Assembly: GCA_017468365.1 (NCBI GenBank)
Contig: JAFUIS010000001.1
Span: forward strand, 27,720-91,719
Direction of reading: 5' to 3'
DNA from: Oscillospiraceae bacterium
GTDB taxonomy: Bacteria; Bacillota; Clostridia; Oscillospirales; Ruminococcaceae
Length of the DNA stretch: 64,000 nt
Shown here one piece after another: positions 1-64,000 of this stretch. Both the position numbers and the translations under genes were made by a program. How positions within the stretch are numbered: position 1 is the first letter of the stretch; each line of letters begins with the position of its first letter. The notes under the pieces are model-generated. The model had not been told where the DNA came from. It ran no database searches and worked only from the letters and a program-made list of their open reading frames with translations.

Positions 1-986
1 CGGCACCCGAAAGCAAACCCGAGAGCAAACCCGAGGAAACTTCGAAACCCGAAAGCAAACCCGAAGAAAAACCCACCGAAAATCCCGCACAGGTTGAAGG
101 CTACGTCGATTCCGTTTCCGTTGACGTCGAAGGGGTAAAACAGGAAAGCGTACTCGTTTCCGAAGCACAGAGTGCCGCGATTCCCGACGTTCTTGAACCT
201 TCCGCCTCCGGCACTTTAAGAGAAGAAAACACCAAGGCGATAATCGACTATTCCAACACCAGGGACGGATACGTAATGGTAAAATTTACCGCCGATACCC
301 AGAAAAAACTAAAGACCCAGGTGAAAGGCCCCTCTACTACTTATACCTATAATATATATAAGGGCCAGTGGGCGGTCCTTCCTATTACCGATGGCAACGG
401 AACTTACCAGATAAAGGTCTATGAAAATGTCACCGGAAACGAATATTCACTCGTTCTTGCGGTCGAACAGAAAATCACCCTCAAGGACGAATTTGCTCCT
501 TTCCTTCGTCCTAACCAGTACGTAAACTACAGCGAAGGCAGCAAGACTGTCAAAAAGGCGGCAAACCTTTGCAGCGGCATTTCCAATCCTCTCGAAAAGG
601 TCCAGGCTGTTTATAACTACGTTGTAAAAAACATCAGCTACGATACCAATAAAGCCGCCACCGTAAAAAGCGGTTACCTTCCCGTTCTCGATACTGTCCT
701 CAGTGAATCCAAGGGAATCTGCTTCGACTATGCCGCACTTATGACCGGTATGCTCAGAAGCCAGGGCGTTCCCTGCAAAATGGTCTTCGGCTATGCCGGA
801 ACCGCTTACCACGCATGGATAAGCGTCTGGACCGAGGACGAAGGCTGGGTCGACGGAGCTATCTTCTTCGACGGCACATCCTGGCACCGTCTTGACCCCA
901 CCTTTGCTTCTTCCGGTGGACAGAGTGCCGAAATTATGCAGTATATCGGCAACGGAAGCAACTATACTTCCAAATATTTCTACTGA
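1..986 (+). CDS. Transglutaminase-like protease-fold protein, 5' truncated by window edge
   Basis: The reading frame is open from base 3, so the start lies upstream of the window. The visible N-terminal part is a low-complexity linker of repeated PESKPE-type units, typical of a wall-spanning or membrane-distal spacer. The C-terminal 150 residues form a transglutaminase core. Its predicted triad is Cys at 720-722 in GICFDYAAL, His at 810-812 in YHAWISVW and Asp at 894-896 in LDPTF. Such domains act as peptidases or cross-linkers outside the cell. It ends 35 bp before the pilus-type genes, so it may share their transcript. Its substrate cannot be read. Confidence 0.85.
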   Translation, partial: APESKPESKPEETSKPESKPEEKPTENPAQVEGYVDSVSVDVEGVKQESVLVSEAQSAAIPDVLEPSASGTLREENTKAIIDYSNTRDGYVMVKFTADTQKKLKTQVKGPSTTYTYNIYKGQWAVLPITDGNGTYQIKVYENVTGNEYSLVLAVEQKITLKDEFAPFLRPNQYVNYSEGSKTVKKAANLCSGISNPLEKVQAVYNYVVKNISYDTNKAATVKSGYLPVLDTVLSESKGICFDYAALMTGMLRSQGVPCKMVFGYAGTAYHAWISVWTEDEGWVDGAIFFDGTSWHRLDPTFASSGGQSAEIMQYIGNGSNYTSKYFY

Positions 987-1020
987 TAACCCAATTCGTT
1001 TTTAACGGAGATTATATACT

Positions 1021-2061
1021 ATGAACAAGATCTCAAACATAGAAACGGCGGATCTTTGCCGCGAACTTGCACTTCTTCTTCATGCGGGAATAACAACCGG
1101 CGACGGCCTTTATCTTCTTGCAGAGGAAGAAACCGAAGCTTTTCGAAAAGAAATGCTCACCCAAATGGCAAAAACCGTTGATTTCGGTTCGCCCCTTGCA
1201 AAAGCCTTCGAAGATACAAAAATCTTTCCTGTGCATATGACCGGTCTTTTACAGGTGGGCGAAGCAGTGGGCAGAACCGAAGAAACTCTCAACGCCCTTT
1301 CCCGTTACTATGAAAACAAAGAAAACCTTGAGCGCAGAATAATAAATTCCCTTACCTATCCGGTAATGCTTCTTTTGCTGATGCTCGTCGTTATCGTCGT
1401 GCTGCTCACAAAAGTCCTTCCGGTTTTCAACGAAGTCTATGCGTCCCTCGGCGGAAGCCTTACCGGAATCGCCGGTGCGCTTCTTTCCTTCGGAACCGTG
1501 CTCAACAATATGCTTCCGCTTCTTTGCACTGTGCTCGGATTGGTGCTCGTGCTCGTGGGCGCTTTCACCTTTAACCAAAACTTCCGCACAAAGGTGCTCG
1601 GCTTCTGGAACAACCGCTTTGGTGATAAAGGCGTTTCAAAAAAACTCAACAACGCCCGCTTTGCCCAGGCTCTTTCTATGGGAATTTCCAGCGGAATGCC
1701 CGCGGAAGACGCTGTTGATATGGCTGCGGTGCTCCTCGGAGATATCCCCAAAGCAGCCGAAAGATGTGAAAAATGCGCCGAACTTTTAAAAAACGGCGAA
1801 AGCCTTTCAAAATCCCTTAACGAAACTGAACTTATGGAACCCGCGGCATGCCGTCTTCTCACTTTGGGAATGCGTGGCGGAAGCGGAGACACCGTAATGG
1901 AAGAATTGGCAAGAAGAATGCAAAACGATGCGGAATATGAACTTGAACGCACTGCTTCAAAAATCGAACCCGCGCTCGTTCTTGTGACCACCGTGCTCGT
2001 TGGCGCAATACTTCTTGCAGTAATGCTTCCGCTCATGAATATTATGACCGCAATAGGGTGA
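1021..2061 (+). CDS. pilC: Type IV pilus/type II secretion inner-membrane platform protein (GspF/PilC family)
   Basis: 346 residues with the two-lobe T2SSF layout: a cytoplasmic helical domain, a long membrane segment (NSLTYPVMLLLLMLVVIVVL), a second helical domain and a C-terminal membrane helix ending LMNIMTAIG. In this family the protein anchors the assembly and retraction ATPases at the membrane. An ACGGAG ribosome site precedes the ATG. The next gene overlaps its stop by 4 bp, and PilT lies at the end of the same run. The assembly ATPase PilB and the prepilin peptidase are not in the window and could lie upstream. Confidence 0.9.
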   Translation: MNKISNIETADLCRELALLLHAGITTGDGLYLLAEEETEAFRKEMLTQMAKTVDFGSPLAKAFEDTKIFPVHMTGLLQVGEAVGRTEETLNALSRYYENKENLERRIINSLTYPVMLLLLMLVVIVVLLTKVLPVFNEVYASLGGSLTGIAGALLSFGTVLNNMLPLLCTVLGLVLVLVGAFTFNQNFRTKVLGFWNNRFGDKGVSKKLNNARFAQALSMGISSGMPAEDAVDMAAVLLGDIPKAAERCEKCAELLKNGESLSKSLNETELMEPAACRLLTLGMRGGSGDTVMEELARRMQNDAEYELERTASKIEPALVLVTTVLVGAILLAVMLPLMNIMTAIG

Positions 2062-2378
2062 TTGATTTGAGAAAAAAAGGAATAACAGGTTTTCTGTCCG
2101 TGTTCGGTGCGCCCATTGCCGCAATGGCGGTGCTCGCTTGCTTCCTTTATGGAATCACAAACCTTTCCGAAGGAAATTCCGATGAAGGAAAGCGGCGCCT
2201 TGAAGAAGCTCTTCACAGAGCCGCCGTGGCTTGCTATGCTGCCGAAGGAATTTATCCTCCAAGCTGGAACTATCTTGAAGACCATTACGGTGTCCAGATC
2301 GACCACGACCGCTATGTAATAAGCTACTGCGTCTTTGCGGAAAATCTGATGCCCGATATAACGGTAATTGAAAAATGA
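2058..2378 (+). CDS. Small pilin-like membrane protein of the pilus cluster
   Basis: 106 residues starting at a GTG that overlaps the upstream stop (GTGA). One N-terminal hydrophobic segment (FLSVFGAPIAAMAVLACFLYGI) is followed by a soluble region with ACYAAEGIYPPSWNYLEDHYG. The AEG-Y-PP-L-YL-Y pattern resembles short uncharacterised proteins found with clostridial type IV pilus genes. No prepilin peptidase site (G followed by F and E) is visible before the hydrophobic stretch, so it may be an accessory protein rather than a processed pilin. Function is inferred from position. Confidence 0.7.
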   Translation: MIDLRKKGITGFLSVFGAPIAAMAVLACFLYGITNLSEGNSDEGKRRLEEALHRAAVACYAAEGIYPPSWNYLEDHYGVQIDHDRYVISYCVFAENLMPDITVIEK

Positions 2379-2869
2379 TTATGAATACGAACAACAAAAA
2401 GAACTCGCTGGGCGGAATTCTCGCTCTGCTTGCCTTTACGCTTTTTGTGGTTTCTCTGCTGGCGGTTTTATTGACCGGCGCCGACGTAGTAAAAAGGCTT
2501 ACCACCCGCGACCGTGAAAACTATGACCGTATGACTGCCGTTCAGTACATTGCCACAAGGATCCGCCAGTCGGACAGTGAAGGCGTGCTCAGCGTCGGAA
2601 CTTTCGGCGGAGAAAGCGCAATTATAATTTCCGAAGACATCGAAGGAAGTATTTATAATACCTACGTCTATTGCCATAAAGGCAGCCTTCGCGAAATGTT
2701 CTGTGCCGAAGGGGTGGAACTTGACCCGGTTTTCGGCGAAGAAATAATCCCCATGGAATCCTTTACCGCCGAAGATAAGGGCGAATATATAAGCATAACC
2801 CTCAACGACGGCATAAGAGAAGAAAATCTTTGTTTCCTTCTGCGGAACAGAAAGGGGGAAGAGCAATGA
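2375..2869 (+). CDS. Pilus-cluster membrane protein, possibly DUF4860-like
   Basis: 164 residues; ATG overlaps the previous stop (ATGA), with a second in-frame ATG 6 bp on. One hydrophobic helix (GILALLAFTLFVVSLLAVLLTGADV) is followed by an extracytoplasmic part containing QYIATRIRQSD and FGGESAIIISED. Size, topology and position between GspF- and PilT-like genes recall the DUF4860 minor-pilin-like family; I am recalling that family from layout and cannot confirm it. A structural or priming role in the filament is inferred. Confidence 0.65.
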   Translation: MIMNTNNKKNSLGGILALLAFTLFVVSLLAVLLTGADVVKRLTTRDRENYDRMTAVQYIATRIRQSDSEGVLSVGTFGGESAIIISEDIEGSIYNTYVYCHKGSLREMFCAEGVELDPVFGEEIIPMESFTAEDKGEYISITLNDGIREENLCFLLRNRKGEEQ

Positions 2870-3285
2870 AAAGCAAAGCCCCCCTCACCTTAATGGAACA
2901 GATAATAATGCTCCTTGTTTTCGCTCTTTCCGCGGCGATTTGCCTTCAGGTATTTGCCCATGCGGGTGAAATATCCGACGAAATCGAAAAACGCGGAAAC
3001 GCCGTAACAGCGGTTCAAAACATTGCCGAATCCTTAAAGATAAACGGCGGCGACCTTGAAAAACACGCCGCATTCTATGGCGGAACCTGCGAAGAAGATT
3101 CCTGGAAAATGTTCTTCGATTCGGAATGGAAACCCTGCGAAGAAGAAAATTCCGAATATTACGTCGAAATTTTAAAAACCGAAAACGAAAATCCCCTTCT
3201 CGGAACGGCGGAAATTTCCGCCCGTTCAAATGACGGCGAAGTTGTTTTCACCCTCAATACCGCATGGCAGGAGGTGGAAGAATGA
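2866..3285 (+). CDS. Pseudopilin-like membrane protein
   Basis: 139 residues from the ATG that overlaps the previous stop (ATGA at 2866-2869). One membrane helix close to the N terminus (TLMEQIIMLLVFALSAAICLQVF) has a Glu at the position expected of the conserved E5 of pilins (LMEQ). A charged extracytoplasmic region follows. The pilin-like Glu and the operon context suggest a minor pilin. A canonical G/F cleavage site is not seen, so processing is uncertain. Confidence 0.6.
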   Translation: MKSKAPLTLMEQIIMLLVFALSAAICLQVFAHAGEISDEIEKRGNAVTAVQNIAESLKINGGDLEKHAAFYGGTCEEDSWKMFFDSEWKPCEEENSEYYVEILKTENENPLLGTAEISARSNDGEVVFTLNTAWQEVEE

Positions 3286-3680
3286 GCCGTAAAGAACGTT
3301 CCGACCAAACCCCGGTGGTCGGCGGAAGCTCCCTTGTGGTAATTTTCGCAGTCCTTTGTCTTACCGTTTTCGCCCTTCTCAGTTTGAGCACCGTAAAGGC
3401 GGATAAACGCCTTGCGGATATAAACGAAAAGGCGGTCGAAAACTATTATGCGGCTGACCTTGAAGCCGAAAAAATGCTTTCCGAAATAAGAGCGGGAAAT
3501 CTTCCCGAAGGAGTAACTGTCAGCGGAAACGTTTACAGCTATTCCTGTCCCGTTTCCGAAACCCAGAAGCTTTGCGTGGAAGTAAAGGTTACCAAAAGCG
3601 GTTTTGATATAATCCGCTGGCAGACTGCTTCCACCACCGAATGGACCGAAAGCGACGGCCTTGCCGTATGGCATGGCTGA
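3282..3680 (+). CDS. Pilus-cluster membrane protein, PilX-like topology
   Basis: 132 residues starting at an ATG overlapping the previous stop (ATGA at 3282-3285). The N terminus is hydrophilic (MSRKERSDQTPVVGG), then a helix (SSLVVIFAVLCLTVFALLSLS) and an extracytoplasmic domain with two Cys residues about 13 apart (YSCPV and KLCVE). The order soluble tail, helix, then YYAADLEAEKML resembles PilX/minor-pilin proteins, where YYAAEAG-like motifs are common. It is translationally coupled to its neighbours. Function is inferred from context. Confidence 0.65.
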   Translation: MSRKERSDQTPVVGGSSLVVIFAVLCLTVFALLSLSTVKADKRLADINEKAVENYYAADLEAEKMLSEIRAGNLPEGVTVSGNVYSYSCPVSETQKLCVEVKVTKSGFDIIRWQTASTTEWTESDGLAVWHG

Positions 3681-3719
3681 CCCTATAACAATAATCAGCA
3701 AAAAATGGCAGGTGCTTTT

Positions 3720-4775
3720 ATGGCAAATCTTTCTTTTTATCTTGAACAGGCGGTAAAAGACGGCGCTTCCGATATTTTTATTATCGCCGGCGGTCCCGTA
3801 AGCGAAAAGCTTGGCGGCCGACTCAAAAAACTCGGTGAAGAACGTCTTCTTCCCCCAGATACAAGAGCGCTCATAACCGAAATTTACGAAACCGCCCAAA
3901 GGGATATGGCTCGCTACGTTTCCTGCGGCGACGACGACTTTTCCTTTGCAGTGCCGGGACTTGCGCGTTTCCGTGTAAACGCATATATGCAGCGCGGTTC
4001 TTTCGCCGCGGTCGTAAGGGTCGTTTCTTTCACCATTCCCGACTATAAAGCGATCGGAATTCCCGAAAGAATAATGGAACTTGCAGAAGCGGACCACGGA
4101 ATGATACTTGTTACCGGTACCGCCGGAAGCGGAAAGACCACCACCCAGGCCTGCCTTATCGATAAAATAAACAAGACCCGCGACTGCCACATCGTCACCC
4201 TCGAGGATCCTATCGAGTTCCTCCACCGCAACGATAAAAGCATCATCAGCCAGCGCGAAATCGCCGTCGATACCGCGGATTACCTTTCCGCTTTAAGAGC
4301 TTGCCTTCGTCAGGCACCGGACGTTATTCTTCTTGGCGAAATGCGTGACCCCGAGACCATTCGCACGGCTCTCACCGCCGCGGAAACGGGACATCTTGTC
4401 ATCGGTACTCTTCATACCAAAGGCGCCGTAAACTCCATTGACCGCATCATAGACAGCTTTCAAAGCGAACAGCAGGCACAGATAAGAATGATGCTTTCCG
4501 CGGTTCTCCGCACCGTTGTTTCCCAGGAACTTGTTCCCGGAACAAGCGGAGAAAGAGTTCCCGCTTTCGAAGTCATGCACGTCAACAACGCCATAAGAAG
4601 CATGATCCGCGACAACAAAAACCACCAGATAAACAACGCTATCGCCGCCGGCGGAAGCGAAGGCATGATAACCATGGACCAGGCGATGATCGAACTTTGC
4701 CGCAATGGCATGATAACAAAAGAAACTGCCGTCGATTATGCCTATACCCCCGACCTTGTTGCAAGACAGCTGTAA
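3720..4775 (+). CDS. pilT: Type IV pilus retraction ATPase, PilT family
   Basis: 351 residues from the ATG at 3720, chosen because AGGTG at 3710-3714 sits 5 bp upstream; an ATG at 3705 is the longer alternative. Walker A is GTAGSGKT (about residues 133-140), Walker B is VILLGEMRD, and the His box TGHLVIGTLHT is typical of PilT rather than PilB. The family forms a cytoplasmic hexamer that depolymerises the pilus and drives twitching motility. It closes the pilus-like operon and is followed by a strong bidirectional terminator. It could alternatively be a PilT-like motor with a different task. Confidence 0.92.
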   Translation: MANLSFYLEQAVKDGASDIFIIAGGPVSEKLGGRLKKLGEERLLPPDTRALITEIYETAQRDMARYVSCGDDDFSFAVPGLARFRVNAYMQRGSFAAVVRVVSFTIPDYKAIGIPERIMELAEADHGMILVTGTAGSGKTTTQACLIDKINKTRDCHIVTLEDPIEFLHRNDKSIISQREIAVDTADYLSALRACLRQAPDVILLGEMRDPETIRTALTAAETGHLVIGTLHTKGAVNSIDRIIDSFQSEQQAQIRMMLSAVLRTVVSQELVPGTSGERVPAFEVMHVNNAIRSMIRDNKNHQINNAIAAGGSEGMITMDQAMIELCRNGMITKETAVDYAYTPDLVARQL

Positions 4776-4790
4776 AAAAACAAATAAAAA

Positions 4791-4820
4791 AAGACCTCCG
4801 GAACCGGAGGTCTTTTTTTA
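4791..4820. terminator. Bidirectional terminator between pilT and the HD-GYP gene
   Basis: A perfect 10-bp stem (AAGACCTCCG/CGGAGGTCTT) with a GAAC loop, an A-tract on the left and a T-tract on the right. It can serve both convergent genes. Confidence 0.9.
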
Positions 4821-4827
4821 TTTGTTT

Positions 4828-7362
4828 TTAAGATTCTTCCTCAATGCTCGAACCGATTTTCGATCCGCAGATCTGAAGTTCGCCGCTTTCAACAAGGTCG
4901 ATGAAAATGGGAACAAGTTTGGGGTCAAACTGACCGCCGGATTCTGCACGGATCATATCAAGTGCCTGAGCCACGGGAATGGCGTTTTTATAGGTCCTGT
5001 CGGAAGTTATTGCATCGAACGAATCGGCAAGACAAAGGATTCGTCCGGTTATCGGGATGTTTTCACCCGAAAGGCGGCGGGGATATCCTCTTCCGTCAAA
5101 GCGCTCGTGGTGGGAATAAACCGCGGGAATGACGTAATCCAAAGAGGGAAGATGATGGATAATGTTGATAGCGCTTTCAACGTGGCCTTTCATTATCTCA
5201 AATTCGTCAGGATTAAGTTTTCCGGGTTTGTTAAGAATCTCTTCGCCGATGCTGATTTTTCCGATATCGTGAAGAAGACCCGCTTCGCGGACTATTTCAA
5301 CAAGGTCCTCGGTCATGCCGGCAGCTTTTGCAAGTTCCGCAGCGTAATAAGCAACGTTCTGGGAATGCTGGAAGGTGTAATGGTCCTTGGCGTCAATGGT
5401 AGCGGTAAGAGCATAAACAGTGTCGGCGTGTTCGCTGTAACCGCTCTTATATTCGGATTTTTCGGTGCTGCGTTTGTCGATTTCGTCGGAATAGATCTGG
5501 ACGGAGTTTTTGCCGGTGCGCTTTACCATATAAACCGCGGTGTCCGCGTTGCGGTAAAGTTCCTTGGCGGAAGCCGCCATGCAGGGTACCGCGCAAATAC
5601 CTACGCTTACGGTTATCTTTCCGTAAGAAGAACCGGTTCCGGCGGAATTGATAGCGTTGATCTGGTCCGAAATGGTGTCCGCAAGACATTTTGCGGAATA
5701 AACGTCATATCCGGGAAGAATAAGGGCGAATTTGTCGCCGTTTATCCTTGCGGCATAGCAGTTTTCACTGATGGAAGACTGAAGAACGGAAGCAACCTGC
5801 TGAAGGGCAACGTCGCCTTCGGAAGTTCCGTGAAGCTGGTTATAAAGTCTGAAGTTGTCGATGTTGAAAAGACAAACGGAAAGAGCGGTGTTCTTATAGG
5901 TCTCAAATTCTCTGTCAAGAATTTCGAAGAAGAATTTATAGTTGATAAGACCGGTAAGTTCGTCGCGCTGGGATTCCTCAATGGCCTTTTCATAAGCATA
6001 AGCGTTCTTTACCGCGCCGGAACAAATGGAAGCGACTTTTTCAAGGAATGCTTTGATTCCCGGGTTGGCAAGAGCTTTTTCTGATTTTACCGAAAGCATA
6101 ATGATGCCGATAAGTCCGTCGCCGGAACCGATGGGAACGTAACAGTTTATCTGTTGCTTGATAAGAAGGTTCTTTTCAGTTTCCCAAAGGCTGCGATAAG
6201 CCATCTTTCTCGAAAAATCCTGGTGAAGAAGGAATTTGTTTTCTGCGGCAAGGCAGGAGATAAGCGGATGGTCTGCTTTAAGAATAAAGTTCTTTTCTTC
6301 AAGGGGGTTGAGAGTGTGCTCAACGCGGAAGCTTCCGGAAGGGGTCTTGATAAGAATGTACATATGGTTCATGTCAACAACGCCGCGGATAGCTTCGGAC
6401 ATGGCCTGAAGAATGTCGCTCACATGGAGCATACTGGTGATCTCTTCAGAGAATTTTGCAACGGCAAGATCCTGTTTGCGCTCGTTCTTGGTGAAAATCG
6501 CGGTGAATACTCTGCTGATAACAAAGTAAATGAGTGCGATAAATCCAACAAGTACCGCCGCAACAAGGATAAGCGAAGCGGAAGCATCCATTCCGAACTT
6601 TTCGATAAGGAAGTGGTGCGCAGTGACTGCCGGGTTGGAAAGCACCGCAGCGCCCACGGCGGTCGCCATGATTATGTAGTTCGAAGTGGAAAGAAGAATG
6701 CTCATTCTGAAAAGGTTCTTCTTATAAAGCGCATAGAACAGGAAGAGCGTGTTCACCGCACCGGAAAGCATATCCACCGGAAGACCTACGAAGAACGGAA
6801 GGGTGGCAAGAATATGTCCCACAAAGATGACCGCCATACCGAGGGCGATAGGTTTGAGCTGCTGAAGAGCAATTCTGTTGCCTCGGCAATGACGCCAGAT
6901 GAGCATGAGAAGCTGGATAACCGTTACGGAAATTACAAGGAAAAGAAGAACGATTGTCCAGGAATAGTGATAAAGGAATTTTATCGAAGTTCCTTCCATT
7001 ACAACTTCCGGAAGGGGAATAAAGAATCCGGTAACAAGGTTGAAAAGGAAGACGCCGATATAAAAGAATAGCCAGAATTTTCTCAGATAAACTTTTTGTT
7101 TGTCAAAGAAATTGAGAAGAAAGTTGAAATAGCAATAGGGAAGAAGGAAAAGTCCCAAAAGTGAAACGTGGTGCCAAAAGTTTACCGAAGGCCAGAACTG
7201 CATACGCATTCCGAAAGAACCGCCGTTCCAAAGGATCATCGCCCCGAGAAGGATCATGAAGGAGAAAATGACTTTTTCCTTATGCTTTGCCGCAATAAAG
7301 GTGAAAAGAAGGAAAAGATAACAGAAGATGGAAATAATAGAAACCCAACTATAGCCAGTCAT
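4828..7362 (-). CDS. Membrane sensor: 7TM, GAF-like, degenerate GGDEF, HD-GYP c-di-GMP phosphodiesterase
   Basis: 844 residues from the ATG at 7362, preceded by AAGGGGGA at 9 bp and overlapping the upstream gene's end by 14 bp. An N-terminal 7-helix region resembles the 7TM module of some histidine kinases (about 1-300). A GAF-like segment (about 310-450) and a GGDEF domain whose signature reads NGDKF instead of GGDEF (about 470-635) follow. The C-terminal HD-GYP domain keeps HDIGK and FDGRGYP. The cyclase half is therefore probably dead or a GTP-binding regulator, while the HD-GYP half should hydrolyse c-di-GMP. It points to membrane-sensed lowering of c-di-GMP near the riboswitch-controlled adhesin. 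Confidence 0.92.
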   Translation of the reverse strand: MTGYSWVSIISIFCYLFLLFTFIAAKHKEKVIFSFMILLGAMILWNGGSFGMRMQFWPSVNFWHHVSLLGLFLLPYCYFNFLLNFFDKQKVYLRKFWLFFYIGVFLFNLVTGFFIPLPEVVMEGTSIKFLYHYSWTIVLLFLVISVTVIQLLMLIWRHCRGNRIALQQLKPIALGMAVIFVGHILATLPFFVGLPVDMLSGAVNTLFLFYALYKKNLFRMSILLSTSNYIIMATAVGAAVLSNPAVTAHHFLIEKFGMDASASLILVAAVLVGFIALIYFVISRVFTAIFTKNERKQDLAVAKFSEEITSMLHVSDILQAMSEAIRGVVDMNHMYILIKTPSGSFRVEHTLNPLEEKNFILKADHPLISCLAAENKFLLHQDFSRKMAYRSLWETEKNLLIKQQINCYVPIGSGDGLIGIIMLSVKSEKALANPGIKAFLEKVASICSGAVKNAYAYEKAIEESQRDELTGLINYKFFFEILDREFETYKNTALSVCLFNIDNFRLYNQLHGTSEGDVALQQVASVLQSSISENCYAARINGDKFALILPGYDVYSAKCLADTISDQINAINSAGTGSSYGKITVSVGICAVPCMAASAKELYRNADTAVYMVKRTGKNSVQIYSDEIDKRSTEKSEYKSGYSEHADTVYALTATIDAKDHYTFQHSQNVAYYAAELAKAAGMTEDLVEIVREAGLLHDIGKISIGEEILNKPGKLNPDEFEIMKGHVESAINIIHHLPSLDYVIPAVYSHHERFDGRGYPRRLSGENIPITGRILCLADSFDAITSDRTYKNAIPVAQALDMIRAESGGQFDPKLVPIFIDLVESGELQICGSKIGSSIEEES

Positions 7363-8983
7363 TGATAAGATCCCCCTTTCCGTCAAGCATATGGCAGCTC
7401 AGAAGGTCGCTGATGTCGCAGCTTTCGGGGTTCATGGCCCTTATCTTTCTGCCGAATTTCTTTTCATAAAGGTCAAAAGTTCCGCATTTAAGAAGAGTTA
7501 TCTTGAGCGGGTCAACTCCGAGAATGTTTTTAAGGTCCTCGTAATCCTGGTCAAGATAGCGGAAATAAATTCCAAGCTGGTCCTGAAGAATGCGGATGCT
7601 GATAGCGCTGTTTACAAGGCTGCTGTGCTGCATCTCAACGTAAAGATGCATGTAAGGACGGTAATCCTCGGTAAATTCCTTTTTTGCAGTCCATGCGGCA
7701 ACCGGAAGTCTTGAAAGCTGGATAGCCTGGTTAACGGATTTTTCGGTAATGCGGGTGAAACCTGCAATATCAATGACCTGGGGAACCCTGTCCACAAACT
7801 GGAAGCGGGGAATATTGTTGTTTTCCTTGTTGCTTCCGATTCCGATGCAGCGGAAAACGTCGCCAACACGGTAACGGGCAAAAGCGCCGCCCTTGAAAAC
7901 GGTAAGAACAAGCTCATAAATTCCGCCGGGAACAACTTCGTTCCAAAGAATGGTACGGGGCTGATAGGAAGGATCCGCCATGTTTCTTTCAAGCTCGTCC
8001 TCGGGAATGAACTCATAAAAACAAGCGTCCGGGAAGAAATACATCGCCTCACGGTTCCAGGTTTCGCAGCCGATACAGGTGGGTTCGGTGCCGGCAAAAA
8101 GTTCCATGGGAGCAACGCCCCACATCTTTTCAAGGTCGGTTTTGTAACAGCGGTTGTCGGTACCGGCGCACATGAATCCTTTAAGATGGAAAAGGTCTTT
8201 GGGCAAAAGTTCGCGGTTTTCTTTTTTGCATCTGTTTTTCGCCATAAGATAGCGAAGCATCATCTTAGGAGAAACACCGGGAAGCTTTCCTCCGGAACTT
8301 TTTCCGCCGGACTGCATCGAAGTGATGCTCTGGCTTACGTAATAAAGAACGCTTCCGAGACCGAAGAAGAATTCGATGCCCTTTTCCATGCCAAGCTTGA
8401 AGCCCTGTTTGTTGCGCTCTTTAAAAGTCATGCTGATGCTTTCTTTTACCGGCGGAAGGATCTCGATATCTATCTCCTCGTCAAAAAGAAGGGGAAGAAG
8501 ACCGGTAAGATAGGGAAGCGGAGCAAGAGCATAAAGCATATGGTCGGTTACGTTTACGTCAAAGTCATATTTGCGCCGGCTGGTCGAAAGAACAAGACAG
8601 CTCATAACGTTATGTCTGAAAGTGTCAAGCATCGCTTTGGTATAAGGCGCGGTCTTGATGGGATGAACGCCGCCTTCCCAGGTGGTCTGGATCCAAAGCA
8701 CCGGTTCACCCGGAAGAGCACTCGCCTGCTTTGCAAGAAGAACGGGAGCATAATCTTCATAGGTGGTAAGCGGTACCATTTCGCGGAATTCGTCGATGGT
8801 GTGGGGATATTTTCCTTTAAGAATGCTCTGACCGAGTTCGCTTGAGCTCCAAAGTTCCATCTGTTCAAGCAAAAGTCTGTTTTGCACGTCCATGAACTCT
8901 TTGCTGCTCATGTTCAGAAAGCCGCAATATTCTTCCCATATTTCTTCTTTGGAATACTGGTGAAGCTTTTCCTGAAATCTCAT
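7349..8983 (-). CDS. GH3-family (ANL superfamily) acyl-acid amido synthetase-like protein
   Basis: 544 residues matching the GH3 fold known from plant auxin-amido synthetases and many bacteria of unknown substrate. Members activate a carboxylic acid with ATP and pass it to an amine. The later ANL motifs are visible: ELFAGTEPTCIG in place of the usual Y-G-S-T/S-E motif, and YRVGDVFRCIG for the hinge Asp motif. The first ATP loop, normally S-S-G-T-T-x-G, reads TTWEGGV, so adenylation may be impaired or altered. It lies between a c-di-GMP phosphodiesterase and a membrane methyltransferase-like gene, with 14-bp and 4-bp overlaps, so the three are probably co-transcribed. Substrate unknown. Confidence 0.8.
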   Translation of the reverse strand: MRFQEKLHQYSKEEIWEEYCGFLNMSSKEFMDVQNRLLLEQMELWSSSELGQSILKGKYPHTIDEFREMVPLTTYEDYAPVLLAKQASALPGEPVLWIQTTWEGGVHPIKTAPYTKAMLDTFRHNVMSCLVLSTSRRKYDFDVNVTDHMLYALAPLPYLTGLLPLLFDEEIDIEILPPVKESISMTFKERNKQGFKLGMEKGIEFFFGLGSVLYYVSQSITSMQSGGKSSGGKLPGVSPKMMLRYLMAKNRCKKENRELLPKDLFHLKGFMCAGTDNRCYKTDLEKMWGVAPMELFAGTEPTCIGCETWNREAMYFFPDACFYEFIPEDELERNMADPSYQPRTILWNEVVPGGIYELVLTVFKGGAFARYRVGDVFRCIGIGSNKENNNIPRFQFVDRVPQVIDIAGFTRITEKSVNQAIQLSRLPVAAWTAKKEFTEDYRPYMHLYVEMQHSSLVNSAISIRILQDQLGIYFRYLDQDYEDLKNILGVDPLKITLLKCGTFDLYEKKFGRKIRAMNPESCDISDLLSCHMLDGKGDLINDWL

Positions 8984-9567
8984 TGATCATCCTCCTTGCT
9001 GTCGGAATTTAAAAGGGTCTTTAATGCCCTTTTTGTGCTTTTGATATTCGGTATCAAAAAAGGCACCCTTTTGCGGTATTGCCCGTAATCCGAAAAGGTC
9101 TTCATAAAAGTGACCCTGTCCTGAAAACAGGCATAAAGAAAATTCAAAAACGAAAAAATCATTCCGTTTAAAAGCATTTTTTCCGGCAAAGCCGCAAGCC
9201 CAAGAAAAAGATAAGTTCCGAAAAAGAACAAAATTCCCGGATGACGGCAAAGCGCATATGCGCCCCGGTCATAAACTTTGTGCTCGTCCAAAAGAACGTA
9301 GGTCTTTTCAAAAGGAAGAGCAAAAAACAAACAGTAAATAAGCACCCCAAGGTTCAGGATCCCCAAAAGGATAAGAACCGTGTCGCATATTCCCGAAAAA
9401 GCTCCGTTTTTAACGGCATAAAAAACGTCAAGCCCCGCCGAAACAAGAAGCATCGCCATTCCAATGCCGAAAAACCGGTGCAAAAATCGGTTTTTGTGCG
9501 TAAAGCTGTTCACGTCATAAACAAAGAACAACCCAAAGGCGCATATTCCCAAAACAAGAGAAACCAT
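8980..9567 (-). CDS. Integral membrane protein of the isoprenylcysteine/phospholipid methyltransferase-like family
   Basis: 195 residues with about five membrane helices. The C-terminal half has YALCRHPGILFFFGTYLFLG and, later, YGQYRKRVPFLIP. The RHP motif plus the terminal E/Y-x-x-Y-x-x-x-V-P-x-x-I-P pattern typifies ICMT/PEMT-type membrane methyltransferases and related DUF1295 proteins, which use S-adenosylmethionine. GGAGG lies before the ATG. The 3' end overlaps the GH3-like gene by 4 bp, suggesting the two act in one pathway, perhaps modifying a lipid or acyl compound; this is inference. Confidence 0.7.
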   Translation of the reverse strand: MVSLVLGICAFGLFFVYDVNSFTHKNRFLHRFFGIGMAMLLVSAGLDVFYAVKNGAFSGICDTVLILLGILNLGVLIYCLFFALPFEKTYVLLDEHKVYDRGAYALCRHPGILFFFGTYLFLGLAALPEKMLLNGMIFSFLNFLYACFQDRVTFMKTFSDYGQYRKRVPFLIPNIKSTKRALKTLLNSDSKEDDQ

Positions 9568-9582
9568 AAAACCTCCGGAATA

Positions 9583-11895
9583 TCATCTTTCGCCGCGTTT
9601 TTTGGGTTCAAAGTCGGCCATATCCATTCCTTCTTTAAAGAATGCAAAGCGGCTGACCTCGCCGTATTTTACGGAATACATGGCGCAGTCGGCGGATTCG
9701 ATAAGATGCTGATAATCAAAACCGTCGTCCGGAACAAGCGCAACGCCGATGCTGAGCGCAAGCTGACGTTCGATGTTTCCGTTGCGATAAGGATATTTGA
9801 AGCAGCTGCAAAGATGCAAAAGTCTCTTTTCAATATCCTCGCGGCTGATGCCGTTTACGAAGACAACAAATTCGTCGCCGCCGTAACGGGCAACAACGTC
9901 GGAATGACGGAACTCGCTGAGGAAGCGCTTGGAAACGTAACAAAGAACGTCGTCGCCGACGGTATGACCGAGAGTGTCGTTGATGGTTTTGAAGTCGTTG
10001 ACGTCAATATAAACCATAGCGCCCTGGGTGATTTTTTTGTTTTCAAGCCAGTCGCCGACGGTCTGCTCAAAATATTCTCTGTTGTAAAGACCGGTAAGGG
10101 GGTCGCGGTGTGCTTTTTCCTGCCAGCGTTTTACTTCCTTTTTCCAAAGGTCCTTGTTAACAAGGGTGCCGGCAATGGTCGCGTTTCCGCCGGGCTGAAC
10201 AGAAACCCTGTGAAGATGCGCTTCAAGCCATTCGTAACGTCCTTCACCGGTGCAGAAACGAACGGTGCCCTCTTCTTTTCCGCCGTTTTCACGGCATCTT
10301 GCAAGCATGCGCAAAAAGTCTTTTCTGTCGTTTTCGTGAACAAGCGCGGATTTTTCAAAAAGTGCATAGGCGTTCTGGTGGTTTATCTCACCGCCGAGAG
10401 CGGGCGAGAAGCAATCGGAAAATACCGCCGCGTTGTCTGCAGTGGAATAAGAGAACATGATAACTCCTTCGGAGTCGTCGGGACCGCCTCTTCCGGAAGA
10501 AACCTTTTCGTTGTCAACAAAAGCAAGTTCTTTTCCGGTGTAAGCGGTGTTTCTGAATTCTTCGGCGCTCATGGGACTAAAGAAGAAAAATCCCTGTGCA
10601 CTGTCGCAGCCGGCCTGCTGAAGAAAACGCACCTGGCTTTTATTCTCAATTCCGTCGGCGGAAGATGCTATCTGCATCTGGGAAGCATATTTAAAAATTC
10701 CTTCCGCAAGAAAACGGTTGCGTCGGTCGTTATGTTCAATGCTGAAAAAGTCTTTGTCAAGTTTAACGGAATCCGCGCCCTGAACTCTTATAAGGTCAAG
10801 GGGAAGGGCGTCTTTTCCAAAGCCGTCAAAAGCGCATCTGAAACCCGCGGAATGTATCTTTTCAACAAGCTTGCAGACGGTCTCGGGATTTTTGAGCACC
10901 GTTTTTTCATCAAGCTCGATTTCGATAAGCTTCGGCTCAACGCCGTATTTCTGACAAACGTCGGAAAAATCCCTGATGATGCCGCGGCTGCAAAGAGTGC
11001 CGTAAGTGATATTCATGGAAACGGGGCAGGGCATAAGTCCTTCCAAAGTCCATTCGGAAATTTTGCGGCAGACAAATTCAAAAAGGAATCTGTCAAGTTT
11101 TTCGGAAAGCCGGTATTCTTCAAAAACCGGAACGAAAGATGCAGGACAAAGAAGTCCGTCTTTGGGGTGGCGCCAATGCAAAATGGCTTCCGCACCGTTT
11201 ATGCGCCCGTCGGTAAGCGAAACTTTCGGCTGAAAATAAACAACAAAGTCGCCGTCCTCAAAGGATTTGTCCATATAATTTACATATTCCCATTTTTTTG
11301 CGGCGATTTCGCCGCTGCCGCTGCAAAAGAAAACGGAAGAATCGGATTTTTCGGTATCGCCAAAAGCATTTTCGGATTTTTCGATAAGGCTTTCGCAAGG
11401 TTCTTTTTCTGCTTCGGAAAGATAAACACCGAATTTAAGGTCAAGAACGTAAGGGGATTCTTTTCCCGCGTTGAAAGCATTTACTTTTTCGGAAAACCAG
11501 CCGAGCCTTGTGGAAATATCGCTTTCGGAGCGGTTTTTGATGAACATGAAAAAAGTTCCGCCGTATGTTCTTCCAAAAGGCTCAAAAGCACCAAGGTTTG
11601 CTTTCACCGTTTTTTCGACATAAGCAAGAGCCTTTTCGGAATCTTCGTTTCCGAAGGTGGAGATCATCTGCTCATAATTCATAAGCTTCATGGTGACCGC
11701 GGCGTATTTAAGTCTTTCCTTTTCGGAAATGCTTTTTATTTCAGATAAAATTCCGCTGTAATTAAGCCCGCCGGTAACTTTGTCGGTAAGGGTGCCGCGT
11801 TTTGATTTTTTAAGCTTTTGCGCAAGAACACCAACTGCCGCAAAAAGAAGCAGACAAAGCGCAAAAACTATAAAGATGATCGTTTTTTCTGTCAT
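9583..11895 (-). CDS. c-di-GMP signalling protein: TM, degenerate GGDEF, degenerate EAL, PAS-like, intact GGDEF
   Basis: 770 residues. A single N-terminal helix (residues 5-27) anchors it. The first GGDEF-like domain reads RTYGGTFFMF and lacks the signature. The EAL domain reads AEAILHWRHP, has FDGFG where active enzymes have DDFG, and ADGIE where they have AEGVE, so hydrolysis is doubtful. After a PAS-like segment (about 480-590) the final domain has an intact YGGDEFVVF with an upstream inhibitory-site RHSD. It is therefore probably a c-di-GMP synthase with product feedback and two binding-only domains. The order with a C-terminal active cyclase after the EAL is unusual. It is the likely counterpart of the HD-GYP enzyme downstream. 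Confidence 0.9.
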   Translation of the reverse strand: MTEKTIIFIVFALCLLLFAAVGVLAQKLKKSKRGTLTDKVTGGLNYSGILSEIKSISEKERLKYAAVTMKLMNYEQMISTFGNEDSEKALAYVEKTVKANLGAFEPFGRTYGGTFFMFIKNRSESDISTRLGWFSEKVNAFNAGKESPYVLDLKFGVYLSEAEKEPCESLIEKSENAFGDTEKSDSSVFFCSGSGEIAAKKWEYVNYMDKSFEDGDFVVYFQPKVSLTDGRINGAEAILHWRHPKDGLLCPASFVPVFEEYRLSEKLDRFLFEFVCRKISEWTLEGLMPCPVSMNITYGTLCSRGIIRDFSDVCQKYGVEPKLIEIELDEKTVLKNPETVCKLVEKIHSAGFRCAFDGFGKDALPLDLIRVQGADSVKLDKDFFSIEHNDRRNRFLAEGIFKYASQMQIASSADGIENKSQVRFLQQAGCDSAQGFFFFSPMSAEEFRNTAYTGKELAFVDNEKVSSGRGGPDDSEGVIMFSYSTADNAAVFSDCFSPALGGEINHQNAYALFEKSALVHENDRKDFLRMLARCRENGGKEEGTVRFCTGEGRYEWLEAHLHRVSVQPGGNATIAGTLVNKDLWKKEVKRWQEKAHRDPLTGLYNREYFEQTVGDWLENKKITQGAMVYIDVNDFKTINDTLGHTVGDDVLCYVSKRFLSEFRHSDVVARYGGDEFVVFVNGISREDIEKRLLHLCSCFKYPYRNGNIERQLALSIGVALVPDDGFDYQHLIESADCAMYSVKYGEVSRFAFFKEGMDMADFEPKKRGER

Positions 11896-11955
11896 TTGAT
11901 TTTCCTCACAATGATTAACCGTACCAAAGTCCGTCCCAAAAAAGAACTTCCTTCG

Positions 11956-11984
11956 ATTGATTTTTCAAAAAACATGCTATATAA
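11956..11984 (+). promoter_or_regulatory. Promoter of the first sortase gene
   Basis: TTGATT at 11956-11961 and TATAAT at 11979-11984 with a 17-bp spacer, 80 bp upstream of the sortase start. Confidence 0.7.
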
Positions 11985-12063
11985 TGATTTCACAAAAAAC
12001 TTTATGAGATAAACCGCAAAAAAAGGTTTTCAAATAACCGTCCCTAAAAAAACAGGAGGCCAT

Positions 12064-12867
12064 ATGAAATTAACTTCAAAAAAGATACTTAATATTTTAT
12101 TTATCGCCGCTCTTGCGGTGGGCGTCATCTTTTACGGAAAAAGCCTTAATGAAAAAGAAGTCGGCGCCCGCGAAAGCGAAGAAGCAAAAGAAATCGTTTT
12201 GGCAAACCGCGAAGAAATATCCGCCGAAAAGGAAGAATTCATCACCGGTTCAAAAAAACCTCCGGTATATGACAGCGTTGTCGAAGAACTTATAACCCTC
12301 GATATTGATGCCCTTCGTGAGGTGAACCCAGAAGTTATCGGCTGGATATATATCCCGAATACCAATATCGATTATCCGGTGCTCCAGCATGAGGACAACC
12401 AGTATTACCTCAAATATACCTGGGAACATACCCGCAACAACATCGGCGCGGTGTTCCTTGACTGTGAAACCTCCGTCGATCTCTCGGATTTCAACACTCT
12501 TGTTTACGGCCACAGGATCAACAACAAGACCATGTTCGGTTCCCTTTATAAGTTCCTTGAAAAAGAATATTTCGATGCCCATCCGAGCATCTATCTCGTC
12601 ACCGACGAAGGCGTTTTTCGCTACGATATTTTCGCTTCGTACCAGACCGGACTTGAAACCATTTCTTTCGCAATGAAGATCGAAACCGAAAAGAAACGCA
12701 AAGAATTCATCAACTTCGCCCTTGACTATGCGGTACAGTCCACCGGCTATGTTCCCAAAACCGACGAACAGTTCCTCACCCTTGCAACCTGCTCTTTTAA
12801 CGACACTTACCGCGATGTTGTCCAGGCGGTGCTCAACGAAGAAGCCTCCGTAAGGTTCGACCAATAA
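12064..12867 (+). CDS. srtB: Class B sortase
   Basis: 267 residues with an N-terminal signal-anchor helix (ILNILFIAALAVGVIFYG). The core IDALREVNPEVIGWIYIPNTNIDYPV is the class B signature. The transpeptidase triad is His150 (VYGHR), Cys243 (LATC) and Arg250 (TYRD). The family cleaves a C-terminal sorting motif and joins the protein to the cell wall. AGGAGG precedes the ATG. The next gene, beyond a riboswitch, is a surface adhesin with a non-canonical sorting region, its most obvious candidate substrate. A strong terminator follows, so the adhesin is transcribed separately. Confidence 0.93.
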   Translation: MKLTSKKILNILFIAALAVGVIFYGKSLNEKEVGARESEEAKEIVLANREEISAEKEEFITGSKKPPVYDSVVEELITLDIDALREVNPEVIGWIYIPNTNIDYPVLQHEDNQYYLKYTWEHTRNNIGAVFLDCETSVDLSDFNTLVYGHRINNKTMFGSLYKFLEKEYFDAHPSIYLVTDEGVFRYDIFASYQTGLETISFAMKIETEKKRKEFINFALDYAVQSTGYVPKTDEQFLTLATCSFNDTYRDVVQAVLNEEASVRFDQ

Positions 12868-12937
12868 TAATACTTATACTTAATAATATATTATAACACT
12901 GATTATATTATATTTCAATAGAACGAACTGTGCATTT

Positions 12938-12964
12938 TTGACATATTTTAATAAAAAATATAAT
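12938..12964 (+). promoter_or_regulatory. Possible promoter in the sortase-adhesin gap
   Basis: TTGACA at 12938-12943 and TATAAT at 12959-12964 with a short 15-bp spacer. It lies just upstream of the 12982-13010 hairpin, so any transcript from it would meet that terminator first. Confidence 0.4.
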
Positions 12965-12981
12965 ATCAATATACAAAATTT

Positions 12982-13019
12982 AAAGCAATATGCTGTCAGC
13001 ATATTGCTTTTTGTTTTAC
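12982..13019 (+). terminator. Terminator after srtB
   Basis: A perfect 13-bp stem (AAAGCAATATGCT/AGCATATTGCTTT, loop GTC) followed by TTTTGTTTT. It separates the sortase from the riboswitch-adhesin unit. Confidence 0.85.
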
Positions 13020-13163
13020 TTTCTGCTAATATAAAAAATGAGCAAATATCTTAATTTTGTTCAGATCTTTTTGCAGTTTTGTCAGAGGGGAGGAAATTTT
13101 CTCAAAAAAGCAACCGCTGCGCGATAAACCCGCGCAAAATATTCATTGAACTTTTTAAAAATG

Positions 13164-13258
13164 AATACCTGAAAAAGGCAAACCGTCCGAAAGGGCGGGA
13201 CGCAAAGCAAGGGACCTAAGGCGGAAAAGTCCGCTATGGCTGCCCGGCTGCCAGTATT
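13164..13258 (+). promoter_or_regulatory. Cyclic di-GMP-I (GEMM-I) riboswitch
   Basis: The GEMM core is readable. Outer stem AATACCTG/CAGTATT (13164-13171, 13252-13258); GGCAAACC at 13177-13184; a hairpin CCGTCC-GAAA-GGGCGG with a GNRA loop; then GGGACGCAAAGC. The second arm carries CCTAAG and TATGG, the two halves of the 11-nt receptor for the GAAA loop. It ends 44 bp before the adhesin start, and a T-rich stretch (13261-13268) follows. I could not see a clear terminator/antiterminator pair, so whether ligand switches expression on or off is open. Two c-di-GMP enzymes are encoded within 9 kb. Confidence 0.93.
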
Positions 13259-13302
13259 TCACTTTTTTACTATATATTGTTTATAGAAAGGGGTAGAAAT
13301 AT

Positions 13303-15639
13303 ATGGCAAACACTATGAAAAAATTTGTAGCAATCCTCATGGCTGCAGTTCTCGGCATGAGCATGGGCCTTCAGGCAATTGCTGCAACCACCACCGAAAC
13401 CGAAACAACCACCGACGGCGAGCTTACCACCACCGTCACAACAACAACCGAAACGACCGAAGACGGAAACACCACTACCGTAGTGGTAACTGTCGAAACC
13501 AAAAAGGACGGCATTGATGAAGACGGTGCAACCGTTGATTATGACGAGACCAAAGTCACAACCACCCAAACTTCCGGTGATACCGTAATCTCCGAAAAAT
13601 GTGTGACTGACGGAAAAGAAAGCCTTAGTTATGATTATACGGAAAAAGTTCCGGACGTTGACGTCGACCTTATCAAAGACGGAAAAGAAATCGAAAATCC
13701 TTCCGGCTCTGCTGAAATAACTCCGGATGCACCTGTTTCTGCGGATCCCAAAGAAGACGAAAACGATACTGAATACGATGAAACCAAAATCGTTTCCAAA
13801 ACAGACCGCGAAGTAAATGCAGAAGTTAATATTGTAGAGGTAGAAGATTATAAGATCATCAGGGATAAAGACGGTAATATTCTTGAAGTATATAAATACG
13901 ATGAAGAAGAAAATACCGGTCTTGAACCCATTTCTTCCCAGTGGGACGATAACAAACAGGATGTTAAAAAACCTGTCGCAGGCATGACAGTTGAAGAACT
14001 GAAAGCACTGGATGATGCTGGTAAACTTCCGGTAGTGCCTATGACTGAAGAAGAAATTAAAGAGGCTTTAAAAATCAGACCCGAAGGATATGATTATCTT
14101 TATGTCGGTTTGGGCGAAGACAGTTATTACGGTGTTGGCTGGAACTTTGTAAGCGACAATTATTACAACGGCTACGGCACCGGAACACACCAGTTTGCTT
14201 TGGGCGATTTCTCCGAAGAAGAAATGAAACTGATCTCTGCTTACTGTGCAGACCTTGAAACTTCTTCCAGAAAGGGATATTGGTATACTGTGCAGAATGT
14301 AGAGGATGCCGATTACTATGATGAAGAAAGTGCAAAGCACATTCGCACCATTGCTTCCAATGCATACTGGGGCGTAATTGACGATCCCGAAACCAAAGAA
14401 GCCGAATTCGGAAGCCTTGCAGCTGTCAAAGCTATGATGGCAGAAGCAAAAGATGCCGACGGTAACCCGGTATTTACTGAGGCACAGATTAACGGTTTGA
14501 CTGAAGGCGAGGCTTTGACCGCAAGCCAGATGGCTATCTGGAAATACGGCAACCCTTATCAGAAAGAGGACGGCGAAACCATTTACATCGATGCGGATAC
14601 CGTTGATTATAACAGGTATCAGGGCAGATACGATTGGACTTACAGTTCTCAGCATATAAAAGATAACATCAGAGAAAGAATCATTGCTGAAAAGCAGCTT
14701 GACGTAGAGAATATGACCGAGGAAGAACTCGAGGCTCTCAATAAAATGGTTAGCGATCAGTACAGCACTGAACGCGCAGCAATTATGGGCCGCATCAACG
14801 CTCTGGCAAATTATCTGATGAATCTGACTCAAACCGATGATCAGAGTGAATCCACTCAGATTATCAATGAGAAGAATTATATCGAAGATATGTCCATGAC
14901 CGTTGGCTCTATGGTTAAAGAAAACGCGGACGGCAACGGCAACAATAGCTATAATGTGGATTTCACATTCTCGCTGGTAGTTACCCCCGGTGAAAAAGAT
15001 GACCTTATCATTAAAGTTATTAACAGCAACGGAGAGGTTGTAGGAAGCGGTAGAGTTGCAGGTGACGGAAGTCAGGATGATGGCTTTAATGATGTATACT
15101 ATGACGAAAAAACAGATAGCTACACTTTGACCGGTCTTGAACTTATTGAAGGTTCTGACACCAAATTCAACCTCAAGCTGGAAGGCGCCCAGTATCTTGA
15201 AAGAGGCGTTTATATTTATACTTCCGAAGTCCGCGACGATACTCCTTCCCAGACTTTTGTCGGTATAGCCGAAGGATATAAGAGCGTTGATACCGCAATG
15301 GAAATCGATCTTTCCTTCAACGTTGAAGAAGGCACCGTAACCACTTTGCGCGAATGGCACAGCGAAGGCGATCCTGTTTACAGAATCATTGACGGCGACG
15401 AAGAATTTGAGGAAGAGGAGATCCCGCTTACTCCCGTTCTTTATAACGCAGAACCCAATCCTCCCGCAGAAAAACTCGATGTTCCTTCCGACACCGAAAC
15501 CATTCTTGATGAGGACGTTCCGCTCGCAGCAGTACCCGGACTTGGCGATGAATCTTCCATGTGGCTGATGGTTGCAGTATTTGCATTCGTTGGTTTTATG
15601 GCACTTAACCTCCCTGAGAAAAAACGCGAAGAAGACTGA
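13303..15639 (+). CDS. Thioester-domain (TQXA) surface adhesin with divergent sorting signal
   Basis: 778 residues. A signal peptide (KFVAILMAAVLGMSMGLQAIAA) is followed by a Thr-rich stalk. The thioester domain has Cys315 in AYCADLE and Gln409 in TASQMAIW, the pair that forms the reactive internal thioester used for covalent host attachment by Gram-positive adhesins. A beta-sandwich-like region follows. The C terminus is Pro-rich, then VPLAAVPGLGD, a hydrophobic helix and a charged KKREED tail. Relatives usually carry a VPxTGD-type motif; here the Thr is lost. It is preceded by a c-di-GMP riboswitch and a class B sortase gene. An AAAGGGG ribosome site lies upstream. Confidence 0.88.
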   Translation: MANTMKKFVAILMAAVLGMSMGLQAIAATTTETETTTDGELTTTVTTTTETTEDGNTTTVVVTVETKKDGIDEDGATVDYDETKVTTTQTSGDTVISEKCVTDGKESLSYDYTEKVPDVDVDLIKDGKEIENPSGSAEITPDAPVSADPKEDENDTEYDETKIVSKTDREVNAEVNIVEVEDYKIIRDKDGNILEVYKYDEEENTGLEPISSQWDDNKQDVKKPVAGMTVEELKALDDAGKLPVVPMTEEEIKEALKIRPEGYDYLYVGLGEDSYYGVGWNFVSDNYYNGYGTGTHQFALGDFSEEEMKLISAYCADLETSSRKGYWYTVQNVEDADYYDEESAKHIRTIASNAYWGVIDDPETKEAEFGSLAAVKAMMAEAKDADGNPVFTEAQINGLTEGEALTASQMAIWKYGNPYQKEDGETIYIDADTVDYNRYQGRYDWTYSSQHIKDNIRERIIAEKQLDVENMTEEELEALNKMVSDQYSTERAAIMGRINALANYLMNLTQTDDQSESTQIINEKNYIEDMSMTVGSMVKENADGNGNNSYNVDFTFSLVVTPGEKDDLIIKVINSNGEVVGSGRVAGDGSQDDGFNDVYYDEKTDSYTLTGLELIEGSDTKFNLKLEGAQYLERGVYIYTSEVRDDTPSQTFVGIAEGYKSVDTAMEIDLSFNVEEGTVTTLREWHSEGDPVYRIIDGDEEFEEEEIPLTPVLYNAEPNPPAEKLDVPSDTETILDEDVPLAAVPGLGDESSMWLMVAVFAFVGFMALNLPEKKREED

Positions 15640-15722
15640 ACTGCAAAACGTAACAATTTGTAAAATCAGATAAACTGATTTCGCAAACCCCAAGACCGAT
15701 CTGCAAATTTAAGATACTCGAA

Positions 15723-15758
15723 AAAAGAGCCGAAGCAAAAACTTCGGCTCTTTTATTT
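15723..15758 (+). terminator. Terminator after the adhesin gene
   Basis: 13-bp stem AAAAGAGCCGAAG/CTTCGGCTCTTTT with loop CAAAAA and T-rich tail. Confidence 0.88.
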
Positions 15759-15785
15759 GTATTTTTCTTTTCTTTGGAGTATAAT
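15757..15785 (+). promoter_or_regulatory. Promoter of the M20 amidohydrolase
   Basis: TTGTAT at 15757-15762 and TATAAT at 15780-15785, spacer 17 bp. The -10 lies 27 bp before the chosen start, which argues against the in-frame ATG at 15774. Confidence 0.7.
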
Positions 15786-15812
15786 TCATCTATCGACAAA
15801 AGAGGTGGAAAA

Positions 15813-16994
15813 ATGGAATTTAAATATATTTCAGAAGACGTTGAAAAAAGCATTATTGAGATTGTCCATAAAATTCATCGCAACCCGGAACTCAGTTATC
15901 ACGAATTTGAAACGACGAAGCTCATCGCCGCCGAACTTGAAAAAATGGGCGTCGAACTTTTGGAAAAACAGCCGGAAACCGGTGTTTTGGGTCTGCTCAA
16001 AGGAAATCTTCCGGGACCGACCGTTGCCATAAGGGCAGATATCGATGCACTTCCTGTTGATGAAGACACCGAACATGAGGTCCGTTCTGAAAATCAAAAC
16101 GTCATGCATGCCTGTGGACATGATTTTCATACTTCTGCTTTGCTTGGTGCGGCAATGGCGCTTTGCAAAAAACGCGATGAAATTCCCGGAAATATTCTTT
16201 TCGTTTTCCAGCCTGCGGAAGAAAAAGGCAGCGGGGCTGACGTAATCATTTCCACAGGAGTTTTTGAACAATATCGGCCAAAGGCTTTTTTCTCTATTCA
16301 CATAAAGCCGGATATTCCGAAAGGAAAAATCGGAATCAGAAAAGGCCCGATCATGGCGGCAATGTGCACCTTCAGAATACATATTATCGGAAAAGGCGGC
16401 CACGGAGCAACTCCGCACCTTGCAACGGACCCGATAATTGCCGCGGCGCATGTTCTTGATGCGCTTCAGTGCATTCGTTCGCGCTGGACCGATCCTGCTC
16501 AGCCGTTTACTCTTTCGATCTGCTCAATTCACGGCGGAAGCGCCTGCAATGTCATTCCGGACGATGTTTATATGGAAGGAACGTTCCGCAGTACGGTTGA
16601 TTCGCGCGAAGATACGGTGAAAAAGCAAATAACCGAAGTCTGCGATTCCGTTTCAAAGGCTCACGGCTGTACCGCAGAATGTGAGTTTTTAAAAGAAGCC
16701 CCGCCGCTGGTGAACGACGAAAAGCTTGCGGATATAGCTCACGAAGCTGCAGCAGAGCTTTTTGGAGAAGACAGAATCCTCGTTCAGGATTTTTGGATGG
16801 CATCGGAGGATTTCAGCTTTTACAGAGAAATTGCGCCGGTTTTCATGTACCATGTGGGAGTTGGCAAGGAAGACGGCTCTTCCGCAAGCCTTCATAATCC
16901 GGGATTTTTTGCTCCTGACGAAACCGCACCTTTCTGCGCAGAACTTCTTGTGGGAACGGCTTTGACCGCACTTAAAAAAGGATTAGGCGACTGA
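15813..16994 (+). CDS. M20-family amidohydrolase (N-acyl-amino acid/hippurate hydrolase type)
   Basis: 393 residues from the ATG at 15813, preceded by AGAGGTGG at 5 bp. The di-metal site motifs are visible: IRADIDALPV, MHACGHDFHTSALLGAA and PAEEKGSGA, with a late His in SLHNPGF. The family removes the acyl group from N-acyl amino acids in the cytoplasm; plant IAA-amino acid hydrolases are related. It is transcribed alone between two terminators. Its substrate cannot be told. A GH3-like gene that could make acyl-amino acid conjugates lies 7 kb away, but no link is shown. Confidence 0.92.
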   Translation: MEFKYISEDVEKSIIEIVHKIHRNPELSYHEFETTKLIAAELEKMGVELLEKQPETGVLGLLKGNLPGPTVAIRADIDALPVDEDTEHEVRSENQNVMHACGHDFHTSALLGAAMALCKKRDEIPGNILFVFQPAEEKGSGADVIISTGVFEQYRPKAFFSIHIKPDIPKGKIGIRKGPIMAAMCTFRIHIIGKGGHGATPHLATDPIIAAAHVLDALQCIRSRWTDPAQPFTLSICSIHGGSACNVIPDDVYMEGTFRSTVDSREDTVKKQITEVCDSVSKAHGCTAECEFLKEAPPLVNDEKLADIAHEAAAELFGEDRILVQDFWMASEDFSFYREIAPVFMYHVGVGKEDGSSASLHNPGFFAPDETAPFCAELLVGTALTALKKGLGD

Positions 16995-17031
16995 AAACAC
17001 ACAAAACACCAAATGCTCTGCAAAAAAATAA

Positions 17032-17072
17032 CCCCGGAAACCTTGATTTTACAAGGCTTCCGGGGATTTTTC
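17032..17072 (+). terminator. Terminator after the M20 gene
   Basis: Long near-perfect hairpin: CCCCGGAA (17032-17039) and CCTTG pair with CAAGG and TTCCGGGG (17058-17065), followed by ATTTTTC. It marks the last host sequence before the guaA-linked element. Confidence 0.88.
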
Positions 17073-17075
17073 ATT

Positions 17076-17087
17076 TTATTCCCACTC
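17076..17087. repeat. Left attachment-site core (copy of guaA 3' end)
   Basis: TTATTCCCACTC, identical to 18595-18606. Here it is followed by non-coding DNA rather than guaA, so it is the distal junction. Confidence 0.7.
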
Positions 17088-17188
17088 GCTCCCGAAAAAT
17101 AAATCTTAAACAGATTTGCTTATGGGATTTAGTTCAAGGTCTTAGGATTATTTCCATTATTCAGACAGCAGAGGCTATCTGATTTTTT

Positions 17189-17207
17189 TGTTGCCATAGT
17201 GTTGCCA
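17189..17207. repeat. Paired TGTTGCCA octamers, left end
   Basis: TGTTGCCA at 17189-17196 and 17200-17207, starts 11 bp apart, about 100 bp inside the left core. The arrangement fits tyrosine-integrase arm-type binding sites. Confidence 0.6.
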
Positions 17208-17244
17208 TGACATTTCACTTTAGTACAATATCGATCAAGATTTG

Positions 17245-18432
17245 TTATTTGCCTCTAATCCTCTTATACTCCATATACTTACGCGCACTTGCCTTATCAT
17301 AAAGGTTTTCAAGGAACGTTTCATCCTGCTTCATTGACGCCATTACAATGTCAACGCACTCATCGTTTGTAAATACCCTGAACAAGTCGGGAATGCTGAA
17401 ATCAGCAAACGCAGAACTCAATTCACTTCTCAATTCATCATCTGACAAATCAAGAGTTTCTTGGAGTCCCTTGAAGTTGTATGCCAATGGCGAAGAACAG
17501 AAAGAATGGCTGTATGGGGCGATGTGCTCCAGTTTCATTTTATATAGACGCCAATAGAAATCATCCTTCTTATTCGTAAAGAAAGACCCCATACTGTTTT
17601 CCATTAAGCTCAGGTCATAATATACAGCTTCGGCCAGAAGTGCAAACGCTGTCTTAGGCTTGTTTTCTTCCAATAGGAACTCGTACATGGAGTGCCTTAG
17701 ATTTCTATACAAACCAAAGTCATAGTTCTGGGCATGAATACCACTCTGTTCATTGAAATAACCCCACAGAACATCCCGATAGGGATAGTGGGTTTGAGCA
17801 ATACGATGGTTCATCTCCCAGACACTCATATACCTATGACGGTGCAGGTACGGCACGTACTGGTTGTCCTTCAATTCCTGTTCACCCTTGGAGGTCAACT
17901 TGAAGAAACGCTCTGGGTATTTGGCAGACAACTCATTATGGTCTGCTACACCCAGCAGTCTATCAATCAACTCAGCCTTTTTACCAGATACCTTTTCATT
18001 GACCAGCTTGAGTTCGTCCTTAATCTCGCCCAACTTTAGCCGTTCAAGAACGGAACGTAAATCACCCGGTTCAATGAAACCACGCTCATACAAGGAGTCC
18101 AAGACGCTCTGAGGACCTTTCACCGAATACTGATAATACCAAAACCCCTGAAAGCTGTTGTCAGAAGTTTTGTAGGTGTGGGCATAGTCCAGCATCAGAA
18201 TCTCGTGGGGATACAGACCACCCTTTGACGGCGTTGCCTGCATCAGCAATTCTTCCAGAGGGGGAGGGCAATCTACCTCAGTAGTAATCTCCACCAATGG
18301 TGTCTTTGCAACGACTTCCTTCTTCACATATTCTGGTGCTGGTGGTGTGTAGGATCCAGAATTTACGGGTACTTTCGTCACACTATTATCAACGGGATTT
18401 GACTTCTTCTTGAATAAATCAAACAGCCCCAT
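17245..18432 (-). CDS. SAP-domain protein of unknown function (element cargo)
   Basis: 395 residues; AAGGGGG lies before the ATG. The N terminus (MGLFDLFKKK) is followed by a Pro/Val-rich linker, then a helical region. Around residues 130-165, LKLGEIKDELKLVNEKVSGKKAELIDRLL fits the SAP helix-extended-helix pattern that binds DNA in other proteins. The remaining 230 residues match nothing I recognise; aromatic-rich helices (YWRLYKMKLEHIAPYSHSF) dominate. It is the only gene between the two guaA-derived att cores. It nearly lacks the TTCCG/CGGAA words that saturate the flanking genes, which supports transfer. A role in element maintenance or host defence would be conjecture. Confidence 0.82.
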   Translation of the reverse strand: MGLFDLFKKKSNPVDNSVTKVPVNSGSYTPPAPEYVKKEVVAKTPLVEITTEVDCPPPLEELLMQATPSKGGLYPHEILMLDYAHTYKTSDNSFQGFWYYQYSVKGPQSVLDSLYERGFIEPGDLRSVLERLKLGEIKDELKLVNEKVSGKKAELIDRLLGVADHNELSAKYPERFFKLTSKGEQELKDNQYVPYLHRHRYMSVWEMNHRIAQTHYPYRDVLWGYFNEQSGIHAQNYDFGLYRNLRHSMYEFLLEENKPKTAFALLAEAVYYDLSLMENSMGSFFTNKKDDFYWRLYKMKLEHIAPYSHSFCSSPLAYNFKGLQETLDLSDDELRSELSSAFADFSIPDLFRVFTNDECVDIVMASMKQDETFLENLYDKASARKYMEYKRIRGK

Positions 18433-18451
18433 ATTATCCCCCTTTTTGCAG

Positions 18452-18487
18452 TAAGAGCCCTATGATAAATAAATCATAGGGCTCTTA
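18452..18487 (-). other. Strong inverted repeat in the 5' leader of the SAP gene
   Basis: Perfect 15-bp arms TAAGAGCCCTATGAT/ATCATAGGGCTCTTA around AAATAA, ending 20 bp upstream of the SAP gene start. It has no T-tract on either strand, so it is not an ordinary terminator. It may be an operator, an mRNA stabiliser or a relic of a deleted gene end. Confidence 0.7.
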
Positions 18488-18516
18488 TAATCCACTTGCA
18501 ATTATTCTCTTAAAAA

Positions 18517-18535
18517 TGTTGCCATTTTGTTGCCA
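18517..18535. repeat. Paired TGTTGCCA octamers, right end
   Basis: TGTTGCCA at 18517-18524 and 18528-18535, again 11 bp apart, 60 bp from the right core. Same orientation and spacing as the left pair. Confidence 0.6.
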
Positions 18536-18594
18536 CAAGCAGCTTCAAAAGTTTGAAAACCCTTGATATTACAGGTTTTTTTCAACCTCTGAAA

Positions 18595-18606
18595 TTATTC
18601 CCACTC
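18595..18606. repeat. Right attachment-site core inside guaA
   Basis: TTATTCCCACTC covers the guaA stop and last three codons, so integration leaves the gene intact. Confidence 0.7.
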
Positions 18607-19596
18607 AATGGTGCCGGTGGGCTTGGGAGTAAGGTCGTAAAGAACGCGGTTAATACCTTCTACCTCGTTTATAATGCGGTTAGTGACCTTATGGAGTACC
18701 TCATAGGGGATCTCTTCAATGGTTGCAGACATTGCATCTTTGGTGTTGACTGCGCGGATAATTGCGGGCCAGCCTTCATAACGGCTGTCGTCTTTTACGC
18801 CGACGCTCTTGATGTCCGGAACAATGATGAAATACTGCCAAACTTTTTCGGCAAGTCCGCAGATGTCAAACTCTTCGCGAAGAATGGCGTCAGCCTCTCT
18901 GAGAGCGGCAAGACGGTCTCTGGTGATTGCGCCAAGGCAGCGAACACCAAGGCCGGGACCCGGGAACGGCTGACGGTAAACCATACCATGGGGAAGACCA
19001 AGAGCTTCGCCCACAACGCGGACTTCATCTTTAAAGAGAAGTTTGATGGGTTCAACAAGCTCGAACTGAAGGTCTTCGGGAAGACCGCCGACGTTGTGGT
19101 GGCTCTTAACCGCTTTTTTGCCTTCGGCAGCTTTAATGCTTTCAAGGATATCGGGATAAATGGTTCCCTGTGCAAGGAATTCCACACCTTCAAGTTTGCG
19201 TGCTTCGTCAGCAAAAACTTCGATGAATTCTTTGCCGATAATTTTTCTTTTGCTTTCGGGGTCGGAAACGCCTGCAAGAAGATCAAGGAAACGGTCAGTA
19301 GCATCGATGTAAACAAGGTTTGCGTCAAGCTGGTTTTTGAAAACTTCGATTACGTTTTCAGATTCGTTCTTGCGCATAAGGCCGTGGTTTACATGAACGC
19401 AAAGAAGCTGTTTGCCGATAGCCTTGATAAGAAGTGCGGCAACGACGGAAGAGTCAACGCCGCCGGAAAGTGCAAGAAGAACTTTTTTGTCGCCAACCTG
19501 TGCGCGGATTTTGGCAACCTGTTCTTCAATAAAAGCTTTGGCAAGCTCGGGGGTGGTAATACGTTCCATATTTTCGGGACGAACATTGCTGGACAT
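18595..19596 (-). CDS. guaA: GMP synthase, ATP-pyrophosphatase subunit only
   Basis: 333 residues, about 180 shorter than the usual bacterial GuaA. It starts just before the ATP-pyrophosphatase domain, whose P-loop SGGVDSS is at 44-50, and ends in the dimerisation domain with PTGTIEWE. The N-terminal glutamine amidotransferase domain is missing. AGGAGG at 7 bp fixes this start and no amidotransferase lies upstream. The enzyme converts XMP to GMP using ammonia. It must use free ammonia or a separate glutaminase subunit, the arrangement known from archaeal split GMP synthases. Its 3' end is the integration site of the neighbouring element. Confidence 0.93.
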   Translation of the reverse strand: MSSNVRPENMERITTPELAKAFIEEQVAKIRAQVGDKKVLLALSGGVDSSVVAALLIKAIGKQLLCVHVNHGLMRKNESENVIEVFKNQLDANLVYIDATDRFLDLLAGVSDPESKRKIIGKEFIEVFADEARKLEGVEFLAQGTIYPDILESIKAAEGKKAVKSHHNVGGLPEDLQFELVEPIKLLFKDEVRVVGEALGLPHGMVYRQPFPGPGLGVRCLGAITRDRLAALREADAILREEFDICGLAEKVWQYFIIVPDIKSVGVKDDSRYEGWPAIIRAVNTKDAMSATIEEIPYEVLHKVTNRIINEVEGINRVLYDLTPKPTGTIEWE

Positions 19597-19644
19597 GGGA
19601 ATTCCTCCTGTTAACAGTAAAATGGGATAACCTTAACAAAATTA

Positions 19645-19673
19645 ATTATACTCGTCTAAAACCCGTTGCGCAA
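19645..19673 (-). promoter_or_regulatory. Promoter of guaA
   Basis: On the minus strand TTGCGC (19668-19673) and TATAAT (19645-19650), spacer 17 bp. Confidence 0.65.
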
Positions 19674-19710
19674 CATTTTTTTAAGTTCAAAACAAAAAAA
19701 TTCTGTCATC

Positions 19711-19739
19711 TTGACAAAAAATGCATAATATGCTTTAAT
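19711..19739 (+). promoter_or_regulatory. Promoter of the sdpR-sdpI operon
   Basis: TTGACA at 19711-19716 and TTTAAT at 19734-19739, spacer 17 bp, immediately followed by a palindromic operator. Confidence 0.75.
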
Positions 19740-19766
19740 CTATTTAAAGATAATTTTAAATAGATT
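19737..19766 (+). promoter_or_regulatory. Palindromic operator for the ArsR/SdpR-type repressor
   Basis: Perfect 12-bp inverted repeat AATCTATTTAAA/TTTAAATAGATT around GATAAT. It overlaps the last bases of the -10 box and the likely start of transcription, and lies 20 bp before the repressor gene. This is classic autorepression geometry. Confidence 0.75.
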
Positions 19767-19788
19767 TTTGCGAAAGGAGAGAGCGATT

Positions 19789-20067
19789 CTGGCTGTAAAC
19801 GAAGTACTTTCGGCTCTTGCTGATGACACAAGACGAAGCATTCTGCAAAAACTCCGCGAAGGAAAAATAAATTCCGGCGATCTTGCGCTATCTGTCGGTC
19901 TTTCGCCCCAGGCGCTTTCATATCACCTTTCAAAGCTGAAAAAGGCCGGACTTATTTATGAAACAAAAGAAAAGAATTTTATATTTTATGAGCTTGATCT
20001 GACCGTCTTTGACGAAGTCATCGTCTGGATAAGCACCCTGAAAGGAGGAACCGCAGATGAAAAATAA
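19789..20067 (+). CDS. ArsR-family transcriptional regulator, SdpR-like
   Basis: About 92 residues. A winged-helix ArsR fold is clear: EVLSALADDTRRSILQKLREG, then recognition helix SPQALSYHLSKLKKAGLI and wing ETKEKNFIFYEL. No metal-binding Cys motif is present, as in SdpR. There is no ATG. AAAGGAG at 19773-19779 points to CTG at 19789 as start; a TTG at 19768 lies before that ribosome site and is less likely. The operator directly upstream suggests autoregulation. It overlaps an sdpI-type gene by 11 bp, the SdpRI arrangement of Bacillus. Confidence 0.88.
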   Translation: MAVNEVLSALADDTRRSILQKLREGKINSGDLALSVGLSPQALSYHLSKLKKAGLIYETKEKNFIFYELDLTVFDEVIVWISTLKGGTADEK

Positions 20068-20713
20068 AATGTGGCTCTATTATTTCTTTATGTTACTTCC
20101 GCTTCTCGTAACCCTGGTCATTTTTCCTTTCCTTCCCGAAACAATACCTGCTCACTATAATTTTGCGGGAGAAGTTGACCGCTGGGGAAGCAAGTTTGAA
20201 ACTTTTATCTTTCCTTTCTGCACAATTGCAATGGGCGTTTTCATGCTCTGGATGGCAAAAATCGCCGCAAAGGATGAAAAGGGAGGAAAAAACAACGAAA
20301 AAATCGTCTTCTGCACCGGAATGGGAATTTCTATCTGGTTTGCAATCCTTCACGGCCACAGTCTTTATATGGATTTTGCCCTTGCGGAAAAGGTTTTTGA
20401 AACCCCTGTCGATATCAATAAGCTGATCTGCATCCTTCTCGGCATAGGTATTGCAGTGACCGGAAATTTCATGCCGAAACTCCGAAACAATGCCGTTATG
20501 GGATTAAGAACAAGCTGGAGCATGAAAAACGACACTACCTGGAAAAAATCCCAGATTTTCGGCGGCGCTTCGTTCATGATAATAGGCGTTCTCACCGTTA
20601 TTGCGGGAATATTCTTTGAGGGTTATACCGCAATGTTCATCGCTCTCGGACTTCTTGTCACCGATACGGTCGTATGCGTCATATATACTTACAAAGTTGC
20701 GCAAAAATATTAA
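20057..20713 (+). CDS. sdpI: SdpI-family membrane protein (DUF1648 plus SdpI)
   Basis: 218 residues with six predicted helices. The DUF1648 part shows LPETIPAHYNFAGEVDRWGS, and the SdpI part shows NNAVMGLRTSWSMKNDTTWKKSQ. In Bacillus subtilis SdpI gives immunity to the SdpC toxin and sequesters SdpR at the membrane when toxin is bound. No sdpC-like gene is present here, so this may be an orphan immunity/sensor pair that responds to foreign toxins. GGAGG lies before the ATG. The gene ends 28 bp before the convergent MATE gene, with a shared terminator. Confidence 0.9.
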   Translation: MKNKMWLYYFFMLLPLLVTLVIFPFLPETIPAHYNFAGEVDRWGSKFETFIFPFCTIAMGVFMLWMAKIAAKDEKGGKNNEKIVFCTGMGISIWFAILHGHSLYMDFALAEKVFETPVDINKLICILLGIGIAVTGNFMPKLRNNAVMGLRTSWSMKNDTTWKKSQIFGGASFMIIGVLTVIAGIFFEGYTAMFIALGLLVTDTVVCVIYTYKVAQKY

Positions 20714-20714
20714 A

Positions 20715-20742
20715 AAAAGCACCGCATAAGCGGTGCTTTTTT
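20715..20742. terminator. Bidirectional terminator, sdpI / MATE gene
   Basis: AAAAGCACCGC/GCGGTGCTTTT with loop ATAA and A/T tracts on both sides. Confidence 0.88.
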
Positions 20743-22129
20743 ATGTCTGCTCTTCCAGCGGACACCATTTTTTCTTTATGAAACATCTCAGGAACATGGT
20801 GAAAAGGAACATGTTGTGCGCAATCATGCATCCCCATGCAGCCACAAGATTCATGCTGAGAAGCTGGGTGAAAATGAAAGTTCCGAAGATCCTTATGCCC
20901 CACATACCCATGATGTTGTAAACAAAAGGCTCCTTCGTTCTTCCAACGCCCTGCATAAGTCCTTCGATGATAATGGAAAAACCGTAAAAAGGTTCCGAAA
21001 CCGCGACCATCCGAAGTACCGTCGAACCGAGCGCAATAACTTCGGCGCTGTCCGAAAAAATATCCATAAGCGAGGGTGCAAGCACAAAAAGGCTTGCGCC
21101 GGAAATGGTCATAAGAACAACCTCGATAGGGATGAACATGTTCGCAAGGTCATGCATGCGCTGTTTGTCCTTCGCGCCGTAAGCGTTTCCGTTAAGGGTT
21201 GCCGCCGCGGTCTGCATTCCGAATCCGGGAATATAAAATGCTGATTCAACAGTATTGGCAATGGTGTGTGCCGCTGTGGAAATTTCGCCCAGGGAGTTTA
21301 TCATCGAGGCAAAAGCAACGAATCCAAGGGAAGTTCCGAACCTTTGAAGCATGTTCGGAAACGCAACCTTAAGACAGGGTTTAAGTATCTCAAAATCCGG
21401 AGCGATCCTCTGGCCTTTAGGGGAAAGCTGCGGGTGTTTCCAAAGCACCGCGGTTATAAGAATTCCGCCTACGGTAAAAGCGACCGCACTTGCGACAGCC
21501 GCACCCACAACTCCAAGTCCCGCGCCGGGAACGGTGAATTCAGCTCCGAAAATTTTGAGCACGCGGGTCTCATAAATGAGCATAAAGTTGAGCACGACGT
21601 TTGTGGCGTTCATTATGACGCCTATTTTCATAGGTGTTTTTGTGTCGCCGGAAGCTCTTAAAACCGTTCCGAAAATAATGCTTGCAGTCCTTGGAAGCAT
21701 CGGAACGTAAACGATAAAGAAATATTGCGACGCAAGTTCTCTGATTCCTTCGTCCACCTGCATCCAAACCGGCACAAGGCTGCTCAGCGAAAGAGCAAGA
21801 ACGGTAAAAAACGCACCGAAAACAAGTACCGCCAGCACAGATTGCCCAACGGCCCGCTTTGCCTTTTCTTCATCGCCGGCGCCCCTTGCTTTTGCAATAA
21901 AAGCAAGAAAACCGATGCTCATGGCTGAAATGCTGCTGCTGATAAGCCAGTTTACGGTACTCGTGGAACCCACTGCCGCCGTTGCGGCAGTTCCAAGAGC
22001 GCCGACCATTGCGGTGTCAATATATTGAACGGCGGTCTGCATCGCCTGTTCAAGCATTGTCGGCCAGGCAAGCGCCCATATAACGGCTATCATTGCCGGG
22101 TTAAGCTTTTTAAAGTAACTTCTTAACAT
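20741..22129 (-). CDS. MATE-family multidrug/metabolite efflux transporter
   Basis: 462 residues with twelve predicted membrane helices in two similar halves. The N terminus has IWALAWPTMLEQAMQTAVQYIDTAMVGALG, and RASGDTKTPMKIG follows in the first half, both characteristic of MATE proteins. The family exports cationic drugs or metabolites in exchange for Na+ or H+. GAGG is close to the ATG. It follows a small zinc-ribbon gene by 6 bp and probably shares its promoter. Substrate unknown. Confidence 0.92.
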   Translation of the reverse strand: MLRSYFKKLNPAMIAVIWALAWPTMLEQAMQTAVQYIDTAMVGALGTAATAAVGSTSTVNWLISSSISAMSIGFLAFIAKARGAGDEEKAKRAVGQSVLAVLVFGAFFTVLALSLSSLVPVWMQVDEGIRELASQYFFIVYVPMLPRTASIIFGTVLRASGDTKTPMKIGVIMNATNVVLNFMLIYETRVLKIFGAEFTVPGAGLGVVGAAVASAVAFTVGGILITAVLWKHPQLSPKGQRIAPDFEILKPCLKVAFPNMLQRFGTSLGFVAFASMINSLGEISTAAHTIANTVESAFYIPGFGMQTAAATLNGNAYGAKDKQRMHDLANMFIPIEVVLMTISGASLFVLAPSLMDIFSDSAEVIALGSTVLRMVAVSEPFYGFSIIIEGLMQGVGRTKEPFVYNIMGMWGIRIFGTFIFTQLLSMNLVAAWGCMIAHNMFLFTMFLRCFIKKKWCPLEEQT

Positions 22130-22135
22130 GATTCC

Positions 22136-22318
22136 TCAAAACTTTTTATGATCTTTGGCTTTCAGTTCAATGTATCCGCATTTGCTGCAAACGTAAACTT
22201 CCACAGCGCTTCTTTCGGGCGTTTCAAAAATCGATTTGGTTTCGCTTTCGATTTCTATTCCGCCGAAGGTAAAAAGTTTAGCTTTCGTCATCTCGTTTTT
22301 GCATTTAATGCATTCCAT
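22136..22318 (-). CDS. Small zinc-ribbon protein
   Basis: 60 residues from the ATG at 22318, chosen because AGAGG lies 6 bp upstream. Two CxxC knuckles, CIKC near the start and CSKCGY near the end, should bind one zinc. Between them sits a short beta-rich segment (LFTFGGIEIESET). Function is unknown; similar proteins are annotated as nucleic-acid-binding. It heads a two-gene unit with the MATE transporter. Confidence 0.75.
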   Translation of the reverse strand: MECIKCKNEMTKAKLFTFGGIEIESETKSIFETPERSAVEVYVCSKCGYIELKAKDHKKF

Positions 22319-22350
22319 AAAAAAGCCTCTTTTCCAAAACATCTCTATCA

Positions 22351-22379
22351 ATTATAAAATCTGCCGCAGTCAATGTCAA
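22351..22379 (-). promoter_or_regulatory. Promoter of the zinc-ribbon/MATE unit
   Basis: Minus-strand TTGACA (22374-22379) and TATAAT (22351-22356), spacer 17 bp; both boxes match consensus. Confidence 0.8.
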
Positions 22380-22395
22380 TTAAAACCAAAACAAA

Positions 22396-22427
22396 AAAAC
22401 GCTTTCCGAAAAACGGAGAGCGTTTTT
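22396..22427 (-). terminator. Terminator after the sigma-like membrane protein gene
   Basis: Stem AACGCTTTCCG/CGGAGAGCGTT with an A-rich loop; the minus strand ends in a T-tract interrupted by G. Confidence 0.8.
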
Positions 22428-22435
22428 ATTTTTGA

Positions 22436-22903
22436 TTAAAACAATTTTGCGATGTTTTCGTTGAACCAGCCGTATCCAAGGTCGATTTCCGGAATGATTT
22501 CGGAAGACATCAAAAATCCGCAAAGGAACCAGAGGGTTACGATTATCGCAATAATAACGACCACCTGCATAAACCTGAAAAACCTTTGGTCGGAACGACG
22601 CTTTTTCTCTTTAAAGGTTTCGCTTTGCGAAGAAGTTTCTTCCGAAAAAAATTCTCCAAGGTCCCTTTTACAGTAATTTTCCGCATACATGAAAAGAAGG
22701 GACTCAAGAACGTCGTCGCTTTTTTCTCCGGACATTTTTTTGCAAAAACCCTTCATTATGCCGTTAAAAGCCTTTTTGGCTTCTTCACTGTCGCCGTAAT
22801 GTTCGCTTATCTTGCGATAAACTTTCCAGCCATATCGATCCAAAAGCTCGTCATAAGCGCCGCTTTTGTGTTTTTTGATTTTTTCAAGAAGATCGTCTGC
22901 CAT
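22436..22903 (-). CDS. Sigma-region-2-like protein with C-terminal membrane helix, function unknown
   Basis: 155 residues. The first 90 are helical, and AYDELLDRYGWKVYRKISEHYGDSEEAKKAFNGIMKGF follows the spacing of ECF sigma-factor region 2 (segments quoted here read AYDELLDRYGWKVY then YGDSEEAKKAF). A Ser/Glu/Lys linker leads to one membrane helix (FMQVVVIIAIIVTLWFLCGFLM) and a 20-residue outer tail. No region 4 is present, so it is unlikely to be a working sigma factor. It could be a decoy or a membrane-held regulator. It lies 14 bp after the acetamidase gene and probably shares its transcript. Confidence 0.65.
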   Translation of the reverse strand: MADDLLEKIKKHKSGAYDELLDRYGWKVYRKISEHYGDSEEAKKAFNGIMKGFCKKMSGEKSDDVLESLLFMYAENYCKRDLGEFFSEETSSQSETFKEKKRRSDQRFFRFMQVVVIIAIIVTLWFLCGFLMSSEIIPEIDLGYGWFNENIAKLF

Positions 22904-22917
22904 AAAATCACCGGCTT

Positions 22918-23817
22918 TTACATAAATTCATAGCCGTAAGCTTCGGTAACGGTTCTGGGAATTTCCATGCGGAAAGTTTTTTCCGGGTCCACCACCTGGC
23001 AAACCCTAAGGTCGCCGGTAACGCTTAAAAGCATTGCCGCTTCGTGGTCGCCCATTCCAAGTTCTTTCATCAGGAAGGAATGCATGGCAAGAGTTGCCCC
23101 GACGCAGGCTTCGTCAGCGGTTTTTGCGGAAAAAATAGTCATGGCTTTTTCTTTTCCAAGAAGGAAAGGAGTGGGAAGTTTGCAGTCCTTAAGAACGGTT
23201 ACTTTTACGGTAACAACTCCCGCAATTTCAACGCCGCAAACTTCAACTTCGCCGTCGCCCATTTTTGCGTGAAGGTCGCCCATGGCAAGAAGCGCGCCTT
23301 CGGTATTGACCGGAAGATAAAGAACGGTGCCCGCACCAATCTGGGTGCAGTCCATGTTTCCGCCGTGGGAATCGGGTGTTCCGGTATCAATACCTTCGCC
23401 CTTAGGCGCGGTACCGATAACGCCTATCATCGGCGAAACGGGAAAACTGAGTTTGTCGTTGAATTTTATGATTCCGTCTTTTACGGGAAGGATCTTTGTC
23501 ACTTCGCCGCAAACCACATTTCCGGTAATACCTTCGCCGGGTGCTCCAACCATCACTCCGTGATCGCCCAGTTCAATGTTAAGTATCTCGACTTTAAGAA
23601 CGTCACCGGGCATTGCCCCTTCAACAAAAAGAGGACCGGTGGCGGGGTTTACGTTGTTCCAGTCAAGCCCGCCCAAAAGTTCGTCTTCGCTTTTAAGCTG
23701 GCCGCCAAAACAGTCAAGAGTTTCAAAACGAACCGTGTCGCCGCTTTTTGCTCTTGCGGCGGGAACGTTTTCGGACCACATTTTATGTACTTTTGTGTCG
23801 GTGTGAACGGTAAGCAT
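22918..23817 (-). CDS. Acetamidase/formamidase family protein
   Basis: 299 residues covering the FmdA/AmdA fold. Typical motifs include GPLFVEGAMPGDVLKVEI, the acidic/His cluster GTPDSHGGNMDCTQIGAG and LPVNTEGALLAMGDLHAKMGDGEV. Members hydrolyse short amides to the acid and ammonia in the cytoplasm. GGAGGG precedes the ATG. Ammonia release could matter to an organism whose GMP synthase lacks its own glutaminase domain, but nothing in the sequence links the two. Confidence 0.93.
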   Translation of the reverse strand: MLTVHTDTKVHKMWSENVPAARAKSGDTVRFETLDCFGGQLKSEDELLGGLDWNNVNPATGPLFVEGAMPGDVLKVEILNIELGDHGVMVGAPGEGITGNVVCGEVTKILPVKDGIIKFNDKLSFPVSPMIGVIGTAPKGEGIDTGTPDSHGGNMDCTQIGAGTVLYLPVNTEGALLAMGDLHAKMGDGEVEVCGVEIAGVVTVKVTVLKDCKLPTPFLLGKEKAMTIFSAKTADEACVGATLAMHSFLMKELGMGDHEAAMLLSVTGDLRVCQVVDPEKTFRMEIPRTVTEAYGYEFM

Positions 23818-23857
23818 AAAAATCCCTCCAAATTGGTCTCAGTTCAAAAGTCGGTAA

Positions 23858-24589
23858 TCAAAGTTCCATTTCTCCGGCGGCATACATTATTGCCGAAAGC
23901 GCCGCCACCGGCGCGGTTTCACATCTCAGTATTCTGGGACCGAGCGAAGCGATAAGAGCACCGTGCTCAGCGGCAAAAGCGGCTTCCTCATCGGAAAAAC
24001 CGCCCTCGGAACCTACCATCATGGAAATGGTGCCGCCCCCTCTTTTCGCCATTATTTCTCTAAGTGGATATTCCGCGTGCTCAAAAAAGAAAATGGGGGT
24101 TTCGGCCTCGCACATTTTGAGCACCGCGTTTTTAAAAGTGAGCATCTCGCCCACTTCCGGAAGTTTTCCGCGTCCGCTTTGCTTTGCGGCTTCGTCCGAA
24201 ATTTTGCGAAGACGCTCAAGCTTTTTCTTCATGGTCTTTTCGTCCGGGCGCGAAATACATCTTGAAGTAAGAACGGGGACGATTTTCGAAACGCCGAGCT
24301 CAACGGATTTCTGAACAATATATTCGAGCTTGTCGAACTTCGGAAGCGCCTGATAAAGAACAACTTCCGTTTTCGGCTCTGCGGCGGAATCTTTTCTTTC
24401 AACAACGTCAAGAACGACGCTTTCGGGAAAAGCCTCGCGGATGACCGCATCGGCTTCTCTTCCTTTTCCGTCACAAAGAACAAGGTGCTCGCCATTTTTC
24501 ATTCGGAGCGAAAGTGCGATATGTCTTGCGTCTTCGCCGTTTATTTCGACGAAGTCGCCTTCAACGCTGTCAACAAAAAATCTCGGCAT
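23858..24589 (-). CDS. rsmE: 16S rRNA (uracil1498-N3)-methyltransferase
   Basis: 243 residues of the SPOUT family. An N-terminal PUA-like domain (MPRFFVDS, DARHIALSLRMKNGE) leads to the knotted SAM-binding domain with VGSEGGFSDEEAAF and the terminal LGPRILRCETAPVAALS. It methylates U1498 of 16S rRNA in the 30S subunit. GGAGG lies before the ATG. The usual partner prmA is absent; the downstream neighbour is an acetamidase. Confidence 0.95.
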   Translation of the reverse strand: MPRFFVDSVEGDFVEINGEDARHIALSLRMKNGEHLVLCDGKGREADAVIREAFPESVVLDVVERKDSAAEPKTEVVLYQALPKFDKLEYIVQKSVELGVSKIVPVLTSRCISRPDEKTMKKKLERLRKISDEAAKQSGRGKLPEVGEMLTFKNAVLKMCEAETPIFFFEHAEYPLREIMAKRGGGTISMMVGSEGGFSDEEAAFAAEHGALIASLGPRILRCETAPVAALSAIMYAAGEMEL

Positions 24590-24603
24590 TCCTTTTCCTC
24601 CAA

Positions 24604-25182
24604 TCAGTAAACAACAAGTTCAAGTTCGCCGAAATAGCGGCTTCCAAGGGGATTGATATCGGTAAAATCCGCGGGGTAATAACTTCCGTAGTGGGGTCTT
24701 TCGCCGTCACAAAGCTTATAAAAATTGCCCGCCATTTTGTGTCCGGGAACAAGATAACTTTTTCCGAAGAATTTTTCAACAAGCGAAAGGGGAAGGGTAA
24801 AGCTGCTGCACCAATAAACTCCCTGTTCGTCCTCACCGGTATATATTCTTATAGAAACGTTTTTGGTAACGTCGGTTTCGTTTCCGGTGGTCTCGTCAAT
24901 AAATTTGCAAACAAGCGCGCCGCTTCTGTTGGTGGAAAGCCAGAAATATCTTTTTCCGCCGTCTTCTTTTGCAAAAGGAGCAATGGCGGTGCCCACAACG
25001 CTTTTTTCTTCGGGAGAAACTTCAAAAACCAAAAGCTGAATGTAAAAATCGTCGTTCGAAACGCAAAGTCTTGCCTGGGCATAAGGCTTATAATCAGCTT
25101 TTTCAAGGGGATAATTTATTATTTTTGCGGCGGGAAGAGAATTCCAAAGGGGCTCGCCGGTTATCATGCTTACGGGGAACAT
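24604..25182 (-). CDS. CBM9-like carbohydrate-binding domain protein
   Basis: 192 residues with no signal peptide. The pattern is that of CBM9-like proteins: an early acid/Trp pattern, a middle strand ALVCKFIDETTG, then WCSSFTLPLSLVEKFFG and a terminal GNFYKLCDGERPHYGSYYP...FGELELV. Family members bind sugars or are fused to enzymes; a free cytoplasmic form is common in clostridia and has no defined role. GGAGG precedes the ATG. It lies 14 bp upstream of rsmE, so the two are probably co-transcribed. Confidence 0.8.
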   Translation of the reverse strand: MFPVSMITGEPLWNSLPAAKIINYPLEKADYKPYAQARLCVSNDDFYIQLLVFEVSPEEKSVVGTAIAPFAKEDGGKRYFWLSTNRSGALVCKFIDETTGNETDVTKNVSIRIYTGEDEQGVYWCSSFTLPLSLVEKFFGKSYLVPGHKMAGNFYKLCDGERPHYGSYYPADFTDINPLGSRYFGELELVVY

Positions 25183-25280
25183 TTTTTACTTCCTCCTTTA
25201 AAGGACAAACTTATACAAATACAGTTTATAACATATTGCTTTGCAAATCAATAAGGTTTTATTCTTTTTAGGAAAGCTAT

Positions 25281-25307
25281 TTGACAAGAAGCCCCAATTA
25301 ATATAAT
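25281..25307 (+). promoter_or_regulatory. Promoter of the binding lipoprotein gene
   Basis: TTGACA at 25281-25286 and TATAAT at 25302-25307; the spacer is only 15 bp. Confidence 0.55.
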
Positions 25308-25342
25308 ATAAGTATAAAGTTTTTTGACCGGAGGAATTCTTT

Positions 25343-26323
25343 TTGAAAAAACTTAAATTTCTTTCGTTTATCCTTGCCGCGGCAATGGCTTTTTCCTTCG
25401 CCGGCTGCGACTTTATCGATGATATCCTTCATGAAGACGAACCCGACGTTCCTCCCATGGAACCGCCGGAAGTTCTTGAACCCGTCGACCCCAACTGGCC
25501 TGTGACTGCTTTCGGAACCGAAATCAAAAAAGCCCCGGAAAAAGTTGCGGTGGCTTCGCCTGCTCTTGCGGAATATATAAGCGATATGGGTCTTATGGAA
25601 AAAGTCTGCGCCGTTTCCGATTTCTGCAATTTCGGCGGCGCTTCCGCAATGACCTCCATCGGTTCTGTTCGCCTTCCTGATATGGAAACCATAAAAGAAG
25701 TTTCGCCGGATTATATCATCACTTTCGCGCAGTATGAAGAAAGCATCCTCATCGAGCTTCAGCAGATGAACATAAACGTCATCGTCATCACAGCGCCCAA
25801 GACCCTTGACGAACTTCGGGATCTTTACCGCGAGATCGCCCTTTTCTTCCTCGGAGCGATCGAAGGTCCAACCGCCGGTGAAGAATACGTTGCGGAATAC
25901 GATTTTGCCCTTTCTTCTCTTTGCTATTCCGGCGAAAAGAAAACCGTCGCAGTTATCCGCGCCCTCGATTATATGATGATAACCGGCGGCACCATGGAAA
26001 ACGAACTTCTTACCGCTGCAGGTCTTCTTAACGCTGCCGAAGCCGAAAGCGGATATATCTACGATTTTGAAAAATGGAAGGAGTTCGACCCCGCCGCTCT
26101 TTTCATCAACAGCGATATCCACCTTATCGACCTTGAAAGCAGCGACCTTTATAAAAAGAAATCCGCCGTAAAAGGCGACAAAGTCTATAACGTCGACGTC
26201 GATGCTCTGGGACTTTGCAGCAAGCGTTCCTTCGCGATCCTCAAAGATATGCTTGCGACCGTATATCCGGATTATACCGAAGGCACACCCTTCGAACCCG
26301 CATACCCCAGTATGTACAGCTGA
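25343..26323 (+). CDS. BtuF/FhuD-type substrate-binding lipoprotein, orphan
   Basis: 326 residues starting at TTG, with GGAGG 8 bp upstream. A lipobox (FAGC) follows a signal peptide, so it is anchored on the outer face of the membrane. The helical-backbone binding fold of cobalamin/siderophore receptors is suggested by EKVAVASPALAEYISDMGL, PDMETIKEVSPDYIITF and the late VYNVDVDALGLCSKR. No permease or ATPase gene is adjacent, so it must share a transporter encoded elsewhere or have a different role. It is transcribed alone. Confidence 0.85.
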   Translation: MKKLKFLSFILAAAMAFSFAGCDFIDDILHEDEPDVPPMEPPEVLEPVDPNWPVTAFGTEIKKAPEKVAVASPALAEYISDMGLMEKVCAVSDFCNFGGASAMTSIGSVRLPDMETIKEVSPDYIITFAQYEESILIELQQMNINVIVITAPKTLDELRDLYREIALFFLGAIEGPTAGEEYVAEYDFALSSLCYSGEKKTVAVIRALDYMMITGGTMENELLTAAGLLNAAEAESGYIYDFEKWKEFDPAALFINSDIHLIDLESSDLYKKKSAVKGDKVYNVDVDALGLCSKRSFAILKDMLATVYPDYTEGTPFEPAYPSMYS

Positions 26324-26331
26324 TTTTTCCA

Positions 26332-26367
26332 AAAAACCGTTCCTTCATTTGGAGGAACGGTTTTTCT
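26332..26367 (+). terminator. Terminator after the binding lipoprotein gene
   Basis: 12-bp stem AAAACCGTTCCT/AGGAACGGTTTT, 8-nt loop, T-tract. Confidence 0.88.
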
Positions 26368-26395
26368 TGTTTTAAAAAAGACAAGATGATATAAT
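26367..26395 (+). promoter_or_regulatory. Promoter of the small membrane protein/GNAT pair
   Basis: TTGTTT at 26367-26372 and TATAAT at 26390-26395, spacer 17 bp. Confidence 0.7.
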
Positions 26396-26425
26396 TTATA
26401 TAAACAAATTTTCGGAGTGATGAAT

Positions 26426-26596
26426 ATGTTCAAATATAATTATCTCAACCTTGTGGGTGCGGCGATTTCCGCTTTTCTCGCCGTTTCAAGCATCGCCAAC
26501 GGCGACGGCCTTTGGCTCAGCACCGCCTGTTTCATCGGAGCGGGACTGATCTTTATCGCGACCTTTTTCATCAACGAAAGGAAGAAAAAACAGTGA
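26426..26596 (+). CDS. Small two-helix membrane protein
   Basis: 56 residues from the ATG at 26426, 8 bp after CGGAG; an ATG at 26420 is too close to that site. Two hydrophobic segments (LVGAAISAFLAVSSIA and TACFIGAGLIFIATFFI) flank NGDGLWLS, and the tail is basic (NERKKKQ). It has a promoter and its stop overlaps the next start (GTGA), so it is likely a real gene. Function unknown. Confidence 0.75.
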   Translation: MFKYNYLNLVGAAISAFLAVSSIANGDGLWLSTACFIGAGLIFIATFFINERKKKQ

Positions 26597-27036
26597 CCGA
26601 AAGCATCAGAAAAGCCGCCGAAGCCGACCTTGTAAGGATAGCCGAAATATTGGTCTTTAACTATCGGCTCAATTTTTATCTGATTTTTAAAAACGACGAA
26701 TTTTATTTTTCCGAACTTACGGTGCCTCAGACCGCCGAAAAATTAAAACCCTTCGTTTCCGAAATTTGGGTCTATGACGACGGAGCGGTAAAAGGCTTTG
26801 CCCACGTAAAAGACGGCGAAGTGAAAAAACTTTTCGTCGAACCTGTGCTCCATAATTCCGGAACAGGCTCGAAACTTATTGAATTCGCAAAAGAAAATTG
26901 CGGAGCAAAATTTTTGTGGGCACTTGAAAAAAACGAAAAAGCCATAAGGTTTTATAACCGCCACGGCTTTTGCCTTACCGATGAAAGAAAACCGGAGGAA
27001 GATACCGCCGAATTCCTTGTAAAAATGAAACTTTAA
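26593..27036 (+). CDS. GNAT-family N-acetyltransferase
   Basis: 147 residues from GTG at 26593, which overlaps the upstream stop; AAAGGAAG is the ribosome site. The acetyl-CoA loop is FVEPVLHNSGTGSKLIEFA, followed by the beta5 motif LWALEKNEKAIRFYNRHGF, both standard for GNAT enzymes. It transfers acetyl to a small molecule or peptide in the cytoplasm. Substrate unknown. Confidence 0.9.
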   Translation: MTESIRKAAEADLVRIAEILVFNYRLNFYLIFKNDEFYFSELTVPQTAEKLKPFVSEIWVYDDGAVKGFAHVKDGEVKKLFVEPVLHNSGTGSKLIEFAKENCGAKFLWALEKNEKAIRFYNRHGFCLTDERKPEEDTAEFLVKMKL

Positions 27037-27040
27037 AATA

Positions 27041-27072
27041 AAAAATCCCGGGCAATCCGCCCGGGATTTTTT
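27041..27072. terminator. Bidirectional terminator, GNAT / SpoIID-like
   Basis: AAAAATCCCGGGC/GCCCGGGATTTTT with loop AATCC. Confidence 0.9.
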
Positions 27073-28078
27073 ATTTGTAAATTTCGTTATATTCTAAAAG
27101 CTTCGTTCCCGGGTAATAGTGCGCAAGAATTTCTTTAAAATCCGCGCCGTTTTTTGCCATATAATTTGCGCCCACCTGCGACATTCCCACTCCGTGACCG
27201 TAACCCCTGACTGTAAAAATAAATTCCCCATTTTTATATTCCGCATCAAAAGCCGCGGAACGAAGACCGAAAAGATTACGGAGTTTTTCTCCCGAAAAAG
27301 TTGCCGCACCGATTTTTATACTTTTAACGTAACCGGCGTCCGAAAGTTCTGCACCCTCAAACCATTCTTCCGGGTGTTTTCCGTTAAGGGCGGCGCCGTA
27401 ACTGTTAAGCTTTTTAAGCGCCTCGTCTTTTGAAACCGAAACTTCGCTTTCATACCACTCATAAAAAACGTCGCCGCTGCTTTCCACCGAAACAAGATAG
27501 GGCAAAGCACCGTTCCAGACATTTTCGGCGCTTTCAGTCATTCCTGCTGAAACCGCGTGATAAACCGAAAGCGCCGGTTCGCCGTCATAGATAAGAATGT
27601 ATCTCATGGCTTTTTCAGCTGCGTCCGAAATGATTCTCCATTTTTCCTCAAAAGCCCCACCGTAAATTTCCTTTGCCTTTTCTTCAGTGAGATATCCCAG
27701 TTTCTTTCCCGGCGCCGCCGAAAAATCATAGTCGCCGTCGCTTTTTGATTCTTTTTGATAAAGTCCGCAGGTAAAAGCCGCAACCCCTTGCGCCACCAGC
27801 GCCTCAAATTCAAAATCCGCGCCCATTTCCGAAGCTATCGCTCCTTTTACGTAATCGGAATATCCCACATTTAAAATTTTCTCCGTTTCAATATCGAAAA
27901 TGCGGAAAAACTCTTCGTTTTCTTCTTTCAAGAGCTGTGCCTCAAAATCTTCTTCGACCGGAGTTTCCTTTTCAGCGTTTTCCAAAAACCCGCTTTCCTC
28001 TTTTTCAATAAGTCCCATGGGTATAAAAAACATCACGGCAAGGGTTATCCCAATAACCGCCGCACGGAATTTCTGCAT
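27071..28078 (-). CDS. SpoIID/LytB-domain protein
   Basis: 335 residues from the ATG at 28078; an earlier in-frame start would add a basic stretch that crosses the upstream terminator. An N-terminal membrane helix (AAVIGITLAVMFFIPMGL) is followed by the SpoIID fold: YVKGAIASEMGADFEFEALVAQGVAAFT, SAGMTESAENVWNGALPYL and GYGHGVGMSQVGANYMA. In spore formers SpoIID is a lytic transglycosylase active during engulfment. Length and motifs fit, but several SpoIID-like proteins in clostridia serve other wall functions, and no other sporulation gene is nearby. Confidence 0.88.
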   Translation of the reverse strand: MQKFRAAVIGITLAVMFFIPMGLIEKEESGFLENAEKETPVEEDFEAQLLKEENEEFFRIFDIETEKILNVGYSDYVKGAIASEMGADFEFEALVAQGVAAFTCGLYQKESKSDGDYDFSAAPGKKLGYLTEEKAKEIYGGAFEEKWRIISDAAEKAMRYILIYDGEPALSVYHAVSAGMTESAENVWNGALPYLVSVESSGDVFYEWYESEVSVSKDEALKKLNSYGAALNGKHPEEWFEGAELSDAGYVKSIKIGAATFSGEKLRNLFGLRSAAFDAEYKNGEFIFTVRGYGHGVGMSQVGANYMAKNGADFKEILAHYYPGTKLLEYNEIYK

Positions 28079-28136
28079 AAGCTTTCGCCGTCCTTTCTTT
28101 TGGTACAAGCCTATGCAAAAACAAAAGAAAAAATGC

Positions 28137-28167
28137 AAAAAGCGTTCCCAAAAAGGGAACGCTTTTT
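28137..28167 (-). terminator. Terminator after the MFS gene
   Basis: 13-bp stem AAAAAGCGTTCCC/GGGAACGCTTTTT with a 5-nt A loop; T-tract on the minus strand. Confidence 0.88.
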
Positions 28168-28173
28168 CGGAAG

Positions 28174-29403
28174 TTACCCGCACTTCGGGTTATATACTTT
28201 ATCGACGTGTTTTTTGTTTTTCAGAATAGTCGCAAAGCAAACAAGCATTGTAAAGGCGCCGCAAAGGGTAACGCAGATGCGGTAATCCAGCACTTCGCCA
28301 ACAAGACCAACCAAAAGACTTAATATTGCTGAAGCGGCAAAATAAATCATATCCTCGAAAGCGTTTATTCTTGCACGCAGGTTATCGGGAATATAGGTCT
28401 GCACCGCCGCTTCGCGCATGGTTGCGCTGTTTATGCCAAGAAAACCGCAGATGCCGCGGTTTAAAAGCATAAGGGGATAGGGCAGCCATAAAAGGATCAT
28501 ATCCATACTTTCATAGACCATATAAACGAAAAACGCAAAGGAAAAACGGTTTTTAGGTTTTATGGGCACTTTGTACTGGAACACGCCGCCAATGCTTCTG
28601 CCGATAAATTCCGCCGCGGAAAAAAGCGAATACATCGCCGCAGTCATGCCCGGCGCGGTGCTGAAAAACGCAACGAGCAGCGGCTGATATCCTCCGCCTA
28701 CGCCGTTTGTGACCGCCATATATGTATATATGCTTTTAAGTCCTTTTTCGTTTTTGATATAGGCAAGCGCTTCGGAAACATCGTTTTTCCACATTTTAAA
28801 GGAATAGCTTTCTTCTTCAAGGCGGTTTTCTTCGCTGATTTTTATCATGCCGTCAAGAACCGCAGCAACGACGGAAAGTGCACCCTGCATAATAAGCATC
28901 ATGCCGACACCGACCGTATCATAAAGCACCGCCGCCACGGGCAGCATAACAACACGGATTACCGGAAAAAGCATTCCAAGTACGGAATACCCCTTTTGTT
29001 CCATTCCGGGAGTTATAAGGTTAGGGTAGATGCTGTTATACGCAAGTTCGTCAAAGGTCTGAAGGCACGAAACCAAAAGAGAAAATCCAAGATAAGCCCC
29101 ATAGCTGAATTCAAAATTAAGAAGATAAAATCCCGCAAGAGCATATAAAATTCCGTTTATCGCGTCGCCCCAAACAAGAAAAGGCTTTCTGGGAAGCCGG
29201 TCCATCCATGGCGCCGCGAAAAGCGGAAGGATAAATGCCGGAACGAATACCATGGCGGCATTGAATGCCGCCGCAAGGGTGCTTTGGGTTTCCGCAAATA
29301 CAAGGAAAGAAAGGGCAAAATTTCCGGCGATTCCGCCTATGGAACCGAGCGAAGTGGCAACGATTATCAGTGTGAAGTTTTTGTTCCAAAGTTTACTGTT
29401 CAT
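28174..29403 (-). CDS. Major facilitator superfamily transporter
   Basis: 409 residues from the ATG at 29403, preceded by GGGAGGTG. Twelve helices are predicted; the loop between helices 2 and 3 reads APWMDRLPRKPFLVWGD, matching the MFS motif A. This branch resembles drug-export proteins of Firmicutes. It lies 120 bp downstream of a TPR-type HTH regulator on the same strand but beyond a terminator-like hairpin. Substrate unknown. Confidence 0.9.
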   Translation of the reverse strand: MNSKLWNKNFTLIIVATSLGSIGGIAGNFALSFLVFAETQSTLAAAFNAAMVFVPAFILPLFAAPWMDRLPRKPFLVWGDAINGILYALAGFYLLNFEFSYGAYLGFSLLVSCLQTFDELAYNSIYPNLITPGMEQKGYSVLGMLFPVIRVVMLPVAAVLYDTVGVGMMLIMQGALSVVAAVLDGMIKISEENRLEEESYSFKMWKNDVSEALAYIKNEKGLKSIYTYMAVTNGVGGGYQPLLVAFFSTAPGMTAAMYSLFSAAEFIGRSIGGVFQYKVPIKPKNRFSFAFFVYMVYESMDMILLWLPYPLMLLNRGICGFLGINSATMREAAVQTYIPDNLRARINAFEDMIYFAASAILSLLVGLVGEVLDYRICVTLCGAFTMLVCFATILKNKKHVDKVYNPKCG

Positions 29404-29450
29404 TTTCTTCACCTCCCAAAAATATTGTAGCATGGAATTTAAGCAAAATA

Positions 29451-29490
29451 AATCCGGTTGTTTTGGGAAAATAAGTTCCAAAACAACCGG
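29451..29490 (-). terminator. Terminator-like hairpin after the HTH regulator
   Basis: CCGGTTGTTTTGG/CCAAAACAACCGG around an 11-nt loop. The minus-strand tail (TTTATTTTG) is only moderately T-rich, so partial read-through to the MFS gene is possible. Confidence 0.65.
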
Positions 29491-29523
29491 ATAAACCGCT
29501 TTAATATTAAGTTGTGAGGAAAA

Positions 29524-30660
29524 TCAGCTGAAATTCTCAAGAAGCTCGCAGGCTTCTTTATAGCGGCGGTTTGCTTTGTACCATTCCATAACCCAGGGAA
29601 GATGAAATTTTGCATAGCCTATGGGCATTTCCTTTCTGCAAAGGTCGAAAAAAGTCAAAAGCATATTTCCGTATTCGGAGGAAGAGAGATAATCCTCGTT
29701 TTCAAGGCGGAACTTTATAAGTTTGCAGGCTTTGTCTGCAAGAATTTTCAGTTCTTCTGTTTCTGCCAATGCGGATTTTTCGGCTTCTATGGCGGCAAAA
29801 GCTTCTTCTTTTTTGCCGAGTTTTTCACAGCAGGCTGCAAGCTTATGAAGGCTTGGCGCGGTGGGATTTTCCACCTTTGAAAAATAATCATAGGCGCCCA
29901 AAAAATCTCCTACTTCGATTTTTGTGGCGGCAAAGTTATAATCCACCGTTTCGGCAAAACCTTTTTCGCCCAGTTCCAGCGCAAGCCTTTTTGCAATTTT
30001 TCCGTGGCGCTCCATGGCTTCGATATTCTGCATGTTGCTATAACAGTTGGTCATAAAAAGCTTGGAAAGCATCATTATCCTGGCTCTGCCTTCGTCTGCG
30101 GCAAGGGAATACGCTTTTTGAAGATTTTCCAAAGCGGAAGAATCTTCTCCTTTTTCATAGGCAAAAACGCCTGCCCGAAAATACATAAAAGCGCAGGGAT
30201 AAAGCTTTGCGGCTTCGGAAAAATCTTCACTAAAAAGCCTTTGAAGCGAAAGCTGACGGCTGTCCATACAAGGCTCAAGTCTTTCGTCAACAAAGCGGGA
30301 TTCTTCTGCGGAAAATTCTTCCAAAAGCATTATATCAACGGCAAAACAGCTGTTTTTAAGGGCGGAAAAATCTTTTTTGTATTTTTCTGCAAAAGCCGCA
30401 GTTTTTTCATAATCCGCAGAAAATGCGCTGTCATACCAGTCTTCGATGAAGTTTTTGCCTTTTGCAAGAAGGTCCTTATCGCAAAGCCAGCTTATGCCAA
30501 GCTTTGCAAAAAGCGCTGAAAGAATATCTTCTGAAGCTTCGGTTTTTCCCTGTTCGATTTTGGAAAGGTAAGAAACCGCACAGATTCCTTTACAAAGTCC
30601 TTCCTGGCTCCAATCGTTTTCAAGACGTTTTTTTCTTATAAGAAAACCCGAATACTGCAA
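29524..30660 (-). CDS. HTH regulator with TPR-like repeats (Rgg/PlcR-type layout)
   Basis: 378 residues from TTG at 30660, 8 bp after AAGGAG; GTG at 30669 is an alternative that overlaps the ribosome site. An XRE-type HTH (RKKRLENDWSQEGLCKG, YLSKIEQGKTEASEDIL) is followed by about 300 residues of helical hairpins such as FAYEKGEDSSALENLQKAYSLA. Proteins of this shape often sense small peptides. The MFS transporter just downstream is a plausible target. It follows hflX by 15 bp. Confidence 0.82.
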   Translation of the reverse strand: MQYSGFLIRKKRLENDWSQEGLCKGICAVSYLSKIEQGKTEASEDILSALFAKLGISWLCDKDLLAKGKNFIEDWYDSAFSADYEKTAAFAEKYKKDFSALKNSCFAVDIMLLEEFSAEESRFVDERLEPCMDSRQLSLQRLFSEDFSEAAKLYPCAFMYFRAGVFAYEKGEDSSALENLQKAYSLAADEGRARIMMLSKLFMTNCYSNMQNIEAMERHGKIAKRLALELGEKGFAETVDYNFAATKIEVGDFLGAYDYFSKVENPTAPSLHKLAACCEKLGKKEEAFAAIEAEKSALAETEELKILADKACKLIKFRLENEDYLSSSEYGNMLLTFFDLCRKEMPIGYAKFHLPWVMEWYKANRRYKEACELLENFS

Positions 30661-30675
30661 GAGGATCACTCCTTT

Positions 30676-31914
30676 TTAAATCTGATATCCTTCCACCTTG
30701 TGGAGTATCTTTACGTCCACCAAAGCGTCGGTGAGCACGCCGTTTTCGGTGAATTCCTCGCTGAAAATTTTTCCGCTTTCGCGGATCTCTGCAGAAATTC
30801 CGCCGGCGGAATAGGGGATAAGAAGATTCATTCTTATCTGGCTGGGCGGAAGCATCTTCGCAAGCTTTCCAAGCATCTCGTCAATGCCAAAACCGGTGGC
30901 GGCGGAAATGAGCACGCAGTCGTCGGTGCATATAGGCAGTTCCCCTTCAATAAGGTCGCATTTGTTGAGCACGTTGAGCATGGGAGCTTTATCTGCTTTA
31001 AGGCTTTGCAAAAGTTCCCGTGTAACCTCTGTCTGGGAATCCGCCTCGCCGGAAGAAACGTCGCAGACGTTGAGAAGAATGTCCGCCTGAACGGTCTCTT
31101 CAAGGGTGGATTTAAAAGCTTCAACAAGGTGGTGCGGAAGCCTTCTTACGAATCCTACAGTATCCACCAGCATAACGCTTCTTCCGTCAGGAAGTTCAAG
31201 CGATCTTGCGGTGGGGTCAAGGGTCGCAAAAAGTTTATCCTCCGAAAGAACTCCCGCATTGGTAAGGCGGTTGAGAAGGGTGGATTTTCCCGCGTTGGTA
31301 TAACCGATAATGGCGGCGGTGATGATGCCGTCCTTTTTTCTTCTGCTTCGGATAAGTTCTCTGTTGGCGGAAAGTTCTTCAAGCTTTCGTTCAAGGGTCT
31401 CGATGCGCCTTCTTATATGTCGGCGGTCGCTTTCAAGCTTTGATTCGCCGGGACCTCTGGTACCGATTCCGCCGCCGAGACGCGAAAGGTTTTTGCCCAT
31501 TCCTTCAAGCCTCGGAAGGCGATAGCGGTACTGTGCAAGTTCAACCTGAAGACGTCCCGCTCTGCTTTGTGCGCGGGCGGCAAAAATATCCAGAATAAGC
31601 ATCGTGCGGTCGATGACTCCAAGCCCGGTGGCTTCCTCAAGGTTGCGGATATTCGCCGCGGTAAGTTCGTGGTCAAAAATAAGGATGTCCGCGTCGTTCG
31701 CTTCGGCGATTTCGCGTATCTCGTCAATTTTTCCGCGTCCTATGATAGTCGCCCGGTCATAGTCTTTTCTTACCTGAATTACCTTTGCGATAACTTCCGC
31801 GCCGGCGCTTTTTGCAAGTTCCTCAAGTTCGTCGATAGAAACTTGAGCATCCCATTCGCCGCAGTCCGCGGCAACAAGAATTGCGCGCTGGGGAGTATAT
31901 TCGTTTTCAAACAT
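30676..31914 (-). CDS. hflX: Ribosome-associated GTPase HflX
   Basis: 412 residues. The N-terminal HflX domain (YTPQRAILVAA, TIIGRGKIDEIRE, LGVIDRTMLILDIFAARAQS) leads to the glycine-rich GGGIGTRGPGESKLE linker and a G domain with GYTNAGKST, DTVGF and NKCD. HflX splits stalled 70S ribosomes under stress. AAGGAG lies before the ATG. It is followed closely by the HTH gene. Confidence 0.97.
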   Translation of the reverse strand: MFENEYTPQRAILVAADCGEWDAQVSIDELEELAKSAGAEVIAKVIQVRKDYDRATIIGRGKIDEIREIAEANDADILIFDHELTAANIRNLEEATGLGVIDRTMLILDIFAARAQSRAGRLQVELAQYRYRLPRLEGMGKNLSRLGGGIGTRGPGESKLESDRRHIRRRIETLERKLEELSANRELIRSRRKKDGIITAAIIGYTNAGKSTLLNRLTNAGVLSEDKLFATLDPTARSLELPDGRSVMLVDTVGFVRRLPHHLVEAFKSTLEETVQADILLNVCDVSSGEADSQTEVTRELLQSLKADKAPMLNVLNKCDLIEGELPICTDDCVLISAATGFGIDEMLGKLAKMLPPSQIRMNLLIPYSAGGISAEIRESGKIFSEEFTENGVLTDALVDVKILHKVEGYQI

Positions 31915-31934
31915 TGTTTTCTCCTTATGAAAAA

Positions 31935-31960
31935 CACCCGCCGCAAAATTCCGGCGGGTG
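31935..31960 (-). terminator. Terminator after the nitroreductase gene
   Basis: CACCCGCCG/CGGCGGGTG with an 8-nt loop; the minus strand continues GTTTTTC. Confidence 0.82.
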
Positions 31961-31968
31961 CGTGGGTC

Positions 31969-32502
31969 TTATCTTAAATAGGTGATCATGTCCTCAAGAG
32001 GTTTGCGGTTTTTCTTTCTGATTTCGCTTTCCGCCGGATATCCCATTGCGATAACGAGCGCAATGGATTTGGGGCTGGGAATGCGGAAGTTTGCTTTAAG
32101 TTTTTCCTCGTTGAAAACGCCGAGAATGCAGGTTCCAAGCCCAAGCTCGGTGGCTTCAAGACAGAAGTTTTCGACCATAAGGCCGATATCGTACTGACGG
32201 AAGTCGCGTTTGTGTGCCTCGGGGTTGTTATAAGGAATATCGGCGTGTTCCTGGGTGATGATGACAAAGGCTTTTGCCTGTTCGACCCATTTGTTCACCT
32301 TTTCGCCTTTGCAGTATTCTGCGGCAACGGTGACGGCTTCGGGTGCGTGTGCAACGTAAAAATGATAGGGCTGGGTGTTGCATGCGGAAGGAGCAAGACA
32401 TGCCGCATTGATGCAGGAAACGATTTTTTCTGCCTCAACGGGTTTGTCGGAATAGCTTCTGCAGCTCTGGCGCTGCTGCATTACTTTGATAAGTTCAGTC
32501 AT
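31969..32502 (-). CDS. Nitroreductase-family FMN oxidoreductase
   Basis: 177 residues of the nitroreductase fold. The FMN contacts RQSCRSYSDKPVE near the start and APSACNTQPYHFYV are typical, as is the late LGLGTCILGVF. Members reduce nitro groups, quinones or flavins with NAD(P)H. It lies alone between hflX and an amidase gene. Substrate unknown. Confidence 0.93.
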   Translation of the reverse strand: MTELIKVMQQRQSCRSYSDKPVEAEKIVSCINAACLAPSACNTQPYHFYVAHAPEAVTVAAEYCKGEKVNKWVEQAKAFVIITQEHADIPYNNPEAHKRDFRQYDIGLMVENFCLEATELGLGTCILGVFNEEKLKANFRIPSPKSIALVIAMGYPAESEIRKKNRKPLEDMITYLR

Positions 32503-32571
32503 GGTGATATCATTCCTTTCGTTTATCTCTGTTTTATATTATAGCCCCAAAAGGCAGTGATTACAAGAAGA

Positions 32572-33726
32572 TTATGCGTCCAGCGAAACGGGTCTTATAA
32601 ATCTTGAATAGTTGTTTGCAAGGTCGGAATAATAAACAAAGCAAGCCGGACTGTTCTGGGCAAGCATCATTTTTTCGTCGTCCACAACCAAAAGCGCGTG
32701 GGTGTATTTTTCCGAAGTTTCGCAGGCATAAGAACCGATATTCACGATGTCACCGATTTTTGCCTGGTCAACGTGTTTAAAATAAAAGGTCTGCATATCG
32801 CAGTTTTCGGTGCGGATCCAGTTCCAGAAGCGGCTGACGCTGCTCCATGCAAGAGTTCCGCCGCTTTTTGTGCAATACCATTTGTTAGTCAACGAACCTC
32901 TGTTTCGCGGCGAATCTTCCTCTTCACAAAAACCGCTCCAAACGCTCTGTGAAGCAAAGTTCATGCAGTTTCCGTACCAGTCGCCGACGAAATGGAAAGC
33001 CGGGTTCTGCTTTTCACAATAGGTAATGGCATATTCCGCAGCGGCTTTCTCGTCATAAACAAGGCTGTGTTTAGGCTTTCCGGTGCTGAACGGAGCGATC
33101 TCCTCAAACTCCTTTTCAAGAAGCGCTGCATATTCCTCTTCGGAAGGAACGGTTACGGGAAGGTCGTTTTCAAACTTGCCTTCCGAACCGGGAAAATAAT
33201 GGTAGGCGATTTTAAAAACGCCCTCTTCCTCCTCGGTAACAATTACCGTGTGCTGCGAATTGACCGCAAAAATAGGAGGATAGGCTTTTCCGTCCTCACC
33301 GTCAATAACAAAATGAAGAACGGTGGCGTTTTTTCCGTATTGCCTGAGACTTATAAAATCCATTCTCTGGTCTTTAAGGTCACGCCTTTTTATGTATTCA
33401 ATGTCGTAATCAAAGCGCTCGGTCTCAACGTAGCAATAACCGTTTTCGCTGATAATGCGTCTTCGCATCTGCAAAAGTTCGTTCCAGTTAAGAACGTTCT
33501 GCATCATTTCAAAATCCGTATCAACAATAGGCGTAATGTCAACGGGAAGCATTGCAATATAGGAATCATAAAGCGCGTCGAAATATCTCATAACAGCCGC
33601 TTTTGGCGAAGAACGTTTCGGCTCTGTGAATTCTATTTCGGCCTCTTCACTTTCCGAAAAGGCATAAACCTCCGGAGAAAACGCAAAAAGCGAAACAAAA
33701 ACAAGAAAAACTGCAATAAATTTCAA
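32572..33726 (-). CDS. Secreted protein with C-terminal amidase-6-type Cys/His domain
   Basis: 384 residues. The start is TTG at 33726, with GGAGG 6 bp upstream; the longer frame would include the ribosome site. A signal peptide (FIAVFLVFVSLFAFSPEVYA) is followed by about 230 residues of unknown fold. The C-terminal domain has NCMNFASQSVW with its Cys and later YTHALLVVDD with its His, the pattern of Amidase_6 proteins thought to cut peptidoglycan amides. In most relatives the first motif is DCTNFVSQ. It has its own consensus promoter. Confidence 0.85.
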   Translation of the reverse strand: MKFIAVFLVFVSLFAFSPEVYAFSESEEAEIEFTEPKRSSPKAAVMRYFDALYDSYIAMLPVDITPIVDTDFEMMQNVLNWNELLQMRRRIISENGYCYVETERFDYDIEYIKRRDLKDQRMDFISLRQYGKNATVLHFVIDGEDGKAYPPIFAVNSQHTVIVTEEEEGVFKIAYHYFPGSEGKFENDLPVTVPSEEEYAALLEKEFEEIAPFSTGKPKHSLVYDEKAAAEYAITYCEKQNPAFHFVGDWYGNCMNFASQSVWSGFCEEEDSPRNRGSLTNKWYCTKSGGTLAWSSVSRFWNWIRTENCDMQTFYFKHVDQAKIGDIVNIGSYACETSEKYTHALLVVDDEKMMLAQNSPACFVYYSDLANNYSRFIRPVSLDA

Positions 33727-33762
33727 GGTTTTCCTCCAAAAAAACAAAAAATAACCTTAATC

Positions 33763-33791
33763 ATTATATACTTCGACACCGTTTTTGTAAA
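33763..33791 (-). promoter_or_regulatory. Promoter of the secreted amidase gene
   Basis: Minus-strand TTTACA (33786-33791) and TATAAT (33763-33768), spacer 17 bp. Confidence 0.72.
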
Positions 33792-33804
33792 CATTTGCAA
33801 AAAC

Positions 33805-33837
33805 AAAAAAAGCCTTCCCAAAAGGAAGGCTTTTTTT
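33805..33837 (-). terminator. Terminator after the zinc-ribbon/coiled-coil gene
   Basis: GCCTTCC/GGAAGGC stem extended by A7/T7 arms, loop CAAAA. Confidence 0.88.
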
Positions 33838-33843
33838 AAATTT

Positions 33844-34236
33844 TCAAGGCTGCTGTGCGCCGCAGTTAAGACAGAATTTTGCATCCGCAGAAATTTCTTT
33901 TCCGCAGCTGACACAAAGCTTCATGTTGGAAGAAACTTCTTTTTCTGCGGCGGGAACTTCCTCTTTCGGTGCCTTTATGGCTTCGATCTCGGCGCGCATT
34001 TCTTCAATGTTTTTGCGTCCGTTAAGGATTCCTTCGAAAATAGCCATAACTTCTTCGTCAAGAGTTTCGCCCGCATCAATTTTTGCAACGTAATATTCGC
34101 CGATTTTTTGAACAAGAGCATTGATCCCGCGCTGTTCGCTTTCGATTTTTGCCGAAAGTTTTGTGGTTTCGATAACGTTGTTGGTTTTTTCTGTCGCGGT
34201 TTTTGCAAAGTCGTTTATCTTATCAAAAAAAGCCAT
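33844..34236 (-). CDS. Coiled-coil protein with C-terminal zinc ribbon
   Basis: 130 residues. The first 95 are helical with heptad character (KINDFAKTATEKTNNVIETT). An Ala/Glu/Pro linker leads to a zinc ribbon with CVSCGKEISADAKFCLNCG. Proteins of this type are widespread in clostridia and bacilli, and no role is established. It has no membrane helix. It is transcribed alone. Confidence 0.85.
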   Translation of the reverse strand: MAFFDKINDFAKTATEKTNNVIETTKLSAKIESEQRGINALVQKIGEYYVAKIDAGETLDEEVMAIFEGILNGRKNIEEMRAEIEAIKAPKEEVPAAEKEVSSNMKLCVSCGKEISADAKFCLNCGAQQP

Positions 34237-34424
34237 AAAATATCCTCCTTGCTGAAAATTACTACGTCTTTATTTTACTCCGTTTTTTTGCCGTTGTCAC
34301 GAAAAAACAGTAAAAATTTGTTGCGGAAGCATCAATTATTGTTTATCTTTGCCCCTTTTCACTCCAAAAACATAATTTGATAGTGGGAAAACCCCCGAGA
34401 ACCTCCTGAAAGGAAGAGATTTTT

Positions 34425-34661
34425 TTGCGTGAAACACCGCTTTGCGATATGAAAAAAGGTGAATATGTGATGATAAAAAGGCTTGCCGCCGAAAACACCC
34501 TTCGCCGAAGGCTCGAAGATATGGGCTTCATCGAAGGAACAAAAGTCAGATGCGTAAGGATAAGCCCCGCAAAAGACCCAAAAGCCTTTCTTGTAAGAGG
34601 CGCCGTCATTGCCCTTCGAAACGAAGATTCAAAAACGATACTGGGGGTGAAGCTTCCGTGA
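34425..34661 (+). CDS. feoA: Ferrous iron transport protein A
   Basis: 78 residues with an SH3-like FeoA fold: ENTLRRRLEDMGFIEGTKVRCVRISP and FLVRGAVIALRNEDSKTI. The start is TTG at 34425, after AGGAAGAG; no ATG fits. The stop overlaps the feoB start (GTGA), so the two are translationally coupled. FeoA is a small cytoplasmic partner thought to stimulate FeoB. Confidence 0.92.
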   Translation: MRETPLCDMKKGEYVMIKRLAAENTLRRRLEDMGFIEGTKVRCVRISPAKDPKAFLVRGAVIALRNEDSKTILGVKLP

Positions 34662-36682
34662 ACTCTCAAAAAATTGCCCTGGTGGGAAACCCCAACGTCG
34701 GAAAAAGCACTCTTTTCAATTACCTCACCGGAATGAAACAGCATACCGGAAACTGGTCCGGAAAAACCGTCGGTACCGCGGAGGGAATCATAAGAAAAAG
34801 CAAAAACAAAATAAAACTCGTCGACCTGCCGGGTACATATTCTCTGGCGGCCGATTCCGCAGAAGAAGAGGTGACAAGGGACTGTCTCCTTTTCGAAAAT
34901 TTCGATGCCGCAGCGGTGGTCTGCGACGCCTGCTGTCTTGAACGAAATCTCATCCTTGCGCTCCAGACTGCGGAACTTGTTCCCAAGGTGCTGATAATCG
35001 TCAACATGATGGACGACGCGCGCAAAAAAGGCATTGAAATAAATTTTTCAAAACTTGAAAAAGCAATGGGACTTCCGGTTGTGGGCATTTCCGCTTCCAC
35101 CGGTGAAGGAATGGAAAAACTTGAAAAAGCCATGGAAAAACTTCTTGAGCACAGCGGTGCTCAAACCTTTGTGCCCGTAAGATATCCAAAAGGCGTAAAA
35201 GAATCCGCAGAGCGGCTTTTTCCGCTTTTCAAAGAAAGATACGGTGTAAAAGGAATCTATCCGGTGCTCGCCTTTCTTGAAGGCGAGCACAAAACGTCTG
35301 CAGCTTTCAAAAGCCGTTTCGGAAATCTTGAAAAGGAGCTTGAAATCGCATTGGAAAAGGAAAAATCCATTCTTTCGCAAACTGCGGATTTAAAAAGAAT
35401 ATCCGTCTGCCGTGTCCTTCGTGCGGAAGAGATATGCCTTTCGGCGCTTAGTTTGGATCCGGAAAAAGCGCTTAAAAAGGACGATGTGCTGGATTCAGTG
35501 CTCACGGGGAAAACCTTTGGAATACCTCTGATGCTGATTCTTTTTGCGTTCATTTTCTGGCTTACCGTTTCCGGCGCAAACTATCCTTCCGCGCTTCTTT
35601 CCGATGTTTTTTCAAAAATCGGGATATGGTTCGAATCGCTTTTTGAAAAACTCGAAGCGCCGCCGGTTTTGACTTCGCTTCTTCTTGACGGAGTATGGAA
35701 AGTTTTAAGCTGGGTGGTGGCGGTAATGCTTCCGCCAATGGCGATTTTCTTTCCGCTTTTTACTCTTTTGGAAGATGTGGGATATCTTCCGCGGGTCGCT
35801 TTCAACCTTGATAAAGGCTTCAAAGCTTCCGGTGCCTGCGGAAAGCAGGCGCTGACCATGTGCATGGGAATCGGCTGCGGTGCGGTTGGGGTCACCGGTG
35901 CAAGAATAATCGATTCACCCCGCGAGCGGGCAATAGCCATAATCACAAACAGTTTTGTCCCATGCAACGGAAGACTCCCTGCGCTCATTGCGCTGACGTC
36001 CATGTTTTTTACCGATTCTCCGGTGCTCGGAGCTTTTATAATGACGGCGGTGCTGGTTTTTTGCGTGCTCACAACTTTGCTTATATCGAAAATCCTTTCA
36101 AAAACCGTGCTCAAGGGAACTCCCTCGGCGTTCACTCTTGAACTTCCGCCTTATCGAATGCCCAAAATCGGCAAAGTGATAGTCCGTTCGGTCCTTGACC
36201 GAACTCTCAAGATTCTCGGAAGAGCGGTGGCGGTTGCCGTTCCGGCGGGAATCATTATCTGGCTGTGCTCAAACTTTTCTTTTGGCGGAAAAACCCTGCT
36301 CGAAATGCTTTCGGCTTTTCTTGACCCCTTCGGAAAAATCATCGGAATGGACGGAAAAGTCCTTTCAGGCTTCGTCCTTTCGTTCCCCGCCAACGAAATC
36401 GCCCTTCCCATAATGGCAATGGCCTATTCCGGCGGCGAACTTTCGCAGCTCGGAACTTTGTCAGAAACCGCCGCGCTTTTTTTCGCAAACGGTTTTACAA
36501 AGATAACGGCGCTCTGCACCGCGGTGTTTTTTCTTTTCCATTGGCCTTGCGCCACAACGCTTTTGACCGTGTGGAAAGAAACAAAAAGCGCGAAATATAC
36601 AGCCCTTTCCGTGTTGGTGCCCCTTATTACGGGAACTTTGTTTTGCTTTATAATAAATATAGTTTCAAAACTGTTTCCATAG
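34658..36682 (+). CDS. feoB: Ferrous iron transporter B
   Basis: 674 residues from GTG at 34658, overlapping the feoA stop. The N-terminal G domain has GNPNVGKS (10-17), DLPGTYS and NMMDDARKKG; the following helical insert acts as a GDI-like domain. The membrane part has two gate regions, one including CMGIGCGAVGVTGARIIDS. FeoB imports Fe2+ across the membrane. The length is close to the usual minimum for the family. Confidence 0.97.
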   Translation: MNSQKIALVGNPNVGKSTLFNYLTGMKQHTGNWSGKTVGTAEGIIRKSKNKIKLVDLPGTYSLAADSAEEEVTRDCLLFENFDAAAVVCDACCLERNLILALQTAELVPKVLIIVNMMDDARKKGIEINFSKLEKAMGLPVVGISASTGEGMEKLEKAMEKLLEHSGAQTFVPVRYPKGVKESAERLFPLFKERYGVKGIYPVLAFLEGEHKTSAAFKSRFGNLEKELEIALEKEKSILSQTADLKRISVCRVLRAEEICLSALSLDPEKALKKDDVLDSVLTGKTFGIPLMLILFAFIFWLTVSGANYPSALLSDVFSKIGIWFESLFEKLEAPPVLTSLLLDGVWKVLSWVVAVMLPPMAIFFPLFTLLEDVGYLPRVAFNLDKGFKASGACGKQALTMCMGIGCGAVGVTGARIIDSPRERAIAIITNSFVPCNGRLPALIALTSMFFTDSPVLGAFIMTAVLVFCVLTTLLISKILSKTVLKGTPSAFTLELPPYRMPKIGKVIVRSVLDRTLKILGRAVAVAVPAGIIIWLCSNFSFGGKTLLEMLSAFLDPFGKIIGMDGKVLSGFVLSFPANEIALPIMAMAYSGGELSQLGTLSETAALFFANGFTKITALCTAVFFLFHWPCATTLLTVWKETKSAKYTALSVLVPLITGTLFCFIINIVSKLFP

Positions 36683-36695
36683 AATATAAAAAGCC

Positions 36696-36723
36696 TTGAT
36701 ATTTGTCCGAAAGATGGTATAAT
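36696..36723 (+). promoter_or_regulatory. Promoter of the PH-like/macro-domain pair
   Basis: TTGATA at 36696-36701 and TATAAT at 36718-36723, spacer 16 bp. Confidence 0.7.
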
Positions 36724-36748
36724 ACAATAGAAAGGGTGGTGTTTTTTT

Positions 36749-37123
36749 ATGGCATTCGTTGAGAAAAAAAGATGGACTTTCCTCGGCCTTCCGTTCACTT
36801 TCACAAAGTATACGATAACCGAAGAACAGATCACAATCAATTCCGGTTTCTTTACAAGGGTAGAAAATGACTGCTATATGTATAAGATCCAGGATACGGT
36901 CCTTTCCGTTTCTCTTATCCAGAAGATTTTCGGAATCGCAACTGTCATCTGCAAAACCAGCGACGTTACCCACGGTCAGCTTGTGCTCAAAAACATAAAA
37001 AACGCCAAAACCATTAAAGACTTCATCGTTGAATGTTCCGAAGAACAGCGCTTGAAGAGAAGAACCATCAATACGCTTAATATCGACGCCGACGTTGACG
37101 GCGATCTTGACGGCGATCTTTGA
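36749..37123 (+). CDS. Bacterial PH-domain-like (YdbS/bPH2) cytoplasmic protein
   Basis: 124 residues with the bPH2 pattern: FTKYTITEEQITINSGFFTRVENDCYMYKIQDTVLS is typical for the family (key parts YTITEEQITI and MYKIQDTVLS). No membrane helix is present. The tail is acidic and repetitive (DADVDGDLDGDL). The family's ligands are unknown. It lies 25 bp before a macro-domain gene and shares its promoter. Confidence 0.82.
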   Translation: MAFVEKKRWTFLGLPFTFTKYTITEEQITINSGFFTRVENDCYMYKIQDTVLSVSLIQKIFGIATVICKTSDVTHGQLVLKNIKNAKTIKDFIVECSEEQRLKRRTINTLNIDADVDGDLDGDL

Positions 37124-37147
37124 CAAAAAGAAAGGAACGATTTTGAA

Positions 37148-37678
37148 ATGACCAATTTTTCCGTTGTAAAAGGCAATATCGTCAACATGAAAGTTGACGC
37201 AATCGTAAACGCAGCAAATACCAGCCTTCTGGGCGGCGAAGGTGTTGACGGTGCAATCCATGCTGCCGCAGGCGCAGAACTTCTCAGCTGCTGCAGAAGA
37301 ATCGGCGGATGCAAAACCGGCGACGCAGTCATCACCCCTGGCTTCAAACTCGATGCAAAATACATCATCCACACCGTAGGTCCCGTCTGGAACAACGGTC
37401 TTACCAACGAAGCTGAACTTCTCCGTCAGTGCTACATCAAATCCCTTGATCTTGCCGTTGAATACAACTGCAAAACCGTTGCTTTCCCTTCCATCTCCAC
37501 CGGCGCATACCGTTATCCTCTTGCAAAAGCCGCAGAGATAGCAATCAACACCATTCTTGAATATATCGAGAAGGATACCTGCATTGAAGACGTATCTCTT
37601 GTCTGCTTTGATTTCAATACCAAAGCTGCTTACGACAAAGTAATGCGCTCCCTTGGAAGACTTGAAGACGAAGAATGA
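37148..37678 (+). CDS. Macro-domain protein (O-acetyl-ADP-ribose deacetylase type)
   Basis: 176 residues. The ADP-ribose site reads VDAIVNAANTSLLGGEGVDGAIHAAAG, followed by CKTGDAVITPGF and FPSISTGAYRYPLAKAA, matching the YmdB/MacroD class that removes the acetyl group from O-acetyl-ADP-ribose or hydrolyses ADP-ribosyl esters. It follows a PH-like gene by 25 bp; no ADP-ribosyltransferase or sirtuin lies nearby. Confidence 0.94.
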   Translation: MTNFSVVKGNIVNMKVDAIVNAANTSLLGGEGVDGAIHAAAGAELLSCCRRIGGCKTGDAVITPGFKLDAKYIIHTVGPVWNNGLTNEAELLRQCYIKSLDLAVEYNCKTVAFPSISTGAYRYPLAKAAEIAINTILEYIEKDTCIEDVSLVCFDFNTKAAYDKVMRSLGRLEDEE

Positions 37679-37687
37679 TCAAAAATA

Positions 37688-37718
37688 AAAAAGCCCGGGA
37701 AAACCCCCGGGCTTTTTC
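37688..37718 (+). terminator. Terminator after the macro-domain gene
   Basis: AAAAAGCCCGGG/CCCGGGCTTTTT with a 6-nt loop. Confidence 0.88.
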
Positions 37719-37732
37719 TTTTGCAAAAAATA

Positions 37733-37761
37733 TTGATTAAATATATTATGTTTGTTATAAT
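37733..37761 (+). promoter_or_regulatory. Promoter of the second sortase gene
   Basis: TTGATT at 37733-37738 and TATAAT at 37756-37761, spacer 17 bp; AAGGAGG follows before the start. Confidence 0.75.
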
Positions 37762-37788
37762 ATATATTTAGTCAAGGAGGCGATACCT

Positions 37789-38691
37789 ATGAAAAAGATT
37801 ATCGGTATTGCGGTTTTGCTTATTGCGGCGATGATGGCGCTTATGCTTTGCGGTGCCGCCGCGCAGAATGACGAAACCGTTTCCGAGCCGGAAACCCAGG
37901 TTCAGTGCACCATTGAAGAACCGGCAAAACATGATTATACAAACCTTCGCGGAACGAGATACAGAAATCTCTATGCGACAAAATATCCCAACCTCGTCGA
38001 AACCCTTGTAAAACCCGAACCCGAACAAAACGCCGCAAACGGTGAAACCGCCGGAGGCGGTGCAGCCGGAAATGTCGGAGGCGGTCAGGTAGGTGTGGGT
38101 TCTGCATCCAATCCCGGTTTTTCCGGTTCCGTCGGAAGCTATTCCCTCAGCGATAAAACGGTAGCGGCACATCTTTCTGTTCAGGGAACCAGCATCCAGG
38201 ACAGAGCGATCTGGCAGGCTGAGGGCAACACCAACTATTATACCAGCGGTCACGGCGCAGTTGCATGGGCAGCGGGAAGCGCACACCTCAGAAGCGGTGA
38301 ACTTTCCCAGAACACCGTAATTTACGGTCACAACTGGAACAACTGCTTCGTTCCTTTTAAAAAGACCGGACCCGAGTTCGAATCCCTCATGGCGTATTCC
38401 TATGAGGATTTCGTTGCTGAAAACCAGTATATTTATCTTACTACCAACAGCGGCGTCCATACCTTCCAGGTTTTCGCCGTCTGTTTTACCAAAGACCTCA
38501 GCTTCTATATCAACTGCAACGGCATCGATGTTTCTTCCGTCGCCGCCACTGCAAAAGGCATGAGCCTTTTCGATTTCGGAGTAAGCGTCAGCGACAGCGA
38601 TAAGCTCATCACCCTTTCCACCTGCACCCGTTATTATAAAGGTCTTGGTGCAAACCAGAGATTTATAGTCATGGGCAAACTCATCAGCTGA
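37789..38691 (+). CDS. Second class B-type sortase with Gly-rich linker
   Basis: 300 residues. A signal-anchor (IIGIAVLLIAAMMALMLCGAAA) and a 90-residue Gly/Asn/Glu linker precede the catalytic domain. The triad is His181 (IYGHNWNN), Cys279 (LSTCTRY) and Arg291 (NQRFIVMGKL). Compared with the first sortase, the IGWIYIP region is replaced by DRAIWQAEGNTNYYT, so it is a distant class B-like enzyme. No sortase substrate is next to it; the secreted protein at 43011 carries an incomplete sorting motif. It is transcribed alone. Confidence 0.87.
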   Translation: MKKIIGIAVLLIAAMMALMLCGAAAQNDETVSEPETQVQCTIEEPAKHDYTNLRGTRYRNLYATKYPNLVETLVKPEPEQNAANGETAGGGAAGNVGGGQVGVGSASNPGFSGSVGSYSLSDKTVAAHLSVQGTSIQDRAIWQAEGNTNYYTSGHGAVAWAAGSAHLRSGELSQNTVIYGHNWNNCFVPFKKTGPEFESLMAYSYEDFVAENQYIYLTTNSGVHTFQVFAVCFTKDLSFYINCNGIDVSSVAATAKGMSLFDFGVSVSDSDKLITLSTCTRYYKGLGANQRFIVMGKLIS

Positions 38692-38778
38692 TTTTTTAAA
38701 AAATTCGGCAAAAACTATGGACATACAGATTTTTCTGTGATATAATTATCTCCGCTGACAAAAGTCGGCGGAAAATCC

Positions 38779-38854
<76 letters not shown>

Positions 38855-38861
38855 AATATCA

Positions 38862-38898
38862 AAAAAACCTTGAAACTATGCGGTTTCAAGGTTTTTTT
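38862..38898 (+). terminator. Terminator after tRNA-Ala
   Basis: CCTTGAAAC/GTTTCAAGG flanked by A7/T7, loop TATGCG. Confidence 0.88.
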
Positions 38899-38922
38899 AT
38901 TGTCCAAAAACAGATGCTTTAC

Positions 38923-38963
38923 AGCGCTTGAATTTTGTACCAAATTCAGAGCATTCAAGAGGT
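38923..38963 (+). pseudogene. Fragment of a second tRNA-Ala anticodon arm, interrupted by 17 nt
   Basis: AGCGCTTGAAT (38923-38933) and GCATTCAAGAGGT (38951-38963) match the adjacent tRNA-Ala exactly, but a 17-nt stretch replaces the single G between them. The D, T and acceptor arms are missing. It may be a decayed gene copy or an old attachment site. Confidence 0.6.
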
Positions 38964-38964
38964 C

Positions 38965-39216
38965 TGACTGATAAGACATTGCCGGAATCGGAAGGGGAAG
39001 GCATGAGAAATCAGGCCGGAGAGAAGGGGGAAACCGCGGAAGCAAAAAGGAAGCGGTAACAACCGTGGAATGGATGGCCCAGAAAACGTCTTTGGCGAAA
39101 GCAAAAGGCAAGGGTGAGTCGGAAAGAAGCAGCTGCAGAGATTGAATCCGACGGAAGACGAAAAGAAATTGCAGACGAAATTATCGGTCTCGACTGAAAA
39201 GTCGAGACCTTTTTTT
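38965..39216 (+). ncRNA. Possible unassigned structured RNA between tRNA-Ala and the XRE gene
   Basis: About 250 nt with no convincing reading frame, purine-rich on the plus strand and ending in a strong terminator. Internal stems can be drawn: ACCGC (39033-39037) with GCGGT (39053-39057), and GTCGGA (39118-39123) with TCCGAC (39147-39152). A GCAAAAGG-type motif occurs twice (39042-39050, 39101-39108). No clear promoter is seen. It does not match the conserved parts of tmRNA, RNase P RNA or SRP RNA that I can recall. It could also be decayed coding DNA. Confidence 0.35.
39186..39216 (+). terminator. Terminator of the unassigned transcript
   Basis: GGTCTCGAC/GTCGAGACC, loop TGAAAA, then seven T. 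No annotated gene lies immediately upstream on this strand. Confidence 0.85.
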
Positions 39217-39242
39217 GTTTTACAGGAAAATTCATTTATAAA

Positions 39243-39279
39243 AAAAGGTCCCGAAACAAAGTTCCGGGACCTTTTATTT
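39243..39279. terminator. Second hairpin, terminator-like
   Basis: AAAAGGTCCCG/CGGGACCTTTT with a longer loop; A and T tracts on both sides. It may terminate either strand. Confidence 0.7.
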
Positions 39280-39296
39280 TTCAAAATAATTTGCAT

Positions 39297-39333
39297 AACA
39301 AAAAATCCCGCAGATTTCTCTGGGGGATTTTTT
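39297..39333 (-). terminator. Terminator after the XRE regulator
   Basis: Imperfect stem AAAATCCC..CAGA/TCTG..GGGATTTT with T-tract on the minus strand, directly after the stop codon. Confidence 0.7.
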
Positions 39334-39334
39334 A

Positions 39335-39760
39335 TCAGAACAGCGTTTCTTCGTCTTCGGTAAAAAGCTTGTCGTTGATTTCAAAAAGCGGAGTTCTATG
39401 TACAAGTCCGTAAATGATTATTGCGTCGCGGCGGTTTTTGGGATAAAGCTGGGCGCAGCCGCTGTATTTAAGAAGCTCCTGCGTTTCGTCAAAACTCGCT
39501 TCAAGACCGTAGCAAAGACAGATAAGACGGTTGCGGGAAGGCTTGCGTTTTCCGGCAAAAATCTGGTGAAGATAAACTTCGCTTGTGCCCGAAAGCTTCG
39601 CAAGATTGGCTTTGGAAATATCCTTTTCAGCGAGAAGATTATTAAGAAGTTCCGGAATGCATTCACAGTTGAAACTGTTCTTGTTCTCCGAAAGAAATTC
39701 GTCAAGATTTGCCGATTCCATAAGTTCCATTCGAAGATCGCCGGTGTTCTTTTCCTGCAA
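39335..39760 (-). CDS. XRE-family HTH regulator divergent from a Ser/Thr kinase
   Basis: About 141 residues. The HTH reads LLNNLLAEKDISKANLAKLSGTSEVYLHQIFAGKRKPSRNRLICLCYGL; the recognition helix is near SGTSEVYLHQIF. The C-terminal part (LFEINDKLFTEDEETLF) is unknown. The start is uncertain: TTG at 39760 sits 6-7 bp after AAGGTG, and GTG at 39769 is the alternative. It is transcribed away from the kinase gene with a shared AT-rich control region. XRE/kinase neighbours of this kind recur in gut clostridia, which suggests a functional pair. Confidence 0.82.
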   Translation of the reverse strand: MQEKNTGDLRMELMESANLDEFLSENKNSFNCECIPELLNNLLAEKDISKANLAKLSGTSEVYLHQIFAGKRKPSRNRLICLCYGLEASFDETQELLKYSGCAQLYPKNRRDAIIIYGLVHRTPLFEINDKLFTEDEETLF

Positions 39761-39773
39761 AAACGTCACCTTC

Positions 39774-39802
39774 TTTACAATAAATTTAAAACCAAGTATA
39801 AT
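39774..39802 (+). promoter_or_regulatory. Promoter of the Ser/Thr kinase gene
   Basis: TTTACA at 39774-39779 and TATAAT at 39797-39802, spacer 17 bp. Confidence 0.68.
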
Positions 39803-39821
39803 ATAATTATAAATTTATTGT
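39777..39821. promoter_or_regulatory. Split palindrome in the XRE/kinase divergent control region
   Basis: ACAATAAATTTA (39777-39788) and TAAATTTATTGT (39810-39821) form perfect 12-bp inverted arms bracketing the kinase -10 box. This would suit a dimeric regulator such as the divergent XRE protein. Confidence 0.6.
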
Positions 39822-39859
39822 GAAAAAAATCAATATGCTGCGAGCATAGGACGGAGAAT

Positions 39860-42800
39860 ATGGGCAACTACAACAAACTGGTTGATAAAATCAACAACGA
39901 GTACGACAGCGTAAAGCTTTTAAAAGAAAACGAAAAAAGCAGCGTTCATATAGTAAAAAACAGAAAAAGCGGCGAACGTTTCGTCTTCAAAAAGACAACC
40001 GGCTCCGGAAGTGCTGTTTACAAAAACCTCATGCAGATTTCATGCAAAAACCTTCCAAAGGTGGTCGCCGCCGAAAGCGACGGCGAAAAAACCGCGGTTC
40101 TCGAAGAATATATTTTCGGCGACACCCTTTTCGAGGTTTTAAAAGGCGGACTTCTTTCCGAAAAAGAAGCCACCGATCTTACCTGCCAGCTTTGCAAGGC
40201 ACTTTCGATTTTGCATAAGCGCGGAATGATCCACAGGGACATAAAACCCGAAAACGTCCTCATAAGAGGAAACGAAGCGGTGCTCATCGACTTCGATGCT
40301 TCAAGAGAAGTAAGCATCGAAAAGACCGGCGACACAAAGATCCTCGGCACCACAGGCTATGCTTCGCCGGAACAATACGGCCTTTCCCAGACAGACGCAA
40401 GGTCGGATATCTATTCTCTCGGCGTCATGCTCAACGTCATGCTCACGGGTGAGCATCCTTCAACAAAACTTGCTGAAGGTTACCTTGGCGAAATTGTCGA
40501 ACAGTGCACGATGATAAATCCCGAAAGACGTTTTCAAACAGCAGAAGAGCTTGAAAAAGCGCTTAATATAAAGAAAAACACCAAAAAGATAAACAACTGG
40601 AAGATCCTTTCCGCAATTTTTGCAGCCATAATCTGCATCGGAATCGTTTTGAGCACGGGCGTTCTCCAAAAAAATCAAAGTGGTTTCAAAACTCCGGCAA
40701 CAATCGTCGAAAGCGGTTTTTGCGGAACGGAAAACGGCGGAAAAAACCTTGAATGGACCTTTTATTCCGACGGCGTGCTCAAAATAAGCGGCACCGGAAA
40801 AATGGCGGATTTTGAAAGTGGCGGCGCTGAAGAACCTTCGGCACCGTGGAAGGCCCACCAGGGAAAAGTAATAAGCCTCGTCATCGAAGAAGGTGTCGAA
40901 AGCATCGGAAAAGAAGCTTTTCGCTGTATGTTGATATCCGGAGAGAACCTTGTCCTTCCGTCCACACTTAAAGAAATAAGGTCAATGGCTTTCTGTAAAA
41001 ACAATTTCAGCGGAAAACTCATGATCCCCGAAGGAACCGAATTGCTGGAGGACTGTTCCTTCCAGCTCGCCGGCTCTTTTTCGGAAATATACATTCCCTC
41101 AACCGTTACGGAAATGGGCGAAACCCCTTTCAGGTACTGTAATGCCGACAAAATAACGGTGCACGAAGATAACCCCGCTTTTTCTTCGAAAGACGGTGTT
41201 CTCTATACCAAAGATTTTGAAAATATTCTCCAATTCCCTCAAAACGTAAAAGGCGATTTTACTCTTCCGCTGTTCGTCAGAAACATCGGAAGCGCTGCTT
41301 TTGAATCCAGCGAACTCAACACCATCGTCATAAGTGGAAAAATCGACGTCGTTGGTGCCGTTGCGTTCCAGGGCTTTTCAGGCGATGTCATTTTTCAAAA
41401 CGAAGTTAATTACATCAACAAAGGCGCCTTCCATAACGATCGCGAAGAAGCAAACGTCTGGTTCCTCGGTGGTGCACCGAAAGAGGTAGCTGTATACGGA
41501 AACGAAGAATGGAACTGCTTTATGGGATTTGTAAACGTTTATTACTACGGCGAAACCGACAGCTGGAAACTCGGTCACGACGGAAAATGGAACGGTTATG
41601 AAGTTTCCGAAAAAGCTCCGACCTACGAAGAAGCCGCTCTTGTCAGCGTTTCAAACCTTGGCGAAGCAAAAGGCGAAAGTTCTCTTCTTCCTCCCGATTT
41701 TTACGACTATTGGAAAAAAGACGAAATAATCACCGAAAATATTTTCATCGACGGCCCCGGCAATCTTGAAAAATATATTTCCGTAAAATTCGAAGAAGAC
41801 GTTCTTATAATGACCCTTGAAAAAGTTCCCGATGCGGAATGGAAAAATATCGTCGAAAGCGTTCCTGAATGGGAAGAGGGGATAATCCTTTCCCTCGTAA
41901 CGGAAGCCCCGGACGAAACCGTGACCGGCTTCGTCACCAATAACGGAAACGGCCCCACCTATTCCAACTTAAAGCGCCGTTTTATGGCGGGCGAAGATAT
42001 GACGTTCAGTTCCTTCGACGGAAAAAGGGATAAAGATTATGTCGGAATCGAAGTTGCCCAGTTCATCGATTATGAAGGTGAAACCTTCATTTCGCCCATC
42101 GACAGAAACAGCATTTTTTATAAGGCTTTCCTCTGGAAAGATTCCGACGGAAACGTAACAAGCAAAATCCTTCCTTACAGATTTATCATAAGCGAAGAAT
42201 TCAAAACCGCTTCCGTAAAAACCGGAAGGGACTTTGTCCAAAACGAAATTCCGGAACACGAAAGATTATGGATGGAATCTTTCTGGGAACCCATTACCGA
42301 CCCCAAAAGAATCGTTCTTATGACCATGGGCGGAAGCGGTTTTCCGGTGGAAACTGAAGAAGCAAAAGCCGCCGGAGTTGACGTTGAATTTTTCGAAGAA
42401 CCGGGTTTCGTTTTCACAAAAAGAAACAGAAATCCCTTCGACCCTGATATAGCCGCGAACATCGAAGCCTCGGTGCTTCCGCCCGATGCAAGAAATCGCA
42501 AAGAGGGCGAATCCCTCGAAGAATATCTGGACAGCGTTTATTCCGAAACAAAATATAAAGGCTGCAAAATCGTCGCCTGTTCCGCCGATACTTATACCGA
42601 AGAACTGGCGGAAAGTCAAAACGGTTTCATTCTCGGTGAAACATTCTTCCCCATAGAAAACCGAAGAGTTGCCTCCGATAATATTCTCGAGACCCATTCG
42701 GTCGAAACCGAAAACGGAACTCTTTTCTACGGTACCGATATGCAGAATTTCAGAACGCTGATAATCGACTGGTACACCGAAAATCCGGATAAAAACCCCG

Positions 42801-42871
42801 GCGCAGCCCCTGAAAAAAGAGAATTTGTTTATTTTTATAACCTCAACTTTATCGAAAAACCGATTGTATAA
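39860..42871 (+). CDS. Transmembrane Ser/Thr protein kinase with large extracellular LRR-type ectodomain
   Basis: 1003 residues. The kinase domain (about 15-235) has Lys44/45 in FVFKK, HRDIKPEN at 125-132 and DFD at 144-146 in place of DFG, then ASPEQYG. A membrane helix spans 247-269. Outside, a region with SDGVLKISGTGKMADF and VIEEGVESIGKEAF shows BspA-type leucine-rich repeats to about residue 530. The last 400 residues are of unknown fold and resemble the next gene's product. It should phosphorylate proteins inside the cell in response to an external ligand. ACGGAGA precedes the ATG. No PASTA repeats are present, so it is not the usual PrkC/Stk1 kinase. Confidence 0.9.
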   Translation: MGNYNKLVDKINNEYDSVKLLKENEKSSVHIVKNRKSGERFVFKKTTGSGSAVYKNLMQISCKNLPKVVAAESDGEKTAVLEEYIFGDTLFEVLKGGLLSEKEATDLTCQLCKALSILHKRGMIHRDIKPENVLIRGNEAVLIDFDASREVSIEKTGDTKILGTTGYASPEQYGLSQTDARSDIYSLGVMLNVMLTGEHPSTKLAEGYLGEIVEQCTMINPERRFQTAEELEKALNIKKNTKKINNWKILSAIFAAIICIGIVLSTGVLQKNQSGFKTPATIVESGFCGTENGGKNLEWTFYSDGVLKISGTGKMADFESGGAEEPSAPWKAHQGKVISLVIEEGVESIGKEAFRCMLISGENLVLPSTLKEIRSMAFCKNNFSGKLMIPEGTELLEDCSFQLAGSFSEIYIPSTVTEMGETPFRYCNADKITVHEDNPAFSSKDGVLYTKDFENILQFPQNVKGDFTLPLFVRNIGSAAFESSELNTIVISGKIDVVGAVAFQGFSGDVIFQNEVNYINKGAFHNDREEANVWFLGGAPKEVAVYGNEEWNCFMGFVNVYYYGETDSWKLGHDGKWNGYEVSEKAPTYEEAALVSVSNLGEAKGESSLLPPDFYDYWKKDEIITENIFIDGPGNLEKYISVKFEEDVLIMTLEKVPDAEWKNIVESVPEWEEGIILSLVTEAPDETVTGFVTNNGNGPTYSNLKRRFMAGEDMTFSSFDGKRDKDYVGIEVAQFIDYEGETFISPIDRNSIFYKAFLWKDSDGNVTSKILPYRFIISEEFKTASVKTGRDFVQNEIPEHERLWMESFWEPITDPKRIVLMTMGGSGFPVETEEAKAAGVDVEFFEEPGFVFTKRNRNPFDPDIAANIEASVLPPDARNRKEGESLEEYLDSVYSETKYKGCKIVACSADTYTEELAESQNGFILGETFFPIENRRVASDNILETHSVETENGTLFYGTDMQNFRTLIIDWYTENPDKNPGAAPEKREFVYFYNLNFIEKPIV

Positions 42872-42872
42872 T

Positions 42873-42908
42873 AAAAATGAGCACGGCTGAAAAACCGTGC
42901 TCATTTTT
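42873..42908 (+). terminator. Terminator after the kinase gene
   Basis: AAAAATGAGCACGG/CCGTGCTCATTTTT with loop CTGAAAAA. Confidence 0.88.
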
Positions 42909-42930
42909 GTTATACTATGCTGCCAGAATA

Positions 42931-42959
42931 TTGTTTTTTAATATGAAGAAAATTATACT
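42931..42959 (+). promoter_or_regulatory. Promoter of the secreted ectodomain-like protein gene
   Basis: TTGTTT at 42931-42936 and TATACT at 42954-42959, spacer 17 bp. Confidence 0.65.
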
Positions 42960-43010
42960 GAAAATGATTATAAGGAAAGATATTCCTTGAGAAATCCGGA
43001 GGAACAAAAA

Positions 43011-45074
43011 ATGATAAAACGTTTAATGAGTGTTTTTCTCGCGTTTGTTATGGTAATGTGCCTTTTGCCCGTCACGGCGGCTGCGGCAAAATGGGAAGGC
43101 TGGAACGATAACGAAATCGCCGGAGAAAACGAAATTATAGTTGATATTCCCGAAGGCCTTGAAGATGTGCTTGATTGGAAATACAGTGACGGATGTGTGA
43201 CGGTTACAGTAAAAAACGGAATATCTTCCGAAGACTGGAAAACTCTTTATGAGTATCCCGGTGAGGAGATGGAAGAAATCACCGTAAGTGTCGGCATCAG
43301 AGTGCCCAACGGAAAACAGGGCTATCACAGAGCAATAGGCAATAATACCGACATTGTAAAGAACTATAAAAACACCGTAATCGGAAACATCGGAAACAGG
43401 AGAAATCCGTTTGTATGGGGTTTCGTAACCATTGCTTACGTTGAAATTGAAGGCGAAACCGCAATTGTTCTTCCCGAAACTTACGGAACTTTCTGGCTCT
43501 GCGCTTCTTTTGCGGATGAGAACGAAGAAAATATCGAGCACAGAATCCTTGAAATGAAAGCTGTCCTTGAGGACGGCGTTGAAGGTGCCGAAATCGATAA
43601 CCCCTATTATGTACCACCGGCACCGAAGGTGGATTTGGATAGAATCGAATTCAGAACCGACTTTGGCGAAACCGACAACACCGCAGCAGTCGCCGAAAAA
43701 TTCAAGAAGAGTTATGATGCCGAAAACGGAAAATATTTGCTTTCTTATGATAATAAAGAAAATCTTTCCGCAGAGGGTATGAAAACCCAGCTCGATGCAA
43801 TCGATAATGACAATTTCCCTTATACTATCGGAAGAGTCAGGGTTTCCGCACCCGGCGATGGATTTGTTATTTCCGCATTTGAAAGAAACGGAAGAGTTAT
43901 GGATTCCGGTATGGAAACATATAACGATGACAGCCTTTTCCTTCCTCCCGTTTGTTATTATAACGGCGAGGCTCTTTATGAAAGCAACGATACCTATAAA
44001 CTCACCTGGGTCAAAGGAAACGAAAGATACGTTGAGGAAATAACTGTTTCGCTCAAACTCGGAATCACCGGCTTTGATACCTATTGGGTCCCTGCAGAAA
44101 CCGAAAGACTCGCTTTCAAAGATTCCGAATATAATGAAGTCGATTATGATTCAAAGGGTGTAAATATATCCTACGATGGAAAAACCGGACATATCGAAAC
44201 CGATTTCGATGAAGATCCCGACGTTTCCGGACTTGAAGGCGACGGAATCCTCGCTTATATAACTCCCCCGGAAGGCGCAAAATATTACCAGATCCTTTCC
44301 GTGGACTGCAAGAACGATCCCGGTTATTTTGACGGCGAAGAAATTTATTACAATCTTATTGACGGAACGGATATGATAGAAATCGATATCCCCGAAGAGG
44401 GAAGACCCACCGTTCCCGTAATAGGAACCACCCATATAAGCACCGCCGTTGTAAACGGAATCACTGTTTATTTCGTTTCTCTTACCGATGGACACGCAAT
44501 CGTATTCAATTGGTATAACGAAAATCAGGCACCTATGCTCGGCGAATACGTTTATGTAACGGTCGAAGATTTTGTTGCGGTTGAAACAACGAGTTCCTTT
44601 GAAACCGAAGAAGCCATCGGCAGCGCCGTTACCGCACCCACCCCTATAGGTTCCGATTGGGAACTTGTGGTAAACAAATATCCCCAGTCCGGAAGAGATG
44701 ACGCATACTATTTCCAGCTTGAATCCGACAACGCCCCCGAAGGCGAAAAAACGATTTATATACCCTATGCTTATCTTGATCCGCAGCTCAATTACGAAAA
44801 AGCCCGGGAAATGAAACTTGAACCGAAGCTTTATCACTATGACGAAGAACATAATCAAAAAGAACTTCTCGAAGGCGAACTTACAAAGTACGGAATGAAA
44901 TTCGTTCTTGAAGATTTTTCGCCCTTCGTAATTGCTTATGAACTTGGCGAAACTACCGATAATAATAAGACCCCCGAAAAAGAAAGCACCACCGTTGTGA
45001 TAGACCTTTCGGGAAGCGGCAAAAAGGAAGAGGACGAGGCGAACCCCAACACCGGAGCACCGGTTCTCGGCTGA
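43011..45074 (+). CDS. Secreted protein resembling the adjacent kinase's ectodomain, with truncated sorting signal
   Basis: 687 residues from the ATG at 43011, preceded by GGAGG at 7 bp. A signal peptide (LMSVFLAFVMVMCLLPVTAAAA) is present. The body is beta-rich and Tyr/Glu-rich with no family I recognise. Several stretches parallel the C-terminal part of the kinase upstream: EDWKTL with EWKNI, IEGETAI with YEGETFI, FNWYNEN with IDWYTEN, and EYVYV with EFVYF. The C terminus is a Ser/Lys/Glu linker ending NPNTGAPVLG and stop. NPNTG resembles a sortase motif, but the hydrophobic helix and basic tail are missing, so wall anchoring is doubtful. Confidence 0.85.
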   Translation: MIKRLMSVFLAFVMVMCLLPVTAAAAKWEGWNDNEIAGENEIIVDIPEGLEDVLDWKYSDGCVTVTVKNGISSEDWKTLYEYPGEEMEEITVSVGIRVPNGKQGYHRAIGNNTDIVKNYKNTVIGNIGNRRNPFVWGFVTIAYVEIEGETAIVLPETYGTFWLCASFADENEENIEHRILEMKAVLEDGVEGAEIDNPYYVPPAPKVDLDRIEFRTDFGETDNTAAVAEKFKKSYDAENGKYLLSYDNKENLSAEGMKTQLDAIDNDNFPYTIGRVRVSAPGDGFVISAFERNGRVMDSGMETYNDDSLFLPPVCYYNGEALYESNDTYKLTWVKGNERYVEEITVSLKLGITGFDTYWVPAETERLAFKDSEYNEVDYDSKGVNISYDGKTGHIETDFDEDPDVSGLEGDGILAYITPPEGAKYYQILSVDCKNDPGYFDGEEIYYNLIDGTDMIEIDIPEEGRPTVPVIGTTHISTAVVNGITVYFVSLTDGHAIVFNWYNENQAPMLGEYVYVTVEDFVAVETTSSFETEEAIGSAVTAPTPIGSDWELVVNKYPQSGRDDAYYFQLESDNAPEGEKTIYIPYAYLDPQLNYEKAREMKLEPKLYHYDEEHNQKELLEGELTKYGMKFVLEDFSPFVIAYELGETTDNNKTPEKESTTVVIDLSGSGKKEEDEANPNTGAPVLG

Positions 45075-45085
45075 AAAAATAATTT

Positions 45086-45119
45086 TGAGCACGGCTTTTT
45101 GAGCCGTGCTCATTTTTTT
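45086..45119 (+). terminator. Terminator after the secreted protein gene
   Basis: TGAGCACGGCT/AGCCGTGCTCA, short loop, seven T. The core repeats that of the terminators at 42873 and 56589. Confidence 0.88.
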
Positions 45120-45158
45120 GTGCTCAAAAAATATTCGCCTTTCTCAGCAAACCGGGCG

Positions 45159-45187
45159 TTGACCTTTTTGGTTTGTTGTGATATTAT
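45159..45187 (+). promoter_or_regulatory. Promoter of the eutS-eutS-eutP operon
   Basis: TTGACC at 45159-45164 and TATTAT at 45182-45187, spacer 17 bp. The leader of about 90 nt contains a small hairpin AAGCC-GAAGT-GGCTT at 45210-45224. Confidence 0.72.
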
Positions 45188-45280
45188 ATACTTAATTAAA
45201 AGTATGTATAAGCCGAAGTGGCTTTATATATAATTGGTTTTTGGTTCTTAAAAAACGAAAAATCAGGAGGAAACGAAGAT

Positions 45281-45643
45281 ATGAACGACACCCATGAACA
45301 GATAAGAATAGTTCAGGAAACCGTTGCGGGCAAGGAAATAACCTTTGCGCACGTAATCGGCGGTCCTGCACCTATCATATATCAGAAACTGGGTCTTAAC
45401 CCCTCCATAGATTACACCTCCAACGCTATCGGAATTATGAATATGACTCCGCCCGAATCCGCAGTTATCGCTTCCGATATCGCCGTAAAAAGCGGCAATG
45501 TCTATCTCGGTTTTGCGGACCGTTTCACCGGTTCAATGATCATAACCGGCGATATTGCGGACGTTACCGCGGCTCTCAACGAGGTTTGCCAGTATTTCCG
45601 TGACGTTATGAAATACGTAGTCTGCGAAGTTACCAAACGTTAA
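45281..45643 (+). CDS. eutS: Microcompartment shell protein EutS/PduU family (copy 1)
   Basis: 120 residues from the ATG at 45281, after AGGAGG. It follows EutS end to end: IRIVQETVAGKEITFAHVIG, then AIGIMNMTPPESAVIASDIA, GFADRFTGSMIITGD and YVVCEVTKR. This is the circularly permuted BMC fold, which forms hexamers in ethanolamine and propanediol microcompartments. A second copy and EutP follow, but no core shell protein, pentamer or enzyme gene is in the window. Confidence 0.93.
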   Translation: MNDTHEQIRIVQETVAGKEITFAHVIGGPAPIIYQKLGLNPSIDYTSNAIGIMNMTPPESAVIASDIAVKSGNVYLGFADRFTGSMIITGDIADVTAALNEVCQYFRDVMKYVVCEVTKR

Positions 45644-45655
45644 GGAAGTGCGGTT

Positions 45656-46087
45656 ATGGGAGTACGCATGACCAGAGAGGAATTCCTTGAAAAGGTTTTC
45701 CAAAAAAAATATGAGGAACTGAAAGATAAAGATCTTCGAATAGTCCGTATCAAAGTAAAGGGCAAGGAAATTTCACTTGCCCAGCTAATCGGTTCTTCCG
45801 AAACAAGAATCTATCAGAACCTTGCGCTCCATATCGGAACCCATTTCGGCGAAGACCACACCGGTGAATCCATCGGTCTTATCCACGTTACCCCGGAAGA
45901 AGCCGCGATAATTGTTGCAGATATCGCGATGAAAAGCGGCAACGTCGAAATCGGAACTCTCGACCGTTTCAACGGTTCTGTTGTAATTTTAGGCGATCAT
46001 TCCAACGTCCGAAGCGCCCTTGAAGGCGTTATTGAATTTTTTGAATATAAACTTAAATTCACCGTCTGTGAAATAACAGAGGTGTAA
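45656..46087 (+). CDS. Microcompartment shell protein EutS/PduU family (copy 2, N-terminally extended)
   Basis: 143 residues, 12 bp after copy 1, with AAGGAAGTG before the ATG. The BMC part reads RIVRIKVKGKEISLAQLIGSS, ESIGLIHVTPEEAAIIVADIAMKSGNVEIG, LDRFNGSVVILGD and FTVCEITEV. An extra charged N-terminal helix (MTREEFLEKVFQKKYEELKDK) of about 25 residues is not in copy 1; in microcompartment proteins such helices can act as targeting signals. The two copies are clearly diverged, so hetero-hexamers or distinct roles are possible. Confidence 0.9.
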   Translation: MGVRMTREEFLEKVFQKKYEELKDKDLRIVRIKVKGKEISLAQLIGSSETRIYQNLALHIGTHFGEDHTGESIGLIHVTPEEAAIIVADIAMKSGNVEIGTLDRFNGSVVILGDHSNVRSALEGVIEFFEYKLKFTVCEITEV

Positions 46088-46098
46088 AGAGAGCATAG

Positions 46099-46668
46099 AT
46101 GAAAAAAATGTTTTTAATGGGCAGAAGCGAGGCAGGAAAAACTTCCCTGACCCAGATTCTGCACGGTGAAGAACTTCATTATCACAAAACTCAATATACG
46201 AACACAGACGATTTTATAATCGATTCCCCGGGCGAATATTCCGAGACCAAACATTGCGGAATCGGTCTTGCCTGTTTTTCTTTCGAGGCGGACGTTCTTG
46301 CTCTTGTTATGGCGGCAGACGAACCCTTTGCGGTTTTCGAACCGAACTGCAACTGCTGGACAAACCGCCCGCTTATAGGAATCATTACAAAAACGGATTC
46401 ACCTTTTGCTAACGTTCCGATGGTGCGTAACTGGATGATAAATTCCGGCTGCGAAAGGGTTTTTGAAATAAGCAACGTAACAAAAGAGGGCATCGAGGAG
46501 CTTTTTGCTTACCTCGAGGCAGACCCGGTTAAAATTCCCTGGCAGGAAGCGGTCGACCGCCAATGGAGCGGGCAGCCCGAATGGATGAACGAAGAAGAAT
46601 TTGAGAAATTCAAAGAATCCGGTTGGGGAACAGATAAACAGCTTGAAGAATTCATCGCAAAAAAATAA
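46099..46668 (+). CDS. eutP: EutP/PduV-family small GTPase-like protein
   Basis: 189 residues. The P-loop GRSEAGKT (8-15) and D-S-P-G-E (IIDSPGEYSE) are the EutP signature, with TKTD as base-recognition motif. A 40-residue acidic tail extends beyond most EutP proteins. In Salmonella PduV the protein associates with the compartment shell. Here it follows two EutS-type genes in one operon and precedes a terminator, so the set is a complete transcription unit without enzymes. Confidence 0.92.
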   Translation: MKKMFLMGRSEAGKTSLTQILHGEELHYHKTQYTNTDDFIIDSPGEYSETKHCGIGLACFSFEADVLALVMAADEPFAVFEPNCNCWTNRPLIGIITKTDSPFANVPMVRNWMINSGCERVFEISNVTKEGIEELFAYLEADPVKIPWQEAVDRQWSGQPEWMNEEEFEKFKESGWGTDKQLEEFIAKK

Positions 46669-46699
46669 AACCTTGTCCAAAACGGACAAGGTTTTTTTT
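46667..46699. terminator. Terminator, eutP / chromate transporter
   Basis: CCTTGTCC/GGACAAGG, loop AAAAC, with A and T tracts; serves both convergent units. Confidence 0.88.
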
Positions 46700-46709
46700 A
46701 TTTTAAAAA

Positions 46710-47285
46710 TCAGATAAGTCCAACAAAACCAAGGAGTATTCCAACTACCGCGCTTCCGCCAAGAACGAAAACCGGGTGCGGATTCCACTTTTTAAGAATG
46801 AAGTAACAGGCCGCCGCAAGAATAATTCCGGGAATGCTGATTAAGTCAAGAACAGCGCCGGTTTCCTGGAAAAGTGGAATGTTGATAAGCGAGATTTTAA
46901 CAACGGAAACAAGTGCCGCACAGATAAGCGCAACAGAAACTGCGCGAAGACCGTAAAAAGCGCCTTTTACAAATTTGTTTTCACTAAATTTTTTAAGAAA
47001 ACCGGAAACGATGCTTACGATGATAATGGAAGGAATGATGAATCCAAGGGTCGCAAGAACGGAACCGATGATTCCGGCGGAAGTGAATCCAACGTAGGTC
47101 GCCATGTTGATTCCGATAGGACCGGGGGTGGATTCGGAAATAGCTATCATGTCCGCAAGCTGTGCGTGGGTGTACCAGCCGAATTTGTCCGAAATGTCAT
47201 AAAGAAAGGGAAGAGAAGCAAGCCCGCCGCCGACGGTGAAAAGACCGACTTTAAAGAATTCCCAGAAAAGCTGAAGATAGATCAT
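46710..47285 (-). CDS. Chromate transporter (CHR family), short subunit 2
   Basis: 191 residues, one CHR domain with six predicted helices. Family motifs are LFWEFFKVGLFTVGGGLASLPFL and ADMIAISESTPGPIGINMATYVG. Short-chain CHR proteins work as pairs that move chromate or sulfate-like anions. Its ATG overlaps the upstream partner's stop (ATGA at 47282-47285). True substrate in an anaerobe is unknown. Confidence 0.92.
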   Translation of the reverse strand: MIYLQLFWEFFKVGLFTVGGGLASLPFLYDISDKFGWYTHAQLADMIAISESTPGPIGINMATYVGFTSAGIIGSVLATLGFIIPSIIIVSIVSGFLKKFSENKFVKGAFYGLRAVSVALICAALVSVVKISLINIPLFQETGAVLDLISIPGIILAAACYFILKKWNPHPVFVLGGSAVVGILLGFVGLI

Positions 47286-47833
47286 TTCGCTTTACCTCCT
47301 TTCAGGAAGAAAACGTGAACGATGATTCCGAGAACAGCCGCCGCAACAACAAAAATAATGGGGCTTACGTCCACGAAGATCGAAAGCAGAAAAACTACCG
47401 CAAAAAGCGCAAAGGTGAATTTGTCAATAATGGCTTTTTTGAAAAGCTTTACAACTGCGGTGAAGATAAGAACACAAACCGCAACGCGGATTCCCGCAAA
47501 AGCGTTCTGTACTATCTCAAGTTCGGAAAAACTCTGGATAAATGCCGCAATGGCAACGATTATAACAAGCGAAGGTGCCACAACGCCAAGAGAAGCGGCG
47601 ATAGCGCCGATAAGACCTTTCACTTTGTTGCCGACAAAAACCGCGGTGTTTACTGCAATAACGCCGGGAATGCACTGTCCCACCGCATAATAATCCATAA
47701 GTTCTGCTTCGGTTGCCCAGCCTTTGTTTTCAACTACCTCGCGCTGAAGCATCGGAAGCATTGCATATCCGCCGCCAAAGGTAAGTCCGCCGATGCGCGC
47801 GAATGCAAGAAAAAGCTCAAGAAGTTCTTTCAT
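47282..47833 (-). CDS. Chromate transporter (CHR family), short subunit 1
   Basis: 183 residues, one CHR domain: FLAFARIGGLTFGGGYAMLPMLQREV and DYYAVGQCIPGVIAVNTAVFVG. It is the inversely oriented partner of the next gene in the usual split CHR arrangement. AAGGAG precedes the ATG. The upstream 356-bp gap holds the divergent promoter of the peptide transporter. Confidence 0.92.
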   Translation of the reverse strand: MKELLELFLAFARIGGLTFGGGYAMLPMLQREVVENKGWATEAELMDYYAVGQCIPGVIAVNTAVFVGNKVKGLIGAIAASLGVVAPSLVIIVAIAAFIQSFSELEIVQNAFAGIRVAVCVLIFTAVVKLFKKAIIDKFTFALFAVVFLLSIFVDVSPIIFVVAAAVLGIIVHVFFLKGGKAK

Positions 47834-47932
47834 ATATATACTCCTTATTTAATAATAAGCGGCTTTGCCGCAAACGATATTACTAATATTACCAAAAAAT
47901 GATAATCTGTCAACCGCAATGCGAAGCAGGAG

Positions 47933-47970
47933 ATGCAAAAAAATGCAAATTTTTACATGTTTTTTTGCAT
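47933..47970. promoter_or_regulatory. AT-rich inverted repeat in the chr/dpp intergenic region
   Basis: ATGCAAAAAAATG and CATGTTTTTTTGCAT form near-perfect arms around 10 nt within the 356-bp gap 47834-48189. It may be an operator for either divergent unit. Apart from this and the dpp promoter, the gap is AT-rich and shows nothing else I can name. Confidence 0.45.
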
Positions 47971-48091
47971 ATGCACCGCAAAAATGTATAAAAGATTAAA
48001 AAATATAGTGCAAATTGTATGCTGTATGTGTATTTTTTCAACAATTGTTTATGCTAAACGGAAAACTTGACCGTTTTACCATGTTAAAGTA

Positions 48092-48119
48092 TTGAAGAAG
48101 CCGGAAAAGGTGATATAAT
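48092..48119 (+). promoter_or_regulatory. Promoter of the peptide transporter operon
   Basis: TTGAAG at 48092-48097 and TATAAT at 48114-48119, spacer 16 bp, 70 bp before the first gene. Confidence 0.6.
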
Positions 48120-48189
48120 GAAGGTAATTTTTTATCGGAATTTTGCATAAAAGCAATTCATTTAATTCATATCTCTGGAGGCATTGACC

Positions 48190-49131
48190 ATGCGAAAATA
48201 TGTTCTGAAGAGAATACTTATGATGCTGCTTCTTGTAATCGGCATGACCTTTATCGTCTTCGCCAGCCTTTATATTGCTCCCGGTGACCCGGCAGAGCTT
48301 GTTGCAGGCGTTGGCGCAACGGAAGAAGATATCGAAAGGGTAAGAGAAAGCCTTGGCCTTAACGAAAGCTTTTTCACACAGTATATTACATATCTTAAAA
48401 AGCTTTTAAAACTTGACCTTGGAATAAGCTTTACCACAAAACAGCCTATCTTTGACGAGATAATGGTTCGTCTTCCCAACACTTTGAACCTTGCAACCGC
48501 GGCAATGATCCTTTCGATAATCGTCGGAATTCCGGCGGGCATCATTTCCGCACTCAAAAAAGATAAGCTCATCGATAATATCCTCACCACCGGAGCAATG
48601 GTCGGTATCTCTATCCCGAACTTCTGGCTCGGCACCATGCTCATCTACGTTTTCGCAGTTGTTCTCAAGATTCTTCCTTCCGGCGGCATGACCCATTTCT
48701 TCTGGACTCCCACCGGTTTCCAGCAGGCAATCCTTCCGGCGGTCGCTCTTTCCACCGCGACTATCGCAAGTTTCACCCGAATCGGAAGAAGCGCAATGCT
48801 CGACGTTCTCCAGTCCGACTATATCAGAACTGCGAAATCCAAAGGTCTTAAAGGAAAAACCGTAATCCTTATCCACGCCCTCAGAAATGCGATGATTCCG
48901 CTTCTTACCCAGCTTGGAACAAGCTTCGGCGTTCTTCTCGGCGGTGCAATAATCACCGAACAGGTTTTCGTAATCAACGGCATCGGTACCTACCTCATCG
49001 ACGCCATAAGAAAATATAACTACCCGGTAGTACAAAGTACCGTTCTTATCATCGCAACGATGTTCATTCTTGTAAACCTCATCGTTGACCTTGTCTACTG
49101 CGTAGTCGATCCCAGAATCAAATATGAATAA
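48190..49131 (+). CDS. Peptide ABC transporter permease (DppB/OppB family)
   Basis: 313 residues from the ATG at 48190 (GGAGG 8 bp upstream; a TTG 6 bp earlier is less likely). Six helices. The N terminus KYVLKRILMMLLLVIGMTFIVF and the EAA-loop region YIRTAKSKGLKGKTVILIHALRNAMIPLL are typical of DppB/OppB. It pairs with the next gene's product to form the membrane channel. Confidence 0.95.
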   Translation: MRKYVLKRILMMLLLVIGMTFIVFASLYIAPGDPAELVAGVGATEEDIERVRESLGLNESFFTQYITYLKKLLKLDLGISFTTKQPIFDEIMVRLPNTLNLATAAMILSIIVGIPAGIISALKKDKLIDNILTTGAMVGISIPNFWLGTMLIYVFAVVLKILPSGGMTHFFWTPTGFQQAILPAVALSTATIASFTRIGRSAMLDVLQSDYIRTAKSKGLKGKTVILIHALRNAMIPLLTQLGTSFGVLLGGAIITEQVFVINGIGTYLIDAIRKYNYPVVQSTVLIIATMFILVNLIVDLVYCVVDPRIKYE

Positions 49132-49146
49132 GAAGGAGGGAAGACA

Positions 49147-50064
49147 TTGGAAAACGTAAAACGTAAAAATCCTATAAAAACAGCTTTCCAAAAGCTGCTC
49201 AAAAACAAAATGGCTACCCTTTGCTTCTTCATTCTTCTCGTTGAGATCTGCCTCGTAATTTTTGCTCCGACCATTGCACCTTTTGGATATGAAGAACAGG
49301 ATCCTTCGATCCGTCTTCGTCCCGGCTTCTGGGGAATCCATGCTGAAGAAGCCGCACAGATGGAAGGCGTAAATCCCCAGGATATTTATGCCGAAGGCCA
49401 TATCCTCGGAACCGATAACTACGGACGCGATATTTTCTCCCGTCTTCTTTACGGCGGAAGAATTTCCCTTATGGTAGGTTTTGTTTCCACCGCAATGGGT
49501 CTTGCAGTCGGCGTTCTTTGCGGACTTCTCGCAGGTTACTATAAAAACCTCGATAACCCCATAATGCGTGTTATGGATATCCTGTTCACCTTCCCCGGAA
49601 TCCTTCTTGCAATGCTTATCATTGCAATGTTCGGCGTAAGTACCTTCAACGCAATGCTCGCGATCAGCATCTGGTCCATTCCCAGCTTTGCCCGAATGGT
49701 ACGAGGAAAGGTCCTTCAGCTCAAAGAAGAGGACTATATCATGGCAACCCGTTCTCTCGGTGCAACCGATGCCCGAATCCTCTTTATCCATATCCTCAAA
49801 AACTGCCTTCCCACCATCATCGTTATCGCAACCATGAGAATGGCAACTTCAATCATTTCCATTTCCACCCTGAGCTACCTCGGAATGGGCGTAACTCCTC
49901 CGATGCCTGAATGGGGCGGAATGATTGCCGCCGCAAAAGAATATATGTGGCAGCGCCCCAGCATGATTTTTATCCCCGGTATTGCTGTTATGATAACCGT
50001 TATCTGCTTCAATATCCTCGGCGATAAACTCAGAGACATCCTCGACCCCAGCCTTCGTGACTGA
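49147..50064 (+). CDS. Peptide ABC transporter permease (DppC/OppC family)
   Basis: 305 residues starting at TTG, with AGGAGGG 6 bp upstream. The N-terminal OppC_N helix is followed by LGTDNYGRDIFSRLLYGGRISLMVGF and the EAA loop YIMATRSLGATDARILFIHILKNCLPTIIV, all diagnostic of DppC. Partner of the preceding permease. Confidence 0.95.
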   Translation: MENVKRKNPIKTAFQKLLKNKMATLCFFILLVEICLVIFAPTIAPFGYEEQDPSIRLRPGFWGIHAEEAAQMEGVNPQDIYAEGHILGTDNYGRDIFSRLLYGGRISLMVGFVSTAMGLAVGVLCGLLAGYYKNLDNPIMRVMDILFTFPGILLAMLIIAMFGVSTFNAMLAISIWSIPSFARMVRGKVLQLKEEDYIMATRSLGATDARILFIHILKNCLPTIIVIATMRMATSIISISTLSYLGMGVTPPMPEWGGMIAAAKEYMWQRPSMIFIPGIAVMITVICFNILGDKLRDILDPSLRD

Positions 50065-50123
50065 TAGCTTGTTCTGTCAATAATGACATTGCAATAAACC
50101 AAAAAGAAAAGGAGAAAAGTATC

Positions 50124-51719
50124 ATGAAAAAACTTCTTTGCCTCATGATCGCATGTGTAATGTGCCTCGGACTCCTTGCCGGATGTGATGGCACAACCAC
50201 CCCCAATAACCCCGATGCTCCCATCGGCGGAAACACCGAAGGCGGCAACCCCGAAATCGGAACCATGTTCGAAATCGCTCTTACCGCTCCTTTCACCGGA
50301 TTCGATCCCCTTCGTACCAACGACAGCGCTTCCACTTACGTAAACGCTCAGATCTACGAAACCCTTTACAGAATCAACCCGGTCACCGGCGAATACGATC
50401 CCCTTCTTGCTGCTGAACTTCCCGAGTTCTCCGAAGACGGCATGACCGTAACCGTAAAACTCCGTGAAGGAATCAAATTCCATGACGGCACCGACTTCAA
50501 CTCCGAAGCTGTAAAATACACCTTCGAACTCATCAAAGACCCCGAGTTCGGCTCTGCACGTGCTTCCATCGCAAACTCCATCGAAACCATGGAATGCCCC
50601 GATGAAAACACCATCGTTTTCCACCTCAACTATGAAGACGGTGTTATCCTTGCAAAATTTGCACACACCAACTCCGCAATCGTTTCTCCCGCTGCACAGC
50701 AGGCTCAGGACCTTATGGTAAACCCCTGCGGCACCGGCCCTTATAAATTCGTAAGCTCCATCTCCGGTTCCAACGTTGTTCTTACCGCTAACGAAGAATA
50801 CTGGGACGGCGCACCCGCAATCAAAGATGTCACCATGACCATTATCACCGAAGAATCCACCGCTATCGCACGTATGGAAACCGGTGAAGCAGACTTCATG
50901 CCCAACCTTTCCGTTGAACAGATTTCCCGTGTTGAAGGCATCAGCGGCGTAACTGTTGATACTTCCGACGCTGCCCAGATTTATTACATGGGTCTCCGCG
51001 GTACTTCTTATGTCAACGACGTCATGGCTGAACCCGAATTCAGAAAAGCTCTTGCAATGTGCATCGATAAAGAAGGCTACGTAACCTACATGATGGAAGG
51101 CTATGCTTCCACCGCATATTCCGTTCTCGGCCCGAAGATCTTCGGTTATTCCGCAGAATGCGAAGAAGCTAATATCGACTTCGATATGGAAGGCGCAAAA
51201 GCTATCCTTGACGCACATCCCGAATGGAAACAGGAAGAAATCCTCTTCCTCGTTCCTTCTACCCCTGTTTATCAGAAACTCGGTGAATATTTCCAGGCTA
51301 ACATGATCGAAGCCGGCTTCAACGTAAAATACGAAAGCATCGACTGGTCCGCATGGCTCACCGAATCCAAAGCAGAGAACCGTTTCGACGTCACCCTCGC
51401 AGCATGGTCCAACGTAACCCGCGACGGTACCGAACTTATGGAACCTAACTTCCATTCCACCAACGGCGCAGGCCGTATCAAGATCCCTGCAGACGATGCA
51501 GCGGTTATCGACCAGTACATCGTTGATTCCAAGACCACTTCCGACACCGCAATCCGTGTTGAAAATCTCCAGGGTTGCAACGAAATGCTTCAGCAGAACG
51601 CATACGTACAGCCTATCTATAACGGCACCAACATCTTCTGTTTCAACTCCAACTATACCGGCGTAACCCGTGATCCGGGCGGCACGTTCTATCTTGTAGA
51701 TATGGGATATGCAGAATAA
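50124..51719 (+). CDS. Peptide ABC transporter substrate-binding lipoprotein (family 5)
   Basis: 531 residues. A signal peptide with lipobox LAGC is followed by an acidic Asn/Pro linker and the SBP_bac_5 fold: YETLYRINPVTGEYDPLLAAELPE and VTVKLREGIKFHDGTDFNSEAVKYTFE. It captures short peptides at the cell surface. Codon use is strongly biased to C-ending codons, suggesting high expression. A hairpin-rich gap follows before the ATPase genes, which often keeps binding-protein mRNA in excess. Confidence 0.95.
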   Translation: MKKLLCLMIACVMCLGLLAGCDGTTTPNNPDAPIGGNTEGGNPEIGTMFEIALTAPFTGFDPLRTNDSASTYVNAQIYETLYRINPVTGEYDPLLAAELPEFSEDGMTVTVKLREGIKFHDGTDFNSEAVKYTFELIKDPEFGSARASIANSIETMECPDENTIVFHLNYEDGVILAKFAHTNSAIVSPAAQQAQDLMVNPCGTGPYKFVSSISGSNVVLTANEEYWDGAPAIKDVTMTIITEESTAIARMETGEADFMPNLSVEQISRVEGISGVTVDTSDAAQIYYMGLRGTSYVNDVMAEPEFRKALAMCIDKEGYVTYMMEGYASTAYSVLGPKIFGYSAECEEANIDFDMEGAKAILDAHPEWKQEEILFLVPSTPVYQKLGEYFQANMIEAGFNVKYESIDWSAWLTESKAENRFDVTLAAWSNVTRDGTELMEPNFHSTNGAGRIKIPADDAAVIDQYIVDSKTTSDTAIRVENLQGCNEMLQQNAYVQPIYNGTNIFCFNSNYTGVTRDPGGTFYLVDMGYAE

Positions 51720-51733
51720 TTAAAAAAACTTTC

Positions 51734-51775
51734 CGGCTTTTGCCGGTTTGGAACACACCAAAGGTGTGTTCCAAG
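51734..51775 (+). other. Intercistronic hairpins after the binding-protein gene
   Basis: CCGGC-TTTT-GCCGG at 51734-51747, then perfect arms TTGGAACACACC/GGTGTGTTCCAA at 51749-51775. A long-range pair CAAGCTG/CAGCTTG follows (51773-51816). No long T-tract is present, so they probably stabilise the upstream mRNA or cause partial termination. Confidence 0.7.
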
Positions 51776-51848
51776 CTGAGGTCTTCTCAAAAAAACGAGA
51801 AAATCCCAGCTTGAAACACACCCATGACTTTTTAGGAGGATGCTTCTT

Positions 51849-52826
51849 ATGGGAAAAGTTCTTGAAGTGAAGGACCTTGTAACAACCTTCCGAATCGATA
51901 AAAAAGAATATGAGGTACTGCGCGGAGTTTCGTTCGACCTTAACGAAAACGAAACCCTTTGCATGGTCGGTGAATCCGGCTGCGGAAAAAGTGTAACCAC
52001 CCTTTCCGTAATGGGTCTTCTTCCAAACAACGGAAGAATCGTTTCCGGAAGCATCAAGCTCAACGGACAGGAACTTACCACCATGTCACCGAAGGAACTT
52101 AACACCCTTCGCGGAAAACAAATGGGAATGATTTTCCAGGAGCCCATGACCGCTCTCAACCCGCTTCTTACCATCGGCCGCCAGATGACCGAAAGCCTCA
52201 TGCTCCATAAAGGCATGTCCAAAAAAGAAGCCACAGAGACCGCCATAAGCTATCTTGAAAAAGTAGGTATCGCAAACCCCGAAGAAAGACTTAAACAATA
52301 TCCGTTCCAGCTTTCCGGCGGTCTTCGCCAACGTATCATGATAGCAATGGTAATGTCCGTCCAGCCCAGCCTTCTTATTGCCGACGAACCCACCACCGCT
52401 CTTGACGTAACCATTCAGAAACAGGTCCTCGTCCTGCTCAATAAGCTCAAAAAAGACGTTTCCACCGGCGTTCTTTTCATCACCCACGACCTTTCCGTCG
52501 TTGCCGAAATCGCCGACAGAGTCATCGTTCTCTATTCCGGACGCAAAGTCGAAGAGGGAACCATCGAACAGATTTTTGCAAAACCCCAGCATCCTTATAC
52601 CGTCGGTCTTATGAATGCGGTACCGAACGTTGACCTTGACGAGTTCGATATCCAGCCCATTCCGGGAACTTTCCCGAATATCACCGAAGATATCGGCGGA
52701 TGCCGTTTCCATCCGAGATGCCCCTATGCCACCGAGCGCTGCAGAAAAGAAGTTCCCGCAGAACTTGAAACCGAGCCGGGACATTTCGTATATTGCCATA
52801 AAGTTGAGGAGGAACAGAGCAAATGA
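51849..52826 (+). CDS. Peptide ABC transporter ATPase (DppD/OppD family)
   Basis: 325 residues from the ATG at 51849, 9 bp after AGGAGG; the ATG at 51840 directly abuts that site. Walker A GESGCGKS, signature LSGGLRQR, Walker B LLIADEPTTALD, and the C-terminal oligopeptide domain with GCRFHPRCPYATERC. The Cys residues at that end bind an iron-sulfur cluster in some homologs. It forms the motor with the next gene's product. Confidence 0.96.
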   Translation: MGKVLEVKDLVTTFRIDKKEYEVLRGVSFDLNENETLCMVGESGCGKSVTTLSVMGLLPNNGRIVSGSIKLNGQELTTMSPKELNTLRGKQMGMIFQEPMTALNPLLTIGRQMTESLMLHKGMSKKEATETAISYLEKVGIANPEERLKQYPFQLSGGLRQRIMIAMVMSVQPSLLIADEPTTALDVTIQKQVLVLLNKLKKDVSTGVLFITHDLSVVAEIADRVIVLYSGRKVEEGTIEQIFAKPQHPYTVGLMNAVPNVDLDEFDIQPIPGTFPNITEDIGGCRFHPRCPYATERCRKEVPAELETEPGHFVYCHKVEEEQSK

Positions 52827-54400
52827 GCGAAGACAAAAAAACACTTCTTGAACTGAAAAAGCTCAAAAAATATTTTCCTGTTCGCCGCGGCGTTTATATT
52901 AAAGCAATCGAGGACGTTTCCTTCTCCATTACCGAAGGTGAAAAATTCGGCGTCGTAGGTGAATCCGGCTGCGGAAAATCCACCCTCGGCCGCGTTATTC
53001 TTCAGCTTTATCCCCAGACCAGCGGTGCCTGCATCTATTACGGACGCACCTTTGATGAAATGTGCCCCAAATATTTTGCAAAAGAAATCGCAAAACTTCC
53101 CCAGTACCAGAAAAAAGCTGACGAGTACTTCAAAAAATCCCTCGAAATCGACAAAAAAGCCGACGTTGTCCGCATCGAGATAGATGCTCTCTCCGCCCGC
53201 GGAAGCGATAAAGAGGTAAAAAAAGAAGCCCAGCTTGCCAAAAAACTCAGCACCCTTGAATTCCGTTCCAAGGAACTCAAAAAAGATGCTTCCCGCCAGC
53301 TTCGCGAAGGTTCAAGAACCGTAGGTTCCCTCATTCTCTGCAAAGACCTTCCCGCAGTTCAGGAACTCTTCTCCAAAGCACAGAAAGAAACCGTTATCTC
53401 TTCCGAAAAAATACATAAGTACCGCGACCTCGAACGTCATTATGAGGAATCCAGAGTTGCGGGAAATCCGGACGAAAACATCAAAAAAGAGATGGAAGAT
53501 ATAACCGTCCAGATAAAAGAACATGTTGCTGCAGCAAAAGCTTTCCGTCAGGAAGCATGGGATACTTATCACGGAAAAGATATCCTTCCCATAACCGAAC
53601 GCTGCCTTGACCCCGAATACCAGAAAAAACTCGACGGAAACTACGAAACCGGAATCAACCTCGGCAAGCTCACAAAACCCGAAATGCGTGAACTTCGCCG
53701 CGAAATGCAGATGATCTTCCAGGACCCCGCCGCTTCTCTTGACCCCCGTCAGTCCGTAGGTAAATCCATCGAAGAAGTTTATAAGATCAACACCGACTAT
53801 TCCGCCCAGCTCCGCAAAGAAAAGACTATGGATCTTCTCGAAAAAGTCGGCCTCAAACGCGAGCATTATTATTCCTATCCCCATGCTCTTTCCGGCGGTC
53901 AGAAACAGCGTGTCGGCATCGCAAGAGCTATAGCGCTCGATACCAAGTTCATCGTCCTTGACGAATCCGTTTCCGCCCTTGACGTTTCCGTCCAGGCCCA
54001 GATTCTCCAGCTTCTCAATGAACTTAGCGACGAAAAAGAACTCACCTATTTCTTTATCACCCATGACCTTGGCGTCGTAAAACATTTCTGCGACAGAATA
54101 CTCGTTATGTATCTCGGAAATCTCTGCGAAATCGCCGATTCCAAAGTTCTTTTCCACAACACCCTTCATCCTTATACCCAATCTTTGCTTGCTTCCGTTC
54201 CGAGACTTACTCTCAACCAGGAACATTCCACCGAATTCGTTCTTGAAGGCGATGTTCCCAGTGCAATGAATCCCCCGAAAGGCTGTCCCTTCCACACCAG
54301 ATGTTCCAAATGCATGGATATCTGCAAAAAAGAAAAACCGCCCATTATCGAAAAAGAACCGGGACATTTTGTTGCCTGCCATCTTTACAGCCAGGAATAA
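52823..54400 (+). CDS. Peptide ABC transporter ATPase (DppF/OppF family) with a 200-residue insertion
   Basis: 525 residues; usual family members have about 330. Walker A GESGCGKST lies at 46-54 and the Q-loop MQMIFQDP at about 296-302, separated by some 240 residues instead of about 45. The extra part (about 80-283) is highly charged and helical (KKEAQLAKKLSTLEFRSKEL, HYEESRVAGNPDENIKKEME) and looks like a coiled coil. The rest is normal: SGGQKQRVGIARAI, VLDESVSALD and CPFHTRCSKCMDIC. The ATG overlaps the upstream stop. The insert could contact a regulator or substrate; nothing indicates a frameshift. Confidence 0.93.
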   Translation: MSEDKKTLLELKKLKKYFPVRRGVYIKAIEDVSFSITEGEKFGVVGESGCGKSTLGRVILQLYPQTSGACIYYGRTFDEMCPKYFAKEIAKLPQYQKKADEYFKKSLEIDKKADVVRIEIDALSARGSDKEVKKEAQLAKKLSTLEFRSKELKKDASRQLREGSRTVGSLILCKDLPAVQELFSKAQKETVISSEKIHKYRDLERHYEESRVAGNPDENIKKEMEDITVQIKEHVAAAKAFRQEAWDTYHGKDILPITERCLDPEYQKKLDGNYETGINLGKLTKPEMRELRREMQMIFQDPAASLDPRQSVGKSIEEVYKINTDYSAQLRKEKTMDLLEKVGLKREHYYSYPHALSGGQKQRVGIARAIALDTKFIVLDESVSALDVSVQAQILQLLNELSDEKELTYFFITHDLGVVKHFCDRILVMYLGNLCEIADSKVLFHNTLHPYTQSLLASVPRLTLNQEHSTEFVLEGDVPSAMNPPKGCPFHTRCSKCMDICKKEKPPIIEKEPGHFVACHLYSQE

Positions 54401-54412
54401 GGAGAATAACAT

Positions 54413-56044
54413 ATGGAAACCCCTTTTAACCCTACCTACCAGAAATATCCTTCCCAGCGCTACCCCATATATGCCCGCGGAGGAATGGTGAATGCTTCAA
54501 GCCCCCAGGCTTCTGCCGCGGGTCTTGAGGTCCTTCGCAAAGGCGGAAACGCAATGGATGCCGCCGTTGCAACCGCTTCCGCACTCACCGTCGTAGAGCC
54601 CACCGCAAACGGAATCGGCTCCGATGCCTTTGCACTTGTCTGGTCCGCAAAAGACCAGAAACTCTATGGCCTCAACTCCAGCGGCCCTGCGCCGATGCTT
54701 GCTTCCATCGAAGCCGTTCTCGGCGATAAAAAGGATAACGACGGAAAAATGCCCACCTTCGGCTGGACCGCAGTTACCGTACCGGGCGCACCCAAAGCCT
54801 GGGCAGAACTCAATAAGCGCTTCGGAAGACTTTCCCTTTCCGAAGACCTCGCACCGGCGGTGCGCTATGCAAGAGAAGGCTATCCCTGCTCTCCCAACCT
54901 TGCACTCATGTGGCAGAGAGCCTATAACAGATATACCAAGGCTTTTGACGGAAAACCCGAGTTCGACGAATGGTTCAAAACCTTCACTCCCGACGGAAAA
55001 CCATATGAAGCCGGCGATATCATAAAACTTCCGAATCATGCAAAAACCCTCGAAGCCATCGGTGAAACCGGCGCAGACGCTTTCTATTCCGGCGATATCG
55101 CAAAACAGATAGATGCGGACAGCCGCGAATTCGGCGGTTACCTTCGCTATGAAGACCTTGCAAAATTCGAAGCAAAATGGGTCGAACCAATTAAGGTTAA
55201 CTACCGCGGCTACGAAGTCTGCGAAATTCCGCCCAACGGTCAGGGAATCGTCGCACTCATGGCTCTCAACATTCTCAAAGAGTTCGACTTTACCGAAAAA
55301 GATTGTCCCGAAACTTACCACCGTCAGCTCGAAGCCATAAAAATGGCTTTCGCCGACGCTTTCCATTATGTTACCGATCCAGACCATATGGAAATAGATT
55401 ATAACGCCCTTCTCGACCCCGTATACGGCGCAGAAAGAGCAAAAGAAATGGGAAATACCGCAAAGGTCTATACCCATTCCGTTCCGCCAAAAAGCGGCAC
55501 CGTCTATTTCTGCTGCGCCGATGGAGAAGGAAACATGGTCTCTTTCATCCAGTCCAACTATATGGGCTTCGGTTCCGGAATCGTCGCAAAAGGTACCGGC
55601 GTTTCTCTCCAGAACCGCGGATGCGACTTCTCTCTTGACCCCAAAGATGCCAACTGCCTCAAACCCGGAAAGCGTACTTACCACACCATAATCCCCGGCT
55701 TCATTCTCAAAGACGGAAAAGCGGTGGGTCCCTTCGGTGTAATGGGCGGCTATATGCAGCCCCAGGGACATCTTCAGGTCGCAATGAACTATATTGATTT
55801 TCACCTTGATCCTCAGCAGGCTTTGGATGCACCAAGATGGCAGTGGATGCGAGATAACACCGTCACCGTGGAAACACGCTTCAGCAGTGAGATCGCCCGA
55901 ATGCTTCAGCAAAAGGGACACGATATCCGCGTTGACCTCACCACTCCAAGCTTCGGTCGCGGACAGATGATAGTACGGCTTGAAAACGGAACTCTTGTCG
56001 GCGGAACCGAATCCAGAACAGACAGCAACATAGCTTGCTATTGA
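54413..56044 (+). CDS. ggt: Gamma-glutamyltransferase family hydrolase, cytoplasmic
   Basis: 543 residues with no signal peptide. The N terminus shows ARGGMVNASSPQASAAGLEVLRKGGNAMDAAVA, the standard opening of the family. The autocatalytic Thr is expected in PKSGTVYFCCAD, where most enzymes have N-x-T-T-H. Such enzymes cleave gamma-glutamyl bonds of glutathione or related peptides after self-cleavage into two subunits. It starts 12 bp after the peptide ATPase gene with AAGGAG, so it belongs to the transport operon. That suggests hydrolysis of imported gamma-glutamyl peptides. Confidence 0.92.
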   Translation: METPFNPTYQKYPSQRYPIYARGGMVNASSPQASAAGLEVLRKGGNAMDAAVATASALTVVEPTANGIGSDAFALVWSAKDQKLYGLNSSGPAPMLASIEAVLGDKKDNDGKMPTFGWTAVTVPGAPKAWAELNKRFGRLSLSEDLAPAVRYAREGYPCSPNLALMWQRAYNRYTKAFDGKPEFDEWFKTFTPDGKPYEAGDIIKLPNHAKTLEAIGETGADAFYSGDIAKQIDADSREFGGYLRYEDLAKFEAKWVEPIKVNYRGYEVCEIPPNGQGIVALMALNILKEFDFTEKDCPETYHRQLEAIKMAFADAFHYVTDPDHMEIDYNALLDPVYGAERAKEMGNTAKVYTHSVPPKSGTVYFCCADGEGNMVSFIQSNYMGFGSGIVAKGTGVSLQNRGCDFSLDPKDANCLKPGKRTYHTIIPGFILKDGKAVGPFGVMGGYMQPQGHLQVAMNYIDFHLDPQQALDAPRWQWMRDNTVTVETRFSSEIARMLQQKGHDIRVDLTTPSFGRGQMIVRLENGTLVGGTESRTDSNIACY

Positions 56045-56061
56045 TACTATTTTCTCCCTAA

Positions 56062-56103
56062 AAAACTCCCGTAAGACCGTGAAGCCTTTTCGGGAGTTTT
56101 TTG
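56062..56103 (+). terminator. Terminator of the peptide transporter operon
   Basis: AAAACTCCCG/CGGGAGTTTT with a 19-nt loop and six T. Confidence 0.82.
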
Positions 56104-56132
56104 TTGCCCAAAAACTTTTTTTGGAGTATAAT
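56104..56132 (+). promoter_or_regulatory. Promoter of the peptide deformylase gene
   Basis: TTGCCC at 56104-56109 and TATAAT at 56127-56132, spacer 17 bp. Confidence 0.7.
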
Positions 56133-56164
56133 TTTAAAAGAAGAACAAAAAAGGAGACCGAAAA

Positions 56165-56575
56165 ATGGTAAGAAACATCGTCCATGACCCCTTTTTTCTC
56201 GGACAAAAATCCGAAAAAGCCACAAAAGAAGATGTACCTGTCGCAAAAGATCTTCTCGAAACCCTTGCCGCAAACAGAGAAAACTGCGTCGGAATGGCCG
56301 CAAATATGATAGGCGTAAAAAAACGCATCATCGTCTTTGATAACGGCGGAACTTTAACCATTATGCTCAATCCCGAAATAACCGCAAAAACCGGCGAATA
56401 CGAAACCGAAGAAGGTTGCCTTTCCCTTTCCGGAATAAGAAAGACAAAGCGTTTCCAATTCATCACCGTTTCCTATCAGGATATAAATTTCAAACCCCAC
56501 ACCGAAAAATTCTTCGGCTGGACCGCTCAGATAATCCAGCACGAAGTTGATCACTGCAACGGCGTGCTCATCTGA
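56165..56575 (+). CDS. def: Peptide deformylase, short clostridial type
   Basis: 136 residues. All three motifs are present: CVGMAANMIG for G-x-G-x-A-A-x-Q (the Gln is Met here), EEGCLSL with metal Cys85, and QHEVDH with His126, Glu127 and His130. It removes the formyl group from new proteins. The Gln-to-Met change and the short length fit a divergent class of clostridial paralogs, so a main-housekeeping role is not certain. It stands alone rather than with fmt. Confidence 0.88.
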   Translation: MVRNIVHDPFFLGQKSEKATKEDVPVAKDLLETLAANRENCVGMAANMIGVKKRIIVFDNGGTLTIMLNPEITAKTGEYETEEGCLSLSGIRKTKRFQFITVSYQDINFKPHTEKFFGWTAQIIQHEVDHCNGVLI

Positions 56576-56588
56576 TAAAAGCAAAAAA

Positions 56589-56621
56589 GCCCGTGCTCAT
56601 TTTTGAGCACGGGCCGTTTTT
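56589..56621. terminator. Terminator, deformylase / DUF212 gene
   Basis: GCCCGTGCTCA/TGAGCACGGGC with loop TTTT and A/T tracts. Shares its GAGCACGG core with two other terminators here. Confidence 0.88.
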
Positions 56622-56626
56622 TTATT

Positions 56627-57091
56627 TTATGCAAAAACAATAAAATGCATTCCGCAGGCGCAAAGGATTCCAAGTATGATTCCGGTGGTCACCTGAAGAG
56701 GAGTATGACCCACGAATTCTTTAAGCATAACTTCCGGAAGTTCGTTTTTTGAAAAATTTTCATAAGAATCCACAAGAATGTTAAGAAGTTTTGCGTGTTT
56801 GCCCGCTTCGCGTCTTACTCCCATTGCGTCGTGACAAACAATAATAGCAAGGATCGAGCAAATGGCAAATTCAAAAGATCCCAGCCCATAAGTAAGCCCG
56901 CTGATGGTCGCAAGGGAAGAAACGGTTGCGGAATGTCCGCTGGGCATTCCGCCGTCGCCGAAAAGACGGGTGATATCCCAGGTCTTGTTGACTATGGCGT
57001 GTATAAAAACTTTAAGCACTTGTGCCACAGTCCAGGAAGCCATGGCGGTCAGGAAAAACTTGTTTGAAAGAAAATCAAGAATATAATCCAT
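56627..57091 (-). CDS. Divergent PAP2-family (DUF212/YuiD) membrane protein
   Basis: 154 residues with four helices. The phosphatase-like motifs are FGDGGMPSGHSATVSSLA and CHDAMGVRREAGKHAKLLN, which are typical of DUF212 proteins related to acid phosphatases and haloperoxidases. They are thought to act on lipid phosphates at the membrane; the exact role is not settled. AAAGGA lies before the ATG. Confidence 0.92.
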   Translation of the reverse strand: MDYILDFLSNKFFLTAMASWTVAQVLKVFIHAIVNKTWDITRLFGDGGMPSGHSATVSSLATISGLTYGLGSFEFAICSILAIIVCHDAMGVRREAGKHAKLLNILVDSYENFSKNELPEVMLKEFVGHTPLQVTTGIILGILCACGMHFIVFA

Positions 57092-57214
57092 TTAAAGTAT
57101 CCTTTGCGAAAGTTAATATACTTATTTTAACACATATCGCAACGAATTAATATAGATAAACCAAAATATTAAGAAAAAATGTTGGTGTTTTTCTACAAAT
57201 CGAATTCCGGCTTA

Positions 57215-57243
57215 TTGAGGGTGCGCCGAAATGATGTTATACT
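57215..57243 (+). promoter_or_regulatory. Promoter of the ECF S-component operon
   Basis: TTGAGG at 57215-57220 and TATACT at 57238-57243, spacer 17 bp. Confidence 0.65.
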
Positions 57244-57273
57244 CTATTTATAAAAAAAGAGGGGAGTGCTTCG

Positions 57274-57843
57274 ATGAAAAACGGCTTCATAAAAAAACTT
57301 GTTTTAAGCGCAATGTTCCTTGCCATCGGAATCGTCCTTCCGTTTTTTACCGGTCAAATTCCGCAGATAGGAAGAATGCTTCTTCCTATGCATATCCCGG
57401 TATTGCTTTGCGGGTTCATCTGCGGCGGAACTTACGGAGCGGCGGTGGGCTTTATTCTTCCGCTGATGCGCTCAATGCTTTTCTTCATGCCACCTATGTA
57501 TCCCGATGCCGCGGCAATGGCCTTTGAACTTGCCGCATACGGCTTTTTTGCCGGGTTCCTTTACGAAAACGCAAAATGGCACTGCATAAAATCCCTTTAT
57601 CGCTGTCTTTTTGCCGCAATGCTCGGCGGAAGAATAATTTGGGGCATTGCAATGATACTTTTTCTCGGAATAGGAAGCGAAGGCTTCACCGCGGCAATGT
57701 TCCTTTCAGGTGCGGTAATTAACGCCCTTCCGGGAATAATCCTTCAGCTGATACTCATACCCTCGGTGATGCTTGCTCTTGACAAAACTCACCTTGTACC
57801 CTTCGGAAAAAATGCTCTGCAAAAACAAAAGGAGGAAGGATAA
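57274..57843 (+). CDS. ECF transporter S component
   Basis: 189 residues with six predicted helices. LVLSAMFLAIGIVLPFF near the start and MLLPMHIPVLLCGFICGGTYGAAVGFILPLMRS are characteristic of S components that capture vitamins or related compounds for the energy-coupling factor complex. The EcfA/EcfT module is not in the window. The next gene starts within its stop codon, so the substrate is probably what the amidohydrolase acts on. Substrate not readable. Confidence 0.85.
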   Translation: MKNGFIKKLVLSAMFLAIGIVLPFFTGQIPQIGRMLLPMHIPVLLCGFICGGTYGAAVGFILPLMRSMLFFMPPMYPDAAAMAFELAAYGFFAGFLYENAKWHCIKSLYRCLFAAMLGGRIIWGIAMILFLGIGSEGFTAAMFLSGAVINALPGIILQLILIPSVMLALDKTHLVPFGKNALQKQKEEG

Positions 57844-59465
57844 TGGAATATATCATCAAAAACGCGGTCATCGCCACTATGGATAAAGAAAACCCCGTGG
57901 CGGAGGCGGCAATAGTCAAAGACGGAAAATTCATTTTCTGCGGAAAACTTTCCGAAGCGGAAAAACTCGTTTCCGGAAAAACAAAAGTCCTTGACTGCGG
58001 CGGAAAATTTGTCATGCCTTCCTTCAACGATTCCCACATGCACTATCTCCACTACGTAAAAACAAAGCTTTCCGTTGACCTCGCGGGAACTGTTTCGGTT
58101 GAAGATATTGTCGGAAGAATGAAAAATGCCTTTGAGCATTTTGATAAGGAAAGCGGACTTTGGCTTGTGGGCGAAAGATGGAACCAGGACTATTTTACCG
58201 AAGGCGAAAAGCGTTTTCCCACCGCAAAGGACCTTGACGAAATAACTGCCGAGCACCCGGTGCTCATAATGCGCACCTGTTACCACGTGGGCGTGCTCAA
58301 CACCAAAGGCATGCAGCTCATGGGCCTTGATAAAGAAAAAGCCGAGGAACTGGGCGCCTTCTGTGAAACCGACGAAAACGGAAACCCCACCGGCATCATC
58401 AAAGAAAACTATTTTGACGAAGTCAAATCAAAGCTTCCTTATCCGGACCTTGATATTCTTGTAAAAATGATGCTGGAATCCCAGGCGGACCTTTTTGAAC
58501 AGGGAATCACCGCTGTCCAGTCCGATGACGTAAAATATGCCCCGGAGGGAAGGGCATATGACCTTCTTGATGAGCTCAAAAAAGCTTCTCTTGACGGAAG
58601 GCTCAAAGTCCACTATGCCGAACAGGCTCTTTCACAGACGAAGGAAGAAGTGGACGATTGGTTTTGCCACGACCATTATAAAATGCGCGACGGAAGTTTC
58701 AAGGTAACCTGTCTTAAAATAATTTCCGACGGAAGTCTCGGCGCAAGAACCGCTCTTCAGACAGACCCCTATGCCGATGCCCCCGAAACAAAAGGCATCG
58801 CTATCTATACCCAGGATGAACTGGATTACTTCGTTCTCGAAGCGCAAAAACGCAATATCCCCGCCGCTATCCATGCAATAGGAACCGGTGCAATGGAAAT
58901 GTGCCTCAATGCCATTGAGAGCGCCAAAAAGGCCGTTCCTGAGTATTCTCCCCGTCACGCAATTGTTCATTGCCAGATAACCACAAAAGAGCAGGTGGAG
59001 CGTCTTGCGCGCCTTGGAATAATGGCTCTCACCCAGCCGGTCTTTATCGATTACGATATGCATATCGTAAAAGACAGAGTGGGCGAGGAACTGGCAAACA
59101 CCTCCTACGTCTGGAAAGATTATCTTGATAAAAGCGTCCACGAAGCTTTCGGCACCGATTGCCCCGTTGAAAACTTCAAACCCATGCGCGGAATCTACTG
59201 CGCCGTCACAAGAAAAGACTGCAACGGAGCGGGTCCCTATCTTCCTGACCAGGCTGTGCCGGTTTACGATGCGCTCTATGCCTATACCGCCGAAGGTTCC
59301 TACGTCAGCGAAGATGAAGAGATCCGCGGAAAAATAACTCCCGGAATGGAAGCGGATTTTATCGTCATGGACCGCAACCTTCTTGAAATCCCGGAAGAAG
59401 AGCTGCTCGAAGCAAAGGTAATGAAAACCTTCATCGGCGGCGAATGTGTTTTTGAAAGAGAGTGA
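57843..59465 (+). CDS. Amidohydrolase-3 family metal hydrolase (YtcJ-like)
   Basis: 540 residues. The barrel motifs are FVMPSFNDSHMHYLHY (first metal His pair), SDGSLGARTALQTDPY, AIHAIGTGAME, AIVHCQI and FGTDCPVE. The C-terminal composite domain ends GMEADFIVMDRNLLEI. Relatives cut N-formyl, N-acyl or cyclic amides. It overlaps the S-component stop (TAATG) and is followed 6 bp on by a P-loop kinase-like gene, so the trio reads as import, hydrolysis and phosphorylation of one compound. This pathway is inference. Confidence 0.92.
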   Translation: MEYIIKNAVIATMDKENPVAEAAIVKDGKFIFCGKLSEAEKLVSGKTKVLDCGGKFVMPSFNDSHMHYLHYVKTKLSVDLAGTVSVEDIVGRMKNAFEHFDKESGLWLVGERWNQDYFTEGEKRFPTAKDLDEITAEHPVLIMRTCYHVGVLNTKGMQLMGLDKEKAEELGAFCETDENGNPTGIIKENYFDEVKSKLPYPDLDILVKMMLESQADLFEQGITAVQSDDVKYAPEGRAYDLLDELKKASLDGRLKVHYAEQALSQTKEEVDDWFCHDHYKMRDGSFKVTCLKIISDGSLGARTALQTDPYADAPETKGIAIYTQDELDYFVLEAQKRNIPAAIHAIGTGAMEMCLNAIESAKKAVPEYSPRHAIVHCQITTKEQVERLARLGIMALTQPVFIDYDMHIVKDRVGEELANTSYVWKDYLDKSVHEAFGTDCPVENFKPMRGIYCAVTRKDCNGAGPYLPDQAVPVYDALYAYTAEGSYVSEDEEIRGKITPGMEADFIVMDRNLLEIPEEELLEAKVMKTFIGGECVFERE

Positions 59466-59471
59466 TGTCTT

Positions 59472-59987
59472 TTGGTGATCCTTATTTTCGGAGCTTCCCA
59501 TACGGGAAAAACCGCCTTTGCCCAAAGGCTTCTTGAAAAATATGCGTTCCCATATGTTTCCCTCGACCATCTCAAAATGGGCCTTATCCGAAGCGGCAAC
59601 ACCAATCTCACCCCCGAGGATGACGATGCCCTTACCGAATACCTTTGGCCAATAGCGCGCGAAATGGCAAAAACCGCCATAGAAAATAACCAGAATCTCA
59701 TCATCGAGGGCTGCTATATCCCTTTTGATTGGAAAAAAGATTTCGACAAAAGATACCTTGCCGCCATAAAGGAATATTGTCTTGTGATGACCGAAGATTA
59801 TATACGCCGCAATTACCGGGATATCCAGCGTTTTTCAAACGTCATCGAGTGGCGAATGGAAGGCTTTGTGGATATCGACGGCCTTGTCAGCGAAAACGCA
59901 AAAAACCTTGAACTTTGCGAAAAATACGGCACAAATATGATCCTTATCGACGGTTTTTATAACGTCGATGCCGACATCTGGAAATAA
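59472..59987 (+). CDS. P-loop nucleotide kinase-like protein
   Basis: 171 residues starting at TTG (59472) or the adjacent GTG (59475). Walker A GASHTGKTAF is near the start, and NLIIEGCYIPFDWKKDF resembles the Walker B-type region of zeta-toxin or 2-phosphoglycerate kinase relatives, with a possible lid around DYIRRNYRDIQRF. It should phosphorylate a small molecule. Without an antitoxin partner a toxin role is unlikely. It ends the operon before a terminator. Confidence 0.78.
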   Translation: MVILIFGASHTGKTAFAQRLLEKYAFPYVSLDHLKMGLIRSGNTNLTPEDDDALTEYLWPIAREMAKTAIENNQNLIIEGCYIPFDWKKDFDKRYLAAIKEYCLVMTEDYIRRNYRDIQRFSNVIEWRMEGFVDIDGLVSENAKNLELCEKYGTNMILIDGFYNVDADIWK

Positions 59988-60018
59988 AAAAAGGGCACCG
60001 CGTTGGCGGTGCTTTTTT
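59988..60018 (+). terminator. Terminator after the P-loop kinase gene
   Basis: GCACCGC/GCGGTGC, loop GTTG, with A and T tracts; it also borders the convergent lipoprotein gene. Confidence 0.88.
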
Positions 60019-60391
60019 AATATCCGTTTTTCTCAGCGCCAAAAAGCGCTTCTTCGTGCGTAAAGCCTTTTATCTCAAGCTGAAAAACCAGCGCCTCTTT
60101 AGAAAAAGACGAAAACGAAAGAAGTTCCTTCGCAGTTTTAAAGGCTTCTTCGTTCCAATCCGCACCGCAGTTTTCCACCGCGTAAAGCGCTTCTTCATAG
60201 GAATACCCGCTTTCTTCAAGAAGCGCTGCCAATGCCTTTTTTGAATATGCGGCGGAAGAAAGATGAAATTTTGCGGAAGAAAGTGCCTTTTCCATTCCCG
60301 GCGTCACAACGTTTTCCGAAACGCCGCTTTGAACACAGCCGCAAAAAAGTAAAAGCAAAAGAAAAATCAGTAACAAAGAAAGCTTTTTCAT
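60017..60391 (-). CDS. Ltp-family host cell surface-exposed lipoprotein
   Basis: 124 residues from the ATG at 60391, 5 bp after GGAGGA. The signal sequence LLLIFLLLLLFCGC ends in a lipobox-like FCGC. Two tandem Ltp repeats follow: LSSAAYSKKALAALLEESGYSYEEALYAV and LSFSSFSKEALVFQLEIKGFTHEEALFGA. The family includes phage lipoproteins that block DNA injection by related phages, as well as chromosomal ones. No phage genes are near. Its leader contains a terminator-like hairpin and a long palindrome. Confidence 0.82.
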   Translation of the reverse strand: MKKLSLLLIFLLLLLFCGCVQSGVSENVVTPGMEKALSSAKFHLSSAAYSKKALAALLEESGYSYEEALYAVENCGADWNEEAFKTAKELLSFSSFSKEALVFQLEIKGFTHEEALFGAEKNGY

Positions 60392-60403
60392 GCCATTCCT
60401 CCG

Positions 60404-60437
60404 AAAAATAAAAAAATGCGCAGCCGAAGCCGCGCAT
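60404..60437 (-). terminator. Terminator within the leader of the Ltp lipoprotein gene
   Basis: On the minus strand, ATGCGC-GC/GC-GCGCAT with a UUCG-type loop (60416-60437) is followed by T7-A-T4. It ends 12 bp before the start codon and no minus-strand gene precedes it, so it looks like an attenuator or the end of a leader RNA. Confidence 0.7.
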
Positions 60438-60460
60438 AAAAAATGCCTTGCTCCGATTGC

Positions 60461-60570
60461 TGCGACACAATTCCGATACATAGTATAGTATGCGAAAACA
60501 GAGCATGCATTTTTATCATGGATAAAAAAACACACACTATACTGTCTATCGGCTGTTAAATTGTGTCGCA
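60461..60570. repeat. 110-bp imperfect palindrome with 12-bp terminal inverted repeats
   Basis: Ends TGCGACACAATT and AATTGTGTCGCA are perfect inverted arms. Inside, CCGATA and AGTATAGT recur as TATCGG and ACTATACT. GATT lies just outside each end. It could be a MITE-like insertion or a leader RNA that folds into one long hairpin. No second copy is seen in the window. Confidence 0.6.
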
Positions 60571-60646
60571 AGATTATTTTAGCACGATTCGGAATAAATA
60601 TCAATGATTCATAAAGTTTATTTAAATTTCCGAAACCTTTTCTCTC

Positions 60647-60675
60647 TTTACTTTACCCCCGAAAAATAGTATTAT
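60647..60675 (+). promoter_or_regulatory. Promoter of the cyclophilin gene
   Basis: TTTACT at 60647-60652 and TATTAT at 60670-60675, spacer 17 bp. Confidence 0.6.
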
Positions 60676-60709
60676 ATTACCATAGTTCTATTTAGGAGGA
60701 TTATTAATA

Positions 60710-61186
60710 ATGATCAAACTTGATATCAAAGGTTTCGGCTCCATGCTCATCGAGCTCGATCCCATCGCAGCACCCAAAACCGTAGCAAACTTCGAAGCAC
60801 TCGTAGAAAAAGGCTTTTTCGACGGCCTTACCTTCCACCGCATCATCAAAGGCTTCATGATCCAGGGCGGCTACCCCAAAGGCAACGGCACCGGCGGCTG
60901 CAAACCCGAAATCTACGGCGAATTCAAATCCAACGGTTGGGCACAGAATACCATCAGCCATAAACGCGGCGTTATCTCCATGGCAAGAACTTCCGACCCC
61001 AACTCCGCATCCTGCCAGTTCTTCATCGTTCATGAAGACAGCGAATTCCTCGACGGCGACTATGCAGCATTCGGCCACGTAACCGAAGGTCTTGAAGTTC
61101 TCGATGCAGTCGCATCCGTTCCCACTTATCCCGATGACAGCCCCAGCAAAAAAGTCGTCATCAAAAAAATGACTCTCGTAAAATAA
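60710..61186 (+). CDS. Peptidyl-prolyl cis-trans isomerase, cyclophilin type
   Basis: 158 residues, cytoplasmic. Cyclophilin motifs: FHRIIKGFMIQGGYPKGNGTGG, SMARTSDPNSASCQFFIVH and YAAFGHVTEGLEVLDAV. The active Arg (FHRII) and FMIQGG are intact. It speeds proline isomerisation during folding. AGGAGG precedes the ATG and codon use is C-biased, so it is likely well expressed. The next gene starts on its stop codon. Confidence 0.96.
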   Translation: MIKLDIKGFGSMLIELDPIAAPKTVANFEALVEKGFFDGLTFHRIIKGFMIQGGYPKGNGTGGCKPEIYGEFKSNGWAQNTISHKRGVISMARTSDPNSASCQFFIVHEDSEFLDGDYAAFGHVTEGLEVLDAVASVPTYPDDSPSKKVVIKKMTLVK

Positions 61187-61617
61187 TGAAAAAGCTTAAA
61201 TTAAAAGCCACCGCAGAAGCTTCGGCAATTCTTTTGGGATTCTTCCTTTTCGGAATTCTGATATCCCTTCTTTTTGACGAAGTTACCGCGAACCTTTTCA
61301 GGATAGTTCTTCTGGAATGGGCGGCATTTCCTATGCTTTGTGCAATTGTCGGCGGCGTCGTTTCGATGAAAAACGGCTTCATGCCTCTTTATGGAATCTG
61401 CGCCGGAATAATTTTTCTTCCGTTCATGCTCATCTTTTTCGAAACGAACTGGGCGCTTCTTATTGCCCATGCCCTTTTCGGAATGCTCGGAAGCCTTTTC
61501 GGCCATTGGCTTTTCCTCAAAGAGGTAAAGCGCATCGAAGAGGGAAGACCCGAAAAGAAAAGAAAGTCTATCCTTTTCGATATGTTCGACAGATACGATA
61601 CCAAAAAGTATAAATAA
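61186..61617 (+). CDS. Four-helix membrane protein of unknown function
   Basis: 143 residues. The ATG overlaps the last base of the cyclophilin stop (TAATG). Helices include EASAILLGFFLFGILISLLF, WAAFPMLCAIVGGVVSM, YGICAGIIFLPFMLIFF and LIAHALFGMLGSLFGHWLFL; the cytoplasmic tail is basic (RPEKKRKSILFDMF). I do not recognise a family. The layout resembles small clostridial membrane proteins seen beside cyclophilin genes, but no role is known. Confidence 0.8.
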   Translation: MKKLKLKATAEASAILLGFFLFGILISLLFDEVTANLFRIVLLEWAAFPMLCAIVGGVVSMKNGFMPLYGICAGIIFLPFMLIFFETNWALLIAHALFGMLGSLFGHWLFLKEVKRIEEGRPEKKRKSILFDMFDRYDTKKYK

Positions 61618-61623
61618 AAAAAA

Positions 61624-61653
61624 GAAGCACCGCTTTGCGGTGCTTCTTTTTTA
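61624..61653. terminator. Bidirectional terminator, membrane protein / hemolysin III
   Basis: GAAGCACCGC/GCGGTGCTTC with loop TTT and A/T tracts. Confidence 0.9.
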
Positions 61654-61658
61654 TTTTT

Positions 61659-62330
61659 TTATAAAACGTAAAGCAAAATTCCGATCGCCTGAAGGACCGT
61701 TCCCATGACCACGAAAATGTGAAAAACCGTGTGAAAAATCGGCTTTTTGTGTCCCGCGCCGTAAAGCACCGCGCCGATGGTATAAGAAATTCCTCCGAAA
61801 AGGATCCAAAGAACGCCGTCCCATGTAAGAACGTCAATGGTCTGTTTAAAACAAAGGACGATGAACCAGCCCATAAGGATATAAAAAACCATCGAAAGCT
61901 TTTTATATTTGTTGTGGTCAATGGCGGTAAAAACAGCGCCCAACGCCGCAAGGGACCATTCCGCAAAAAGAACGAGCCACGCGGTTTTGGGATAAACAGG
62001 TCTCATTGCCGAAAGAAGAATGGGCGTATAGGTTCCTGCGATGAGCAGATAAATGGTGCAGTGGTCGATGACCTGCATCACCTTTTTTGCAAGACAGGGT
62101 TTGAGCCCGTGATAAACGCTCGAAACGGTGTAAACCGCAATCATCGAAAAACCGTAGATAACGCTTCCCACAATGTCCCAGGCGTTGCGGTTCACTGCCG
62201 AAACGATGACGCAAAGAAGAAGAATAACAACTCCAAGTCCGCCGCCCACAATGTGGGTGGTCATGTTGGCAATTTCTTCTCCGCGGGTGTAATTGGGAAG
62301 GACCCTTTCTCCAAGGGGAGTTCTTCTCAT
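61659..62330 (-). CDS. Hemolysin III/PAQR-family membrane protein (TrhA-like)
   Basis: 223 residues from the ATG at 62330, after GGGGAGAAAG, overlapping the degV end by 4 bp. Seven helices with the family pattern: EEIANMTTHIVGGGLGVV, YTVSSVYHGLKP, MQVIDHCTIYLLIAGTYTPILL and a final FHTVFHIFVVMGTVLQ, where the His residues bind zinc. Bacillus relatives affect membrane energetics and fluidity rather than lysing cells. Confidence 0.93.
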   Translation of the reverse strand: MRRTPLGERVLPNYTRGEEIANMTTHIVGGGLGVVILLLCVIVSAVNRNAWDIVGSVIYGFSMIAVYTVSSVYHGLKPCLAKKVMQVIDHCTIYLLIAGTYTPILLSAMRPVYPKTAWLVLFAEWSLAALGAVFTAIDHNKYKKLSMVFYILMGWFIVLCFKQTIDVLTWDGVLWILFGGISYTIGAVLYGAGHKKPIFHTVFHIFVVMGTVLQAIGILLYVL

Positions 62331-63190
62331 AATTTTCTTTCTCCCCAGAAGAAGAGAGCAAGGGAACCTGGGCCTACGTGGCAGCCGCAAACGGGCTCAA
62401 AATAGTTTACGGTGGTGTTTCCGGTAAAACCGTGCTCGCGAAGTTTTTCGGTAAGGAAGTCGACAGCAGCTTCGTTGTCGCCGTGGATTATCATAACGTC
62501 GGCGGATTTGTCAAGAACGAGCTCGTCGTATTTTTTGATTATCTCAAGAATGCATTTGTTGATTCCGCGGCATTTGCCCCAGGAAACAATGTGACCTTCT
62601 TCGTCGCCGCGAAGAAGAGGTTTGATGTTAAGAAGGGTTCCGATGGCGGCGGTGGCGCCGGAAATTCTTCCGCCTTTTTTAAGATAGGAAAGGTCGTCAA
62701 CGGTAAAGAACTGGCACATGTGGTTTTTGCGTTCTTCCGAGATTCTTACAGTCTCTTCAAAAGAAGTTCCCGCTTCAATAAGTTTGGCGATTTCGACCAC
62801 CTGCATTCCAATACCGAGACCTGCGCCGAGGGAGTTGATAACGGCAATTTTTGCATCGGGATATTCTTCCATAAGTTCTTCCGCGGCGATTTCGGCAGCT
62901 CGAACGGTTCCGCTTACTCCGCCGGAAATTCCGATATAAATAACGTCGTCGCCCTCTTTTACCGCTTCCTCAAATCTGTCATAAAAAAGGGAAGAGTTTG
63001 CCATAGAGGTCTTCATTTCGGCGCCGTTTCTCATGGCGTCATAAAATGCTTTTCCGTCAAAATCGTGTTCAAGGTCATATTCCGCAGCAACTCCGTCAAC
63101 GGTATAGGAAAGCGGAATGATGGTTACGTTGTATTTTTTGTTAAGTGCAACCGGAAGGTTGGATGCGGTGTCTGCGAAAAGTTTTATCAT
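62327..63190 (-). CDS. DegV-family fatty-acid-binding protein (copy 1)
   Basis: 287 residues from the ATG at 63190; GAGAGG lies 6 bp upstream. The DegV fold shows FADTASNLPVAL, MKTSMANSSLFYDRFE, YIGISGGVSGT and DDLSYLKKGGRISGA. In firmicutes such proteins (FakB) bind fatty acids for the FakA kinase, but many DegV proteins have unknown ligands. It starts 1 bp after the stop of a second degV gene and ends overlapping the hemolysin III gene. Confidence 0.93.
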   Translation of the reverse strand: MIKLFADTASNLPVALNKKYNVTIIPLSYTVDGVAAEYDLEHDFDGKAFYDAMRNGAEMKTSMANSSLFYDRFEEAVKEGDDVIYIGISGGVSGTVRAAEIAAEELMEEYPDAKIAVINSLGAGLGIGMQVVEIAKLIEAGTSFEETVRISEERKNHMCQFFTVDDLSYLKKGGRISGATAAIGTLLNIKPLLRGDEEGHIVSWGKCRGINKCILEIIKKYDELVLDKSADVMIIHGDNEAAVDFLTEKLREHGFTGNTTVNYFEPVCGCHVGPGSLALFFWGERKL

Positions 63191-63191
63191 G

Positions 63192-64000
63192 TTAATCCTC
63201 TCTCTTTCTGCCCCAGAAGAAAAGCGCAACCGTTCCGGGACCTGTATGGCTGCCTATCGTAGTTCCAATATAGTTTATAAGCACCTTTCCGTCAAGTCTT
63301 TTAAAGTTTTCTTCAACAAGAAAAGCAACTTCTTTTGCGTCATCGGTGCAGGCGGATTGGGAAATATAACATTTTTCGGAATAATCAAGTCCGCCGTCGG
63401 CGTTTTCTTCCATTCTTTTCACTATCTCGCGGATAACTTTTTTCTTCGAACGGATCTTTGCCCTTGCAATAAGGTGCCCCTCGTGGTCAACGTTAAGAAG
63501 GGGACAGATCCCAAGAATGGTTCCGATGGTGCCGGAGGTTTTAGAAACTCTTCCGCCCTTGATAAAAAATTTAAGGTCGGAAGAAAAGAACCAGTGATGA
63601 AGACGAAGCTTGTTTTCTTCCGCCCAATCGCGAAGCTCGTCGATATCCATTCCGCTGTCACGAAGATCCGCAAGTTTATCCATCAAAAGTCCGTAACCGG
63701 AAGAAGCCGCAAGGGAATCCACAACATAGATTTTTCTTTCAGGGTGGCGTTCAGCGGCAATTCTTGCGGCGTTCACCGCGGAGTTGTAAGAACCGGAAAT
63801 TCCGCTGGAAAGGGCAAGATGAAGAATGTCTTTTCCCTCACAAAGAAAATTTTCAAAATATTCAAGATATTCGGTAACGTTTATCTGGGAAGTCCGGGTG
63901 TCCTCACCCGAATCCATTCGCTGATAAAATTCTTCGAAAGGAATGCTCTGGCCAAGGTCGTCGGAATAATCCACTCCATTAAGTTTGTAATGAAAACAGA
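63192..64000 (-). CDS. DegV-family protein (copy 2), N terminus beyond window
   Basis: At least 269 residues; the frame stays open to the window edge (FHYKLNGVDYSDD upstream of a GTG at 63974), so the start lies outside. DegV motifs: TRTSQINVTEYLEYFENFL, HLALSSGISGSYNSAVNAA and DLKFFIKGGRVSKTSGTIG. It is clearly diverged from copy 1, including the ligand-pocket segments, so a different fatty-acid specificity is plausible. The two form a tandem operon. Confidence 0.93.
   Translation of the reverse strand, partial: CFHYKLNGVDYSDDLGQSIPFEEFYQRMDSGEDTRTSQINVTEYLEYFENFLCEGKDILHLALSSGISGSYNSAVNAARIAAERHPERKIYVVDSLAASSGYGLLMDKLADLRDSGMDIDELRDWAEENKLRLHHWFFSSDLKFFIKGGRVSKTSGTIGTILGICPLLNVDHEGHLIARAKIRSKKKVIREIVKRMEENADGGLDYSEKCYISQSACTDDAKEVAFLVEENFKRLDGKVLINYIGTTIGSHTGPGTVALFFWGRKRED

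Follow-up and report, generated by a model that had tools for sequence, protein, structure and literature searches.

The 3' end of the guaA gene in the 64-kb window, by which we mean the whole stretch of DNA analysed, is occupied by a 1,531-bp cassette whose two ends match those of 14 other cassettes. As far as can be read from their sequences, these elements form a family with constant ends, exchangeable cargo and no integrase of their own. On balance, we favour the interpretation that they are helper-dependent, CIME-like, non-autonomous integrative cassettes that often carry defence cargo. The features of the window locus are listed in Table 1.

Table 1. Features of the cassette and its surroundings in the 64-kb window
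Feature	Position	Strand	Remarks
Whole cassette, core to core	17076..18606	-	1,531 bp, in guaA 3' end; 12-bp duplication
Target gene guaA	18595..19596	-	333 aa; NF000848 475 bits, profile positions 196-512
Proximal core	18595..18606	-	GAGTGGGAATAA on guaA strand; contains guaA stop codon
TGGGAAT in proximal core	18597-18603	-	Likely crossover region
Conserved proximal end	18487..18594	-	nhmmer 110.6 bits to family profile (window is 1 of 13 seeds)
Proximal arm-type octamer 1	18528..18535	+	TGTTGCCA; TGGCAACA on guaA strand; start 71 bp from core
Proximal arm-type octamer 2	18517..18524	+	Octamer match
Hairpin between proximal arms and cargo gene	18453..18486	-	Fold z-score -5.17; 0/200 shuffles as good
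Cargo gene, 395 aa	17245..18432	-	SAP domain residues 129-160 (about 17953-18048)
Distal arm-type octamer 1	17200..17207	+	120 bp from distal core
Distal arm-type octamer 2	17189..17196	+	Octamer match
Conserved distal end	17088..17207	-	nhmmer 121.9 bits to family profile (window is a seed)
Distal core, duplicate of guaA end	17076..17087	-	TGGGAAT at 17078-17084
Terminator-like hairpin, flank right of distal core	17032..17065	-	Outside cassette

The sequence-only reading of this locus had described an exact duplication of the guaA 3' end with an octamer pair, one helical turn apart, inside each copy and a single SAP-domain gene in between, with a composition unlike that of its neighbours, and each of these observations was borne out. 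The two cores are the only exact copies of TTATTCCCACTC in the window, and their starts are separated by 1,519 bp. The octamer TGTTGCCA is present at the four positions listed and absent elsewhere in the window, and the four copies form two pairs (11 bp start to start), each placed just inside one of the 12-bp repeats. Given that four or more octamers arise by chance in 14 of 100 shuffles of the window, their number alone is not rare, and it is the paired placement inside both repeats that matters. The same geometry was found again at other loci, and the exact pair TGGCAACA-N3-TGGCAACA occurs in the 1.86-Mb assembly only at the two ends of the window cassette. Between the repeats there is one long ORF, in which the SAP domain covers only the short segment indicated in Table 1. 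The compositional difference is real but modest: the G+C content of the cassette is 0.419, and none of 41 equal-length bins of the window is lower (mean 0.458, sd 0.024). Promoter-like matches are more numerous than in shuffles (11 versus 3.4), and none of the 11 stands out as a promoter for the cargo gene. The guaA product of the window aligns with the family profile only in its synthetase portion, starting at position 196, and those of several other hosts exceed 500 aa.

To the right of the cassette, the 68 bp counted from the distal core (17020-17087) are identical to sequence found in three congeners (L034, L039 and L044) where a different element borders guaA; an integrase was seen in L034 and L039. 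The match stops just before the arms, and this flank is perhaps the scar of a lost element. When an empty site was sought among the congeners, guaA was found to be followed by an M20 peptidase gene in G007; the window flank, compared with this candidate, matches the end of another element instead. Elsewhere in the window (12064-15639), a 267-aa sortase-like protein precedes, in our reading, a secreted Thr-rich protein of 778 aa that carries an anchor at its C-terminus, and the two are likely a sortase-substrate pair.

When 394 genomes from the order were first searched by pattern, six were hit, among them G293 with a nearly identical guaA-side end; its locus and that of the congener G005 have the same two ends with different genes between them. 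A scan of a genome contig collection with the guaA-side pattern returned 93 stretches, which include 16 of the 17 cassette loci recognized in this study. These 17 loci (window included) were delimited by an nhmmer search with a proximal-end profile built from 13 cassettes, the window among the seeds: they score 103-121 bits (107-121 for the four that were not seeds), and the next best of the loci compared scores 48. Fifteen cassettes could be read end to end (window, G005, G293, G462-G471, G473 and G475), whereas G472 runs into a contig end and the ends seen in G474, which belong to different cassettes, are on separate contigs. Cassettes were seen in two of 15 genomes of the genus, two of which are unreadable at the site, and in two of the 394 genomes of the order by exact pattern, which is a lower bound. 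Thirteen of the 16 collection loci come with a title, of which nine give a gut site (rectum, colon or cecum) and an animal (sheep, goat, roe deer or water deer); the other four name no host. The two cassette-end patterns had no match in viral contigs.

The complete cassettes measure 1,138 to 2,475 bp and contain one or two main genes (n = 15), enclosed by a proximal end of about 110 bp (87-98% identical) and a distal end of 131 bp (82-99% identical). Together, these ends look like a complete tyrosine-recombinase att pair, with a guaA-derived core and two octamers per end, and across the 15 cassettes the core and the paired arm repeats recur inside each end at fixed spacing. Proximal arms lie 71 bp from the core in 14 cassettes and 69 bp in G468. 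The distal pair lies 119-120 bp from the core in 14 of 15, with one or two octamer mismatches in G468, G471 and G473, and in G475 only one distal octamer remains. The last stop codon is followed after 3-79 bp by the distal arms, and a hairpin of at least 13 pairs separates the proximal arms from the gene in 14 of 15 cassettes (in G470 if a later start codon is assumed). At proximal cores, variation derived from the host (GAA or GAG) precedes TGGGAAT on the left, and at distal cores (TAA, TGA or TAG) it follows on the right; one mismatch, in G470, is inside this heptamer. In our reading, this distribution would confine strand exchange to about 7 bp, and the crossover probably falls within TGGGAAT.

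No integrase was detected by a six-frame search of the 15 cassettes (best E = 0.73), and the same search recovered four of four positive controls at E <= 1e-27. Likewise, a Pfam scan of all 12 cargo types, covering ORFs of at least 80-90 aa, revealed no mobilisation families. Integrase ORFs are present in 27 of the 93 pattern-scan stretches and in none of the 16 that carry cassettes.

The 12 cargo types of the 15 complete cassettes are unrelated by blastp except for two bSEFIR proteins at 30.5% identity. SAP cargo is found in three cassettes (window, G463 and G465), with its 3' part alone in G474, AbiTii is found in two (G473 and G475), and the ten other types occur once each. The latter comprise bSEFIR (G467), an Abi_C protein with SEFIR/bSEFIR (G468), DUF6602 with PD-DExK and NucC profile matches (G293), a DEDDh/PDC-S48 exonuclease (G469), weak Apea-like (G470) and Cthe_2314-like (G462) HEPN matches that are both below the Pfam cut-off, and four types for which no match was credible (G005, G464, G466 and G471), with two genes each in G464 and G466. 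The G472 fragment matches DUF6414 and, more weakly, HSP90. Five of the 12 types match PADLOC families below 1e-14, namely bSEFIR twice (5e-70 and 5.6e-59), the DEDDh/PDC-S48 protein (9.9e-40), the NucC-like PD-(D/E)xK protein (1.1e-36) and AbiTii (3.8e-15), and seven types, SAP included, have no strong defence match. As a control, one of ten neighbouring window proteins passes the same threshold, via its HTH domain. Both bSEFIR and AbiTii act against phages, and the cargo matches as a whole point to defence, with the reservation that the sample is small.

For the 395-aa SAP protein itself, Pfam finds the SAP domain only (E = 2.4e-6), PHROGs links it weakly to a family without assigned function (E = 2.6e-5), NCBIfam gives nothing, and no PADLOC family appears up to E = 1. 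Among solved structures, a myocardin-like protein matched through its SAP domain (E = 5.5e-4), and the other 25 matches have E >= 0.12. It had been proposed that close relatives with the SAP gene at unrelated loci, lacking the 12-bp duplication, would speak against this reading of the element. The close SAP copies seen (94-98% protein identity) lie inside the same cassette; distant relatives (27-40% identity, in three of 99 other genomes searched) are found elsewhere. One of the latter is near XRE-like and protease-like genes and an integrase, by our own reading of the ORFs. Relatives were also seen in phage records of Streptococcus (28.5%) and Latilactobacillus (28.6%) and on one plasmid (30.5%), and the search of viral contigs gave no close relatives. 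The SAP gene shares its cassette frame with bSEFIR, AbiTii and other cargo, and this, with the distant relatives in phage records and near an integrase, associates it with defence genes and mobile elements. Since the cargo of the family is often phage-defence-like, we class the SAP protein as the product of a predicted defence gene.

The guaA site also receives elements with other arms. One core and mostly one spacing, with many arm octamers, are seen at L034, L037, L040, L080, L093, L095, L100, L108 and L131. In guaA elements of other arm types seen in congeners, repeats agreeing at 6 to 8 of 8 positions start 68-71 bp from the core. Such a repeat is present in 11 of 13 congeners with a readable guaA end (window included; G010, which stops short, and G011, a divergent copy, were left out), two of them at only 6 of 8. 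The remaining two congeners have equally good repeats at 87 and 96 bp, and the repeat alone is therefore weak evidence; by chance, a repeat of at least 7 of 8 at offsets 66-76 was met at 70 of 20,000 random window positions. For cores that are not at guaA, 14 of 20 rows have repeats 119-121 bp before the core with different octamers (TGGCTACA, TGATACTA, TGATAACA, CGTACTAA, TGAGTGCA/TGAGTACA and others), and the other six have them elsewhere, including two strong ones at 124 and 131. It is as if integrase arm specificity diversified at one fixed guaA site.

Some cassettes follow the distal end of another element rather than guaA itself, which indicates that tandem arrays form. In G474, the proximal end of a cassette and the distal end of another, with SAP cargo, lie on different contigs (L143 and L206), which suggests two cassettes in tandem. 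Contigs end about 130 bp past guaA in G002, G004, G012 and G469, as expected if the site varies within populations.

A full island with the same arms and an integrase had been named as something to look for, and such elements do exist at guaA elsewhere. They encode an Arm-DNA-bind_4 integrase with SAM-like and catalytic domains together with mobilisation genes (NikA-like, AAA_25 and Mob_Pre in G110, Mob_Pre in G448, Relaxase in G453). A small putative excisionase with weak HTH matches was seen in the G110 element, and in our reading same-arm elements carry a divergent XRE-type gene. Two elements are complete as judged by their arms, in G448 (54099-73857, about 19.8 kb, with a further same-arm pair 138 bp past the distal pair) and in G453 (90789-99270, about 8.5 kb). 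The non-cassette end closest to the distal profile belongs to G110 (66 bits), and we interpret it as the probable other half of a guaA IME that is split in this assembly. Among the matches listed, pairwise identity between integrases of guaA elements is 47-98%, whether or not their arms agree. Same-arm IMEs at guaA are the likely helpers.

Same-arm elements need not all be helpers, however: 50 of 77 non-cassette stretches show no integrase in the sequence at hand. Of these 50, 27 extend less than 1.5 kb downstream and 17 extend at least 2.5 kb past the core (L057, L065, L066, L069, L074, L083, L094, L095, L096, L111, L118, L121, L125, L130, L134, L142 and L149); these 17 may be further integrase-less elements, or may have their integrase gene elsewhere. 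Among the 17 cassette hosts, a guaA-type integrase was found in two (E <= 1e-30), beside guaA in G463 and on the contig of the cassette in G462. Both are 47-48% identical to the G110 query and therefore probably belong to another arm type. None was found in the other 15 hosts, the window genome among them, and no same-arm helper adjoins a cassette in the flanks read. The window genome has seven phage-integrase matches, six with a long ORF, which were considered as helpers and rejected; none matches the G110 integrase at 1e-30, and their identity to guaA-type integrases is 19-28% over at least 170 aa among the matches listed. The missing helper in cassette hosts is the main weakness of our interpretation, although the assemblies are in many cases incomplete and a helper may be present only transiently.

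Comparison between hosts indicates that cassettes have spread recently across divergent genomes. In the ten hosts with cassette and guaA on one contig, the 3' parts of guaA are only 67-87% identical. Nevertheless, the middles of the AbiTii cassettes of G473 and G475 agree at 1221 of 1230 bases (99.3%; guaA 72%), and that of the window SAP cassette is 96.1% identical to the G463 middle (GuaA 80%) and 98.3% identical to the G465 middle (GuaA 82%). The window distal end is 98% identical to that of G293 (guaA 74%). The SAP cargo occurs with two distal-end subtypes (98.5% identity between window and G463, 87.0% between window and G465), which implies that ends and cargo recombine.

The sequence-only reading had left two possibilities for the element, a collapsed island that kept both att arms or a minimal satellite mobilised in trans. 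The 15 same-ended, integrase-less cassettes with 12 cargo types, in hosts with guaA down to 67% identical, favour the satellite and disfavour a one-off collapse. A broader version of the decay idea, in which every cassette is an independent, immobile IME remnant that lost its integrase and transfer genes and kept attL and attR, has some merit and is in our judgement unlikely. CIMEs are characterized in the relevant section of PMC5704250 as decayed elements that keep attL and attR without integrase or transfer genes, and this fits the anatomy of the cassettes, which retain both att sites, lack integration and transfer genes and can have other elements in tandem at the site. The lack of a guaA-type integrase in most cassette hosts and the presence of other integrase-bearing elements at guaA in the same genus also accord with decay, and the distal end is related to that of G110. 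However, 15 separate deletions that leave the same ends (about 110 and 131 bp) around one or two intact genes would be improbable, no integrase remnant is found in the cassettes, and the near-identical AbiTii cassettes in hosts with strongly diverged guaA show that spread took place after the small form arose. CIMEs are by definition decayed; the cassettes make up a family in which the ends are constant and the 12 cargo types, each of one or two genes, can be interchanged.

No better are the prospects of a model in which RecA swaps cargo between a resident cassette at guaA and an incoming one through their conserved ends, with little site-specific recombination today. Part of the spread could come about without an integrase if the shared ends recombine homologously, and the similarity of the ends, the two distal-end subtypes linked to SAP cargo and the ends of two different cassettes in G474 are all compatible with it. 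Yet most sampled genomes have no cassette, so that gain needs an insertion step, and high similarity begins at the core and not in guaA. That short repeats coincidentally flank a horizontally acquired gene, or that assembly created them, can practically be dismissed even though the hosts with titles are mostly metagenome bins and several contigs are interrupted close to guaA, because ten cassettes are on one contig with guaA and the same end recurs in 17 assemblies.

Under the helper-dependent interpretation, the integrase of another element, most likely a guaA-integrating IME with TGGCAACA arms, would bind the arms of the cassette, the candidate helper supplying the Arm-DNA-bind_4 integrase and the small putative excisionase. 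This integrase would release the cassette in circular form or integrate it behind guaA, where the newcomer would provide the guaA stop codon, a hairpin and one or two cargo genes in guaA direction. We infer that movement from cell to cell would be accomplished with the helper, either as a tandem or during a shared mating event. Cargo would be exchanged between the constant ends, probably by recombination of co-resident cassettes.

Several known systems share some of these attributes. A table in PMC5704250 includes IMEs at the guaA 3' end (ATE-1, the IncP island and Gisul2), which have the same target and recombinase class as the cassettes, and the local IMEs share their arms as well. In contrast to IMEs, which have their own integrase and mobilisation genes, cassettes carry neither integrase nor relaxase. 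According to the portions of PMC9376610 that treat it, the GIsul2 integrase at guaA moves a CR2-sul2 unit that is bounded by guaA-type att sites and is widely distributed in proteobacteria, and excision circles were demonstrated. There too, the integrase of a guaA island acts on the unit, but CR2-sul2 brings its own rcr2 and is contained in GIsul2, whereas the cassettes stand without an island. Integron cassettes and CALIN, as outlined in part of PMC11389934, are likewise single genes between recombination sites that depend on an integrase in trans and exchange cargo; the cassettes described here differ by their guaA-type core, arm octamers at two ends and guaA target. P4-like satellites and PICMIs are also small and helper-dependent, and P4-like ones carry anti-phage genes, as far as the pertinent parts of PMC9122126 and PMC10803314 describe them, but our cassettes have no integrase, and no phage link was found for their ends. 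Among the best matches in open-licence papers, there was no description of such a cassette family.

If our interpretation is correct, single genes can be mobile through just two short att ends borrowed from an IME, and the cassettes would be for integrative elements a counterpart of MITEs and of CALIN arrays, both analogies being taken from PMC11389934. The family also yields a sequence rule for finding further members (a core, with arm pairs set about 71 bp inward at one end and about 119-121 bp inward at the opposite end), a set of candidate defence genes unaccompanied by other cargo, and substrates of one to two kilobases with which trans mobilisation by IME integrases becomes directly testable. 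More tentatively, and with rather less confidence than we place in the helper-dependent interpretation, gut Clostridia may run an integron-like economy without integrons, in which guaA serves as the platform, IMEs provide the recombinase and integrase-free cassettes with constant ends carry interchangeable single defence genes between distant hosts, and in which most of the unknown cargo, including the SAP gene, would represent undiscovered defence.
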